Source: an uncultured Alphaproteobacteria bacterium (GTDB lineage Bacteria > Pseudomonadota > Alphaproteobacteria > Bin95). From it: 48,739 bases of DNA. Location of the stretch: positions 1 to 48,739 of the forward strand of contig CALAHN010000028.1 of NCBI GenBank assembly GCA_937891825.1. Reading direction: 5' to 3'. Below the pieces are notes generated by a model. The model had not been told where the DNA came from. It saw only the letters and a program-made list of their open reading frames with translations, and ran no database searches. Position 1 is the first letter of the stretch. Each line of letters begins with the position of its first letter. The translations under genes were made by a program, and so were the position numbers. This document shows positions 1 to 48,739 of this stretch, piece by piece.

Positions 1-114
1 TCGGATGTCGGCAATGGGCTCACGGGTTCTGATCAATGCAAATTGGTATAACTTCCGCGACAAACAGGGGCGCCCTTGCCGCGGCCATGTCGGGCAAGGT
101 TCGAGGAGAAACCC

Positions 115-3100
115 ATGGCGATTGCGACATTCAATCTGGCAGACATCGATGGTTTGAACGGCTTCAAGGTCGATGGCGCATCTGTTTTCGACAACCTCGG
201 CCAGAGCGTCACAATTCTCGGCGACTTCAATAACGATGGGTTGGACGATATCGCCATGGCCGCGCCGGAAGCCGATCCGGACGCCCGCGGCCGCGCCGGG
301 GAAGCTTATATTCTCTTTACCGCGGGCGACCCCGGCAATCTCGGCTCATTGGACGGCGCAGGCTTGATCCGGATTGACGGCGTCGCCAGCACGGATCTGC
401 TTGGCCGTTACAATACCCAGATCAGCGGCGCCGGGGATTTCAACGGCGACGGCGTCGACGACTTGATCGTTGGAAGCATATTCGCCAATGGCGGCGATAT
501 TTTCGATTCTGGCGAGGCGTACGTTATCTTCGGCGGCGACGGCATCCTCGCCAGCGACTTCAACCAGAGCAATAGTGGCTTTGACCTCAGCGCGCTCGAT
601 GGCTCGCAAGGCTTCCGCCTGCCTGGTTTTGATCCTAATGACGGCGTCGGACGCGCAGTCAGCAGCGCTGGCGACGTCAATGGCGATGGCTTCGATGACC
701 TGGTCATCGGTGTCCACAACAGCTCTCCCTACGGACGCAGCGGCGCCGGCGAAGCATTTGTCGTGTTCGGCACAGACCAATCCGTTTCAGCCAGTTTTGA
801 TTTGACTGCGCTTGACGGCGCCGACGGGTTTCATCTGATTGGCGGGCTGTCGACCGTCGAGAACACCAATGGGCAGCAGACGCAACGCGTAGGCCGCGCT
901 GTTTCCGCCGCCGGCGACTTTAACGGCGATGGAATTGGCGACGTCATGGTCGGAGCGCCCACCGCCTTTAACGGCGACGGCGGCGCTTTTCTGATTTTTG
1001 GCAAAGCCACTGGCTTTGACGCCAATATCCAACTTGAGGCGCTGGACGGGACTGATGGCATCCTGCTACGCGGCGATGATGTCGCCCAGATCGCCGTCGG
1101 CACATCCATCAGCGCTGCAGGCGACGTTAACGGCGATGGATTTGATGATGTTCTTCTGTCCGCCGCCGCCGGCTCTTTCAACGGCCGAACGAACGCTGGC
1201 GCCCACTATGTGATCTTCGGCTCCGAATTATCCACAGGCGCGGCAATCGACCTAACAACCCTGGATGCGACCGAAGGCTTCCGCATCGACGGGGACCAGT
1301 CGATGGTGATTGGGTTCGGAGTAGCCAGCGCCGGGGGTGACGTTAATGGCGATGGCTTCGACGATATCCTCATCGGCATGGCCGGCGCTGACTACAACAG
1401 CGTTCGGACCGGCAAGGCATTTGTTGTGTTTGGCAAGGCAGATATTGCGGACGGCGGTCCGGTTGACCTTGCCGCGTTGGATGCGGGCGAAGGCCTGCTG
1501 GTCGGCGGCGGGGCCAATGGCGACCAAGTCGGTTTTTCGGTCTCCATGTCGGGCGACGTCAATGGCGATGGATTGGCCGACATCCTGCTTGGCGCTTCGC
1601 GCGCGGCCGGATATGGCGGCGCCAGCACGGCGGGACGCGTAAACCTCATCTTCGGCTTCGACCCCGATGGCGGGATCACCCATCAAGGGACCCAGGGCTC
1701 CGATGACATCACCGGGGATAGCGCTGCAAATGGCATAGTCGGCGCCGACGGCGACGATATTCTCCGCGGCGGCGGCGGCGGCGATACGATTACTGGCGGC
1801 GATGGCGACGATACCGGTCTTGGCCATGACGGCGACGATATCATCTTCGGCGGCAAAGGAGCCGATACGCTCCGCGGCTCCGCCGGCGACGATCGTCTAT
1901 CGGGCGGCGCGGGCGGCGACCTCCTGATGCCGGATGACGGCGCCGACACGGTTTTCGGCGGGGCCGGCGACGACCGCATCCTCATGATCGCCGCCGACGT
2001 CACGGCGACGGACGCCTTCGATGGCGGCGGCGGCAACGACCGGATCGAGCTGTCCGGTGGTGGTATCGTCGATTTCTCCGCGCTTGTCCGCTTTACGTCG
2101 ATTGAGGCCATTGTGCTCGGCGACGAGGGGTATCAGCTGACCGGCGGCGACGGCGGCGAAGAAATTACGGGCGGCGCCGCAGCCGATACATTGAACGGCG
2201 GCGGCGGCGACGATCGGCTTATCGGCGGTCTTGGCGTCGATACGCTGGCCGGCGGTCTCGGCGACGACTTCTATGATCTGAGCGGGGCCGAGGACGCCAG
2301 CGACAGCGTTACGGAACTGGCGGACGAAGGAACCGATACCCTGCAAGCTGGCTTCAACGCGACGCTTGGGGCGAATATCGAGAACCTGATCCTGACCGGC
2401 ACGGCTGGAACCAATATTGGCGACGGCAACAGCCTGAACAATCGCATGGAAGGCGCTTCGGTCGCGGATTCGATCCGGGGCCGCAATGGCGACGATACCA
2501 TCATCGGCGGCGGCGGAAACGACACCCTGACCGGGGATGCGGGCGACGATGTCCTGGAAGGCGGCGACGGCGATGATCGCCTGAATGGCGGCGTCGGCGC
2601 CGACGCCATGTCCGGCGGCGACGGCGACGACATTTATACTGTCGATAATGTCGGCGACACGGTCACGGAACTGCCTGGCGAAGGCAGCTTCGATCGCATC
2701 AACGTGTTCGTCGATTTCACGAATCCCGAAGGCGTCGAGTTTTTTGTCGGTCTGTTTTCAACGGTCGGGCTGGTCCTGACCGGCAATTCCGAGACGAACC
2801 GGATCACTGGCGCGAACCGGATCAACTCCCCGGACACCTTAAGCGGCGAGGGCGGCAACGACCGGATCGTCGGCCTGGTCGGCGACGACACGATCAACGG
2901 CGGCGACGGCAATGACCGGATCTTCGGGAATTCCGGCGCGGATATCATCGACGGCGGCGACGGCGACGACCTCCTGACAGGCCAGCAGGGCGGCGATACC
3001 TTCATCGTCGGCCTGAACGCCGGCAATGACGCGATTTCGGACTTCGATGGGGCTGTCGATCTGATCGACCTTTCAGCGCATGGTTTCGCCGACCTGGATG

Positions 3101-3225
3101 CGATCAAGGCCGTGACGACGGACGTCAACGGCTCCGCCGTGATCGACCTCGGCGGCAGCGCCAGCCTCAGGCTGATCGGCGTTTTGGAGAACACGTTGGC
3201 GCTGGACGATTTCATCCTGACCTGA
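115..3225 (+). CDS. FG-GAP / RTX calcium-binding secreted protein
   Basis: Predicted 1036-residue protein exported by a type I secretion system, probably a surface or extracellular adhesin or calcium-binding protein. Residues about 1-515 hold seven FG-GAP repeats with DxNGDGxxD calcium loops, enough for one integrin-like seven-bladed propeller. From about residue 528 come blocks of RTX nonapeptides (GGxGxDxx), interrupted by non-repeat segments, and a C-terminal part ending in a hydrophobic tail (DDFILT) typical of type I substrates. There is no N-terminal signal peptide, which fits that route. The ATG at 115 has a good ribosome site (GAGGAG at 103-108); a TTG 39 bases upstream is less likely. 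A possible -10 (TATAAC, 47-52) precedes it. No secretion ATPase or TolC gene lies nearby. The ligand cannot be inferred. Confidence 0.85.
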   Translation: MAIATFNLADIDGLNGFKVDGASVFDNLGQSVTILGDFNNDGLDDIAMAAPEADPDARGRAGEAYILFTAGDPGNLGSLDGAGLIRIDGVASTDLLGRYNTQISGAGDFNGDGVDDLIVGSIFANGGDIFDSGEAYVIFGGDGILASDFNQSNSGFDLSALDGSQGFRLPGFDPNDGVGRAVSSAGDVNGDGFDDLVIGVHNSSPYGRSGAGEAFVVFGTDQSVSASFDLTALDGADGFHLIGGLSTVENTNGQQTQRVGRAVSAAGDFNGDGIGDVMVGAPTAFNGDGGAFLIFGKATGFDANIQLEALDGTDGILLRGDDVAQIAVGTSISAAGDVNGDGFDDVLLSAAAGSFNGRTNAGAHYVIFGSELSTGAAIDLTTLDATEGFRIDGDQSMVIGFGVASAGGDVNGDGFDDILIGMAGADYNSVRTGKAFVVFGKADIADGGPVDLAALDAGEGLLVGGGANGDQVGFSVSMSGDVNGDGLADILLGASRAAGYGGASTAGRVNLIFGFDPDGGITHQGTQGSDDITGDSAANGIVGADGDDILRGGGGGDTITGGDGDDTGLGHDGDDIIFGGKGADTLRGSAGDDRLSGGAGGDLLMPDDGADTVFGGAGDDRILMIAADVTATDAFDGGGGNDRIELSGGGIVDFSALVRFTSIEAIVLGDEGYQLTGGDGGEEITGGAAADTLNGGGGDDRLIGGLGVDTLAGGLGDDFYDLSGAEDASDSVTELADEGTDTLQAGFNATLGANIENLILTGTAGTNIGDGNSLNNRMEGASVADSIRGRNGDDTIIGGGGNDTLTGDAGDDVLEGGDGDDRLNGGVGADAMSGGDGDDIYTVDNVGDTVTELPGEGSFDRINVFVDFTNPEGVEFFVGLFSTVGLVLTGNSETNRITGANRINSPDTLSGEGGNDRIVGLVGDDTINGGDGNDRIFGNSGADIIDGGDGDDLLTGQQGGDTFIVGLNAGNDAISDFDGAVDLIDLSAHGFADLDAIKAVTTDVNGSAVIDLGGSASLRLIGVLENTLALDDFILT

Positions 3226-3270
3226 CACGGTGCCGGTTTACTTGGTCGCTTCGTGGCTTATGTCGTCGCC

Positions 3271-3972
3271 ATGACAGAACCACGGACAGACCGGCAAGCC
3301 GCCGTCATCGGGGCGACCGGCGGGATTGGGCGGGCGCTGTTCCGCGCTTTGGATGCCTCGGGCGCATACCAGACTGTCACCGCCTTTTCCCGGCAGGGCG
3401 ATCCCGGCCTGGATCTCGCCGACGAAGCCTCTATCGAAACGGCGGCCGCCAGTCTGAAAGACGGGCCGCCGCTGCGATTGGTCATCGATGCGACAGGCTT
3501 GTTGCATGGCGATGGGGTGCAACCGGAAAAAACCTGGCGGGCGTTGGACGCAGCGGCGCTGGCGCATCAGTTTCAGGTCAACGCCATCGGCCCGGCATTG
3601 CTGATGAAGCATATGCTGCCGCTGCTGCCGCGGGCGGGACGTTCGGTGTTCGCGACCCTATCCGCCAGGGTCAGCAGCATCGGGGATAATGCCGTTGGCG
3701 GTTGGTATGGCTACCGGGCGTCCAAGGCCGCGCTGAACCAATTCGTCCGCACCGCGGCGATTGAGCTACGTCGCACGCGGCAAGACGCGATCTGCGTCGC
3801 CCTGCATCCGGGCACGGTCGCGACGGCGCTCTCCCAGCCGTTCGCGAAAACCGGGCTCGACGTTCGCACGCCTTCGGTCGCCGCCGATGATTTTCTGGCC
3901 GTCATCGCCAAGCTCACGCCTGAGGATTCCGGCGGGTTTTTCGACCAGCGCGGCGATGTTATTCCCTGGTGA
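3271..3972 (+). CDS. Short-chain dehydrogenase/reductase (C-factor-like)
   Basis: A 233-residue classical SDR, predicted to be a cytosolic NAD(P)-dependent oxidoreductase of unknown substrate. The N-terminal Rossmann motif GATGGIG is at residues 14-20, a catalytic-Ser region (ATLSARVSS) at about 128-136, and the YxxxK pair is Tyr148/Lys152 (YRASK). The HPGTVATALSQPF segment after the active site resembles C-factor/CsgA-like SDRs. The ATG at 3271 was chosen because the protein then begins just before the nucleotide-binding strand; an in-frame GTG at 3253 would add six residues. Neither start has a clear ribosome site. The gene converges on chrR, with 26 bases between the stop codons. Confidence 0.8.
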   Translation: MTEPRTDRQAAVIGATGGIGRALFRALDASGAYQTVTAFSRQGDPGLDLADEASIETAAASLKDGPPLRLVIDATGLLHGDGVQPEKTWRALDAAALAHQFQVNAIGPALLMKHMLPLLPRAGRSVFATLSARVSSIGDNAVGGWYGYRASKAALNQFVRTAAIELRRTRQDAICVALHPGTVATALSQPFAKTGLDVRTPSVAADDFLAVIAKLTPEDSGGFFDQRGDVIPW

Positions 3973-3998
3973 GAGCCCCGGCGGCGTATCTGCCCGAT

Positions 3999-4646
3999 CT
4001 ACAGACCGGCGATGCGCTGGGCGATCCGCGGCACAAGTCGGCGGAAGCGCAGCGGCGCATCGGTCACGGCAAGGCAGATGCAAGGCCCGTCGTCGCCGGA
4101 AATCGGCTGATGGTCGACCGCGCCGTCGCAGACCTGGATATCGCCGGCGGCGAAGACGTCGGCCTTGTCGAGGAAGCTGCCGGTCAACACCACCGTCATC
4201 TCAAGCCCGCCATGACCGTGTTCCGGCACCGCGACGCCCGCCGGAATGTACAGAAGCCGCGCTTTGGCGCCGCCGCGGACGCCAAGCGGAGCCTGGCGGA
4301 CGCCGCCGCCGACGCGGCGCCAGGCGACAACATCGACATCGCCCCCGACGAATGCACGGAGCGGCGTCGGCAGCAGGCCGGGCCCGGCAGGGGCGGCCGA
4401 GAGCGCGGGATCGGCCTCCATCGCGTCAAGCAAGCGCAAGCAGGCGTCCAGCGCGTCATCGGAGATCGGCGCCGGGGTCAAATCTTCGAGCGCGGCGCCG
4501 CCGATCGCATCGAGCGCCGCCGCCCGCGCGCGGCACACGGGACACAGGGCGATATGCGTCGCCGCCGCCAGACTCCAGCCTTCGGCAAGCCCGCCGGCGG
4601 CGTAGTCCAACAGGATGTCATCGCTCAAGTGATGCTGGATCGACAT
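3999..4646 (-). CDS. chrR: ChrR-type zinc anti-sigma factor with cupin domain
   Basis: A 215-residue anti-sigma factor of the ChrR family. In Rhodobacter sphaeroides ChrR holds the ECF sigma factor RpoE inactive until singlet oxygen appears. The N-terminal zinc anti-sigma domain keeps all four ligands at the Rhodobacter numbering: His6, His31, Cys35 and Cys38 (HxxxCxxC). The C-terminal cupin keeps HxH (143, 145), Glu149 and His179, and the CxC pair at 189/191. The ATG at 4646 follows a purine-rich GGGGGA. In most genomes the sigma gene lies immediately upstream and overlaps chrR. Here the upstream side is a 203-bp promoter region and then a divergent operon, so the partner sigma factor must be elsewhere or lost. 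Confidence 0.9.
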   Translation of the reverse strand: MSIQHHLSDDILLDYAAGGLAEGWSLAAATHIALCPVCRARAAALDAIGGAALEDLTPAPISDDALDACLRLLDAMEADPALSAAPAGPGLLPTPLRAFVGGDVDVVAWRRVGGGVRQAPLGVRGGAKARLLYIPAGVAVPEHGHGGLEMTVVLTGSFLDKADVFAAGDIQVCDGAVDHQPISGDDGPCICLAVTDAPLRFRRLVPRIAQRIAGL

Positions 4647-4700
4647 GCGGCGCGTTCCCCCGCGGGCAAAGCAATCGGAATAATAAACCTCTTGAACGTA

Positions 4701-4730
4701 CTTCTACGGCGGAACCTGCCGGGCGGATCA
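4701..4730 (-). promoter_or_regulatory. Candidate RpoE (ECF11)-type promoter of chrR
   Basis: On the minus strand, TGATCC (4730-4725) is followed after exactly 18 bases by TAGAAG (4706-4701), 55 bases before the chrR start. The RpoE consensus of the ChrR system, as I recall it, is TGATCC-N18-TAAGA, so the -35 is perfect and the -10 is shifted or imperfect. This would make chrR autoregulated by its own sigma factor. It is a motif match only. Confidence 0.45.
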
Positions 4731-4766
4731 TCGCCCTCAGGGAATAGTCGGTTTTTTGCGCGCCGC

Positions 4767-4796
4767 CAATCCAAGCGGCGCTTCGTTGCGTAAGCC
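4767..4796 (+). promoter_or_regulatory. Candidate RpoE (ECF11)-type promoter of lipid operon
   Basis: CAATCC (4767-4772), an 18-base spacer and TAAGCC (4791-4796) lie 54 bases before the first gene of the divergent operon. The match to TGATCC-N18-TAAGA is partial (ATCC and TAAG kept), but spacing and distance mirror the chrR site on the other strand. The two sites do not overlap. Tentative. Confidence 0.35.
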
Positions 4797-4849
4797 TTGA
4801 CGCAATTGACGGATCGCCGTCGCCCACGCCCCCCGCCCAAGGACGCCAG

Positions 4850-6142
4850 ATGCCATTCGAATCCGCAAGCCCAGGCCGCCGGCGCCGCATCGCCGTGATC
4901 GGCGCCGGCATTTCCGGCCTGGGCGCCGCTTATGCCCTGAGCCAGAGCGATGACGTCGTCCTCTTCGAGGCGGAGCGACGGATCGGCGGCCATGCGCGCA
5001 CGGTCGCGGTCGAAGCCGACGGCGGCCTCGCGATCGACACCGGCTTCATCGTCTTCAACGACCGGAACTATCCGTTGCTGACGAAACTGTTCGAAGCGCT
5101 CGACACGCCGACCATCCCGTCGAACATGTCGTTCGGCGCCAGCTTTGACGACGGCGCGCTGGAATACGCCCTCCGCAGCTTGAACAGCCTGTTCGCCCAG
5201 CGCCGCAATCTCGTGCGCCCGGCCTATCTTAGAATGCTGGCGGACGTGCTGCGCTTCAACCGTACCGCCGAGTACGCCTTGGCCGACCCCGGCCTGACGC
5301 TGGGCGAATACCTGGACCGGCAAGGCCTCGGCGCGGCATTCCGGGACTGGTATCTGCTGCCCTTCTCCGCCGCGATCTGGAGCGCCGCGCCCGCCGACAT
5401 GCTGGCCTTTCCGGCGGCGACCTTCGTCCGCTTCTTCAAGAACCACGGGCTGTTGAGCGCACGCGGCCAGCCCCAATGGCGGACGGTCAAGGGCGGCAGC
5501 CGGGTCTATGTCGAGCAGCTCGCGACTGCGCTCAAGGCGAACGGCGTCGCGATCAGGGCGGGGACGCCGGCCATAGCGGTCCGGCATGCCGATGGATTGA
5601 GCGTCAGGGCCGCCGGCGGGGAGGCGGAAGCTTTCGACGCCGTCATCCTGGCCTGCCATGCCGACCAGGCCGAGCGCCTGCTGGCCCAGCCGGACGCCGA
5701 CCAGACCCGCATTCTGGGCGCGCTTCGCTATACGCCGAACCGCGCGGTCCTCCATACCGACGCCCGCCAGATGCCCCGGCGACGCGCTTGCTGGTCGAGC
5801 TGGAACTATCTCGGCGGCTCCGGCAAGGCAGGCGGCGGCGCTGGCGTTGGCGTGACCTACTGGATGAACCGCCTGCAATCCCTGCCGACCGCGCGCCAGT
5901 ATTTCGTGACCCTGAACCCTGGCGACGCCATTCCCGACGCGCACATCGTCGACGCGGCCGAGTTCGCCCATCCCCAGTTCGATCGGGCCGCAATCGCCGC
6001 CCAGCAGTCGTTGCCGGAAATCCAGGGCCGCTACGGGATCTGGTACGCCGGCGCCTATACCCGATACGGCTTCCACGAGGACGGCTTGATGAGCGGGCTG
6101 GCGGCGGCGCAAGCGCTCGGCGCCGCGCCGGCCTGGGCCTGA
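4850..6142 (+). CDS. FAD-dependent amine-oxidase-like oxidoreductase (COG2907 type)
   Basis: A 430-residue flavoprotein, first gene of a seven-gene operon. The N-terminal dinucleotide fold has Gly18-x-Gly20-x-x-Gly23 and Glu40 at the end of the second strand for the FAD ribose, followed by the RRIGGHARTV motif of flavin amine oxidases and desaturases. The C-terminal part has the second FAD contact region (YAGAYTRYGFHEDGLMSG). Proteins of this group are often found beside DUF1365 and CFA-synthase-like genes and are thought to act on membrane fatty acyl chains; the reaction is not established. The ATG at 4850 follows AAGGA at 4839-4843. One base separates it from the next gene. Confidence 0.85.
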   Translation: MPFESASPGRRRRIAVIGAGISGLGAAYALSQSDDVVLFEAERRIGGHARTVAVEADGGLAIDTGFIVFNDRNYPLLTKLFEALDTPTIPSNMSFGASFDDGALEYALRSLNSLFAQRRNLVRPAYLRMLADVLRFNRTAEYALADPGLTLGEYLDRQGLGAAFRDWYLLPFSAAIWSAAPADMLAFPAATFVRFFKNHGLLSARGQPQWRTVKGGSRVYVEQLATALKANGVAIRAGTPAIAVRHADGLSVRAAGGEAEAFDAVILACHADQAERLLAQPDADQTRILGALRYTPNRAVLHTDARQMPRRRACWSSWNYLGGSGKAGGGAGVGVTYWMNRLQSLPTARQYFVTLNPGDAIPDAHIVDAAEFAHPQFDRAAIAAQQSLPEIQGRYGIWYAGAYTRYGFHEDGLMSGLAAAQALGAAPAWA

Positions 6143-6143
6143 C

Positions 6144-6941
6144 ATGGCAAAGCGCTTGACCCTTGCCGCCTGGCCGGCCGCCGGCGCCGCCATCCTCTCC
6201 GGCGCGACCTTTCATGCGCGCCGAGGCGACGCCAGGAACGCCTTCACCTATGGCGTCGACTATCTCCTGTTGCGCATGGCGCCAGGACCGGCCCCCGTCC
6301 AGGGGCGGCTGTTCGGCTGGCTCCGCAAGCTGCGTTTGATGGCCTATGACGACCGCGACCATGGCGTCGGCGACGGGCAGGCCGCCCGTTGGGCCGCGGC
6401 AGAAGCCTGCGCCCTGGGCTTGCCCGACGCGGCGCTGGCGGAGATCTGGCTGCTGACCCAGCCCAGGCGCTTTGGCTATGTCTTCAACCCCGTCAGCTTC
6501 TGGTTCTTCCGGGATGCGGCGGGCGGGGTCCGCGCCGTGCTGGCAGAGGTCAACAACACCTACGGCGACCGGCATTCCTACTTCTGCGCGCGGCCCGATT
6601 TCGGCGCGATCGCCGACGCCGACCGCATTATCCGGCCGAAACGCCTGCATGTCTCGCCGTTCCAGGACATCGTCGGCGACTACTCGTTCCGCTTCGACAT
6701 CGGCGCGGGGCGGATCGCCATCGCCATCGAACACCAACGGGAGGGCGGCGGCATGATCGCGACGCTGGCCGGCGATCTGGCGCCGCTCAGCGGCGGCGCG
6801 CTCGCCAAACTTCTGTTCCGCCGGCCGTTTGGCGCGCTTCGCGTCAGCGCCCTGATCCGCTGGCAAGCGCTCAAGCTTGCCTTGAAGGGCGTGCCATTCC
6901 GGCGCCGCCCGCCGCCCCCGACCGAGAAAGTGACAGGATGA
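6144..6941 (+). CDS. DUF1365 family protein
   Basis: A 265-residue member of the DUF1365 family, recognised by the N-terminal ARRGDARNAFTYGVDYLLL-like opening, the FGYVFNPVSFWF block at about residues 110-121 and the VSPFQDIVGDYSF block. The biochemical role is unknown. The family almost always sits between a COG2907 flavoprotein and a CFA-like methyltransferase, as here, so a role in modifying unsaturated phospholipid acyl chains is inferred. It begins one base after the flavoprotein stop, and its TGA overlaps the next ATG (ATGA), so translation is probably coupled. Confidence 0.85.
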   Translation: MAKRLTLAAWPAAGAAILSGATFHARRGDARNAFTYGVDYLLLRMAPGPAPVQGRLFGWLRKLRLMAYDDRDHGVGDGQAARWAAAEACALGLPDAALAEIWLLTQPRRFGYVFNPVSFWFFRDAAGGVRAVLAEVNNTYGDRHSYFCARPDFGAIADADRIIRPKRLHVSPFQDIVGDYSFRFDIGAGRIAIAIEHQREGGGMIATLAGDLAPLSGGALAKLLFRRPFGALRVSALIRWQALKLALKGVPFRRRPPPPTEKVTG

Positions 6942-8152
6942 CCGACGTCGCAAGCTTGGCCCGCGCCCCTTGTTCCGAAGCGCAGCATCAGCCGAACCGC
7001 CTATCCCGCCGGATCGAGCGGGAGATCGCCGCGATCGGCGCCCGCATCGAGCGCGGCTCCATCGATGTCACCCTGCCGACAGGGCGGCGACTGCATTTCG
7101 GCGTCGGCGAGCCTCATGCGGAGTTGACCCTGCATGGCTGGGGCGCCCTCTCGGCGCTTGCCGCGCGGGGCGATATCGGCTGGGGCGAAGCCTATATCGC
7201 CGGCCTCTGGGATAGCCCCGACATTGAGGCGCTGGCGCGGGTGACATTGCTGAACGGGGCGGCCTTCGAAAAGCCGCTGCGCCCGAACCGGATCAACCAG
7301 GCAGTTTTCCGCCTGACCGACCGGCTCATCCGCCGGAACAGCCGCGCTGGCAGCGCCCGCAATATCCGGGCGCACTACGATGTCGGCGACGCCTTCTACC
7401 GCCTCTGGCTCGACCCCACCATGACCTATTCCGCCGCGCTGTTCCGGGACGGCGCCGACAGCCTGGAAGCCGCCCAGAAGGCGAAATACCGCCGCCTGCT
7501 CGACGCTACGGCAGACGCCGGCCCACGCACCCTGGAGATTGGCTGCGGCTGGGGCGGCTTCGCCGAGGCGGCGGCGGCGGCAGGCCGGGAGGTCACGGCG
7601 ATCACGATCTCGAAAGCGCAGCATGCCTATGCCCGGAAGCGCCTTGGCGACGACGCCAGGATCGTGCTGTCGGACTACCGCGACATCGGCGGGACCTATG
7701 ACAGCATCGTTTCGATCGAAATGATCGAAGCCGTCGGCGAGCGCTATTGGCCGGTCTACTTTCAGACCGTCAAGCAGCGCTTGGCGGCGGGCGGCCGCGC
7801 GGCGATCCAGGCGATAATCGTCGACGATCTGCATTTCGAGACCTACCGCCGCCGGTCGGACTTCATCCGCCAGTACATCTTTCCGGGCGGCATGCTGCTT
7901 TCCCCCGCCGCGCTGGAGCGCGCCGCCAGGGGCGCTGGCCTGAAGATGGAAAATCTCCACCGGTTCGGCGGCGACTATGCCCGCACGCTCCGCCAATGGC
8001 AGGCCGACTTCGAGGCCGCCTTGCCCGAAATCAAGGCGCTTGGCTACGACGACGGCTTCATCAGGGGCTGGCGCTATTACCTCGCGATCTGTGCGGCGAC
8101 CTTCGCCCTGGGCCGGACCGACGTCGCCCATGTGGAGTTCGTCCATGCGTAG
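6938..8152 (+). CDS. CFA-synthase-like SAM-dependent fatty acyl methyltransferase
   Basis: A 404-residue protein of the cyclopropane-fatty-acyl-phospholipid synthase family, which uses S-adenosylmethionine to modify double bonds of membrane phospholipids. The SAM motif LEIGCGWGG is at 199-207, the substrate-side HYDVGDAFYRLWLD block at about 146-159, the YIFPGGMLLS block follows later, and a cysteine near the C-terminus (Cys385, in LAICAATF) matches the conserved CFA synthase cysteine. The ATG at 6938 is fixed by the ATGA overlap. In the Rhodobacter singlet-oxygen regulon a homologue heads the syntenic operon and has been linked to furan fatty acid formation; whether this copy cyclopropanates or does other chemistry cannot be told from sequence. 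Confidence 0.88.
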   Translation: MTDVASLARAPCSEAQHQPNRLSRRIEREIAAIGARIERGSIDVTLPTGRRLHFGVGEPHAELTLHGWGALSALAARGDIGWGEAYIAGLWDSPDIEALARVTLLNGAAFEKPLRPNRINQAVFRLTDRLIRRNSRAGSARNIRAHYDVGDAFYRLWLDPTMTYSAALFRDGADSLEAAQKAKYRRLLDATADAGPRTLEIGCGWGGFAEAAAAAGREVTAITISKAQHAYARKRLGDDARIVLSDYRDIGGTYDSIVSIEMIEAVGERYWPVYFQTVKQRLAAGGRAAIQAIIVDDLHFETYRRRSDFIRQYIFPGGMLLSPAALERAARGAGLKMENLHRFGGDYARTLRQWQADFEAALPEIKALGYDDGFIRGWRYYLAICAATFALGRTDVAHVEFVHA

Positions 8153-8675
8153 CATCATCCTGGCGGCCGCTGCGGCGCTGCTGCTCACGCCTGGCCTCGC
8201 CCGCGCCGAGAAGCCGCCGGAGCTGACAAGCCTGCCGGAAGCCGCGCGCAAGGTCGGCGAGACCGAATTCCGGGTGCTCTTCTGGCGCGTTTTCGATGCC
8301 GAGCTCTGGAGCGGCGATGGGGCGTTCGCCTGGTCGGCGCCGTTCGCGCTCACCCTGACCTACGCCCGGGATTTCACCTCGGCCCAGTTGACCGAGAGGA
8401 CACTGGAGGAAATGGCGCGGATTTCCGGCGCGCCCGAAGCCAGCTTCAAGCAGTTCGGCCGGGATTTCGCCGCCTGTATCGACGATGTTCAGTCGGGCGA
8501 CCGGATCACCGCCGTCAGCGTCGCCGAGGATAAAGCCCGCATGTTCCAGAACGGCGCGGAGCGCTGCACCTTGCAGCGGTCGAACCTGCGGCAGACATTC
8601 TTCGGCATCTGGCTCAGCGACACGAGCAGCTTTCCCGAGGCGTCCCAGCGGCTTCGGGGCGGCAAGCCTTCATGA
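8145..8675 (+). CDS. Exported chalcone-isomerase-like protein
   Basis: A 176-residue protein with a clear signal peptide (basic start, Ala/Leu core, cleavage after ARA at about residue 21) and a chalcone-isomerase-like fold signature (Chalcone_3 type: FRVLFWRVFDAELW and ALTLTYARDF early, TFFGIWLSD near the end). It acts in the periplasm. Bacterial members occur with CFA-like and DUF3833 genes; their role may be binding or isomerising modified fatty acids, but this is inference. The ATG at 8145 overlaps the end of the methyltransferase by 8 bases; longer in-frame starts inside that gene would abolish the signal peptide. Confidence 0.8.
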   Translation: MRSIILAAAAALLLTPGLARAEKPPELTSLPEAARKVGETEFRVLFWRVFDAELWSGDGAFAWSAPFALTLTYARDFTSAQLTERTLEEMARISGAPEASFKQFGRDFAACIDDVQSGDRITAVSVAEDKARMFQNGAERCTLQRSNLRQTFFGIWLSDTSSFPEASQRLRGGKPS

Positions 8676-9958
8676 CGCCAGGCCCCGCCCTGGCCGCATG
8701 CGGACCGACCTCGGGGGCGCTTGCCCGCTATGCGTTTCTCGGCGGGGCGCTCGCGTTCGCGGGGCCGCCGATCTATATCCACGCGCCCAGTCTCTATGCC
8801 GCCGAATACGGCCTCGGCCTCGCGGCGATCGGCGGGCTGCTGCTGGCGGTGCGGGCGCTCGATTTCCTGCAAGACCCCTTGCTTGGCTGGTGGTTCGGTC
8901 GGACCGGCATCGCCAAGCGCCAGCTCGCCGCCGGATTTGGCGCGCTGTTGGCGCTTGGCATGCTCGGATTGTTCTGGCCAGACGCGCCCGGCGGCCCGGC
9001 GCTTCGCTTCACCCTCGGCCTGGCGGTCGTCTTCACCGGGTTCAGCGCCTTGCAGATCCTGTTCTATGCAAACGGCGTCGCCCTGGCCGGCGGCGCGGAC
9101 AGCTTGCATTCGCGGATCGCCGGCTGGCGGGAAGCCGGCGTCCTGACCGGGATCACCGCGGCCTGTATTCTGCCGGAGCTGCTGCGGCCGCTGGCGGGCG
9201 CGCAACTCGCTTACGGGCTGTTTGCGCTGGCGTTCGCCGTGCTGCTGGCGACGGCGCTCTGGACGAACCGCGCCCAGTGGACGCAGCCGCCGAAGCAGGC
9301 GGCGGCAGTCCGGACCGATCCCGGCGCCTTGCTGACGGCCGTCCAGGACCGGACGATCCGCCAGCTGCTCGCCATCGGCCTGCTGAATGCGCTGCCGAGC
9401 GGACTGACCGCGACGCTTTTCCTGTTTTTCGTGCGCGACCGTCTCGGCGCGCCCGACCATGTCGGGCCGACGCTTGTCGTGTTCTTCCTGGCCGCCGCCG
9501 TCGCCGCCCCGCTTTGGGCGAAGGCCGCGGGTCTGGTTGGCGCCAAGCGCGCCCTTGCCGCAGGCATGGCGGCGGCCATCCTGGTCTTCATCTGGGCGAC
9601 GCAGCTCGGGTCCGGCGACTGGCTGGCGTTCTATCTGGTGGCGATCGGGTCGGGCGCCGCCATGGGCGCGGACATGACCTTGCTGCCGGCGCTCTTGTCC
9701 CGCCGCCTTGCGGCCTTGCGGCAATCGGGCGAGGCGGTGTTCGGCTTGTGGGGCTTCGTCAACAAGGCCGCCCTCGCCCTTGCCGCCGGACTGGCTCTGC
9801 CGGCGCTCGACGCGGCCGGGTTCGTGCCCGGCCAGGCGAATGACGCAAGCGCCCTGACTGCCCTGACAATCGCCTATGCCGCAGCGCCCTGCGTCCTGAA
9901 GGCCCTGGCGCTCCTGGCGCTTTTAATCGTCCGCGTCGAAGAAGGACCTCGTCCATGA
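8672..9958 (+). CDS. MFS transporter, GPH (sugar:cation symporter)-like
   Basis: A 428-residue integral membrane protein with about twelve hydrophobic segments. It has the GPH/MelB-like layout: an early RALDFLQDPLLGWWFGR loop carrying the Asp-rich substrate/cation motif, and a central cytoplasmic linker near TNRAQWTQPPKQ. It overlaps both neighbours by ATGA. A GPH-family gene holds the equivalent position in the Rhodobacter RpoE-ChrR operon. The substrate is unknown; with lipid-modifying neighbours, a lyso-lipid or fatty-acid-related cargo is as plausible as a sugar. Confidence 0.82.
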   Translation: MTPGPALAACGPTSGALARYAFLGGALAFAGPPIYIHAPSLYAAEYGLGLAAIGGLLLAVRALDFLQDPLLGWWFGRTGIAKRQLAAGFGALLALGMLGLFWPDAPGGPALRFTLGLAVVFTGFSALQILFYANGVALAGGADSLHSRIAGWREAGVLTGITAACILPELLRPLAGAQLAYGLFALAFAVLLATALWTNRAQWTQPPKQAAAVRTDPGALLTAVQDRTIRQLLAIGLLNALPSGLTATLFLFFVRDRLGAPDHVGPTLVVFFLAAAVAAPLWAKAAGLVGAKRALAAGMAAAILVFIWATQLGSGDWLAFYLVAIGSGAAMGADMTLLPALLSRRLAALRQSGEAVFGLWGFVNKAALALAAGLALPALDAAGFVPGQANDASALTALTIAYAAAPCVLKALALLALLIVRVEEGPRP

Positions 9959-10536
9959 GCGCGCTTTTCTATATTGTCCTCGGGCTCACCATCGCGGTCG
10001 GCGGCCTGAAGACCTGGGATGCGATCTGGAGCTTCCGCGCCCAGACGCTCGCCGACTATGCTGAAGCCGATACGCCGGCCCTGAAGGACGTGCTCGGCCG
10101 GACCTTCCAGGCGGAAGGCGTGATCTACGATTTCACCGGGCGCGTGAAGTCCCGCTTCAATGCGCGGATCGTCGGCGCTTTCGACGATGCCGGCGGCACG
10201 CTCAATGAGGAGTTCGTCTATGCCAGCGGGGCGGTCGACCGGCGGGAGTGGTCGATCCGCTTCCTGCCCGACGGCCAAAGCTTCACGGCGACGGCGCCCG
10301 ACGTCATCGGCGAGGGCGAAGGTAAGATTACAGGCGACGCCATTCGCATGACCTACCGTCTGCAATTGCCGGAACGCGCCGGCGGCCATGTGCTGAATGT
10401 CGTCGACTGGCTCTATCTGCTTCCGGACGGATCGATCGTGAACCGGTCGGAAATGCGGAAGTTCGGCTTCAAGGCGGCGGAACTTGTCGCGACCTTCAGG
10501 CCGGTCGCCGCGCCGGCAGGGGCGCCGGGTCAATGA
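9955..10536 (+). CDS. DUF3833 domain protein
   Basis: A 193-residue protein with one N-terminal hydrophobic segment (residues about 4-20, uncleaved anchor or signal) and a lipocalin-like beta-rich domain containing FQAEGVIYDFTGRVKSRF and VDWLYLLPDGSIVNRSEMRKFGF, the DUF3833 hallmarks. It lies on the periplasmic side and probably handles a hydrophobic ligand, but no activity is known. It overlaps the upstream transporter and the downstream SDR by ATGA. Confidence 0.82.
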   Translation: MSALFYIVLGLTIAVGGLKTWDAIWSFRAQTLADYAEADTPALKDVLGRTFQAEGVIYDFTGRVKSRFNARIVGAFDDAGGTLNEEFVYASGAVDRREWSIRFLPDGQSFTATAPDVIGEGEGKITGDAIRMTYRLQLPERAGGHVLNVVDWLYLLPDGSIVNRSEMRKFGFKAAELVATFRPVAAPAGAPGQ

Positions 10537-11264
10537 GCGATCCCTGGCGCGGCAAATGCTATTGGCTGGTCGGCGCGTCGGAGGGCCTGGGCCGCGCCCT
10601 GGCGGAGCGCCTGTCCGCCGCCGGCGCGACGCTCTACCTCTCGGCGCGCAATGCGGACCGGCTGCAGGAACTGGCCGACGCCTTGCCCGGCCCGGCGGTC
10701 GTCGCGCCCCTGGACCTGCGCGACGCCGCAACCGTCGCCAAGGCTTTCGCCCGCATCGACCGGCCGCTTGACGGCATGATTTTCTGCGCCGGCCTCTATG
10801 AGCCGCTCGACGCCGCGCACTGGGATGCAGACGCGGTCGAGGCCATGTGCGACGTGAACTTCACCGGCGCCGCCCGCGTGCTCGGTCAAGCCGTGCCGGC
10901 GATGCTGGCGCAGGGTCGGGGGCACATCGTGCTGATCGGCTCGCTCGCAGGGCTGGTCGGCCTGCCGCGCTCCATCGGCTACGGCGCGAGCAAGGCAGGC
11001 GTAATCCACATGGCGGAAAGCTTGCGCGCCGACCTGCCCGACGCCATCAAGGTTCAGGTGATCAATCCCGGCTTCATCAAGACCCGCCTCACGGACAAGA
11101 ACGACTTCAAGATGCCGTTCATCCTCTCGGCCGAGGACGCGGCCGCGCGCACGGTCCGCCTGATGGAGCGCGGCCGTTTCAGGGGCTATTACCCCTGGCG
11201 CTTCGCCGCCCTGTTCCGGGCCGCTCGCCTGCTGCCGGACTGGCTATACTTCCGCCTCGTCTGA
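10533..11264 (+). CDS. Short-chain dehydrogenase/reductase, last gene of the ChrR-linked operon
   Basis: A 243-residue classical SDR with GASEGLGRAL at residues 14-23 and YGASKAG as the YxxxK active site (about residue 150). The C-terminal third (NPGFIKTRLTDKNDFKMPF) is the usual substrate loop. An SDR ends the equivalent Rhodobacter operon, so a role in redox processing of a lipid-derived product is inferred. Its last 21 bases overlap the 3' end of the convergent RNA methyltransferase gene. Confidence 0.85.
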   Translation: MSDPWRGKCYWLVGASEGLGRALAERLSAAGATLYLSARNADRLQELADALPGPAVVAPLDLRDAATVAKAFARIDRPLDGMIFCAGLYEPLDAAHWDADAVEAMCDVNFTGAARVLGQAVPAMLAQGRGHIVLIGSLAGLVGLPRSIGYGASKAGVIHMAESLRADLPDAIKVQVINPGFIKTRLTDKNDFKMPFILSAEDAAARTVRLMERGRFRGYYPWRFAALFRAARLLPDWLYFRLV

Positions 11265-12563
11265 CGCCGCCGCCGCCGGGGCTTCGACGGCCCTCAGCCA
11301 CGCGACGAAGAACCCGTCCGTGCCATGCTGCGCCGGCGTCAGCTTGAGATAGGGGCCGGTCAGGGGCGCCGGGAACGCTTCCGGCGGCGCCAGCGCGAAG
11401 CCTGGCGTCCGGGCCAGGAAGCGGTCGATCTGAGCTTCGTTTTCCTCCGGCAGCAAGGAGCAGGTCGCGTAGACCAGCAAGCCGCCGGGGCGGACGAGCC
11501 GAGCCGCCTTGGCGAGGATTTCAGCCTGGAGCTGCGTCAGGTCCGCGAGCGACGGCTGGCCCCTGGACCAACGGGCGTCCGGATTGCGCCGCCACGCGCC
11601 GACGCCCGAGCATGGCGCATCGACCAGCACGCGATCGAACCGGCCGCGCTGGCGCTTCAGCCAGCTATCGCCGGTCGCCTGCAGGACATGGCGGCGGACA
11701 TTATCGACGCCGGCCTTGGCGAGGCGCGGCGCGCTCCGCTCCAGCCGCCGCCCATCGGTATCCATCGCGACAAGCTGCCCCTTATTGCCCATTTGCGCCG
11801 CGATTGCGAGCGTTTTGCCGCCCGCGCCGGCGCAGAAGTCGGCCACCGTCTCGCCGGGCTGGGCGCCGAGCGCCAGGGCGACCAGTTGCGAGCCCTCGTC
11901 CTGGGGATCGATCGCGCCGTCGAGCAAGCCCGGCAAGCGGCCGAGCGCCACCCGGCCGTCCATGCGCAGTCCATCGGGCGCATAGGGTGTGCGCCGCGCC
12001 TTGAAGCCGCCGTTCATCAGCGCGCCAAGGGCGGCCGGCCGGGTCGTCTTCAGGAGATTGACCCTGAGGTCGAGGGGCGCGGGCGTCAACAGCGCCTGCA
12101 GCTCCGCCACGACGGCAGCGCCGAAGGCCGCCTGCAGGCCGTCCCAGGCCCACTCAGGGCATTCCAGCATGACCGCCTGGGGCATCGCCTCGGTTTCCAG
12201 CGGCGGCGCTCCAAGCGCCGATATCCAGCCGAACTCCCGGGCCGTCACCGGCGCCGGCGCATATTTGCCGCCGTCGAACATCGCGGCGAGCTCTTCCAGC
12301 GGCAAGGCGTCCGTCAGCATCAGATCGGCGATGACGCGCGACCGGGCGGTTTCCTCCGCGCCGGCGGCCCGAAGCCGCCAGCCAAGCCGGGCATGGCGGC
12401 GGGCGATGCCGAATATGCGCTCCGAGAGCGCCGCCCGGTCCTTGGAGCCGATATAGCGGCGCGCCCGTTGATAGCGGCCGAGGATCAGATCGAGCGGGCC
12501 GGGCCGCGCTTCCTGTTCGCCCAGAACTTCGATAGCGGCGGCGGCGATGGCGGCGGGGGTCAT
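11244..12563 (-). CDS. RsmB/NOP-family RNA (cytosine-5) methyltransferase
   Basis: A 439-residue SAM-dependent methyltransferase of the RsmB/Sun/NOL1 family, predicted to make m5C in ribosomal or transfer RNA. The N-terminal ~130 residues resemble the NusB-like domain of RsmB. The catalytic half has SAM motif I DFCAGAGGKTLA, the DAPCSGVG motif with its cysteine, and ATCSLLPEENE with the second catalytic cysteine. Its start overlaps the smr stop by ATGA (12560-12563). The exact target, 16S C967 or another site, is not fixed by the sequence. Confidence 0.88.
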   Translation of the reverse strand: MTPAAIAAAAIEVLGEQEARPGPLDLILGRYQRARRYIGSKDRAALSERIFGIARRHARLGWRLRAAGAEETARSRVIADLMLTDALPLEELAAMFDGGKYAPAPVTAREFGWISALGAPPLETEAMPQAVMLECPEWAWDGLQAAFGAAVVAELQALLTPAPLDLRVNLLKTTRPAALGALMNGGFKARRTPYAPDGLRMDGRVALGRLPGLLDGAIDPQDEGSQLVALALGAQPGETVADFCAGAGGKTLAIAAQMGNKGQLVAMDTDGRRLERSAPRLAKAGVDNVRRHVLQATGDSWLKRQRGRFDRVLVDAPCSGVGAWRRNPDARWSRGQPSLADLTQLQAEILAKAARLVRPGGLLVYATCSLLPEENEAQIDRFLARTPGFALAPPEAFPAPLTGPYLKLTPAQHGTDGFFVAWLRAVEAPAAAASDEAEV

Positions 12564-13108
12564 GAATGCTTTGCCTTATCCTTGCGGCGGATGCGGACGT
12601 AAAATGCGCCCGCGCCGCCATGACGTCTGTCAGCTTCGCTATATCCGGCGACGATGTCGGACATGCTGGAGAACCACTGGGGCGCCTCGCGTTTCAAGAC
12701 GCCGCGCCCAAGCCGGTCCGGATCGAGGCCGCGGCCGGTAATCACCAGAACGGCGCGTCGGCCCATCGCCTGACTTGCGCGGAGAAACGCGCTGAGGTTC
12801 AAGCGCGCTTCGTTCGCCGTCATGCCGTGCAGATCGATCCGGCCATCGATCGGCATCCGGCCGTTCTTCAAGCGTTGCGCCGTCGGCCGATCGATCGGCA
12901 AGGGCGGCGCCGGCCGGCTGGAATGGGGCAAGGCCGTCCGCGCGGCCTCGACCCGGCGGTCGGCCGCCATCGGCGAGAGCTCTGGCCGGGGTCCGGGCAT
13001 GGCGATCCGCGCCCGGCCCTTCAGCGGCGCGACCCCGCCGACGGCGCGGCGCCAAAGATCTACCTCCGCCTCGGTCGCCTGCCGTTCCCTGTGGCGGCGC
13101 CCGCTCAC
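12560..13108 (-). CDS. Smr-domain protein
   Basis: A 182-residue Smr (small MutS-related) protein. The N-terminal TEAEVDLWRRAVGGVAPLKG opening and the C-terminal domain with IDLHGMT and VITGRGLD (LDxH- and TGxG-type motifs) are those of alphaproteobacterial Smr proteins. Stand-alone Smr domains have nuclease or nucleic-acid-binding activity linked to ribosome rescue and recombination; the role here is not known. The start is the GTG at 13108, chosen because it forms a GTGA overlap with the upstream gene, follows AGAGGG, and gives the family's normal N-terminus. The open frame runs on upstream but is not coding there. Confidence 0.85.
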   Translation of the reverse strand: MSGRRHRERQATEAEVDLWRRAVGGVAPLKGRARIAMPGPRPELSPMAADRRVEAARTALPHSSRPAPPLPIDRPTAQRLKNGRMPIDGRIDLHGMTANEARLNLSAFLRASQAMGRRAVLVITGRGLDPDRLGRGVLKREAPQWFSSMSDIVAGYSEADRRHGGAGAFYVRIRRKDKAKHS

Positions 13109-13551
13109 CCCTCTTTTTCCGCTTTCGTGCGCGGCAGACGCTGGCTGGCGAACGGGCGCCAGTCTTCGTCCGGCCCTCTGATCTCGCTCGCCGCATCGCC
13201 GCGGAGCCGCATGGAGAGCGCGCCGGCGTTCCAAAGCGTCTCGAACCCTGTCCGGCCCGAGAGCGCGTAGGCGATCGCCTTCTTGCGCAGCCTCGCCATC
13301 ACCGCGAGGTTGATGGTGGTCGCGATCAGAATCAGCATCGACGCGGCGGCGGCGGCGGCCCCGATCCATCCGCCCAGGCGCCAGCCGACGACGATCAGGG
13401 CAAGCAAGGCGACCCACGGCAACAGATTGTCGGAGCGGCTGAAGACCGGGCTGCCCGGCTTGTTCAGAATCTTCAGGTCGGCGCCGAGATCGACCCGGCC
13501 GTCCCGCACGCCATACCAGATGCGCTCATAAAGATCCTGCTCGTCGGCCAT
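13105..13551 (-). CDS. Hypothetical two-helix membrane protein
   Basis: A 148-residue protein I do not recognise. Two adjacent hydrophobic segments (about residues 44-60 and 62-85: LLPWVALLALIVVGW, then an Ala/Ile-rich helix) are flanked by soluble ends. The N-terminus (MADEQDLYERIWYGVRDG) and the C-terminus are charged. It overlaps the smr gene by GTGA and is probably co-transcribed with smr and the RNA methyltransferase gene. Confidence 0.7.
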   Translation of the reverse strand: MADEQDLYERIWYGVRDGRVDLGADLKILNKPGSPVFSRSDNLLPWVALLALIVVGWRLGGWIGAAAAAASMLILIATTINLAVMARLRKKAIAYALSGRTGFETLWNAGALSMRLRGDAASEIRGPDEDWRPFASQRLPRTKAEKEG

Positions 13552-13645
13552 TGCTGCTTTCTATCCGCTCATTCGCGCGCCCGCCGAGAGGCGGATCGAT
13601 CCAGATCGAACTCGGGCAGAAGCGCCTGAGATAGGGCCTTTTGAT

Positions 13646-14266
13646 CTAGGAGATCGGCACAGCAGCGATATGCGCGGCATAACCCGGCCGGGTCAACATC
13701 CGATCGTAATATGCGCGGAGATGCGGCAGGTCCGGCCGCTCGAACGGCAGATTGAAAAAGCGGTGCAGATTGGGACCGAGCGGGATGTCGGCCATGGTCA
13801 GCTGGTCGCCGCCAAGCCAGTCGCGGTCCGCCAGCCGCGCGTTGACGATGCCGAACGCCGCGATCGACTGCGCGATGCCGGCATCGATCGCCGCCTGGTT
13901 CCGCTCCGCCGGCGGCGTGCGCACCAGACCCCAGAATACCGGCGTCATCGCTGGGTTCTGGGTGGTCTGCTGCCAGTCCATCCAGCGGTCGAGATCGGCG
14001 CGCGTCGCCGGGTCCGTCGGCCACAGGCCGCCGGCGTCATGCTTGGCGGCGAGGTAGCGCACGATGGCATTGGACTCCCATAGCGTCAGATCGCCATCGA
14101 CCAGGGTCGGGACCCGGCCGTTCGGGTTCATGGCCCGATATTCCGGCGTATCGACGACGCCGAAAGCCATGCCGGCGTCGACGCGCTCATACTCAAGCCC
14201 AAGCTCCGCAGCGGCCCAGAGGACCTTCATCACATTGCTCGACGTGATCCGCCCGTAAATCTTCAT
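13646..14266 (-). CDS. Glutathione S-transferase family protein
   Basis: A 206-residue cytosolic GST. The thioredoxin-like N-terminal domain has the glutathione-binding GRVPTLVDGDLTLWESNAIVRYLA block (cis-Pro and the WESNAI Glu-Ser pair); the helical C-terminal domain has LGGDQLTMADIPLGP with the N-capping Asp. Substrate unknown; it could detoxify electrophiles or peroxides. Ninety-four bases without a gene separate it from the membrane protein gene downstream, and 29 bases from mltA upstream. Confidence 0.88.
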   Translation of the reverse strand: MKIYGRITSSNVMKVLWAAAELGLEYERVDAGMAFGVVDTPEYRAMNPNGRVPTLVDGDLTLWESNAIVRYLAAKHDAGGLWPTDPATRADLDRWMDWQQTTQNPAMTPVFWGLVRTPPAERNQAAIDAGIAQSIAAFGIVNARLADRDWLGGDQLTMADIPLGPNLHRFFNLPFERPDLPHLRAYYDRMLTRPGYAAHIAAVPIS

Positions 14267-14295
14267 CGGGTTGCTCCCCCTGCAATAAGCCGCGC

Positions 14296-15468
14296 CTATT
14301 TCGGCGCGAGTAGATAAAACTGGCCCTGGCTCGCCATCCGGCCGGCGTTGTCGCCGGCCTGCGCGCCAGTGCCCCAGAAAAGGTCGCCGCGCTGGGCGCC
14401 CTTGATCGCTCCGCCGACATCCTCCGCGACGACGAGCCGCCGGATCGGCGGCGCGCCCGCGTTCGGATGCGGCACATCCAGCCAGACAAGGCCGCCAAGC
14501 GGGACGAACGCCGGATCGACCGCAAGACTGCGCATCGGCGTCAGGGGCGTGCCGGCGGCGCCGACAGGACCGGGGCCTGTGCGCTCGGTGAAGAATACCA
14601 CGGACTGGTTCAAGTTCATCAGGGCCGGCGCCTCACGCGGATTGTCCGCCAGCCAGCGCCGGATCGCCTGCATCGACATATCCTCGCGGCGGACGGCGCC
14701 CCGGGCGATCAGGTCGCGGCCGATGGCGCGGTAAGCCCGGCCATTCTTCCCGGCATACCCAACGCGCATGGTCCCGCCCTCCGCCAGGGCGATGCGGCCG
14801 GAGCCCTGGATTTCAATGAAGAACCCATCGACCGGATCGGCCAGCCAGACGATTTCCAGCCCGCTTCCCTGGAGCGCCCCAGCAACCACCGCCGCGCGGT
14901 CGTGATAGGGCACAAAACGCCCCTTCACGATCCGGCCAAGGATTGTGTCGCCCTGATATTTGTCGGAGAAGGCGCCAAGGTCGGCGGTGACGATATCGTC
15001 CGGCTTTGCATAAAGCGGCGTCTGATATGGTCCGCCCCGGACCCTCGATCCAGGCACTTCCGGCTCGAAGTAGCCTGTGAACAGGCCGGGTTCGGCCACG
15101 AGCCGATAGGCGACGAACCGGCGTGCGATAAAGTCACGGGCGCTTGTCGCGGGAACGGCGGCGGCATCGGCGCAGACGGCAGCCCACGCGCCCGCCGTCC
15201 CGAGTTCGGGCCAGGCGGGCGAAACCGCGGCTGACGGAGCTTTGGATTTGAACCGGCGACACACGGTCTGAAACGCCGTCAGCGCCGGCGCCGGATCGTC
15301 CGCATCCCAATTCGGCAGCGCCGTCAAAGAAACTTGAACCAGCCGCGGCGGGGGCGCCGGCGCAGCTTCGGAGGGCGCGGGCGCCTGCGTGGGTTCCGGT
15401 CCAGGCTTCTGGCCCGCGCAAGCCGCCGCCAGCAACGCAGCCAACGCCGCGCAGAACAAGCGATGCAT
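14296..15468 (-). CDS. mltA: Membrane-bound lytic murein transglycosylase A (MltA)
   Basis: A 390-residue lipoprotein that cleaves peptidoglycan glycan strands to 1,6-anhydromuropeptides. The start at 15468 gives a lipoprotein signal (MHRLFCAALAALLAAAC, lipobox Cys at residue 17) and follows AAGGCGG; the open frame begins 48 bases earlier but lacks a signal there. Family blocks visible are FTGYFEPEVPGS, IEIQGSGRIALAEGG and, in the 3D domain, VAEDVGGAIKGAQRGDLFWG with its catalytic Asp. mltA beside the Tim44-domain gene and smr is a common alphaproteobacterial arrangement. Confidence 0.92.
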   Translation of the reverse strand: MHRLFCAALAALLAAACAGQKPGPEPTQAPAPSEAAPAPPPRLVQVSLTALPNWDADDPAPALTAFQTVCRRFKSKAPSAAVSPAWPELGTAGAWAAVCADAAAVPATSARDFIARRFVAYRLVAEPGLFTGYFEPEVPGSRVRGGPYQTPLYAKPDDIVTADLGAFSDKYQGDTILGRIVKGRFVPYHDRAAVVAGALQGSGLEIVWLADPVDGFFIEIQGSGRIALAEGGTMRVGYAGKNGRAYRAIGRDLIARGAVRREDMSMQAIRRWLADNPREAPALMNLNQSVVFFTERTGPGPVGAAGTPLTPMRSLAVDPAFVPLGGLVWLDVPHPNAGAPPIRRLVVAEDVGGAIKGAQRGDLFWGTGAQAGDNAGRMASQGQFYLLAPK

Positions 15469-15479
15469 GTTCGCCCGCC

Positions 15480-15539
15480 TTAACAGGCTGGGGAAAAACT
15501 GCGCGTCCTGCATCACGGACTTTTTCCGAAGCCTGTTAA
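15480..15539. repeat. Nested 60-bp inverted repeat between the Tim44 gene and mltA
   Basis: Outer arms TTAACAGGCT (15480-15489) and AGCCTGTTAA (15530-15539) are perfect; inside them GGAAAAA pairs with TTTTTCC, and inside those GTCC pairs with GGAC. The structure starts at the stop codon of the Tim44-domain gene and ends 11 bases before the mltA start, partly overlapping its ribosome site. It could attenuate or process the shared transcript. Confidence 0.65.
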
Positions 15540-16210
15540 ACTGGCGCTTCGGTATCGATCAGGCGCCAGTTCGGATCGCTGATCGCCATGTCCCGCTCGA
15601 AAGTCCAGAGATCGGTGATGGTTTCGACCTGATTGGGAGCGCCGTCGATCGGCTGGCCTTCTTCATTGCGCGTGACATTGGTTTGCTCGGAGACGAAGCG
15701 GACGATCACCTGCGCGACCGTCCCTTTAACCACAACATCGTCCAGTTCGACGCTCTGCACGCCAATCAGCGTGGCGTCCAGGGTCTCATTGCGGTCTTCC
15801 CGGCCGGTAATCGCCGATTCCAGCGCGGTATAAACATCCTTGCTGGCAAGCGCCCGCAAGGTATCCCGGTCGCCGCCGGCATAAGCCGCCAGGATCATGC
15901 GGAAGGCTTCCTTGGCGCCGCCGAGGAACGCTGCTTCGTCGAAATCCGGGTCGAGCGCCAGCAACTTCGACGCCGGACCAGTGACGGGCGGGCGGGCATC
16001 GATCTGGGGGGCGCCGGGGAAGGGCGTCACATTGTCCGACTGATCGTCATCGGCGGGCTTGTCGGCCTTGCCGACATAACGTTCGGCATCTTCATAGCGC
16101 GGCCGTTCCTGACCGTGACGCTTGCCGAGCACGCTCCTCAGGCGAAGGATCAGAAATCCTGCGACCACCGCCAAAATAATGACTTCGATGAGGGCGTTGC
16201 CGCTACCCAT
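15536..16210 (-). CDS. Tim44-domain membrane-anchored protein
   Basis: A 224-residue protein with an N-terminal transmembrane helix (IEVIILAVVAGFLILRL, residues 7-23), a charged disordered linker and a C-terminal Tim44 (NTF2-like) domain from about residue 85 (FDEAAFLGGAKEAFRMILAAYAGGD ... WTFERDMAISDPNWRLIDTEAPV). Bacterial Tim44-like proteins are thought to be ancestors of the mitochondrial import-motor subunit; their bacterial role is unresolved. The ATG at 16210 follows GGGAG; the longer frame upstream runs through the divergent promoter region. It is divergent from fxsA with 194 bases between starts. Confidence 0.88.
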   Translation of the reverse strand: MGSGNALIEVIILAVVAGFLILRLRSVLGKRHGQERPRYEDAERYVGKADKPADDDQSDNVTPFPGAPQIDARPPVTGPASKLLALDPDFDEAAFLGGAKEAFRMILAAYAGGDRDTLRALASKDVYTALESAITGREDRNETLDATLIGVQSVELDDVVVKGTVAQVIVRFVSEQTNVTRNEEGQPIDGAPNQVETITDLWTFERDMAISDPNWRLIDTEAPV

Positions 16211-16404
16211 TCGAAATGCTCCCTTCGGGCCGAAAGGCCGACGTCCTGGACCGATTATCCAGCCGGACGCCGGCCGGTCGGCAAACCGTGCTTTAACCTG
16301 AACCGGATCATCCCTATGTTGGATGCGCCGCCATCGAATGAAAGCGCGCATTTCGCGCGCCGCCGTATTGTCGCACCATAGCGCCGGAGCGTTGCAAAGC
16401 AAGC

Positions 16405-16890
16405 ATGGGCTGGATCCTGTTTCTCCTTTTCGTCGGCTTGCCGATCGCAGAAATTGCCGTCTTCATTCAAGCTGGCGACATTATCGGATTATGGCCGACG
16501 CTCGGGCTGGTGATTTTGACCGCCGCCGCCGGCGCAGCCCTGGCGCGGTCCGAGGGCCGCTCGGCCATGCGCAGGCTGGCCGCCGCGGTCGAGGCCGGCG
16601 ACACGCCGACCGGCCCGTTGATCGATGCGGTCGCGATCTTCCTTGGCGGCGTCTTGTTGCTGACTCCGGGCTTCATTACCGATTGCTTCGGCCTCTCGTT
16701 GCTGTTCGGGCCGACGCGCGGCCTCTGGGGACGGGCGATCGTGGCGTTTCAGGCCAGGCGTAGCGGTCGGCGGCCGCCATCCGCCGGCCCCGGTCCCCGC
16801 CCCGGGCCGGGCGGGACCACGATCATCGACGGCGAATATGAGGAGCGGCCCGATCCGCCGCAGCCGCCCGATCGTCGGATCGACCCATGA
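16405..16890 (+). CDS. fxsA: FxsA family membrane protein
   Basis: A 161-residue inner-membrane protein of the FxsA family (named for suppressing phage T7 exclusion by F). It opens with MGWILFLLFVGLPIAEIAVFI, then a second helix (TLGLVILTAAAGAALA), the SEGR loop, and a third hydrophobic stretch ending LLLTPGFITDCFGL, all family hallmarks. The C-terminal tail is Pro/Gly-rich and cytoplasmic. Its TGA overlaps the ATG of the next gene. fxsA near secB and the Tim44-domain gene is typical of Alphaproteobacteria. Confidence 0.9.
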   Translation: MGWILFLLFVGLPIAEIAVFIQAGDIIGLWPTLGLVILTAAAGAALARSEGRSAMRRLAAAVEAGDTPTGPLIDAVAIFLGGVLLLTPGFITDCFGLSLLFGPTRGLWGRAIVAFQARRSGRRPPSAGPGPRPGPGGTTIIDGEYEERPDPPQPPDRRIDP

Positions 16891-17462
16891 TCCTGTTGCG
16901 CCACGGGCAAACCATCTTCAACCTGCATTTCAGCAAGGACCGCATCGATCCTGGCGTCGCCGACCCGCCGCTGACCGAACTGGGGCGGGCGCAAGCCCTG
17001 GCCGCCGCCCGGTCCCTCAAGGGCCGTCCGGTCGGGCGGATCGTCGCAAGCCCATACACGCGGGCCCTTGAAACCGCTGAAATCGTCGCTGACGATCTTG
17101 GGCTCGCCGTCGAGATCGATCCCGACATCCGGGAGCTTGCGGGCTATTCCTGCGATATCGGCTCCGAGCCCGACATCCTGAAGCAGCGCTGGCGGACGTG
17201 GGATTTCAGCGAATTGCAGCCGCGCTGGTGGGCGCACCACGAAGGCGACCCGGCCGCCGGGGGCCTGGATGAGCCGGAAACCCGCCTGATCGAGCGCATC
17301 GAGCGTTTCAGGTCGCGCATGGCCGGCCGACAGGACTGGTCCGAGACGCTCGTCGTCTGTCATTGGGGACCGATCCGGGCGCTGATCGGCCGCCGCGTCG
17401 AGAACGGCTGCTTCGCCCGCCACGATCCGACCCAGCCGCGCGGCTTGGAGTTGTCTCTTTGA
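16887..17462 (+). CDS. Histidine phosphatase family protein (phosphoglycerate-mutase-like)
   Basis: A 191-residue histidine phosphatase. The phosphate-accepting motif LRHGQT begins at residue 4 (RHG), SPYTRALETAE gives the second arginine, an acidic residue lies near the RDIRELAGYSCD-type loop, and CHWGPIRALIG carries the second catalytic His. Substrate unknown; members include phosphosugar, nucleotide and protein phosphatases. It overlaps fxsA by ATGA and so is co-translated with it, interposed in the usual fxsA-secB pair. Confidence 0.85.
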   Translation: MILLRHGQTIFNLHFSKDRIDPGVADPPLTELGRAQALAAARSLKGRPVGRIVASPYTRALETAEIVADDLGLAVEIDPDIRELAGYSCDIGSEPDILKQRWRTWDFSELQPRWWAHHEGDPAAGGLDEPETRLIERIERFRSRMAGRQDWSETLVVCHWGPIRALIGRRVENGCFARHDPTQPRGLELSL

Positions 17463-17555
17463 CGGCTTTCGTGCTAACGCCCTTGGCCATTCCGCGGGGC
17501 AGCCGCCCCACAGACCAACGACTTTGTCCTCACCATTCGTTAGGAGACAGCCAAT

Positions 17556-18038
17556 ATGGCTGATCAGGATGCCGGCGCAGCCCAAGGCGACGCCGCCGAA
17601 GGCCAGACGCCGCCGCTGACTTTGACCGCGCAATACGTGAAAGACCTGTCTTTCGAGAACCCCGATGCGCCGCAAAGCCTGGGCGACCTGAACCCGCCGC
17701 CCGCGATCCGCGTCGATGTCGATGTCGAAGCCAAGCCCCTGGGCGGCCGCTATTTCGAAGCGATGATCCATGTGCGCGCAACTGCCGAGCGCGGCGAGAA
17801 GACCTTCTTTGTCGCCGAAGTCAGCTATGGCGGCGTCTGCGCGGTCGCGGAAGGCGTGCCCGACCAGCATATCCAGCCGTTGGTCATGATCGAAGGCCCG
17901 CGCCTGCTGTTCCCGTTCGCCCGGGCCGTCATCGCCGATGCCGTTCGCGACGGCGGCTTCCCGCCGCTCTTGATCAATCCGATCGACTTCGCGGCGCTCT
18001 ATCAGCAGATGCGGGCCAACGACGCCCCGAAAAACTGA
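17556..18038 (+). CDS. secB: Protein-export chaperone SecB
   Basis: A 160-residue cytosolic tetrameric chaperone that keeps preproteins unfolded and hands them to SecA. Recognisable blocks are AQYVKDLSFENPDAP (the SecB signature), FFVAEVSYGGVCAV and the near-terminal FPPLLINPIDFAALY. The ATG at 17556 follows AGGAG at about 17541-17545. The 93-base gap upstream probably carries a separate promoter. The gene converges on dnaQ, with a repeat element in between. Confidence 0.95.
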   Translation: MADQDAGAAQGDAAEGQTPPLTLTAQYVKDLSFENPDAPQSLGDLNPPPAIRVDVDVEAKPLGGRYFEAMIHVRATAERGEKTFFVAEVSYGGVCAVAEGVPDQHIQPLVMIEGPRLLFPFARAVIADAVRDGGFPPLLINPIDFAALYQQMRANDAPKN

Positions 18039-18050
18039 GCCGCCCGGCCG

Positions 18051-18185
18051 CTAGATCAAACCAACCTTAGGCGGAATCGCCTAGATCAAACCAACCTTAG
18101 GCGATTCCGCCTAAGGTTGGATAATTTGATCGCTATCAATAAGATAGAGCTTGGACCGCGCGTCCAGGTGGACGCGCCATGCTCT
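18051..18185. repeat. Dispersed two-hairpin repeat, copy 1 (with internal duplication)
   Basis: This 135-bp element lies between convergent secB and dnaQ. A full unit (18081-18185) matches copy 2 at 39781-39881 over nearly its whole length. It is preceded by a 30-base repeat of the unit's own 5' end (18051-18080). The duplication makes a perfect 21-bp inverted repeat: 18061-18081 pairs with 18100-18120, enclosing 18 bases. GATCAAA and TTTGATC flank it. The second hairpin (CGCGTCCA ... TGGACGCG) is imperfect, with a four-base insertion in the left arm relative to copy 2. The element ends AGAGC...GCTCT, 8 bases from the dnaQ stop. Confidence 0.85.
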
Positions 18186-18193
18186 GAAGCCGG

Positions 18194-18904
18194 TCAGGCG
18201 CGCCAGATCGGCGCAGTCAGTTTATCCAGGAACGCAGCGTGCGCCGCATCCTCGGCGGCGCTGGCCGCATGGGCGCGCGGCGGACGCGGCGTCCGAACGG
18301 CGGCTTTGCCGACAAGGCCAAGCTGCGCCGACGGCCGGTCGCCGCCGCCCGGTCCCGATGCGGCCGTCGTCGCCAGCATAAGGCCCGGCTGCTTGCCGCC
18401 GATCAGTTCAAGATAGACCTCCGCCAGCAGCCGGCAGTCGACGACGGCGCCGTGCTTTTCCCGGATGCTCAAGTCGACGCCGAAGCGACGGCAAAGCGCG
18501 TCAAGACTGTTGGACCCGCCGGGAAAGCGCTTCCGCGCGATCTGCAGCGTATCGATCAGGCGTTCCGACGGAATCGTCGGGCGGCCGACGGCGCGCAGCT
18601 CCCAGTTCAGGAACTTGGCGTCGAACGGCGCATTGTGGATGACCAGGGCGGCATCGTCGCCGATGAAATCCAGGAACTGGTCGGCGACATCGGCAAAGAC
18701 CGGCTTGTCCGCCAGCATGGCTTCGGAAATGCCATGCACCTCGTACGCTTCCAGCGGCATGTCGCGCTCGGGATTGATGTAGATGTGCAGTTCCTTGCCG
18801 GTCGGCACATGGTAGTTCAGTTCGACGCAGCCAATTTCGACGACGCGGTGGCCGTCCTTGGGGTCAAGGCCGGTCGTCTCCGTATCCAGAACGATCTCGC
18901 GCAT
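18194..18904 (-). CDS. dnaQ: DNA polymerase III epsilon subunit (proofreading exonuclease)
   Basis: A 236-residue 3'-5' exonuclease that proofreads for the replicative polymerase. All five DEDDh residues are visible: Asp7 and Glu9 (LDTETTG), Asp95 (HNAPFDAKF), His151 and Asp156 (HGAVVDC). The C-terminal ~60 residues are Ala/Pro-rich with a final helix ([17 protein letters not shown]), the region that binds the alpha subunit. It is the last gene of the ppsR-maf-aroE-coaE-dnaQ run, six bases after coaE. Confidence 0.94.
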
Positions 18905-18910
18905 CGTCGA

Positions 18911-19531
18911 TCAGCTCCTCCGGCCAGCCGCGTCGGCCCGCGCCGCTTGCACCGCCCGGCGGATATGCGTCCAGGTCACGCGCTTGCCGAGGCCGCTCGG
19001 CACGACCCGGTCCGCCCGCCGACGTTTGACTGCATCGGGCAATTGCTTGGCTTTCACCTGAGCCAGGCGTTCCGCTGTCATGCCCGGCCGCGCCAGCACC
19101 CGCCAGCGCTGAATATGCGCCGGCGCGCTGACGACCAGCGTCAGATCGCAGCGCTTGTCGCCGCCGGTTTCGAACAGCAGCGGCACGTCGCGCGCAACGA
19201 CCTTCTTCCGGTTCCGCGCCGCCCGCGCCAGAAAGGCCCGCTCCGCCCGCCCGACCATCGGATGCAGGATGCGCTCCAGCCGCTTCAGCGCGGCGCTATC
19301 GCCGAAGACCTTCGCCCCAAGCGCCGGACGATTGACCGCGCCGTCAACGGTCACCCCGGGAAAGGCAGCTTCCACCGCGCGCACGGCCCGGCCGCCCTTC
19401 GCCATCAGCTTATGAACCTCGGCGTCGGCGTCGAAGACCGGCACGCCGCATCGGCGCAGCATCTTCGAGGCCACGCTTTTGCCCATGCCGATGGAGCCCG
19501 TCAGCCCGATCACATACCGACCCCGGATCAT
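18911..19531 (-). CDS. coaE: Dephospho-CoA kinase
   Basis: A 206-residue cytosolic kinase for the last step of coenzyme A synthesis, phosphorylation of the 3'-hydroxyl of dephospho-CoA. The P-loop GLTGSIGMGKS is at residues 9-19, FDADAEVH (the catalytic Asp region) follows, and VARDVPLLFETGGD is the conserved VPLLFE block. It overlaps aroE by 4 bases. Confidence 0.94.
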   Translation of the reverse strand: MIRGRYVIGLTGSIGMGKSVASKMLRRCGVPVFDADAEVHKLMAKGGRAVRAVEAAFPGVTVDGAVNRPALGAKVFGDSAALKRLERILHPMVGRAERAFLARAARNRKKVVARDVPLLFETGGDKRCDLTLVVSAPAHIQRWRVLARPGMTAERLAQVKAKQLPDAVKRRRADRVVPSGLGKRVTWTHIRRAVQAARADAAGRRS

Positions 19532-20373
19532 TTCAGATCCTTCAGGATAACCGCCCTGAGGGCGTCATCGACAGCGGGCGCGACGCCAAACCAGGCGGCG
19601 AAACCCGGCGCCGCCTGATGCAGCAGCATGCCCAGGCCGTCGACCGCCAGGTTTCCCCGCGCCCGAGCCGCCGCCAGCAATCCAGTCTCCAGGGGCACAT
19701 AGACGATATCGTAGACCACGGCCGCCTTTGGCAAAGCCGTCAGGTCGATTTCCAGAGGCGGCTGGCCGGTCATGCCGAGGCTCGTCGTGTTGAGCAGCAG
19801 ACCGGCGCCGTCCAGCATCGCCGCCCGTTCCGCCCAATCGACCACGGTCACTTTCGGTCCAAAAGCCGCCGCCAGCGCTTCGGCTTTCGCGCCCGTCCGG
19901 TTGGAAAGGCGGATTTCCGGCGACCCGGCCGCAAGCAGCGCGAATATCGCGGCGCGCGTCGATCCGCCGGCGCCAAGCACGGCCGCCGGCGCGGCCTCTG
20001 CCCGCCAGTCTGGCGCTGAAGCGATCAGATGCGCCATCAGGCCGGGCGCATCGGTGTTCGAGCCTGAGAGCGACCCATCGGCTTCGACGACGACCGTGTT
20101 GACAGCACCGATCGCTTCAGCCGCGGCATCCCGGCGATCGACCGTCTGAAACGCCGTCAGCTTGTGCGGCAACGTCACGTTCGTTCCGGCGAAACCCAGT
20201 TTCGCCAGGGCGCGAAACGCATCCGCGCCATGTTCCGGACGAACCGCGAACGGCACATAGGCCCCGTCGACGCCATAGCGCGCAAGCCAGTGGCCGTGGA
20301 TCAGCGGCGAGCGGGAATGGGCGATCGGCCAGCCCATGACGCCGGCGATGCGCGCCTTGCCGGTAACCGTCAT
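19528..20373 (-). CDS. aroE: Shikimate dehydrogenase
   Basis: A 281-residue NADPH-dependent enzyme that reduces 3-dehydroshikimate in the aromatic amino acid pathway. The substrate motif SRSPLIHG, the catalytic NVTLPHK lysine, the GSNTDAPG Asn/Asp pair, the nucleotide-binding GAGGSTRA loop and the C-terminal DGLGMLLHQAAPGF are all present. It overlaps coaE downstream and maf upstream by 4 bases each. Confidence 0.94.
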   Translation of the reverse strand: MTVTGKARIAGVMGWPIAHSRSPLIHGHWLARYGVDGAYVPFAVRPEHGADAFRALAKLGFAGTNVTLPHKLTAFQTVDRRDAAAEAIGAVNTVVVEADGSLSGSNTDAPGLMAHLIASAPDWRAEAAPAAVLGAGGSTRAAIFALLAAGSPEIRLSNRTGAKAEALAAAFGPKVTVVDWAERAAMLDGAGLLLNTTSLGMTGQPPLEIDLTALPKAAVVYDIVYVPLETGLLAAARARGNLAVDGLGMLLHQAAPGFAAWFGVAPAVDDALRAVILKDLK

Positions 20374-20987
20374 GCGGGCAGCGCGCCGGCCGCGCGCAAA
20401 GCCTTGAGCAATTCCGTCATCGGCAAACCGAGGATCGTGAAATAGTCGCCATCGATCCGTTCAAACAACTGCACGCCCAGTCCTTCCAGGAAATAACCGC
20501 CGACCGACTTCAAGGCAGTTTCGCCGACATCATCGAGATAGTCGACCAGGAAAGCATCGGAAAATGCCCGCATCGTCAGCTGCGCCGCCGGAACGTCGGA
20601 CCAGATTTCCCCATCCGGACCGAAGAGGCAAAGCGCCGCGTGCAAGCTATGGGTCTTGCCGCGGAGCGCCGCCAACTGCTGGCGGGCCATGGCCATATCC
20701 GCCGGCTTGTCGAACCAGGCGCCGTCCAGATCCAGCATCTGATCCGCGCCGATGACAAGCGCCCCCGGCCGCAATGCCTGAACGGCCGCGGCTTTTGCCC
20801 GCGCCAGCGCCAGCGCCGTTTCCGCCACGGTCTTGCCGGCCTGTCGGCTCGCGGCCTTGATCGCAGCTTCGTCCACGTCGGACGCAAGCGCTTCGAAGGC
20901 GACGCCCGCGCCCTTGAGCAAGGCGCGGCGCGAGGCGCTGGCCGTCGCCAGGACAATCGGCTTAAGCGTCCGCACTGTCGCCGCCAT
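20370..20987 (-). CDS. maf: Maf family nucleotide pyrophosphatase
   Basis: A 205-residue Maf protein, which hydrolyses non-canonical or canonical nucleoside triphosphates to monophosphates and is linked to septum control. The N-terminal LATASASRRALL (SxSxRR-type) motif, the DVDE motif and the GADQMLDLDG metal-binding motif are visible. The ADQ form makes the subgroup (YhdE- or YceF-like) uncertain. Its start lies inside the 3' end of ppsR (26-base overlap). Confidence 0.9.
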   Translation of the reverse strand: MAATVRTLKPIVLATASASRRALLKGAGVAFEALASDVDEAAIKAASRQAGKTVAETALALARAKAAAVQALRPGALVIGADQMLDLDGAWFDKPADMAMARQQLAALRGKTHSLHAALCLFGPDGEIWSDVPAAQLTMRAFSDAFLVDYLDDVGETALKSVGGYFLEGLGVQLFERIDGDYFTILGLPMTELLKALRAAGALPA

Positions 20988-21798
20988 GCATTTTCGTGTG
21001 CAACTGGATGATGGCCGCGGCCGTTTCCTCGATCGAACGCCGGGTCACGTCGATTACCGGCCATTTCTTCGAGAGGAAATAGCGCCGCGCTTCGACGACT
21101 TCTTCCTGCACCCGTTCCGCATCGACATAGTCGGTCTGGGCGTCCGCGCTGGTCAGATGCGCCATCCGGTGCCGACGCACCTGGATCAACCGCGTCGGAT
21201 CGACGGTCAGGCCGACGATCATCGCGTCCTTAGCGTCCAGGAGTTCCTGGGGCGGGGCCTGCTTCGGCACAAAGGGCACGTTCGCCGCCTTCAGGCCCCG
21301 GTTGGCGAGATAAACGCATGTCGGCGTCTTCGATGTCCGCGAGACGCCGCACAGAATCACGTCCGCTTCCGCGAGCGACCAGAGCGACTGGCCGTCGTCA
21401 TGGGCCATGGCATAGTTCATGGCAGCGACCCGATTGAAATAAGCTTCATCCATCGCATGCTGACGGCCAGGCCGGTTCTTCGCGCGCTCGCCAAGCACCG
21501 AAGCAAGCGCCGACATGGCGCCATCCAGCAAGGATACCGCCGGGGTCTGCATCGACCGGCAGGCATTCAGTAAAAGGCCGCGCAGCCGTTCATCCAGCAT
21601 GGTGAGGAAAACCACGCCGGGCTTTTCCGCGATGCCTTCGATCACGCGCTCGACCTGGGCCTCGGTGCGGACCAGGCTCCAGAAGTGCTCCGTCACCTCC
21701 GCCTTGTCGAACTGCGCCAGGGTCGCCCGGGCGACGCTCCGCACGGTATCGCCGGTCGAATCGGATACGAGATGCAGATGAACCCGTCTGTTGGCCAT
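20962..21798 (-). CDS. ppsR: Pyruvate,water dikinase / phosphate dikinase regulatory protein
   Basis: A 278-residue bifunctional kinase/pyrophosphorylase (DUF299) that inactivates and reactivates phosphoenolpyruvate synthase or PPDK by threonine phosphorylation. It begins MANRRVHLHLVSDSTGDT, the family opening, and has the nucleotide loop CGVSRTSKTP followed by VYLANRGLKAANVP. The ATG at 21798 is chosen on that opening; the upstream open frame runs into the origin region. It is transcribed away from the origin and leads the maf-aroE-coaE-dnaQ run. Confidence 0.92.
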   Translation of the reverse strand: MANRRVHLHLVSDSTGDTVRSVARATLAQFDKAEVTEHFWSLVRTEAQVERVIEGIAEKPGVVFLTMLDERLRGLLLNACRSMQTPAVSLLDGAMSALASVLGERAKNRPGRQHAMDEAYFNRVAAMNYAMAHDDGQSLWSLAEADVILCGVSRTSKTPTCVYLANRGLKAANVPFVPKQAPPQELLDAKDAMIVGLTVDPTRLIQVRRHRMAHLTSADAQTDYVDAERVQEEVVEARRYFLSKKWPVIDVTRRSIEETAAAIIQLHTKMHGGDSADA

Positions 21799-21840
21799 GT
21801 GAACTTTCCCGAGTCGCGTCGCCGCCGCGTCTGAATTGCG

Positions 21841-21849
21841 TGTGGATAA
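21841..21849 (-). promoter_or_regulatory. DnaA box, perfect
   Basis: TGTGGATAA is the exact reverse complement of the consensus DnaA box TTATCCACA. It lies 43 bases upstream of ppsR in the proposed origin. Confidence 0.75.
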
Positions 21850-22073
21850 GCAGCGGCGCCGAATGTGGTCAGAATTCTTTTCGTCGAACCCTGGGGATAT
21901 ACCACGGCTTCCGACCGACCAAAGCCAGGACCCTGTCCCCACTGGGAGAATGTTACAGCCGGTTGGGGACGGTCCGCCCGAGGATCATTCCATCCCCATG
22001 ATCCACGGACCCCGGAACTGCCAATCCCTTGGGCTCTTCCGACTTGTCCCAAGCGCTATCCAGCGATCCGCGC

Positions 22074-22082
22074 CTATCCACA
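22074..22082 (+). promoter_or_regulatory. DnaA box, one mismatch
   Basis: CTATCCACA differs from TTATCCACA only at the first base. It lies 131 bases upstream of hemE, within the proposed origin. Confidence 0.6.
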
Positions 22083-22212
22083 GTTCCGCCGGATAAGCCG
22101 GTATGTTCAGACTTATCCCCGTGACTCCGCCCCCTCACTACCACTGCCATATCTCATTAAACTTGGATTTTGCTGTTTAAGAGCGTTGGGAAAACTCGTA
22201 CATCCAAGTCCC

Positions 22213-23250
22213 ATGACGAAACCGACAAAACCATTCCTCCAAGCCTTGAGCGGCGAAGCCCTGCCGCGCCCGCCGATCTGGCTGATGCGCCAGGCCGGGC
22301 GTTACCTCCCGGAATATCGGGAGCTCAGAACGCGGGCCAAGGATTTCCTGGATTTTTGCTACACGCCTGAGATGGCCGTCGAGGCGACTTTGCAGCCGAT
22401 CCGAAGGTTCGGCTTCGACGCGGCGATCATCTTCTCGGACATTCTGGTGATCCCGGATGCGCTTGGCCAACCGGTCCGGTTTGTCACGGGCGAAGGACCG
22501 AAGCTGGAGCCGATCCGCAGCGCCCGGGCGATCGACCAGCTCGATGGCGAGCGGCCTGAGGCCTTTCTGGCGCCGGTCTATGCGGCATTGCGGGCGACCC
22601 GCGCCGCGCTGCCGGTCGAAACCGCGCTTATTGGATTCGCGGGCGCGCCCTGGACCCTGGCGGCTTATATGATCGAAGGCGCCGGCAGCCGGGACTACGC
22701 TACGGCCAGGAAATTCGCCCTGGCCGAACCCGCTGCGTTCAACCGCTTGATCAGCATTCTGGAAGATCAGGTCGCCCGGCACCTGATCCGGCAGATCGAC
22801 GCTGGCGCGGAAGCCGTGCAGATCTTCGATTCCTGGGCCGGCGCCTTGCCCGCCTATGGCGTCGAAGCCTGGAGCCTCGGTCCGATCCGTCGGATCGCGG
22901 AACGGATCAAAGCGGAACGGCCGGAAGCTCGGATGATCGCTTTCCCCCGCGGCGCCGACGCCTTCATGGCGGCCTATGCCGCTTGTCCGGCGATTGACGC
23001 CGTATCGCTGGGGCAAAGTGCCCCGACATCGGCCTTCAGCGCCGTCAGGGACGCTGGCGCCGTGCCGCAGGGCAATCTCGATCCGGTGGCGTTGATTCAG
23101 GGCGGAGCGGTTCTCGACCGGGAGATCGACGCCATTCTGGCGGCTTCGGCGGGCCGGAGCCATGTCTTCAATCTCGGCCATGGCATCACGCCGGAAACGC
23201 CGATCGCGCATGTCGAGCATCTGGTCGCGCGGGTTCGCGGCAAGGCATGA
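22213..23250 (+). CDS. hemE: Uroporphyrinogen decarboxylase
   Basis: A 345-residue cytosolic enzyme that removes four acetate carboxyls from uroporphyrinogen III to give coproporphyrinogen III in heme and chlorophyll synthesis. The N-terminal RPPIWLMRQAGRYLPEYR signature and the YTPEMAVEATLQPIRRF / AAIIFSDILVIPDALG block with its catalytic Asp are intact. The ATG at 22213 gives the family N-terminus; the frame upstream is origin sequence. No strong ribosome site is seen. Its TGA overlaps hemJ. Confidence 0.95.
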   Translation: MTKPTKPFLQALSGEALPRPPIWLMRQAGRYLPEYRELRTRAKDFLDFCYTPEMAVEATLQPIRRFGFDAAIIFSDILVIPDALGQPVRFVTGEGPKLEPIRSARAIDQLDGERPEAFLAPVYAALRATRAALPVETALIGFAGAPWTLAAYMIEGAGSRDYATARKFALAEPAAFNRLISILEDQVARHLIRQIDAGAEAVQIFDSWAGALPAYGVEAWSLGPIRRIAERIKAERPEARMIAFPRGADAFMAAYAACPAIDAVSLGQSAPTSAFSAVRDAGAVPQGNLDPVALIQGGAVLDREIDAILAASAGRSHVFNLGHGITPETPIAHVEHLVARVRGKA

Positions 23251-23696
23251 TGGAATTCCTCGCCGCGCTCTATCCCTGGACGAAAGCGCTGCATGTCATC
23301 GCGGTGATTTCCTGGATGGCGGGCTTGCTCTATCTGCCGCGCCTGTTCGTTTATCATGTCGAGATCGCGCCCGGGTCGCTCGAGGATGCGCGCTTCCAGA
23401 CCATGGAACGGCGTTTGCTGCGGGCGATCATGAACCCGGCGATGATTGCAGCCTATCTGTTTGGCGGGTTGTTGCTGGCCACGCCTGGCATCGCCGACTG
23501 GAGTTCAGGCTGGCTTTGGACGAAATTGTTCGGGGTCGCGCTCCTGACGGTCGCCCATCACGCCATGGGGCTTTGGCGGAAGGATTTCGCGGCGGGACGG
23601 AATTCACGCTCGACCCGGTTCTTCCGGATCGCCAATGAAGCGCCGACGCTGGCGATGATCCTGATTGTCATCATGGTTATCGTCCGACCCTTCTGA
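23247..23696 (+). CDS. hemJ: Protoporphyrinogen oxidase HemJ
   Basis: A 149-residue inner-membrane protein with four hydrophobic segments, oxidising protoporphyrinogen IX to protoporphyrin IX. The KALHVIAVISWMAGLLYLPRLFVYH segment carries the conserved histidines, ERRLLRAIMNPAM follows, and a KLFGV...HH segment precedes the last helix. It overlaps hemE by 4 bases, so two heme-pathway steps are translated together. Confidence 0.92.
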   Translation: MMEFLAALYPWTKALHVIAVISWMAGLLYLPRLFVYHVEIAPGSLEDARFQTMERRLLRAIMNPAMIAAYLFGGLLLATPGIADWSSGWLWTKLFGVALLTVAHHAMGLWRKDFAAGRNSRSTRFFRIANEAPTLAMILIVIMVIVRPF

Positions 23697-23709
23697 CCGC
23701 GAAGAAATC

Positions 23710-23740
23710 TTGACAAGCAAGGCTGAGCGCGGCACATAAC
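23710..23740 (+). promoter_or_regulatory. Possible sigma70-type promoter of rho
   Basis: A perfect -35 TTGACA (23710-23715) is followed by CATAAC (23735-23740) after 19 bases, a long spacer, so the -10 is uncertain. It lies in the 187-base gap between hemJ and rho, leaving a leader of about 140 bases before the rho start. No other feature was seen in this gap. Confidence 0.35.
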
Positions 23741-23883
23741 GCTTGGTTGCTCGCCCCGCCTCTGGACATTTCGCTCCGATTTGGCGGCGGCCCAGCCCTG
23801 CCGCGTCCTGCGGCTGGCTCTCTCCGGCAGAATTCGGGCGTCAATCATGCCCTCGCCCGATCCTCGTCAGTCACCACATTTGG

Positions 23884-25176
23884 ATGAGCGGTACCGTGCT
23901 TCAGAACGTCCCTGAGACCATCAATCTACAAGAACTCAAGCTTAAAAAGCCGCCCGAATTGCTGGCGATGGCTGAAGAGCTTGAGATCGAAAACGCGAGC
24001 TCCCTGCGCAAGCAGGACATGATGTTCGCGATCCTGAAAGAACTGGCCGATCAGGAAGTAACGATCAACGGCGACGGGGTCGTTGAAGTCTTGCCGGATG
24101 GCTTCGGGTTCCTGCGTTCGCCGGATTCCAATTATCTGCCAGGTCCGGATGATATCTACGTCTCGCCCAATCAGATCCGGCGGTTCAGCTTGCGCACCGG
24201 CGATACGGTCGTCGGCGAAATTCGCGCGCCCAAGAACGGCGAACGCTATTTCGCCCTGCTCAAGGTGAATTCGATCAATTTCGAAGCGCCTGAAAAAGTT
24301 AGGCAGCGCATCAATTTCGACAATCTGACGCCGCTCTATCCCGACGAACGCCTGGTGCTGGAAACGGAATCGGCCGAATCCAAGGATCTGACGACGCGCG
24401 TCGTCGAACTGGTTTCGCCGATCGGGAAGGGCCAGCGCGCCCTGATCGTGGCGCCGCCCCGCACCGGCAAGACCATGATGCTGCAGGCGATCGCCCATGC
24501 CATCGCGGCCAATAATCCCGAAGTCTATCTTTTGGTGCTGTTGATCGACGAGCGGCCGGAAGAAGTGACCGACATGCAGCGCTCCGTGCGCGGCGAGGTG
24601 ATTTCCTCCACATTCGATGAGCCGGCGCAGCGCCATGTTCAGGTCGCCGATATGGTCATCGAGAAAGCCAAACGCTTGGTCGAGCATAAGCACGACGTCG
24701 TTATCCTGCTCGATTCGATCACGCGGCTCGCGCGCGCCTATAACACCGTCGTGCCCTCGTCGGGCAAAGTTCTGACCGGCGGCGTCGACGCCAATGCCTT
24801 GCAGCGGCCGAAGCGATTCTTCGGCGCCGCCCGGAATATTGAAGAAGGCGGCAGCCTCTCCATCATTGCGACCGCCTTGATCGATACCGGCAGCCGCATG
24901 GACGAGGTCATCTTTGAGGAATTCAAAGGCACCGGCAACGCGGAAATTGTGCTGGATCGCAAACTTGCCGATAAACGGGTCTGGCCGGCGATCGATATCG
25001 GCAAATCCGGCACACGCAAGGAAGAACTGCTGGTCGAGCGTCAAGAACTCAACAAGATGTGGATGCTGCGTCGCGTATTGATGCCGATGGGCACCCAGGA
25101 CGCAATGGAATTCCTGGCCGGCAAGCTGCGTGAAACCAAGTCAAACGCAGATTTCTTCCAACAGATGAACCACTAG
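23884..25176 (+). CDS. rho: Transcription termination factor Rho
   Basis: A 430-residue hexameric RNA-dependent ATPase/helicase that ends transcription. The N-terminal [20 protein letters not shown] helical domain, RNA-binding cold-shock fold (DGFGFLRSP), Walker A APPRTGKT, Walker [17 protein letters not shown] and the secondary RNA-contact loop ([15 protein letters not shown]) are present. The ATG at 23884 adds about nine residues ([13 protein letters not shown]) before the usual N-terminus. rho after hemE-hemJ is a common arrangement near alphaproteobacterial origins. Confidence 0.95.
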
Positions 25177-25249
25177 ATTTTTACCTGCTTCCCTTGAACC
25201 GGACTGATAGTACAATCGGAAGAGTCTGGATTTCTGACTTCTGGCGATT

Positions 25250-26266
25250 TTACTCGGCGGCGGCCAGCATGCGCCGACGATAGGTCGGCCCCCATTCCCG
25301 CGTGGTCCTGAAGACATCCGGCAGCGGCCGTCCGTTCGGCAGGGATAGCCACAAGCGCAGCATGCAACGGCGCTGGGCCTGATCGACGGCGTCGGCATAG
25401 CGATAGCGCGCATGGAAGCAGGTCGCGTTATTGGCGATCTCCATGTCGCCTGGCGCAAGGGTCAGCGCCAGATGGAACGCCGGATCGTTCGACGTCTCAT
25501 CCAGCAGATCCATCGCCGCGACTTGGGCTTCGGTCAGGCGAGGAACCTCGGGAAAGCGCTGGGCCGTCTCGATGTATCGACGTTTGTAGAGGCCGGAAAC
25601 CAGGCCGTCATGCAGGGTAAAGATCGGCGCGGTCTGGACTTTGATATCCTCTGGATTCTGGGCGCGCGCGTCGAAATGGAACGGTTGGCGGAGCACCGCC
25701 GCGAGATCGGGACGCCGCTGCAGCACGGCGTTATAGAGCGCGACCGATGACACAAGGCGCGAGCCGCCGCCCTCCGCCGCGGGCCTGAGGCACAGCAGCG
25801 CAAAGACATCGGCGCCGTCGGTGTGAAATGTCAGTTCGTCGTTGGTCTGGAAGCTGCGGATATTGTCGGTGGTCTCGACGCGGGCGCCAGTGTCGGTCAC
25901 GACATGGATGCGCGCGCCGGCCTTGTCCTGGGTTTCGGGATGGCCGAGATGCTGCCCGAAGCCCCAATGCAGAACCTTCGCTTCGGCATCCGTGAAATGC
26001 TCGACCGGCATGCCGGTCAGCAGGAGAAAGCCGCGGCCGCCTTCCAGACAGTCCCGGAAACCGGCGATCTTCTGCGCAAGCGTGGGCAGCGGGAAATCGT
26101 CCACGGTCAGCGCCTCGATCGGGCCCTTCGCCTTGAGCGCCTGCTCCGTCGCGCGGATCAGTTCATCCTGCTCCGGCGCGCTCAACGGAACGCGCCAGTC
26201 GTCGCTTCGGGCAAGATCGACGGCGCGCCAGGCGGCCGCCGTCTCGAACGGACCGACGCCGGTCAT
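25250..26266 (-). CDS. TauD/TfdA-family Fe(II)/2-oxoglutarate dioxygenase
   Basis: A 338-residue non-heme iron oxygenase. The iron triad is His148-x-Asp150 (FHTDGAD) and His285 (NNATCFHARYRY), and a downstream arginine (RRCMLRLWLSL) would bind 2-oxoglutarate. The N-terminal ~60 residues precede the jelly-roll core. Substrate unknown; the family covers taurine, herbicide, carnitine-precursor and other substrates. It overlaps the dienelactone hydrolase gene by ATGA, so the two probably act in one catabolic step series. It converges on rho with 73 bases between ends, in which I see nothing distinct. Confidence 0.85.
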   Translation of the reverse strand: MTGVGPFETAAAWRAVDLARSDDWRVPLSAPEQDELIRATEQALKAKGPIEALTVDDFPLPTLAQKIAGFRDCLEGGRGFLLLTGMPVEHFTDAEAKVLHWGFGQHLGHPETQDKAGARIHVVTDTGARVETTDNIRSFQTNDELTFHTDGADVFALLCLRPAAEGGGSRLVSSVALYNAVLQRRPDLAAVLRQPFHFDARAQNPEDIKVQTAPIFTLHDGLVSGLYKRRYIETAQRFPEVPRLTEAQVAAMDLLDETSNDPAFHLALTLAPGDMEIANNATCFHARYRYADAVDQAQRRCMLRLWLSLPNGRPLPDVFRTTREWGPTYRRRMLAAAE

Positions 26267-26964
26267 GCGCCGAGGGCGGCTTTGAAGGCCGCTTCCGACC
26301 GGGCGTTCGCGAGATCGGCATTGGTCTTGTCATAGGGCACGCCGCCAATGCGGGCGAAGGCGTGATCCATGCCGGGATAGCTGTAGATCGTCACATGGGG
26401 ATTGTCGGCAAGTCCGGATTTGATCGCGGCCTGGGCGTCCTTTGAAACGAAACCGTCTTCCTCCGCGATATGCATGACGAGCGGGCGCGCGATCGCTTTC
26501 GCCTCATCAAGCAAGCCTTCGATCCCGACGCCGTAATAGCTGACATTGCAGTCGGCGTTGGAGCGGCAGGCCAGCAGATAGGCGAGCTTTCCGCCCAGAC
26601 AGAAGCCGACCGTGCCGACCCGTCCGTTGCCGCCCGGCATGGCGCGGGCGAAGGCGATCGTCGCCTGCAGGTCCGCAATCCCTTTGTCGACGTCAAAGCC
26701 CTTGAAGAGCGCAAACGCTTTGCTCCACTCGGCTTCGGTCTTGTCGGTGATATCGATCCCCGGCTCCTGCCGCCAGAACAGATCCGGCGCGACTGCGATA
26801 TAGCCCTGCCCTGCCCAGTACTTCGCGATGTCGCGCATGGCGTGGTTGATGCCGAAGATTTCCTGGATGCAGAGCACGACCGGACCGGCGCCGCTTGCCG
26901 GCTTCTCCACATAGGCCTTGAAACTGCCGCCGTCGTCCGCCTGGATCGTCGCCCATTCCGCCAT
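26263..26964 (-). CDS. Dienelactone hydrolase family protein
   Basis: A 233-residue alpha/beta hydrolase with the full dienelactone hydrolase triad at canonical spacing: Cys122 (GFCLGG), Asp170 (EEDGF) and His201 (MDHAF), plus Glu35 (IQEIFG) that activates the cysteine. It likely opens a lactone or ester. The ATG at 26964 follows GGGGAG by nine bases; an ATG 33 bases upstream has no ribosome site. It overlaps the downstream dioxygenase gene. Confidence 0.88.
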   Translation of the reverse strand: MAEWATIQADDGGSFKAYVEKPASGAGPVVLCIQEIFGINHAMRDIAKYWAGQGYIAVAPDLFWRQEPGIDITDKTEAEWSKAFALFKGFDVDKGIADLQATIAFARAMPGGNGRVGTVGFCLGGKLAYLLACRSNADCNVSYYGVGIEGLLDEAKAIARPLVMHIAEEDGFVSKDAQAAIKSGLADNPHVTIYSYPGMDHAFARIGGVPYDKTNADLANARSEAAFKAALGA

Positions 26965-27064
26965 TTCGATAATCTCCCCGGGTCCGCTCGTGTTCATGCG
27001 TTATGGGCAAGATAACGGGCGGCGGTATGCAGTTGCAATGGCAGAGGGCAGGAGGAGCCAGCGC

Positions 27065-27619
27065 TCAGATCAGCAGCGCGCCTTCGTGGCGCAGCAGCCA
27101 TTGCTTGGTTTCGACGCCGCCCTTGCCGGAATACCCGGTCATCGCGCCGTTTGCGCCGACGACCCGGTGGCAGGGAATGATGATCGGGATCGGGTTCCGG
27201 CCGCATGCGCCGCCGACCGCGCGGGCCGGCTTGTCGGTGGCGAGCCCGATCGCGCCATAGGTCGCGGTTTCGCCGGACGGGATGGCGCACATGGCCTGCC
27301 ATACGGCGCGTTCGAAGGCGTCGCCCTTGGGCTGCAGCGGCAGGTCGAACGCATGCCGGCTATCGTCGAAATACCGGGCGAGTTGCTCGGCCGCGGCTTG
27401 CAGGATGGGATCGTTTGTAGCGCCGCTGGGCGCAGCGTCGGTCCACGCGACGGCCGTCAGCGCGCCGCCGCTGGCGACGAGCCTCAAATTGCCGAGCGGC
27501 GAGGCGACGATCGTGGACGCGGTTTCGGCGCTGTCGCCCGCGGGGGGTTCGACTTCAAAGCCGCCGTGGGGTTTGTCGGGCAAAGCCAGGCCTCCCGGGC
27601 TGGATCGATGGATCGGCAT
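27065..27619 (-). CDS. ogt: Methylated-DNA--[protein]-cysteine S-methyltransferase
   Basis: A 184-residue DNA repair protein that transfers O6-alkyl groups from guanine to its own cysteine. The active-site IIPCHRVVG has Cys150, the helix-turn-helix arginine-finger region reads ARAVGGACGRNP, and GYSGKGGVETKQWLLRHE closes the domain. The ATG at 27619 lacks a clear ribosome site; the first ~35 residues are low-complexity, so the true start may be later. Ada-type regulatory domains are absent. It is divergent from the DUF6489 gene, with 117 bases between starts. Confidence 0.88.
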   Translation of the reverse strand: MPIHRSSPGGLALPDKPHGGFEVEPPAGDSAETASTIVASPLGNLRLVASGGALTAVAWTDAAPSGATNDPILQAAAEQLARYFDDSRHAFDLPLQPKGDAFERAVWQAMCAIPSGETATYGAIGLATDKPARAVGGACGRNPIPIIIPCHRVVGANGAMTGYSGKGGVETKQWLLRHEGALLI

Positions 27620-27736
27620 GATACGCCGGCCGCGCCGTCGCCGCCAATCGACAGTTCCCGTGAGGGCTGGATTCGCGTATGCAAGGGTGTGAAACGCCAT
27701 GGCGGCCTGGATTTGCCCCCAATGAGGAGCGCGCCC

Positions 27737-27997
27737 ATGAAGATCACCATCGATTTCGACGCGACGCCGGATGAAGCGCGCCGGTTTTTCGGATTGCCGG
27801 ACATCGCGCCCATGCAGGACGCCCTGGTCAAGGACATGACCGAGCAGATGCAGAAGACGCTGCAGGCGATGGATGCCGAGGCGCTGTGGCGGCAATGGAT
27901 GCCGGCGGCTGGATCTGGCGCTGGCGTCGACGCCATGCGTAGTTTCTGGGATCAGGCGATGCGGTCGACTATGGGCGGCGGCAAACCCAAGGCTTGA
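27737..27997 (+). CDS. DUF6489 family small protein
   Basis: An 86-residue protein resembling the alphaproteobacterial DUF6489 family (MKITIDFDATPDEARRFFGLPD opening, then an amphipathic helical stretch and DAMRSFWDQAM). Function unknown; the helical, phasin-like middle is suggestive only. The ATG at 27737 follows GAGGAG with good spacing. A strong terminator follows, so it is probably a single-gene transcript upstream of mnmE. Confidence 0.8.
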   Translation: MKITIDFDATPDEARRFFGLPDIAPMQDALVKDMTEQMQKTLQAMDAEALWRQWMPAAGSGAGVDAMRSFWDQAMRSTMGGGKPKA

Positions 27998-28015
27998 TGG
28001 GCTTTGAAGGCAGTC

Positions 28016-28039
28016 AAACCGCTAGATATAGCGGTTTTT
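28016..28039 (+). terminator. Intrinsic terminator after DUF6489 gene
   Basis: CCGCTA (28019-28024) and TAGCGG (28029-28034) form a stem with loop GATA, followed by TTTTT; the flanking AAA/TTT extend the stem. It lies 18 bases after the stop codon. Confidence 0.75.
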
Positions 28040-28132
28040 GCTCGATTTCTGCTGCAATTGCGCGACCGAACCAGCCGGAAGGCGCCCCGCGCCTGAGGTT
28101 GGGCGGGCTGCTTCAGGCCACAGGTGCTCCAC

Positions 28133-29458
28133 ATGGCGGCTGAAAGTGTGATCTTTGCCTTGGCGAGCGGCGCCGGTCGAGCCGGGGTCGCTGTCATGCG
28201 GCTCTCCGGCCCAGGCGTGGCGGCGGTCTTTGACGCGCTGACCGATCGGCCGCCGCCGCCGCCGCGCATGGCGGCCCTCCGTCGGTTGGTCAATCCAGAC
28301 GACGGGTCGGCGCTCGACCAGGCGCTGACGCTCTGGTTTCCGGCGCCGGCGAGCTTTACGGGGGAAGATGTCGTCGAACTGCACCTGCATGGCGGGATCG
28401 CTGTCATTGACGGCGTCGCCGATGCTCTGGCCGGGTTGCCCGGTTTTCGCCCGGCCGAGCCTGGCGAGTTTTCTCGGCGCGCTTTTCGGAACGGCAAATT
28501 GGATCTGGCGGCGGCGGAAGGGTTGGCCGATCTGATCGATGCGGATACCGCCTTTGCTCGCCGACGCGCGCTCTGGCAGATGGAGGGCGGCCTCAGCCGG
28601 ATCCACAATGACTGGCGGGAGCGCCTGCTGACTCTGCTGGCGCTTGCGGAAGCGGCGCTCGACTTCTCCGATGAACCGATCCCAGAGACCTTAGATCTGG
28701 AGATACGGGAAGGCATATCTACCATCCTTGCCGAAATCGCCCGACATCTCGGAAATCCCGAAGCGGTCGAACGCGGCCGGGACGGCTATCGGATCGTGCT
28801 GACCGGGCCGCCGAATGTGGGCAAATCCAGCCTTTTGAACGCGCTTGCCCGACGCGATGCCGCGATCGTCACCGCGACGCCCGGCACGACCCGGGACGTG
28901 CTGGAAGTGCGGATGGACCTTGGCGGCTATCCTGTTTCCCTGTTCGACACGGCGGGCTTGCGGGACTCGAGCGATCCGATCGAGCAGGAAGGCATGCGCC
29001 GGGCGCGCGCCGCCCTGGAAACCGCGGACCTGATCCTTGAGGTGCGCATCCTTGCAGCGCATGACTGCAGCACGAGCGTTGGCGAGGCGGATGCTGCGGC
29101 GCCGGGCCGAATGGTGTTCTGGAATAAGGCCGATCTGGCCCCTGGCGTAGCGCCGCCCTTCGGCTTGACCGGCTCGGCCCAGTCAGGCGCCGGCCTTCCG
29201 GCGCTTGAGGCGGTGCTTGCCGGCCGGGCCCAGGCGGCGCTGGAGGCCGGACCGGCGCCGGCGATGACGCGGGCGCGGCACCGTGCGGCTTTGCTCGACG
29301 TCAAGGATGCGCTAGATCAAGCGCTGACGGCGCCGGCGCCGGAATTGTGCGCCGAGGATTTGCGCACTGCGATGCGCGCGCTTGGCCGCGTCGTAGGCGT
29401 CGTCGATGTCGATGATGTGCTGGATCGAATTTTTTCGGCGTTTTGCATAGGAAAATGA
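28133..29458 (+). CDS. mnmE: tRNA modification GTPase MnmE
   Basis: A 441-residue GTPase that, with MnmG, installs the carboxymethylaminomethyl group on wobble uridine 34 of certain tRNAs. The N-terminal tetrahydrofolate-binding domain contains [11 protein letters not shown] and [20 protein letters not shown]; the GTPase domain has G1 [10 protein letters not shown]2 TTRD, G3 DTAGLR and G4 NKAD. The C-terminus ends CIGK, the CxGK catalytic motif. The ATG at 28133 follows AGGTG; a GTG three codons earlier is possible. It is followed by mnmG after four bases. Confidence 0.95.
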
Positions 29459-29462
29459 CCTG

Positions 29463-31358
29463 ATGTTTCACGTGAAACAATCGGAAACCGACCTCCGTTT
29501 CGACGTGATCGTCGTGGGCGGCGGCCATGCTGGCTGCGAAGCAGCGGCCGCATCGGCGCGATTGGGCGCGAAAGCCGCCTTGGTCACCCATAAACTCGAT
29601 ACGATCGGTGAAATGTCGTGCAATCCGGCAATTGGCGGCCTCGGCAAAGGCCATCTGGTGCGGGAAATCGACGCCTTGGATGGCTTGATGGGTCGGGTCG
29701 CCGATGCGGCAGGCATCCAGTTTCGGGTGCTCAATCGCAGCAAGGGACCCGCTGTGCGGGGACCGCGCGCCCAAGCGGACCGAGCGCTGTATCGGGCGGC
29801 GATGCAGGACGCGCTGGCAAATACCGCGAACCTGACCCTGATCGCCGGCGCGGTTGAGGACGTCCTCACGGTGGATGAGGCCTGTTGCGGCGTCCGGCTT
29901 GAGGACGGGCGGGAGCTGCATGGCGGCGCCGTGGTCGTCACGACGGGCACGTTCCTGCGCGGCATGATCCATATCGGAACCCGACAGATCCCTGCCGGAC
30001 GCGTCGGCGAAGCGGCGGCGACCGTGTTCGGCGCCCGCCTGGAAGCTTTGGGCTTGCGGATGGGCCGCCTCAAGACCGGCACCCCCGCGCGCTTGCTGAA
30101 GCAGTCGATTGCCTATGAAGGCCTCGAGGCGCAGCTTGGGGACGATCCGCCAGAGCCGTTCTCCATGCTGACCAAGGCGATTGCGACGGAGCAGACGGTC
30201 TGCCATATCACCCGGACTACCCCCGAGACCCATGCGATCATTCGGGCGCATCTGCATGAGTCGGCTATCCATGCCGGCAATATATCGGGTCGCGGTCCAC
30301 GCTATTGTCCATCGGTTGAGGATAAGGTGACGCGATTTGCCGATCGCGACTCCCATCAGATTTTCCTGGAGCCCGAAGGTCTGACCGACCCCCTGGTCTA
30401 TCCCAATGGCATATCGACCAGCTTGCCGGAAGCGGTGCAGTTGGCGTTCCTGCGGACGATCCCCGGTCTGGAAGCGGTTGAAATGGCGCGGCCTGGTTAT
30501 GCCGTCGAATATGACTTTGTCGACCCGCGGGAGTTGACTCACGGGCTTGAGGTCCGTCGGATGCGTGGTTTGTATCTTGCCGGACAGATCAACGGAACGA
30601 CAGGATATGAGGAAGCGGCGGCGCAGGGCCTGGTCGCCGGCCTCAATGCGGCGCGCGCGGTCGCCGGGCAGACGCCAGTACAGTTCGATCGGACCGAAGC
30701 TTATATCGGTGTGATGATCGACGATCTTGTGGTTCGCGGCGTCGATGAGCCCTATCGCATGTTTACCTCGCGCGCCGAGTATCGGCTGCGGCTGCGCGCC
30801 GACAATGCCGATCTCAGGCTCACGCCGCTTGGTCTGGATGCCGGCTGCGTCGGCGGGGCGCGGGCTGCGTTGTTTCACGTGAAACAACAAGACCTGGAGG
30901 CGGCGCTGCGGCTCACGACAAGTCTCACGGCGACGCCCAGCGCTTTTGAAGCCGTGGGCGCCCCAGCGAGCGGCGACGGTCGGCGACGGTCGGCCCTGGA
31001 GATGATGGGGCGGTTAGGCCCGGCGGACGCCAGGCTGCTGGCGCTTTGGCCGGAGCTGGCCGGGATCCCGCTGCCGGCCCGGGAGACCCTGGCGACGGAC
31101 GCCCAATATGCGGCATATCTTACCCGCCAGGATGCCGATGTCGCAGCATTCAAGCGCGATGAAGCGATGGCGCTGCCGGAGGGCCTGGACTATGCCTCGG
31201 TCGATGGGCTTTCGACCGAGGCGCGGCAGAAGCTGATCGCGGCGCGACCTCCAAGCCTCGGCGCGGCGGCCCGGGTGCCGGGGGTGACCCCTGCTGCCGT
31301 TACGGCCCTGCTCCGGCACGTGCGCAATGGGCGGTCGGCCGCGCGCGCGGCGGGTTAA
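29463..31358 (+). CDS. mnmG: tRNA uridine-5-carboxymethylaminomethyl modification enzyme MnmG
   Basis: A 631-residue FAD protein, partner of MnmE in wobble-uridine modification. The FAD-binding [12 protein letters not shown], the [15 protein letters not shown] signature with its catalytic cysteine, the second cysteine-containing region (about 275-285) and the second FAD motif [17 protein letters not shown] are present; the C-terminal helical MnmE-binding domain follows. Two parS sites lie within the gene, at codons 1-6 and about 470-475, both in the same phase and both read as FHVKQ. The second replaces part of a variable loop. Confidence 0.95.
29464..29479. other. parS: parS centromere site 1, at the mnmG start codon
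   Basis: TGTTTCACGTGAAACA is a perfect 16-bp match to the ParB-binding consensus. Its first base is the T of the mnmG ATG, so the site encodes residues FHVKQ. It is 3.4 kb from parB and about 7 kb from the proposed origin. Confidence 0.93.
30871..30886. other. parS: parS centromere site 2, inside mnmG
   Basis: A second perfect TGTTTCACGTGAAACA, 1407 bases after the first and in the same reading phase (LFHVKQQ at about residues 470-476). It lies 2.0 kb upstream of parB. Confidence 0.93.
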
Positions 31359-31364
31359 GGCCCA

Positions 31365-31987
31365 ATGGGCCCGCCAGCGGATGTTGTGACCGCTTTTGAC
31401 CGGCTCGGTCTCGATGGCGCCCAACGGGAGGCGCTCGCCCGGTATGTTGCTGTCCTGGAGCGCTGGCGCCAGCGCATCAACCTGATCGGCCCCGCCGATG
31501 CGGCGGAGATCTGGCGGCGGCATGTTCTGGATAGCGCCCAAGCCTGGGCCCATATTGACGATCCCAGCCGGCCGCTGCTCGACCTTGGCTCCGGCGCCGG
31601 CTTGCCCGGTTTGATCCTGGCGGCGTTGGGCGCCGAGGATGTGACGCTGGTCGACAGCGACCAGCGTAAGGCCGTGTTTCTGAGGGAGGCGGCGCGTGAG
31701 ATCGGCGTCAAGCCGGAGGTCGTCGCCATGCGCTTTGACGCGGCGCTCGCAGCGACCCGGCGGCGCTATGCCATCGTGACCGGCAGGGCGGTCGCGCCGC
31801 TCGCCCGATTGACGCCGGTTTTGGCGCAGGCGCTCGCTGCGGATGGCTATGCCTTGCTCCACAAAGGCGCATCGGTCGAAAAAGAATTGACCGAAGCCCG
31901 AAAAACATGGACGATGCAATCTGCCATATACCCAAGCGTTACTGGGTCCGGCGGCGTACTGATCAAGATATGGGATTTGAGAGCGTG

Positions 31988-31988
<1 letters not shown>
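31365..31988 (+). CDS. rsmG: 16S rRNA (guanine-N7)-methyltransferase RsmG
   Basis: A 207-residue SAM-dependent methyltransferase modifying G527 of 16S rRNA; loss causes low-level streptomycin resistance in other bacteria. The SAM motif LLDLGSGAGLPGLILA and the N-terminal RYVAVLERWRQRINLIGP block, plus the WRRHVLDS motif, mark the family. It starts 6 bases after mnmG and its TGA overlaps the parA start (TGATG). Confidence 0.93.
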
Positions 31989-32847
<859 letters not shown>

Positions 32848-32851
<4 letters not shown>

Positions 32852-33777
32852 GCAACGAGAAATCGCAACGCCCGAAGCTCGGCCGCGGCCTGGCCGCCCT
32901 GTTGGGTGACGACGGGGCCGAGACTCCGGGCATGGAAGCGGGGGTCGCGCGGTTGGCGCGCTCGATTCCGATCGCCGCCCTGTCGCCCGGCGCCGGTCAG
33001 CCCCGCCGGCATTTCGACGAGGAGGCGCTGGACGCTCTGGCCCAATCGATCCGCGAGCGCGGCATGCTGCAGCCGATCATCGCCCGCCGGATCGAGAATG
33101 CGCCGGGTCGCTATGAGATCGTCGCCGGCGAACGGCGCTGGCGGGCGGCGCAGCGCGCCGGCCTTGCCGAAGCGCCGGTCATCCTGCGGGATATGACCGA
33201 TCGGGACGCGCTGGAAATCGCGCTGATCGAGAATATCCAGCGCGAAGACCTGAATCCGGTCGAAGAAGCGGCCGGGTATCAGCGTCTGGTCGATGCATTC
33301 GGTTATACCCAGGAAGACTTGGCAAAATCGGTCGGCAAGAGCCGGCCCCATGTGGCGAACATGCTGCGTTTGCTCAACCTGCCGGATGCGACCCGTGAAC
33401 GGCTGGCTGCCGGGCAAATCACCGCAGGCCATGCACGAGCGCTTCTGGTTGCAAAGAATCCCGACGTCCTGGCGGAAATGGTCGTCGCCCGGGGCCTGAA
33501 TGTCCGGCAGACCGAACGGCTGGTGCAGGAAGGCGGCTTGCCGCGACAAGCGGCCCCGCAGAAGCCTGCCGACCCCAATTTGAAAGCCGTCGAGCGCGAT
33601 ATCGGCGACGCCATCGGCATGAAAGTCGCGCTGAAGCCGAAGGGCCGCCACGGCGGGTCTTTAGTCCTTGAATACAAAGACCTGGACCAGTTGGACTTAC
33701 TCATCGCGCGCCTGACAAGCCGACCCGTTCGCGCTGTCGTGGAAGACGACGACCCGCTTTCGATCCCGGATCGCTGA
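32848..33777 (+). CDS. parB: Chromosome partitioning protein ParB
   Basis: A 309-residue CTP-dependent DNA clamp that loads at parS and spreads. The N-terminal KLGRGLAALLGDD (ParA-activating), the CTP-binding IVAGERRWRAAQRAGL and LIENIQREDLNPVEEA boxes, the helix-turn-helix (YTQEDLAKSVGKSRPHVANMLR) and the C-terminal dimer domain (LEYKDLDQLDLLIARL) are present. Its target sites lie in mnmG, 2.0 and 3.4 kb upstream. Confidence 0.95.
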
Positions 33778-33793
33778 TAGTCGCGGTCGAGGC

Positions 33794-34180
33794 TCAGGCG
33801 TGCGGCCGGGCGCGGACGGAATGGGGGTTCTGGAAGGCCAGTTGCGAGCCTTTGATCATCTCGACCAGGGCCTCGCTGGCCTCCCCGCACAATTGGTGGA
33901 AGTCGGGGTCCGGCGAGAAGCAGATCGCCGCATAGTTGTCGTCCGTAATGCGCGCCACCCAACCGCTGACAATGCCGTAGCCCGGCACGTTCAACGTGGC
34001 GCGGTCGCCGACTTCGATGCCGAACATCGGCCCGACGAGCGCGCCGCCGGCCGAAATATTCACGAGGCGCGTTGTGCGCGCTCGCTGGTTGGAATTGATG
34101 ACAGCGAGGGGATCCACGCTGATCCGGCGTGCGATGCGGCGGTCGTCATCTTCGGCGTCGATCGCGGGCGTGATATCCAT
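33794..34180 (-). CDS. PilZ-domain protein
   Basis: A 128-residue protein resembling PilZ domains, which bind cyclic di-GMP. An N-terminal DRRIARR stretch resembles the RxxxR motif, and LVNISAGGALVG resembles the D/NxSxxG motif (N-I-S-A-G-G). The rest fits the PilZ barrel. It may link c-di-GMP to motility or surface behaviour; the target is unknown. It converges on parB (16 bases between ends). Its ribosome site (GGAAGGGAA) lies within a tiny upstream reading frame. Confidence 0.75.
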   Translation of the reverse strand: MDITPAIDAEDDDRRIARRISVDPLAVINSNQRARTTRLVNISAGGALVGPMFGIEVGDRATLNVPGYGIVSGWVARITDDNYAAICFSPDPDFHQLCGEASEALVEMIKGSQLAFQNPHSVRARPHA

Positions 34181-34184
34181 TGCG

Positions 34185-34220
34185 CTATTCCCTTCCTATT
34201 ACATCGGGTATTTTACGCAT
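34185..34220 (-). CDS. Possible 11-residue upstream peptide (pilZ leader)
   Basis: ATG with AAGGAG four bases upstream (34225-34230), encoding MRKIPDVIGRE and ending in TAG four bases before the pilZ start. The codons GGA-AGG-GAA double as the pilZ ribosome site, so ribosomes translating the peptide would occlude or hand over to pilZ. Composition proves nothing at this length; the spacing and ribosome site are the only evidence. The rest of the 34181-34362 gap shows no other gene. Confidence 0.35.
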   Translation of the reverse strand: MRKIPDVIGRE

Positions 34221-34362
34221 GTTGCTCCTTAACGGGGGGTTGACTGGATAGACCCACTTTTCGGCGGAAAAGCATGAGCGCGAGTATCTGGAACGATGCC
34301 ATAGGCGTTAAGCCTGGATCGCGCGCTCGCCGTCGCGCGTCTGCTTCGGAATGACAGGACGA

Positions 34363-35070
34363 TCACGAAAAATATCGCGCTGCGATGCTTGCAGGATCGC
34401 CCAGATCCGCGGGGGCGCCTTCAGCCCGGATGCGGCCGCCGCCCAGAATGACAGCGCGGCCCGCCCGCCGGAGCGCATGGCCGATGTTCTGTTCGGCGAG
34501 GAGGATGGCGACGCCCTCGGCGCGGATGAGGTCGATCGCCTCGAAGAGCGCCGCCGCCGTCATCGGCGCGAGGCCGAGCGACGGTTCATCGAGCAGCAGC
34601 AGGCGCGGCCGCCGCATGAGGGCGCGGCCGATCGCCAGCATCTGCTGTTCGCCGCCGGATAGGCGCCAGCCCTCAGTCCGCCGCCGGGCGGTCAGCGCGG
34701 GAAACAGCGCATAGATTTCTTCCATGCGGCTCCGGCGCGCCGCACGTCCCTCATCCGAGACCGTGAGCAGGTTCTCATTCACCGTCAATCCTGGGAAGAC
34801 GCGCCGCCCCTCGGGCGCAAGGCCGACGCCCTGACGGGCGACGCCGCTCGGATCGCCCAGGAGCAAGGGCGCCTCGCCCAGCATGACCCTGCCGGATGTC
34901 GGCCGCGCCAAGCCCATGACGACGTTCAGAAGGGTCGATTTTCCGGCGCCGTTCGGCCCAAGCACGGCGACCATCTCGCCAGCCCCGACAGTCAGGGAGA
35001 TCGGCCCGAGCCACGGCGACGCGGGCGGTCCTGCCACGATGTCGGTCAGGCGGAGAAGCGGCGGGCTCAT
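34363..35070 (-). CDS. ABC transporter ATPase, LivF type
   Basis: A 235-residue ABC ATPase of the branched-chain amino acid (HAAT) transporter class. Walker A GPNGAGKST, the LSGGEQQ signature and Walker B LLLLDEPSLGLAP are intact. The ATG at 35070 forms an ATGA overlap with the permease-ATPase gene. It is the last gene of a four-gene transporter operon headed by a TPP riboswitch, so the substrate is more likely thiamine-related than an amino acid. Confidence 0.9.
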   Translation of the reverse strand: MSPPLLRLTDIVAGPPASPWLGPISLTVGAGEMVAVLGPNGAGKSTLLNVVMGLARPTSGRVMLGEAPLLLGDPSGVARQGVGLAPEGRRVFPGLTVNENLLTVSDEGRAARRSRMEEIYALFPALTARRRTEGWRLSGGEQQMLAIGRALMRRPRLLLLDEPSLGLAPMTAAALFEAIDLIRAEGVAILLAEQNIGHALRRAGRAVILGGGRIRAEGAPADLGDPASIAARYFS

Positions 35071-36659
35071 GGCGGCGTCGCTCCGATATAGGCCTCGATC
35101 ACGGCGGGATCGGCCAGAACCGCCGCGACCGATCCGTCGGCGATCACCCGCCCGCTGGCCATGCAGATCAGCCGCCCGCACAAGTCCGACAGGAACGGCA
35201 CGTTATGCTCGACGATCAGGACCGCGAGCCCGTCTGCGGCCGCCTGGCGGATGCATCGGGCGAGCCGCAAGCGTTCGTCTTCGGTCAGCCCGGCAGCCGG
35301 TTCGTCCAGCAGGAGCGCCGAGGGCCGCGCCGCCCGCGCCCGCGCGATTTCGAGGAAGCGCTGCTCCGCCTGGGTCAGCCGCGCGGCGGCGACGTCGGCC
35401 CGCGCGGCGAGCCCAGCTTCGGCGAGCGCTTGCTCCGCCGCGGGGCCGCGGGCCGCCGCCCAGACATTCTCCCGCGCCGAAAGTCCAGGGACCAGGTGCG
35501 GCGTCTGGAAGGTGCGGCCGACCTTGCCGCCGGCGGGCAGGCGAACGGCGCCGGCGGTCGGCCGATCGACCCCCGACAGCAAGTTGAGCAGCGTGGACTT
35601 GCCGGCGCCGTTCGGTCCCATCAAGCCGACGATGCGCCCGGGCTGAAGCGCGAGGCTGACTGCATCGACGGCGGTCAACCCGCCGAATTGCCGGGTCAAG
35701 TCGTCGCCGGCCAGCGCCGTCGCCGCGGGGTCGTAGCCGTGCGGCCGCAAGCTCGTCTCTGATGATGCGGGCAGTGGCGAGGAAGGCGGCCGGAACGGCC
35801 GGCGGCGGCGCCAGATACGGCCTAAGGGCGCCGCCGCCGTCGCGAGGCCTTCCGGCAGGAACAGCACGGCCGCCAGCAGCGCCGCGCCATAGGCCGCCAG
35901 ATAGCTTTGCTCCAGAAAGCGAAGCTGCTCCGGCGTCCAGACCGCCAGGATCGCCAGCAGCGCCGCGGCGAGCGGGCTTCGCCTTCCGCCGACGATCACG
36001 ACGACGAGGATCGCCGCCATGCCCTTGAAGGCCAGCGCGTCCGTCGATGCGACGCCGACCGTGACCGCATGGGCGGCCCCGCCGAGCCCGCCGGCCGCGC
36101 CGCCGATCGCCATGGCCGCGATTCGTATCCGCCGCGCATCGATGCCGAAGGCCCTGGCCGCGAGCGGCGCCGAACGCAACAGCGCGAGCCGTTCCGCCCC
36201 AGCCCAGGCCCGGAAGCCATAGAACAGCAGCCCGGCGGCGCCCGCGAGCGTCCAGGCGAAGGCGGCGCGGCGGGCGGGCGGGTCGAGCCAGCCCGGCAAG
36301 CGCTCGGCGAGCATGCCGTTCGCGCCGCCGGTCACGCTTTCCCAGTTGGTCGCGATCAACAAGGCCAGCTCGGCGAGCGCCAGGGTCGCCAGCGCGAAAT
36401 AGTGGCTCTCCAGCTTGCCGACGATGCAGGTGAAGGCTGCCAGGGTCAAAGCCGGAAGCAGGAGCGCCGCGAGCACGGCCGGCGCCAGCGGCAGGCCGTA
36501 CTGAACCGGCAGCAGGACGGTGACATAGGCCCCAAGGCCGACGGCCGTTCCGGCGGCGAGCGAAAGCGCGCCCGCCAGGCCGAAGACGATCTGCCAGCCG
36601 ATGGCGCCGGCGGCGAGCGCCCCGGCGAGCGCCAGGAGATGCAGCTCATAGGCGCTCAT
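35067..36659 (-). CDS. Fused ABC permease (LivM type) and ATPase (LivG type)
   Basis: A 530-residue fusion. Residues ~1-315 are a LivM-like permease with about nine hydrophobic segments; ~325-530 form an ABC ATPase with Walker A GPNGAGKST, Walker B ALLLDEPAAGL and the terminal RLICMASGRVIADG. The signature motif is degenerate (LTQAEQ instead of LSGGQ), so ATP hydrolysis at that site may be weak and LivF may carry more of the work. The ATG at 36659 overlaps the LivH stop (ATGA). Confidence 0.9.
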   Translation of the reverse strand: MSAYELHLLALAGALAAGAIGWQIVFGLAGALSLAAGTAVGLGAYVTVLLPVQYGLPLAPAVLAALLLPALTLAAFTCIVGKLESHYFALATLALAELALLIATNWESVTGGANGMLAERLPGWLDPPARRAAFAWTLAGAAGLLFYGFRAWAGAERLALLRSAPLAARAFGIDARRIRIAAMAIGGAAGGLGGAAHAVTVGVASTDALAFKGMAAILVVVIVGGRRSPLAAALLAILAVWTPEQLRFLEQSYLAAYGAALLAAVLFLPEGLATAAAPLGRIWRRRRPFRPPSSPLPASSETSLRPHGYDPAATALAGDDLTRQFGGLTAVDAVSLALQPGRIVGLMGPNGAGKSTLLNLLSGVDRPTAGAVRLPAGGKVGRTFQTPHLVPGLSARENVWAAARGPAAEQALAEAGLAARADVAAARLTQAEQRFLEIARARAARPSALLLDEPAAGLTEDERLRLARCIRQAAADGLAVLIVEHNVPFLSDLCGRLICMASGRVIADGSVAAVLADPAVIEAYIGATPP

Positions 36660-37528
36660 GCCCGCCGGCCCACGGATTCGCCGGCGAGGCCCTGGGGGCG
36701 GAAGGCGAGCAGCAGGATGAAAGCGCAGTAGAGCGCGCCCTCGGCGATCGCATGGCCCATGAGCGCCGCCCCGATGGTTTCGAAAAGCGCGATCAGCAAG
36801 GCCGCCACAGCCGTCGGCAGGATGCGGCCCCACCCGGCGACGGTCGCGGCGATGTAGGCCTTCAGGATGTAGTCGGCGCCGGCCAGGGGTGTGGCGAAAT
36901 GCTGGCTGGCCAGGAGAATGCCGGCAAGGCCCGCGAGCGCGCCGCTCGCCGCGAATGCGCCAAACGCCAGCTTGAGCACGGGAATGCCATGGCTCAAGGC
37001 GATATCCGGGTCTTCCGCCGCGGCGCGGAGCCTTCGGCCGATCTGCGTGCCCAGCAGGATGAAGGCGGCGAGCCCGAAAGCTGCGGCCGCGAGCGCGATG
37101 CCGGTCGCCGCCGCGGCTGAGACATACAAAGCGCCGATATGCCAGCCGCCGCCGGCGAAGGCGTCCGTCGCTTGCGGCGCGCCGCCGAATGTCGCCGTCA
37201 GTCCGTTCTGGATGATGACGCCAATGGCGATGGCGGCGATAAAGGTCGTCTCAATCGGTCGGCGGCGCAGGGGGGCCCATGCGAGGCTGGCGACGGCGAG
37301 GCCGAGCCCGCCGCCGGCGATCAGGGCGAGGCCGATGCTCCAGCCGCCGCCAATGCCCAGAGACCCCGCGGCGATCGCGGCATAGGCCGCCGCCACGGCG
37401 ACGTCGCCATGGGCGAAGTTGATCGCGCCGGCGGCCCGCAGGGTCAGTGCGAAGCCCAGCGCCAGCAGCCCGTAGGCCGCGCCGAGCGCCACGCCATTGA
37501 ACAACAGTTGAAGCGTCAGCGCTTCCAA
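36656..37528 (-). CDS. ABC transporter permease, LivH type
   Basis: A 290-residue inner-membrane permease of the branched-chain amino acid transporter class with about eight hydrophobic helices. It opens LLFNGVALGAAYGLLALGFALTL and has INFAHGDVAVAAAYAA, the LivH hallmarks. It overlaps the permease-ATPase fusion by 4 bases and follows the binding-protein gene by 21 bases. Confidence 0.9.
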   Translation of the reverse strand: MEALTLQLLFNGVALGAAYGLLALGFALTLRAAGAINFAHGDVAVAAAYAAIAAGSLGIGGGWSIGLALIAGGGLGLAVASLAWAPLRRRPIETTFIAAIAIGVIIQNGLTATFGGAPQATDAFAGGGWHIGALYVSAAAATGIALAAAAFGLAAFILLGTQIGRRLRAAAEDPDIALSHGIPVLKLAFGAFAASGALAGLAGILLASQHFATPLAGADYILKAYIAATVAGWGRILPTAVAALLIALFETIGAALMGHAIAEGALYCAFILLLAFRPQGLAGESVGRRA

Positions 37529-37549
37529 GATTTGCCTGGCCCGGCGCCC

Positions 37550-38719
37550 CTAACGCCCGTCGGCGGCGAAGCGGTAGCGCTTGGCGATCCGCGCCCTGTG
37601 GGACTGCCCGTCATAGCAGACGATAACGGCATCGTGCGCCATGTCGCCCTTGCCGTTGGATGCGTAGGTCATCGCCGCGCCGTTGAAGCTGCCGGACGTC
37701 AGCGCTTGCCGGGCGGCCTCGGGCGTGTCGGCGCCGGCCTCTATGACCGAAGCGAGCACGGTGAAGGCGTCATATTCGGCGAGCGCGAAGGCGTCGGGTT
37801 CGGTCTCGAACCGGGCGCGGTAGGCTTCGGCGAAGGCAAAGGCGGGACCTTCGGTTTCCGCCGCCGGGGCGGACCCGCTTTCGGCGCAGACGCCGGCGAG
37901 CATGTCCGGCGTGAGCAAGGCTGCCGTGGTGGGTTGATGCATGGCGGAGCCGGCGACGATCGGCAGGGTCATGCCGGCCTCCCGCGCTTGCCGGATCGTC
38001 AATGCAGTCGGTCCGGCATGCAGGTGGAGCAGCACCCCGTCGGCGCCGCTGGCCTTGACCTTGGCCAAGGCCGCCGAAACATCCTTGGCGGTCGGCGGCA
38101 GGCCTTCCTCGTAAACCGGCCTGACGCCAAGCTTCGCCAGAGCCGCCGCCAACTGGGCGCGGCCGCTTTGGCCGTAGGCCGTGGTCTGGTAGAGGATCGC
38201 CGGGCGCTTCATGCCCACCTCACTGACGGCATAGCTCGCGTGGGCGGTTTTGACGACCGCATCGCCGGGGAAGAAGCGGAAGATATTCGGGCTGCCCATT
38301 TCGGTCAGCGCCGCTGTGCCGGAGATCGTCAGGATCGGGACGCCCGCCTGGTCCGCCAGCGGCAGGAGCGCCAGCATCTGCGAGCCGAGGATCGGTCCAA
38401 GCACGCCCGGCGGCGCGCCGTCCCTGAGCGCGCGGCGGAAGGCGCTGATGGCGACGTCGGGCGCGGTCGTCGTGTCCTGGACGTCGGCGTCGAAGGCTAT
38501 AGGGCCCTTGGCGCTGGCATGCTCCGCCGCCAGCACAGCGCCGTTGCGCTGGGCGCCGCCTTCGAGCGCGAGGAACCCGGTGATCGGTGCGAGGACCGAT
38601 ACCACGACTGGCTCCGCCGCGGCGCGATGGCCGGTAAGGGCCAAGGCCGTCAGGATAAGCGTCGCGGCGCCTACGAAGCGCAATTTCCATTGAATACAAA
38701 TCGTCAAGCGTAGCGTCAT
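37550..38719 (-). CDS. ABC substrate-binding protein, LivK/Peripla_BP_6 type
   Basis: A 389-residue exported binding protein (signal peptide with cleavage near HRAAA, about residue 35; a long n-region precedes the hydrophobic core). The lobes carry APITGFLALEGGAQRNGAVLA, GVLGPILGSQMLALLPLADQAGVP and ALAEYDAFTVLASVIEA, typical of type I periplasmic-binding proteins of HAAT transporters. It is the first gene after the TPP riboswitch, and its ATG (38719) lies nine bases from a GGGAG that is part of the aptamer. The ligand is inferred to be thiamine-related. Confidence 0.88.
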   Translation of the reverse strand: MTLRLTICIQWKLRFVGAATLILTALALTGHRAAAEPVVVSVLAPITGFLALEGGAQRNGAVLAAEHASAKGPIAFDADVQDTTTAPDVAISAFRRALRDGAPPGVLGPILGSQMLALLPLADQAGVPILTISGTAALTEMGSPNIFRFFPGDAVVKTAHASYAVSEVGMKRPAILYQTTAYGQSGRAQLAAALAKLGVRPVYEEGLPPTAKDVSAALAKVKASGADGVLLHLHAGPTALTIRQAREAGMTLPIVAGSAMHQPTTAALLTPDMLAGVCAESGSAPAAETEGPAFAFAEAYRARFETEPDAFALAEYDAFTVLASVIEAGADTPEAARQALTSGSFNGAAMTYASNGKGDMAHDAVIVCYDGQSHRARIAKRYRFAADGR

Positions 38720-38723
38720 AACG

Positions 38724-38812
38724 CCGTTCTCCCTTCGCTGGCATTATCCAGAGCAGGTTCGACGGGTGCTTCTCAGCCGCGCACAACGCGCGGCGCCCCA
38801 GCCGGCAGACCC
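38724..38812 (-). promoter_or_regulatory. TPP riboswitch (THI element) controlling the ABC transporter
   Basis: Read on the minus strand, the conserved THI blocks occur in order: GGGGCGCC, a perfect P3 hairpin (CCGCGC-GTTGT-GCGCGG), CTGAGA, ACCC, GAACCTG, TGGATAATGCCAGCG and AAGGGAGAAC. GCCG before and CGGC after can close P1. AAGGGAG is also the ribosome site of the binding-protein gene (ATG 38719), so TPP binding would hide it directly and block translation. Edges are approximate. The known function of this aptamer is binding thiamine pyrophosphate. Confidence 0.93.
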
Positions 38813-38861
38813 CTAGTCTTGCAAGCCTCGGCGGCGGCGTCAATGTCGGGCGATCGAAGCT

Positions 38862-38890
38862 CTTGAACTTCGCCGGTCGCATTCCAAATA
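38862..38890 (+). promoter_or_regulatory. Candidate sigma32 (RpoH) promoter of hsp20
   Basis: CTTGAA (38862-38867) is followed after 16 bases by CCAAATA (38884-38890), close to the heat-shock pattern CTTGAA...CCCCATNT. Transcription would start about 105 bases before hsp20, leaving room for the thermometer. It lies just behind the divergent TPP riboswitch. Confidence 0.5.
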
Positions 38891-38931
38891 TTGGCCATCG
38901 GCGCCTTCGCCCGAATGGGGATCGCGCCGAG

Positions 38932-38997
38932 CCGTCTGGCTCATGTGAGCAGGCGGATAGCGACAATGACTGAAAACATCGCTTCGAAGGAGGATGT
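38932..38997 (+). promoter_or_regulatory. ROSE-like RNA thermometer in hsp20 leader
   Basis: The 3' hairpin (38976-38997) pairs ACATC-G-CTTC with GGAGGATGT. UCGCU (38979-38983) matches the ROSE consensus U(U/C)GCU and pairs with AGGA of the ribosome site with the middle G bulged, the family hallmark. A second hairpin lies upstream (38932-38956, CCGTCT-G-GCTC ATGT GAGC-AGGCGG). The ribosome site AAGGAGG ends 7 bases before the ATG. Heating would melt the weak 3' hairpin. Confidence 0.75.
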
Positions 38998-39000
38998 CTG

Positions 39001-39459
39001 ATGCGTACGTTTGATTTTGCCCCCCTTTATCGCGGCGCCGTCGGTTTTGACCGGTTGGCCTCCATGTTCGAAACCATGGACCGCGCGGACGAGGGCGGTT
39101 TTCCCCCATACAACATCGAAAAGACCGGCGATGACGGCTATCGCATCACCCTTGCGGTCGCGGGCTTTTCGGAAGCGGACCTTTCGATCGAGGTCAAGGA
39201 AGACGAGCTGACGGTCGTCGGCGGGTCGTCCGATGCGGTTTCGGCCCAGGAGCGCACGTTCCTGCATCGCGGCATCGCCGCGCGTTCGTTCCGCCGCATG
39301 TGGCGCCTGGCCGACCATGTCGAGGTCGTGGGCGCGAAGCTTGAGCATGGCCTCTTGCATATCGCGCTTGAACGCCGGGTCCCGGAAGCGAAGAAGGCCC
39401 GCAAGGTCGAGATCGCGGGCGGCGAGCCGAAAGCGATCGAAGGCGAAACCGTCAACTAG
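39001..39459 (+). CDS. Small heat-shock protein (Hsp20/IbpA type)
   Basis: A 152-residue holdase chaperone that binds unfolding proteins. It opens FDFAPLYRGAVGFDRLASMFE and has the alpha-crystallin domain from about residue 37 (YNIEKTGDDGYRITLAVAGF) through LEHGLLHIALERRVPE (G-x-L motif). Regulation is visible: sigma32-like promoter and ROSE-like thermometer upstream, strong terminator downstream. Single-gene transcript. Confidence 0.92.
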   Translation: MRTFDFAPLYRGAVGFDRLASMFETMDRADEGGFPPYNIEKTGDDGYRITLAVAGFSEADLSIEVKEDELTVVGGSSDAVSAQERTFLHRGIAARSFRRMWRLADHVEVVGAKLEHGLLHIALERRVPEAKKARKVEIAGGEPKAIEGETVN

Positions 39460-39493
39460 ATCAACCGGCTTACAGACGACAAACCTGAGCGCG

Positions 39494-39535
39494 GCGCGCC
39501 CGCGGTTCATTGGAATTGCGGGCGCGCTTTTGTCT
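39494..39535 (+). terminator. Intrinsic terminator after hsp20
   Basis: GCGCGCCCGC (39494-39503) and GCGGGCGCGC (39518-39527) form a 10-bp perfect stem with a 14-base loop, followed by TTTTGTCTT. It lies 34 bases after the hsp20 stop. Confidence 0.85.
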
Positions 39536-39737
39536 TAAGCCAGGTGCGCTTCCCTGGAATAATTGTCCGGCGGCGCGGCGTCCGGCATTGTCATTTTCAG
39601 GGAGCCACGGTCGATCAGGCAGATTGCGCCGAGGCTTGAGGAGCGGTCAGGTAGACAAGCTTCAGGACGCCAAAAGGCGCGCGCAGGTCCCGACGCCAGC
39701 AAGGCGTATTCGAAGGATGCTGCGGAAGCGGTGCCGG
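39536..39737 (+). other. Gene-free 200-bp stretch between two terminators; possible small RNA
   Basis: No supported reading frame. The stretch starts after the hsp20 terminator and ends at a second strong terminator, so something may be transcribed between them. TCCCTG (39551-39556) can pair with CAGGGA (39598-39603). No convincing promoter and no match to a known RNA family was recognised. With the second terminator and the repeat it fills the 420-base gap between hsp20 and the Rieske gene. Confidence 0.2.
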
Positions 39738-39774
39738 TCGGCCCGGCGGCGGCGCGTCGCCGGGCCGATTTTTC
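39738..39774 (+). terminator. Second intrinsic terminator
   Basis: TCGGCCCGGCG (39738-39748) and CGCCGGGCCGA (39758-39768) form an 11-bp perfect stem with a 9-base loop, followed by TTTTT and CTCTC. No gene precedes it closely. The dispersed repeat starts 7 bases later. Confidence 0.8.
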
Positions 39775-39780
39775 TCTCAC

Positions 39781-39881
39781 CTAGATCAAACCAACCTTAG
39801 GCGGAATCGCCTAAGGTTGGATAATTTGATCGTTATCAATAAGATAGAGCATGGCGCGTCCACTTGGACGCGCCATGCTCT
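39781..39881. repeat. Dispersed two-hairpin repeat, copy 2
   Basis: A 101-bp element of two hairpins. Hairpin 1: CCAACCTTAGGCG and CGCCTAAGGTTGG with loop GAAT, closed by GATCAAA...TTTGATC. A short link (about CGTTATCAATAAGAT) leads to hairpin 2: two perfect 17-base arms, AGAGCATGGCGCGTCCA and its complement, around CT. Compared with copy 1 the hairpin-1 loop is inverted (GAAT versus ATTC) and hairpin 2 is intact. It lies between convergent hsp20 and Rieske genes, and its last bases supply part of the Rieske stop codon. Confidence 0.88.
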
Positions 39882-40224
39882 AAACAGGTTCGGTCAGGAT
39901 GACCTTGCCGTCGTCGATTGTGAAGGCGCAGGTTTCGAGCACGTCGCCGACACAGGGGCCGTCGATGCATAGTCCGGTCGCAGGTTCAAAACTGGCGCCG
40001 TGGGTCGCGCAGAACAGAAACTGCTTGCTCCGGTCGAAGAACCGGTCCGGGATCCAGTCCAGCGGCGTACCGGCATGGGGGCAGCGATTGCGGTAGACCC
40101 GGGTTTCGCCTTCCCAGCGCAGGACCACGAATTTCCGCATTTTCGCGCCGTCCCGGATCGTGACGCCGCGGGCGTCGTTTTCCGGCACGTCGGCGATCGC
40201 CAAGAGTTCCGTCCTGTCGCTCAA
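39880..40224 (-). CDS. Rieske [2Fe-2S] domain protein
   Basis: A 114-residue stand-alone Rieske protein. The cluster ligands are Cys48 and His50 (CPHAGTPL), Cys72 and His75 (CATHG). It resembles ferredoxin components of dioxygenases or NirD-like proteins, and would pass electrons in the cytosol; no oxygenase partner is adjacent. Its stop TAG overlaps the end of the dispersed repeat. It overlaps the EVE gene by ATGA. Confidence 0.88.
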   Translation of the reverse strand: MSDRTELLAIADVPENDARGVTIRDGAKMRKFVVLRWEGETRVYRNRCPHAGTPLDWIPDRFFDRSKQFLFCATHGASFEPATGLCIDGPCVGDVLETCAFTIDDGKVILTEPV

Positions 40225-40634
40225 GGCGCGATGCCTGCCATCTCGCAGAGCATCTGCCAGTAATCGTCCCGGACCGGAACGACGGACAGACGGGATTGGC
40301 GGATCAGCGGGAAATCTTCGAACCGGCCGTCGGCCTTGATGTCCGCCAGCGTGACCGGAGTCTTGACCGGATGCAGCGCCTTGATGTCGACCATGCCGAA
40401 CTTGCCGCTGGCGTCAGTGTGATCCGGATAGAACAGCTTCACGACTTCGACCACGCCGACGATCTGCCGCTCGTTGACCGAATGATAGAAAAAGCCGCGA
40501 TCGCCGAGACGCATGGCTTTCATGTTGTTGGCGGCCTGATGATTGCGAACGCCGTCCCAATGCTCGACGCCCTTCGCCACTTGATCGTCCCAGGACCAGG
40601 TCGCAGGCTCGCTCTTGAAAAGCCAATAGGCCAT
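40221..40634 (-). CDS. EVE-domain protein (PUA-like fold)
   Basis: A 137-residue EVE domain, a fold of the PUA superfamily that binds modified bases in DNA or RNA. It opens MAYWLFKSEPATWSWDD and has WDGVRNHQAANNMKAMRLGDRGFFYHS and WQMLCEMAGI, the family hallmarks. Bacterial stand-alone members have no firmly known role; they are common in Alphaproteobacteria. It is translated just before the Rieske gene. Confidence 0.9.
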   Translation of the reverse strand: MAYWLFKSEPATWSWDDQVAKGVEHWDGVRNHQAANNMKAMRLGDRGFFYHSVNERQIVGVVEVVKLFYPDHTDASGKFGMVDIKALHPVKTPVTLADIKADGRFEDFPLIRQSRLSVVPVRDDYWQMLCEMAGIAP

Positions 40635-40735
40635 CGCTTTCCCCCGTGTTCAGAGGTACAGATTGCCCGCCCTGACGCAGGCGTCAACTGCCGGCGCAGC
40701 CACGGCCGCTGAAAGGCGGCGTATCGGGAGGCGCC

Positions 40736-42061
40736 ATGACGCCCGTTGAACAGATTTTGGCTAAGATCGAAGCTGGACGCCTGACCGTCGCGGTCATTGG
40801 CCTGGGCTATGTCGGCCTGCCTCTGGCGCTCGCGTTCGCCGAGGCCGGGGTCGATGTGATCGGCGTCGATATCGATCCGGCCAAGCCGCGCGCCCTGCTT
40901 GCGGGCGAAAGCTATTTGAGCTCAGCATCGGCGGAGCGCGTGCGCGCCGCCGTCGCGAGCGGACGGTTGACCGCGACCGGCGACTATGCGCGCGTCGCCC
41001 ATGCCGATGCGGTCCTGATCGCCGTGCCGACGCCGCTCGGTCGCGGGCGGACGCCCGATATGCAGTTTGTCGAAGCGACCGTGCGCGCCGTCGCGCCGCA
41101 TTTGCGGGCGGGAGCGCTGTTGAGCCTGGAATCGACCGTCTATCCGGGCGCGACCCGGGAGGTCGTGCTGCCGCTCCTGGAAGCGGCTGGGCGGAAACCC
41201 GGCCAGGACGTGCTGGTCAGCTTCGCGCCGGAGCGCGAGGACCCCGGCAATCCGCGCTATGGCATCAAGGATATTCCGAAAGTCCTCGGCGGGCTGGACG
41301 CGCCCTCCCTGGCGGCGGCGGTCGCGGTCTATGGCCTGGTCGCGCCGAGCCTCACGCCGGTCTCAAGCCTGGAGACGGCGGAAGCGGTCAAGATCACCGA
41401 GAATGTCTTTCGGGCGGTCAACATCGCGCTGGTGAACGAACTGAAGGGCATCTACGCCAAGATGGGCGTCGATATGTTCGAGGTGGTCGAGGCCGCCGCC
41501 AGCAAACCCTTCGGCTATATGCCGTTCTATCCGGGGCCGGGCCTGGGCGGCCACTGCATCCCGATCGATCCGTTCTATCTGTCCTGGCGCGCCCGCGAAC
41601 TCGATACCGCCGCCCGATTTGTCGAATTGGCTGGGGAGATCAACGCAGCACAGCCACTGGCGGTGGTTCAAGCCCTGGCGGCGGCGCTCAGCCGGCATCG
41701 CGGGCAGGCGCTCAAGGGGGCCAGCATCCTGACCATGGGCGTCGCCTACAAGAAGAACGTCAATGACATTCGGGAAAGCCCAGGCCTCGAGATCCTGGCT
41801 TTGCTGGAAGACGCCGGCGCGACCGCGATCTTCCACGATCCCCATGTTCCGACGATCGGGCAGACCCGCCGTTACCCAAAACTGGCGGGCAGGGCCTCAC
41901 TATCGCTGACGGCGCTGCCCAAGATCGACGCGGCGGTCATCGTCACGGATCATGACGGCGTCGATTATCGCGGGCTTGCAGCCATCGCGCCGTTGATTGT
42001 CGATACCCGCGGCGTCTACCGCGCCATGACCGGCATCGACGCGATCGTGGTCACGGCCTGA
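40736..42061 (+). CDS. Nucleotide-sugar dehydrogenase (UDP-sugar 6-dehydrogenase family)
   Basis: A 441-residue NAD-dependent enzyme that oxidises the C6 alcohol of a UDP-sugar to a carboxylate in two steps, for surface polysaccharide synthesis. The N-terminal GLGYVGLPLA loop is near residue 22, ITENVFRAVNIALVNE is the central dimer helix, and GGHCIPIDP holds the catalytic Cys274. The motifs resemble WbpA/WbpO (UDP-N-acetyl-hexosamine) enzymes rather than UDP-glucose dehydrogenase; substrate not proven. The ATG follows GGGAGG. No glycosyltransferase genes are near. Confidence 0.88.
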   Translation: MTPVEQILAKIEAGRLTVAVIGLGYVGLPLALAFAEAGVDVIGVDIDPAKPRALLAGESYLSSASAERVRAAVASGRLTATGDYARVAHADAVLIAVPTPLGRGRTPDMQFVEATVRAVAPHLRAGALLSLESTVYPGATREVVLPLLEAAGRKPGQDVLVSFAPEREDPGNPRYGIKDIPKVLGGLDAPSLAAAVAVYGLVAPSLTPVSSLETAEAVKITENVFRAVNIALVNELKGIYAKMGVDMFEVVEAAASKPFGYMPFYPGPGLGGHCIPIDPFYLSWRARELDTAARFVELAGEINAAQPLAVVQALAAALSRHRGQALKGASILTMGVAYKKNVNDIRESPGLEILALLEDAGATAIFHDPHVPTIGQTRRYPKLAGRASLSLTALPKIDAAVIVTDHDGVDYRGLAAIAPLIVDTRGVYRAMTGIDAIVVTA

Positions 42062-42062
42062 G

Positions 42063-42107
42063 CCGCCGCGCGCTCAAACCCGCCCCGCGGAACCAAGCGC
42101 GCGGCGG
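42063..42107. terminator. Possible bidirectional terminator hairpin
   Basis: Perfect 12-bp arms CCGCCGCGCGCT (42063-42074) and AGCGCGCGGCGG (42096-42107) flank 21 bases, between the ends of the dehydrogenase gene and the convergent SHOCT gene. There is no long T run, so termination is a guess. Confidence 0.4.
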
Positions 42108-42113
42108 TTGATC

Positions 42114-43055
42114 TCAGCCGTTGGCGCCAAGCAGGGCCGTGCGCCGCGCTTCATACTCCGCATCGGAAATCAATCCGGCGGCGCGGGCGTCCTCGAGCTG
42201 GCGAAGCCGGGCTTTCAGGCGTCGGTCATCCGGCACGATCGGCGCGGCGCGCTGTTCCGCCGCCGGGACGTCCCGCGTTTCCGTGCGCACTTCCGTTCGG
42301 ATCTCGGTCCTAGTTTCGGTGCGAGTCTCGCCGCGAGCCGCTGCCGATTCCGTCGCGCGCGGCGTCAGCGTCGGTTCCGCCCTTGGCGTCGGCGCGGCTT
42401 CGGCCGTCGGATAGCTGGGGGACACGCCGGGCACGTCGGCGGGGACGGTCGCGACTGGCGCGGTCGACGCCGACCATGCGCGGGAGACGAAAGGATCGTT
42501 CGGAGACACGCGCTTCGAAACCGTCACGTTCAAACGGCTGGACTGCATTACGTAGACCGTCGCCAGCATGATCGCGATCAAACGCAGCGCAATGCCCCAC
42601 CACACGATCGGGGGAACGCTATCCGCCCAACCGCCGAACCCGCCGCGCTCGGAGCTCGGGACGCCAAACGGCAGAATTTCGCGAACTTCGAACAAGCACA
42701 GGCTGACGAAGACAGCCAGGCTGCAAAGCCCCAGGACGACGGTGAAATAGAACCACCGGAAAAACGGCGCCCGTTCCGCGCCAAGCAGCCGGCAGGCCGT
42801 CCATGAGGCCATCAGCAGAACGCCATCGACCGCTAGCAAGATCCAGCTGTTTTCAGGCCTGTCATAGGGGCCGAAAACGATTTCGACGTCCTGCCAGAGC
42901 AAGATCATCGGGCCGACGAACAGCGCGGCTAGGAGCAGCAGCGCCCAGCCGAACACGCCATAGTCGGGATGCTGACGCGCATCGTCGGGGCGCAGATAGA
43001 TCCAGCTGCCCCTTTGCTTCAGTCGATCACGGTGCAGGACTGCCTGTTCAGCCAT
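42114..43055 (-). CDS. Membrane protein with C-terminal SHOCT domain
   Basis: A 313-residue protein I cannot assign a function. Residues ~30-165 contain four hydrophobic helices (FGWALLLLAALFVGPMILL; SWILLAVDGVLLMASW; FYFTVVLGLCSLAVFVSL; VWWGIALRLIAIMLATVY). A long Pro/Thr/Ala-rich cytoplasmic or periplasmic linker follows, including a run of ET-R-TE dipeptide-like repeats. The end is a SHOCT-type oligomerisation motif (LRQLEDARAAGLISDAEYEARRTALL). The ATG at 43055 follows AGAGGA. The 119 bases before purD show nothing. Confidence 0.7.
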   Translation of the reverse strand: MAEQAVLHRDRLKQRGSWIYLRPDDARQHPDYGVFGWALLLLAALFVGPMILLWQDVEIVFGPYDRPENSWILLAVDGVLLMASWTACRLLGAERAPFFRWFYFTVVLGLCSLAVFVSLCLFEVREILPFGVPSSERGGFGGWADSVPPIVWWGIALRLIAIMLATVYVMQSSRLNVTVSKRVSPNDPFVSRAWSASTAPVATVPADVPGVSPSYPTAEAAPTPRAEPTLTPRATESAAARGETRTETRTEIRTEVRTETRDVPAAEQRAAPIVPDDRRLKARLRQLEDARAAGLISDAEYEARRTALLGANG

Positions 43056-43174
43056 CCGTTTCGGTCCTCTTGAACGCCCAGAACAAAGCCTTATGCGCCG
43101 CTTGCGTGGCGCCGCCCCTATCATAGGCAAATACCGCCGTCATGTCATTATGTCCGGCGAGCCTGACCAAAGCG

Positions 43175-44449
43175 TCAATCCAGGGCGCGCCAACCGATAT
43201 CGGTTCGGCAAAATCCGTCCGGCCAATCGATCGCTGCGACGCCGGCATAGGCGCGGTCGCGCGCCTCGCGCACGGTTTCGCCGAGCGCCGTCACCGCCAG
43301 GACCCGCCCGCCGGCCGCTTCATAGGCGCCCGCCTCCGTGCTCTGCCGCGTGCCTGCGTGAAACACGGTGACGCCGGGCAATGCTTCGGCGTCGGCGACG
43401 CCGCGGATCAGCGAACCTGCCCCATACGGACCCGGATAGCCGTTCGTCGCCATCACGACCGTCATCGCGGTTTCGTCGCGCCAGCGGAGGTCGAAGTGCT
43501 TCAAGCCGCCTTCCGCCGCGACCACCAGCGCTGTCAGGAAATCGGAGCGTAGCCGGGTCAGGATGGATTGCGCTTCCGGATCGCCGAAGCGAGCGTTGAA
43601 CTCAACGACCTTCGGCCCGTCCGCCGTCAGCATCAGGCCGGCGAACAGCACCCCTTTGAACGGGCGGCCGTCCGCCTTCATCGCGGCGACGATCGGCTCG
43701 ATGATCTCCGTCAGAACCTGCTGCTCGAGGGCCGGCGTCATCGCGGGCGCGGGCGAATAGGCCCCCATGCCGCCGGTGTTCGGCCCCTGATCGCCGTCGA
43801 ACGCCCGCTTGTGATCCTGGGCGGAGGCAAAGGGCAGGGCGTCTTCCCCGTCGACCAGCGCGAAGAAGGAGACTTCTTCCCCCGCCATAAATTCCTCGAT
43901 CACCACCTCGGCCCCGGCGGCTCCGAAGGCCGCATCGCGCATGCAGGCGTCGACGGCCGCGAGCGCTTCCTCGACCGTCTCGGCCACGACGACGCCCTTG
44001 CCGGCGGCAAGTCCGTCCGCCTTCACGACAATCGGCGCCCCGCGTTCGCGGACATAGGCCGCCGCCTTGTCGGCGTCCGTGAACCGCCGGTAGTCGGCTG
44101 TGGGCACGCCGACCCTGGCGCAGAGATCCTTCATGTAGCCCTTGGATGTCTCGATGGCCGCCGCAGCCTTGCTCGGCCCGAAGGCGAGCACGCTTTCTGC
44201 CGCGAGCGCATCGGCGAGGCCGGCCTCAAGCGCAGCCTCCGGTCCGATAACGACGAGATCGATCCGTTCCTTGACTGCGAACCGGACCAGCGCCGGCACG
44301 TCGGTCGCGGCGATGTCGACGCAAATCGCGTCTTCCGCGATGCCGGCATTGCCGGGCGCGCAATATATATCGGTCGCGAGGGGCGAGCCGGCGATCGCCC
44401 AGACCAGGGCATGTTCGCGGCCGCCTGAGCCGACGACGAGAATTCGCAA
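43175..44449 (-). CDS. purD: Phosphoribosylamine--glycine ligase
   Basis: A 424-residue ATP-grasp enzyme, second step of purine synthesis (5-phosphoribosylamine plus glycine to GAR). It opens [18 protein letters not shown] and has the ATP-grasp [14 protein letters not shown] and [11 protein letters not shown] blocks. The start is a TTG at 44449, which gives the exact family N-terminus and follows AAGGAG by 8 bases; the open frame upstream runs antisense through xseA. It is divergent from xseA with 46 bases between starts. Confidence 0.93.
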
Positions 44450-44495
44450 AGGCGCACTCCTTGGGTTCTGGCCCGGGTCTTGTATCATCGGGCTC

Positions 44496-46064
44496 ATGGA
44501 AACGGAACGCGACCCCCTCGACGACCTGCTCGGCGCGCCGCCGCCGCCTGACGACGCCCAAGGCGGAAACGCGCCCGCGATGTCGGTCGGCGAGCTTTCA
44601 GGCGCGATCAAACGCGTGCTCGAGGGCGATTTCGGCCATGTCCGGGTGCAGGGCGAAATCTCCGGCGCCAAGCGGGCCGCGAGCGGACATTGGTATTTCC
44701 GCCTCAAGGACGACAAGGCCGTCATCGACGCGGTGCTGTGGCGCGGCCAGGCCGGCCGGCTGACGACCTTGCCGGAAGATGGGCTGGAAGTCGTCGCGAC
44801 GGGCCGGGTCACGACCTTCGAAGGCCGCTCGGTCTATCAGCTCGTCGTTGAGGCGCTGGAGCCGGCCGGCGCCGGCGCGCTCCTGAAGCTGTTGGAAGAG
44901 CGCCGGAAGAAGCTGCAGGCGGAATGTCTGTTCGACCTTGAGCGGAAGCGCCCCCTGCCGTTCCTGCCGACCGTGATCGGCGTCGTCACCTCGCCCACGG
45001 GCGCCGTCATCCGTGATATTCTGCATCGGCTGAACGACCGCTTTCCCCGGCATGTGCTGGTCTGGCCGATCCGCGTCCAGGGCAAGGGCGCGGCGGAAGA
45101 AGCTGCGGCGGCGATCGAGGGCTTCAACCGGCTGACGCCAGGCGGCCCCGTGCCGCGCCCGGACGTTCTGATCGTCGCGCGCGGCGGCGGCAGCCTGGAA
45201 GACCTTTGGGCCTTCAACGAGGAAATCGTCGTCCGGGCGGCGGCGGCGTCCGACATCCCGCTGATATCGGCGGTCGGCCACGAGACCGACACCACGCTGA
45301 TCGACTATGCGAGCGACCGCCGGGCGCCGACGCCTTCCGCCGCCGCCGAAATTGCCGTGCCGGTCCGGGCGGACCTTGTCGCGGAGGTCCGGCGGCTCGG
45401 CCTTCGGCTCGCGGAGGCGGCGGAGCGCGGCGTCGGCCATCGGCAGGATCGCCTTGCCGGCCTGGCGCGCGGCCTGCCGGAGCCGGGCCGTTTGCTGGAA
45501 ACCGCCGCCCAGCGCCTGGACGATGTCAGCGAGCGGCTGGCGTTTGCGCTCAAGACCGGCCTCGCCGCCCGTGGCGACCGGCTGGCGCGGCTGGCGGCCG
45601 GCCTGCCGCGCCCGGAACGGCAGTTGGACGCCAAGGCCGACGCGCTCGGGGCGCGGGTCAAGGCGTTGGATAGGGCCGCCGTGCAGGCGCTTGGCGCCCG
45701 ACATCACGCCTTCGAGCGGCTCGACCCGGCGCGCCGGATCGCCGTCGCCGCGGACCGCCGGCTCCGGGACGATGCGCAACGCCTGGAGCGGCTTTCCGGC
45801 CTGCTCGCCAGCTATTCTCACGAAAAGACGTTGCAACGGGGCTTCGTGCTGCTGCGCGCCGGCGGCCAGGTTCTGGTCGACCCGGAGCAAGCGACGCCCG
45901 GTCTCGCGATCGAACTGCAATTTGCGGGCGACATCCGCCGGGACGCCGTTGTGACCGATGGCGGCGCGCCCCCGCCGCCTCAAGCCCCAACGCCCAAGCC
46001 GCGGCCGCGCCTGGCTCGCAAGCCGCCGCCGCCGGACGCGGGCGGTCAGGGCTCCTTGCTGTAG
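44496..46064 (+). CDS. xseA: Exonuclease VII large subunit
   Basis: A 522-residue nuclease subunit acting with XseB on single-stranded DNA in repair. The N-terminal OB fold ([23 protein letters not shown]) and the catalytic [22 protein letters not shown] and [22 protein letters not shown] motifs are present, with the [17 protein letters not shown] block; a long helical tail follows. The first ~25 residues are a variable acidic/Pro extension. Its last 19 bases overlap the convergent hydantoinase B gene. xseB is not in the window. Confidence 0.94.
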
Positions 46065-47737
46065 GCGGCCGCGCCGGCGGCTGTGACGTAGCCCGCGGTC
46101 AGGTCCGCCTTGAGCGCGGCTGGGTCGCGGCCTGAAGGGGCGCCCCAGCCGCCGCCGCCGGACGTATCCAGGCGCACCTTGTCGCCCCGGCGCAATCGCA
46201 CGCCGGAGATTTTCGAGGGCAGCACGGTTTCCTCGCCCGACTGGGTCAGGATGAAGCGGCCGGGCGCGCCAGGCGCGCCGCCATTCAGGCCATAGGGCGG
46301 ATAGCGGAAACGGTCGAAATTGCCCGAAAGCACGCCCCAGTCGGCATCAAGCCGCCATTCCCGCCTGAGGCCCAGGCCGCCGCGCTTCGCGCCGGCGCCG
46401 CCGGAATCCGGGATCAGGCCATATTGGGTGAAGGCGACCGGGAAAAGCGCTTCGCACATTTCCATCGGCGAGTTCGCAAGATTGTGGAACCCGGCGGAAA
46501 ACCCGCTGGCGCCGTCGGCGGTCGGATGCGCGCCCCAGCCCCCGACCTCGATCTCGAAATAGACCCGCCGCTCGCCCGTGGCGTCGGGGGCGGAGAGAGC
46601 GGCGACATAGGAGACGCCGTAATATGCGGCTGGAATTCTGTCGGGAACGGCCTGGGCCAGGGCGCCGAGGATCGTCGTTACGATCCGATGCCCGGTCGCC
46701 ATGCGGTTGGCGACCGGCGCCGGCGACTGGGCGCTGACGATGGCGCCGGGCTCGGCGATGATCGTAATCGGGCGGTAAGCCCCGGTGTTGGCCATGACGC
46801 CGCCGCCGGCCGCCATGAGCAAGGCGCAGTAAACCCCGGACTTCGCCATGTTGAGGGTGCAGTTGACCGGCCCCGGCGCCTGTGGGCTGGATCCTGAAAG
46901 ATCGACCGTGGCGCGGTCGCCGGCGATCGTCACCGTCGCCCGGACCTTCAGGCCGATCGCCTCCAGGCCGTCGTCGTCGACGAAGTCTTCGAAGGCATAG
47001 ACGCCATCCGGCATGGCGGAAATGGCGGCGCGCATCGCAGCTTCCGACTGGTCCAGGATCGCGGTCATTGCGGCGGCCGTCATGTCGGCGCCGTAGCGCT
47101 CGACCAGCCTGAGGACGGCCCGGCCGCCGACGTCGAGCGCGGCCAGTTGGGCGGCGACGTCGCCTGAAATCTTGTCAGGCTCGCGGCTGTTGCGGCGGAT
47201 CATGGCCAGCACCGGTTCATTGCGCTTGCCGCGGTCGACCAGTTTCATCGGCGGCATGCGCAGGCCTTCCTGGAAGACCTCCGTCGCGCCGGCGAAATAG
47301 CTGCCCGGCGCGCCGCCGCCGACATCGACATGGTGCACGATCGCAGCCGAAATCGCGACGCGCACGCCATCGGCATAGATCGGCTTGAACGCCACGAAGT
47401 CCGGCAGGTGCTGGCCGCCGGCATAGGGGTCGTTGGTCAGGATGACGTCGCCGTCATGCCAATGGTCGAGGGGAATCCAGTTGGCGATGATCTCTTCCAG
47501 GCAGACCGACATGCTGTTCAGGTGCACCGGAATGCGGGTCGATTGGGCGACCGCCTGGCCGCGGCCGTCGAAGATCGCCGTCGAGTAATCCAGGGTTTCG
47601 CGCACCACGGTGGAGCGGGCGGTGCGCCAGATCGAAATGTTCATCTCCTCTGACGCCGCGATCAGGGCGTTCCGCATGACCTCAAGGCGGATCGGGTCGA
47701 TGGCGTGGGCGGGGCCAGTCGTCGGGCTGTCGGTCAT
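46046..47737 (-). CDS. Hydantoinase B / 5-oxoprolinase subunit B family protein
   Basis: A 563-residue subunit of an ATP-dependent amidohydrolase (N-methylhydantoinase / oxoprolinase / acetone-carboxylase group). It opens [21 protein letters not shown] and has [15 protein letters not shown] and the C-terminal GGAPGAPG and [11 protein letters not shown] motifs. It should work with the subunit A encoded directly upstream (4-base overlap). Substrate unknown. Confidence 0.88.
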
Positions 47738-48739
47738 CGGGCTGTCCTCGTCGCGAGCAGGTCGCCGCTGGCATGCATTTCGGCGCGCCAGCCGGCGGGC
47801 AGGATGAGCGTCGTGAAAGCTTCCTCGATCACAGCGGGGCCGGCGATCGCAGCGCCGGCGCCGAGGGCGTCGCGCTGGTAAATGGGCGTATCGTTCCAGG
47901 CGTCGTCGAGCCAAATGCGGCGCGAACCGCTTCGGGTCGGCGTCCCGCTCGCCGGCCGCGCCACGTCCGCGAAGTCGGGGTCCGGCATGCGGCCGATGGC
48001 GGCCAGGCGAAAGGTTGCGATCTCGACCTGATCGGCGGGGTCGGAATGGGCGAACCGGCGGGCGTGCTCGGCATGAAAGCGCTCGACCAGTTCCGCCAGG
48101 CTTTCCAGGCTTGGGCTGACGTCGCCCCAGGGGATGACAAGTTCATACGCCTGGCCGCGATAGCGCATGTCGGCTGCGAACTCGAAGGCCTGGTCCGCGG
48201 GCGCGACGCCGTCCCGATTCAGCGCGGCCTCTGCTTCCGCCCGCAGGTCCGCTGTAAGCGCCTTGAGCGCGTCGACGGCGGCCGGCGCGCCGTCAAGGTT
48301 GGCGATCAGCCGACGCGAGCGCGCCAGATCATGGCGCAAGTCGGCGCCGAGGATGCCGCGCGCCGAAAGCGTCGAGGCGTTGGCTGGAAAGATGATGCGG
48401 TTGATATCGAGCGCGTCCGCGAGCGCCGCCGCATGCAGGCCGCCGGCGCCGCCGAAGGGCGCGAGGGCGAAGTCCGCCGGGTCGGCGCCTTTCTCGAAAA
48501 GCGAGAGGCGGATCGCGTCCGCCATGCGCGCGTCGGCGACAGCGAGCACGCCGGCCGCCGCCGCCTCGGGGCTTAGGCCGAGCGGCTTGCCGACATGGGC
48601 CTCGATCGCCGCGACAGCGCCGGCATCGTCAAGCGGCATGCCGCCGCCGAGAAACGCCTGGGCGTCGATCCGGGCGAGGGCGACATTGGCGTCGGTCACG
48701 GCCGGCCGCACGCCGCCGCGCCGGTAGCAGACCGGGCCG
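47734..48739 (-). CDS. Hydantoinase A / 5-oxoprolinase subunit A family protein, partial
   Basis: The C-terminal 335 residues of a subunit A; the frame is open to the window end. The visible part begins GPVCYRRGG and VTDANVALARI, the hydantoinase A motif preceding the conserved HydA/oxoprolinase ATPase core, and includes APFGGAGGLHA and the substrate-side FEFAADMRYRGQAYEL. A GTG at 48711 is only an internal codon. It overlaps subunit B by 4 bases and encodes the ATP-binding half of the amidohydrolase. Confidence 0.88.
   Translation of the reverse strand, partial: GPVCYRRGGVRPAVTDANVALARIDAQAFLGGGMPLDDAGAVAAIEAHVGKPLGLSPEAAAAGVLAVADARMADAIRLSLFEKGADPADFALAPFGGAGGLHAAALADALDINRIIFPANASTLSARGILGADLRHDLARSRRLIANLDGAPAAVDALKALTADLRAEAEAALNRDGVAPADQAFEFAADMRYRGQAYELVIPWGDVSPSLESLAELVERFHAEHARRFAHSDPADQVEIATFRLAAIGRMPDPDFADVARPASGTPTRSGSRRIWLDDAWNDTPIYQRDALGAGAAIAGPAVIEEAFTTLILPAGWRAEMHASGDLLATRTAR

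Follow-up and report, generated by a model that had tools for sequence, protein, structure and literature searches.

The window, a contig of 48,739 nucleotides from an uncultured alphaproteobacterium, carries on its minus strand a TPP aptamer followed by four genes for an ABC importer (Table 1). The importer is of the HAAT type with a Peripla_BP_6 binding protein: a PF13458 protein, two PF02653 permease parts and two PF00005 ATPases are encoded in one operon. The binding protein also matches PF01094, PF13433 weakly, and no other Pfam family. The open reading frames of the permease-ATPase fusion and of the second ATPase open further upstream, at 36833 and 35181 respectively; the starts in Table 1 were chosen from aligned orthologs, and at both of them an ATGA overlaps the preceding stop codon. 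The Pfam matches and these overlaps bear out the gene order of the original prediction, a LivK-like gene followed by LivH, a LivM-LivG fusion and LivF in overlapping order. The NCBIfam cutoffs are reached neither for LivKHMGF (LivH 71.2 against 379; binding protein 68.8 against 477; LivF 175 against 441) nor for UrtABCDE (UrtB 103 against 250; UrtD 134.5 against 304; UrtE 178.8 against 285.8); the best-scoring models for the LivH, LivG and LivF of the operon are Urt models, all of them below their curated cutoffs.

Table 1. Features of the TPP-linked importer operon (window coordinates)
Feature	Position	Strand	Basis
TPP riboswitch aptamer (THI element)	38712..38810	-	RF00059; both-sided pair changes in homologous leaders
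Shine-Dalgarno AAGGGAG	38729..38735	-	9 nt upstream of the start codon (ATG at 38719), in the final conserved block of the aptamer
Periplasmic binding protein, HAAT type I (Peripla_BP_6)	37550..38719	-	PF13458 E 2.1e-45; signal region ~residues 1-36
Permease, LivH type, TTG start	36656..37528	-	PF02653 E 7e-32; syntenic orthologs
Permease-ATPase fusion, LivM-LivG type	35067..36659	-	PF02653 + PF00005 + PF12399; ortholog starts
ATPase, LivF type	34363..35070	-	PF00005 E 2e-30; ortholog starts

The aptamer is the sole Rfam match within the window and belongs to the TPP riboswitch family: RF00059 aligns over its full model (1-105) with 61.3 bits, above the gathering score of 54.3 (E 1.1e-9). The minus-strand aptamer that had been read from the letters is thus complete, and the Rfam comparison that had been proposed for it gives a match above threshold. 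Its last conserved block, GCGAAGGGAG, contains the AAGGGAG that serves as ribosome site of the binding-protein gene, as had also been claimed. The same layout, with the ribosome site inside the aptamer and the start codon directly after it, is common to the other members of the genus and to loci L041, L044, L046 and L051. In an alignment of 23 homologous leaders the structure is kept while seven of 17 pairs have changed on both sides, and these compensatory changes support the fold. (The folding energy of the single sequence, with a z of -0.19, is the same as that of shuffled sequences and by itself uninformative about the aptamer.)

A layout that masks the ribosome site is known for THI elements. 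Because the aptamer holds the ribosome site and the start codon follows directly, control here is likely to work by direct masking of that site once the aptamer has bound TPP. At low TPP, the leader would leave the site accessible for translation of the binding protein, the two permease parts and the two ATPases; with TPP bound, the aptamer would close around AAGGGAG and translation would stop. The operon would accordingly be TPP-repressed, and the transporter it encodes would presumably work in the direction of import.

The pairing of aptamer and operon is conserved. Only two TPP aptamers are present in the source assembly (4.3 Mb, 99.97% complete); each of the five genomes of the genus has two, of which one, in every genome, precedes the binding-protein gene. 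The four-gene order is complete in four of the five; in the fifth the contig stops behind the binding-protein gene. When 385 alphaproteobacterial genomes were searched with a profile built from the five genus binding proteins, 30 had an ortholog; 28 of these genomes lie outside the genus (E-values of 1e-101 to 1e-153). The four-gene order is conserved among the orthologous operons. In 20 of the 28 loci outside the genus a TPP aptamer lies just upstream of the binding-protein gene (17 above the RF00059 cutoff and three just below it, at 48.6-53.4 bits, in the same place); the remaining eight show none, their wider flanks included in the scan. The four Azospirillum plasmids with an ortholog that were checked all have the aptamer. 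The search for Liv-type operons behind TPP aptamers in other genomes that the original prediction had called for is thereby answered: with only two aptamers in 4.3 Mb and recurrence in five of five and 20 of 28 genomes, chance pairing is excluded. (A scan of genome contigs with the binding-protein profile gave matches in the same genus only; the class-wide genome search did better.)

The AlphaFold model of the binding protein (pLDDT 92.4; input without the Azospirillum rows) has as its closest solved folds LivK TM1135 of Thermotoga (Z 43.8) and LivJ of Streptococcus (Z 43.4), followed in rank by binders of aromatic acids (4-hydroxybenzoate), amides and urea. The pocket was compared by aligning the binding proteins with LivJ and with 3td9, 4gnr and 4obb. 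In the LIVBP scheme of residue roles, Ser79 of LivJ holds the carboxylate of the amino acid and Glu/Asp226 its alpha-ammonium group. The position of Ser79 is occupied by Gly112 in 33 of 33 aligned binding proteins, that of Tyr18 by Glu53, also in 33 of 33, and that of Tyr202 by His234 in 32 of 33. The ammonium-binding acid (Glu226 in LivJ, Asp in 3td9 and 4gnr) aligns with a nearly invariant Ser258, an assignment that is slightly less certain, since the PIVAG/GD block fixes it in the HMMER alignments and MAFFT places a gap there. The family thus has neither of the LivJ-type residues for the alpha-carboxylate and the alpha-ammonium. Judged by these residues, the family shares a conserved pocket of a kind other than the amino-acid pocket, and the solute would be something other than an alpha-amino acid.

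Genes of thiamine synthesis are missing from the source genus. ThiC is found in none of its five genomes; matches to ThiG are confined to partial ones, of 85-95 columns, in longer proteins, and the source genome yields none at E 1e-20. ThiE-type and ThiD-type proteins are present (ThiD in G010 only as a fragment). TPK is absent from all 32 genomes tested. Outside the genus, the 20 genomes with an aptamer-linked operon comprise 13 with neither ThiC nor ThiG, four with ThiC only, one with ThiG only and two with both. ThiG is absent from 17 of these 20, as against two of the eight aptamer-free genomes, an association (Fisher p 0.005) that is suggestive only, for it is not independent of phylogeny and just two independent pairs fall on supported branches, which leaves no power; for ThiC in the same genome sets, p is 0.4. 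The eight binding proteins whose genes lack the aptamer do not differ in these pocket residues, and ThiG is present in six of their genomes. One relative with neither ThiC nor ThiG, G098, has ThiD, ThiE and ThiL in the 2.02 of 2.7 Mb (75%) that were read. That part of the genome has no TPP-like site besides the one at the Liv operon, and no ThiM, ThiK, ThiB, ThiP or NMT1-type protein was seen there with queries from E. coli or the genus.

The most informative comparison is that of the source genus with its sister genus in the same family. All four sister-genus genomes that were tested lack ThiC and have ThiG; an ortholog of the binding protein is absent from that genus, and its single TPP aptamer per genome lies ahead of a ThiXYZ operon in which a ThiY-like motif is found (three loci read). 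In the source genus, the ThiC and ThiG branches are both missing and there are two TPP operons, one of them Liv-type. The second is, in G011 (itself without ThiC and ThiG), a ThiXYZ operon of the sister-genus type with the ThiY-like motif, and in G000, G010, G012 and G013 an operon of the order LuxE-LuxC-ATPase-permease-NMT1-SDR. On this pattern the pyrimidine is unlikely to be the only substrate; the thiazole side is favored, or else thiamine as a whole or its phosphate. (G013 has the Liv-type and LuxE-LuxC operons on a single contig in tail-to-tail orientation, separated by one PilZ gene.)

The conserved riboswitch link, the lost amino-acid signature and the missing thiamine genes together argue for a thiamine-related importer rather than one for branched-chain amino acids, and to that extent the original prediction is supported. 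The operon quite probably encodes a TPP-repressed, high-affinity, LivKHMGF-like ABC importer of the HAAT class for a solute related to vitamin B1; the two TPP-linked genomes with both ThiC and ThiG count against this reading, as do the eight aptamer-free orthologs with their unchanged pocket and the ThiG in six of those genomes. Most probably the solute carries the thiazole moiety, as a free thiazole compound, thiamine or thiamine monophosphate; the comparative evidence makes the thiazole side, or thiamine or a thiamine phosphate, more likely than the pyrimidine. Since the genus has lost ThiG and ThiC but retains ThiD and ThiE, the latter would join the imported pieces; a ThiL-type kinase, such as that seen in G098, would then phosphorylate the product.

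Within this B1-related reading, the solute may, tentatively, be the thiazole half specifically (hydroxyethylthiazole or an oxidised or carboxylated form of it), with ThiXYZ or the LuxE/LuxC-linked ABC system bringing in the pyrimidine and ThiE joining the two. Such specificity would account for the source genus having lost ThiG and having the operon, for the sister genus keeping ThiG and doing without it, for the four genomes that have ThiC and the operon and lack ThiG, for the two TPP-controlled importers of G011, where both branches are missing, and for the retention of ThiE and ThiD. It is less readily reconciled with the three TPP-linked genomes that have ThiG, two of them with ThiC as well, or with G098, where both branches are missing and the 75% read showed no TPP site besides that of the Liv operon and no importer of the ThiBPQ or NMT1 type. 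ThiM was found neither in that 75% nor in the other loci fetched, which weighs against the free thiazole alcohol as the solute.

The gene content of G098 leans instead toward thiamine or TMP in that genome, and import of whole thiamine, TMP or TPP is also possible; the two forms of the B1-related reading are kept at similar weight. Uptake of the whole vitamin fits every combination of missing ThiC and ThiG. In the 75% of G098 that was read, the operon is the sole recognised importer of a B1 type, and the ThiL present there would finish imported TMP. Free thiamine, however, would meet no obvious kinase, TPK being absent from all 32 genomes and ThiK from the scanned part of G098, which weighs against it as the solute; the retention of ThiD and ThiE suggests, moreover, that separate halves are used.

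Import of the pyrimidine half, as HMP or formylaminopyrimidine, is unlikely. None of the five genus genomes has ThiC, and 14 of the 20 TPP-linked genomes outside the genus lack it too, as such a substrate would lead one to expect, but four genomes keep the operon along with ThiC and lack ThiG, and the second TPP switch of G011 already controls a ThiXYZ that has a ThiY-like motif. Several homologs adjoin the pyrE of their genome, a neighbor that might be taken to hint at uptake of a pyrimidine; those genomes have no other strong pyrE match, and it is hence a housekeeping gene. Also improbable is some other solute (an aromatic acid, urea or an amide, for example) with an indirect link to TPP: HAAT proteins of close fold do bind 4-hydroxybenzoate, urea and amides, but the aptamer has been kept at the operon across many families, alongside losses of thiamine genes. 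An ordinary branched-chain amino acid importer under TPP control, for instance by way of the TPP-dependent acetohydroxyacid synthase (which low TPP would limit, so that import of its products is conceivable), is very improbable: the fold and family are LivK/LivJ-like and RefSeq assigns the Azospirillum permeases to branched-chain amino acids, but the zwitterion-holding residues are both gone from all, or nearly all, of the homologs and the LivH and LivK model scores are far under the NCBIfam cutoffs.

With LivKHMGF and the HAAT branched-chain amino acid importers the operon shares the protein families, the K-H-M-G-F order and the type I binding-protein fold that brings LivK TM1135 so close; it differs in its fused LivM-LivG, its lost amino-acid-binding residues and its TPP riboswitch. 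UrtABCDE and the AmiC-type amide receptors are HAAT-class systems with ligands other than amino acids, but the Urt scores of the operon stay below cutoff, and we know of no riboswitch link for either. The ThiXYZ pyrimidine importers are, like this operon, ABC importers under a TPP riboswitch, and occur in the same genus and family. ThiXYZ, however, has an NMT1/THI5-type binding protein (PF09084), which the operon's binding protein does not match, and a BPD_transp_1 permease; the binding protein and permeases of the operon come from other families. The statement made at the outset, that other families account for the thiamine ABC systems already known, therefore holds by Pfam for ThiXYZ. ThiBPQ of E. 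coli provides TPP-controlled ABC import of a B1 compound, as is proposed here for the operon, with binding-protein and permease families different from those of the operon.

To our knowledge, no dedicated bacterial ABC importer has been assigned to the thiazole half, as against the known importers of the pyrimidine and of thiamine; if the thiazole half is the solute, the operon fills this gap. Its homologs might then form a HAAT-class family of B1 importers, widespread in Alphaproteobacteria, specific for the thiazole, with a TPP-controlled ThiXYZ or LuxE-LuxC-ABC-SDR system bringing in the other half alongside; this broader proposal is the more speculative one. No description of a TPP-controlled Liv-type operon was found in openly accessible papers. 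A survey of TPP regulons from 2013 counts 19 orthologs of thiamin and precursor transporters (PMC3766115), and the word "branched-chain" is absent from its main text; a prediction of this kind may be listed in its supplements or in RegPrecise. Annotation of these operons as branched-chain transporters would cause B1 uptake to be missed in many uncultured Alphaproteobacteria and auxotrophies to be wrongly assigned in models of vitamin exchange. The presence of the importer family in culturable Azospirillum, where the RefSeq names of the operon genes are generic and the permeases are annotated for branched-chain amino acids, makes it directly testable.

A second operon with a TPP aptamer at its head, LuxE-LuxC-(ABC importer with an NMT1-type binding protein)-SDR, is found in the genus of the window genome, and the same order likewise follows a TPP aptamer in Azospirillum lipoferum 4B. 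In A. brasilense, LuxE and LuxC are found together with a TPP aptamer; a Pantoea dispersa plasmid has LuxE-LuxC-SDR, with the ABC genes missing. The loci for these arrangements are L003, L004, L118, L119 and L120. LuxE, LuxC and the SDR could jointly convert a carboxylic acid to an alcohol, which suggests that the operon salvages an oxidised thiamine moiety. A literature search found no description of this TPP-headed operon.

The transketolase-GAPDH-aldolase cluster of the genus ends with a ThiE-like gene, despite the absence of ThiC and ThiG.

Loci of features in the window genome and relatives
Feature	Locus	Coordinates	Remark
TPP aptamer + LuxE-LuxC-ABC-SDR operon	L003	7194-13194	own genome, contig C135
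TPP aptamer + LuxE-LuxC-ABC-SDR operon	L004	3825-9774	
ThiE-like gene, end of transketolase-GAPDH-aldolase cluster	L021	4868-5554	also L022-L024
pyrE near Liv-type operon	L065, L066, L067, L070, L071, L076, L078, L081, L086, L089, L091		same strand, downstream
Binding-protein gene overlapping upstream lyase-like gene	L084	9523-10614	
Binding-protein gene overlapping upstream lyase-like gene	L085	5107-6423	
DMT-family transporter gene beside thiD	L104-L108, L113		by eye
DMT-family transporter gene beside Liv-type operon	L092, L093		annotation

Near the Liv-type operon lies the genome's pyrE in 11 of the 28 relatives outside the genus with a binding-protein ortholog, at a distance that in some is very short or nil; at L081, pyrE could be co-transcribed with the operon under the TPP switch. 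Two relatives lacking the aptamer have a binding-protein gene that overlaps the gene upstream, which, judged by eye only, resembles a PLP-dependent threonine aldolase/beta-eliminating lyase. DMT-family transporter genes adjoin thiD in several TPP-linked genomes and the TPP-Liv operon in Azospirillum, and may encode additional thiamine-related transporters.

Follow-up and report, generated by a model that had tools for sequence, protein, structure and literature searches.

A probable MITE-like two-hairpin repeat of Alphaproteobacteria found very often at stop codons

The locus

The window (the whole stretch of 48,739 nucleotides that was analysed, contig CALAHN010000028.1 of an uncultured Alphaproteobacteria bacterium) contains two full copies of a dispersed repeat. 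Copy 1 extends from TA to TA at positions 39782 to 39882 of the plus strand and scores 123 bits to model R1. It lies between a gene for an Hsp20 family protein (39001 to 39459, plus strand) and a convergent gene for a Rieske [2Fe-2S] protein (39880 to 40203, minus strand; the start is uncertain, as the ORF is open to 40224). Copy 2 (18082 to 18186, plus strand), 21.7 kb away, lies between convergent secB and RNase_T-type exonuclease genes. The first-pass annotation had correctly reported the two copies, their spacing and their convergent neighbours, and its unit at 39781-39881 is real, but is displaced by one base. Its statement that the copies end a few bases from a stop codon is accurate for copy 2, whose end is 7 nt away from the stop codon of the exonuclease gene, but understates the case for copy 1, the last three bases of which form the TAG stop codon of the Rieske gene (39880 to 39882, minus strand).

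A third copy of 30 nt (18052 to 18081, plus strand) adjoins copy 2. Only the 5' part is present, comprising half of hairpin 1, and it is broken at its CTAA, inside this hairpin, by copy 2. Judging from the sequence, copy 2 appears to be nested in it, inserted at a YTAR. The window also carries a TPP riboswitch (Rfam RF00059, 61 bits) at 38712-38810 of the minus strand, with a minus-strand ORF directly downstream (37550-38719) that looks like a gene for a putative ABC-type substrate-binding protein.

Architecture of the element

The element consists of (Y)TA, hairpin 1 (with a GAATC apex and a 4-nt bulge), a TCAA-N5 linker, hairpin 2 and TA(R). In copy 1, the 5' terminal TA (39782 to 39783) is followed on the plus strand by hairpin 1 (39784 to 39831), a 20-bp stem identified by folding and by compensatory changes. 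This hairpin opens with GATCAAACC and has the apex GGAATC, which includes a GANTC (CcrM-type) site, GAATC, at 39804 to 39808; in copy 2 the apex is inverted (GATTCC). The 4-nt bulge on the 3' arm, ATAA (39821 to 39824), is kept across families (alignment A4). The unpaired linker GTTATCAATAAGA (39832 to 39844, plus strand) leads to hairpin 2 (39845 to 39882, plus strand), which in the predicted fold of copy 1 has the perfect 17-bp arms first reported for it, whereas in most copies its 5' arm has a 4-nt bulge (GACC). The linker TCAA stands five bases ahead of TAGAGC, and the element closes with GCTC-TA(R), the 3' terminal TA of copy 1 being at 39881 to 39882. From the flanks and from empty sites in rhizobia, the two terminal TAs are presumed to be the halves of a TA duplication. 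Each end of the element gives TAG when read inward. The inverted repeat at the termini is short, just about 6 bp.

Copy 1 folds into two hairpins at -65.4 kcal/mol (z = -13.9), and no shuffled sequence was equally stable. Among 28 copies from the host genome, double changes occur in 13 of 37 pairs. In an alignment of 19 sequences from the host genus, families f16 and f68 and rhizobia, they occur in 23 of 39 pairs, with 93% of cells paired; neither count was reached by any of 500 shuffles. Template-switch correction of dispersed palindromes can also yield covariation, so these changes show that the palindromes are maintained, but not by themselves that the RNA is functional. A search of Rfam returned no family above the gathering threshold for the element.

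The link TATCAATAAGATAGAGC is conserved, as was first proposed: the pattern ATCAATNNGATAGAGC occurs 55 times in the genome with at most one mismatch, and the reversed pattern does not occur. The linker and the next TA (39834-39846) are together one base off WATCAANNNNTTR, which we take to be the IHF consensus. The match is perfect in Sinorhizobium fredii NGR234 and one base off in the host genus. This putative IHF-like site is a lead only, because the last TA of the linker is fixed by hairpin 2.

Copy number and genomic position

The host genome is a draft of 4.3 Mb in 163 contigs; its order, made up of uncultured Alphaproteobacteria, is represented here by one family with 14 species. A covariance model built from 28 copies has 119 matches in this genome at E <= 1e-3, some of which are counted twice on opposite strands, giving about 110 copies. 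The dispersed unit proposed from the two copies in the window is thus borne out. Contigs C11, C13, C22, C47, C62, C135, C139 and C147 of this genome (G000) start or end in or beside a copy. The repeat therefore appears to break the assembly, and the count of copies is probably too low. Hairpin 1 occurs alone, beginning with TAG, at G000:C120:6776, C51:9696 and C45:22411, a pattern in the DNA which suggests that single hairpins exist too.

Convergent gaps hold 29 of the 52 classed copies with more than 75 bits (26 of 43 with more than 95 bits), compared to 121 of 716 gaps overall; classed copies leave out those overlapped by a called gene or located at a contig edge. The bias toward convergent gene ends suspected by the first-pass annotation is therefore genuine.

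Related elements

Genomes G001 and G003 are MAGs of uncultured Alphaproteobacteria whose DNA is about 70% identical at the locus. Their elements follow this plan too, but almost every base of the stems differs. In one case (L097/L215 of G001 and G000:C17:975-1079), orthologous genes carry an element in the same stop codon with species-specific stems. This could reflect two separate insertions, or common descent with the stems changing in concert. Model R1 matches 11 of 385 genomes of the class. The broader model R2 matches 31 of the 385, from more than 20 families; the stems are almost wholly different and the pairing is kept. Ten candidates were scored per genome in this survey, such that its copy numbers are lower bounds. 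A longer version of the two-hairpin plan (137-139 bp) was observed at L286, L292, L293 and L294 (families f40, f81 and f35).

A blastn search of plasmids with the window copy as query found no match. A copy from family f16 matches plasmid pNGR234b of S. fredii NGR234 at 74.5% identity over its whole length, which supports the kinship with palindromic Rhizobiales repeats (AGAGC ends) that had been raised at first. The NGR234 copy in turn matches 207 plasmid records at 403 places, mostly in Rhizobium, Sinorhizobium and Ensifer.

Insertion at stop codons

Stop codons were assessed in 0.97 Mb of DNA around the copies (window included), in which 965 genes were called; gene ends are from our own calling except where rhizobial annotation exists. 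The terminal TAG or TAA of the element is the in-frame stop codon of a flanking gene in 42 of 62 copies (> 75 bits). The stop is formed by the hairpin-1 end only in 26 of these, by the hairpin-2 end only in 13 and by both ends in 3, while the other 20 copies are not placed at a stop codon. Of the 54 elements that have a classed neighbour on either side and are free of overlapping genes, 41 are at a stop codon; among noncoding YTAR sites that lie outside elements, 151 of 550 (27%) are stops (odds ratio 8.3, p = 3e-12). With only CTAG sites as background, the odds ratio is 5.8 (p = 7e-7). These tests were picked after the pattern had been seen in the host genome, and the counts from relatives serve as an independent check. 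Stop codons are occupied by 11 of 19 copies in G001 and G003 (5 of them at both ends), by about 12 of 17 copies in other families (for ORFs of 100 codons or more) and by 13 of 16 distinct copies in rhizobia. As background, stops make up 18% of all YTAR sites, including those in coding sequence, in the loci from outside the genus.

The element also has a sequence preference. Of the 39 copies that have a TA at either end, 30 are flanked as YTA..TAR. The base before the TA is Y in 29 of 32 stop-codon insertions, compared to 161 of 357 ordinary stops of the TA type (p = 3e-7), which indicates that the insertion machinery prefers this sequence apart from gene position. R likewise follows the far TA in 29 of 32 stop insertions, although this base no longer serves the gene; it is a remnant of the split TAR codon.

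Part of the enrichment at stop codons may be due to survival of copies there and not to the choice of target. If survival were the only cause, the element would insert at any YTAR and copies elsewhere would be lost. We consider this explanation somewhat less likely than not. It agrees with the YTAR preference, which is independently shown, and with the near absence of coding insertions, and insertions elsewhere would be expected to damage promoters and terminators. However, the enrichment holds even against YTAR sites within the same convergent gaps, where 25 elements are at stops and 4 are not, compared to 42 and 33 YTAR sites (odds ratio 4.9, p = 0.006), with small numbers.

Orthologs and unoccupied sites

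Nine orthologs of stop-carrying genes were compared in G001 and G003. Eight end at the same codon, seven of these with TAG or TAA, and one of the eight (in G001) already bears a G001-type element in its stop. The exceptions are one gene that stops with TGA and one that is 3 codons longer. The Rieske orthologs of G001 and G003 end with TTTAG and TTTAA, respectively, at the same codon and without an element. The shared stop position in the orthologs rules out that these stops arose when insertions truncated the genes.

In rhizobia, four occupied sites could be set against relatives whose site is empty, and in all four the element has entered a stop codon at its TA. The junction is exact to the base in one: the occupied site GAAC[TA..TA]GCC in S. 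chiapasense corresponds to the empty site GAACTAGCC in S. mexicanum and S. terangae. The remaining three agree but for small differences beside the junction; these are the NGR234 site (empty in S. fredii GR64 and SMH12), the S. chiapasense S24 site (empty in Ensifer and Shinella) and the E. adhaerens site (empty in S. chiapasense pB). One Shinella comparison lacks a clean TAG junction. In two empty relatives, S. chiapasense pB and Shinella WSD5-1, an annotated CDS ends at the junction TAG.

Proposed model of mobility

The repeat is most probably (roughly 0.85) a non-autonomous mobile element, MITE-like and of the CIR, RIME and Bru-RS kind, which inserts at YTAR with duplication of the TA and very often does so in stop codons. 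It is non-coding, present in high copy number and associated with a target-site duplication, as are MITEs. The exact stop-codon position best explains how copies are placed at gene ends without harm to the genes.

The target, the duplication and the rebuilding of the stop are supported directly by the data, whereas the manner of movement is proposed. The element enters at the TA of a YTAR site, very often one belonging to a TAG or TAA stop, and this TA is duplicated. Because both ends read TAG inward, an in-frame TAG is rebuilt in either orientation and the protein is unchanged. Where convergent genes share the TA of their stops, both stops are rebuilt by a single insertion. Movement would depend on a TA-duplicating transposase acting in trans, and the element may be moved as a folded complex bent at the IHF-like linker. 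Once inserted, the two hairpins would act as strong 3'-UTR structures that are tolerated and possibly useful, above all between convergent genes.

IS711 belongs to the IS427 group of the IS5 family. Its insertion into Bru-RS repeats takes place at YTAR and duplicates the TA (PMC3163539), which makes an IS427-type enzyme a candidate for mobilizing the element. The search for a mobilizing transposase with matching ends was negative, within the limits set by the draft assembly; in the host genome, IS427-type sequence is confined to a single truncated fragment at the edge of a contig, and IS630 is absent. IS427-type (PF13340) and IS630-type (PF13358) transposases of some genomes were rejected because their ends match only TAGRKC, which is all that the IS427-type elements of relatives share with the ends of the repeat. 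One IS427-type element (L298, G348:C236) has the ends CTA|GGTC..ACTCATAA and is flanked on each side by TA, so that its target is of the type used by the repeat. Among the stretches read there was no long autonomous parent with hairpins 1 and 2 bracketing a gene, and the search for one yielded just single hairpins and copies truncated where a contig ends.

Other functions considered

Selection at gene ends for a functional RNA 3'-end module, either an mRNA stabilizer or a bidirectional terminator, with mobility being incidental, is an unlikely explanation for the repeat. The very stable stems with their compensatory changes speak in its favour, as does the convergent position of 25 of 41 stop insertions compared to 42 of 151 YTAR stops (odds ratio 4.1, p = 2e-4), a bias which exceeds the prediction from stop codons alone; convergent sites may either best tolerate two hairpins or be places where hairpins help. 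However, none of the 62 copies has a T-run (>= 5 T in 8 nt) after either end, which rules out an intrinsic terminator; a terminator had been among the readings of the first-pass annotation. Four of the 62 copies are in divergent gaps, the pairing can be kept without function by template-switch correction of palindromes, and both the site-specific TA junctions and the presence or absence of copies between relatives point to insertion.

It is improbable that the repeat serves as a CcrM (GANTC) methylation site or nucleoid site, with GAATC displayed by the hairpin. GANTC occurs in hairpin 1 in 35 of 62 copies, at one identical position in 33 of them, in a genome that is poor in GANTC (1.03 per kb), and is also found in most copies from relatives. 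Nevertheless, a whole subfamily has a GGAAAC apex without GANTC, so this site is not required for spread.

A REP/BIME-type repeat moved by a RAYT (Y1 transposase) is very improbable: the repeat is short, palindromic, extragenic and present in high copy number, but the host genome has no Y1_Tnp match (the control search was positive in E. coli and Caulobacter) and the TAG ends of the repeat with TA duplication are unlike GTAG-footed REPs, such that the REP/MITE-like label given at first is retained in its MITE part only.

Implications and comparison with known repeats

There is an even chance, in our estimate, that in the two-hairpin repeats of Alphaproteobacteria, probably including RIME and CIR, the integration machinery actively prefers stop codons and the TAG ends make insertion harmless in either orientation. 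If this is true, the repeats use stop codons as a safe haven, and gene ends become hairpin-capped 3' UTRs. Insertion at stop-codon TAs provides a concrete, testable rule for the movement and placement of RIME, CIR and Bru-RS, repeats that have been familiar for decades. The rule extends to well-studied rhizobia. Many genes in these bacteria would end in the bases of a mobile element, with consequences for annotation, for studies of 3' UTRs and for understanding how mobile DNA finds harmless sites.

ERIC, RUP and Correia/NEMIS repeats resemble the element in length (about 100-150 bp), in having TA at their termini and in being folded. They differ in forming one long hairpin from terminal repeats, whereas here each end has its own hairpin. 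For RUP, the proposed mover is a transposase of the IS630 family (PMC2229807). Some copies of QMITE1 and QMITE2 of Coxiella burnetii overlap the 3' ends of genes by a few bases, but these are other elements with other direct repeats, and no systematic insertion into stop codons was reported for them (PMC5896051). The literature searched, which did not extend to the original CIR, RIME and Bru-RS papers, contained no earlier statement of repeats that target stop codons, and this habit is provisionally considered new.

The kind to which the element is assigned comprises repeats of other Alphaproteobacteria. CIRs are said to be the CcrM-associated intergenic repeats of Chen and Shapiro (2003), and RIMEs are reportedly the Rhizobium-specific intergenic mosaic elements of Osteras (1995). 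The CIRs of Caulobacter and Brucella, as described by Delihas, have two arms, a linker, a GANTC apex and TA termini (PMC2229807). Like them, the element is about 110 bp long and intergenic in Alphaproteobacteria, with two inverted-repeat arms, a linker and TA termini; the GANTC apex, compared by description, is matched in part (35 of 62 host copies). In the same review, the target duplication of CIR is listed as unknown and insertion into stop codons is not mentioned (PMC2229807). Bru-RS1 and Bru-RS2 of Brucella are palindromic repeats of 103-106 bp, and the target of IS711 is YTAR (PMC3163539); by description, they resemble the element in length and in the TA/YTAR target. For RIME, the likeness lies in the copies on rhizobial plasmids, including that of S. 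fredii NGR234, which share length, hairpins, bulges, linker and ends, and as a lead the NGR234 copy may be RIME1 itself.
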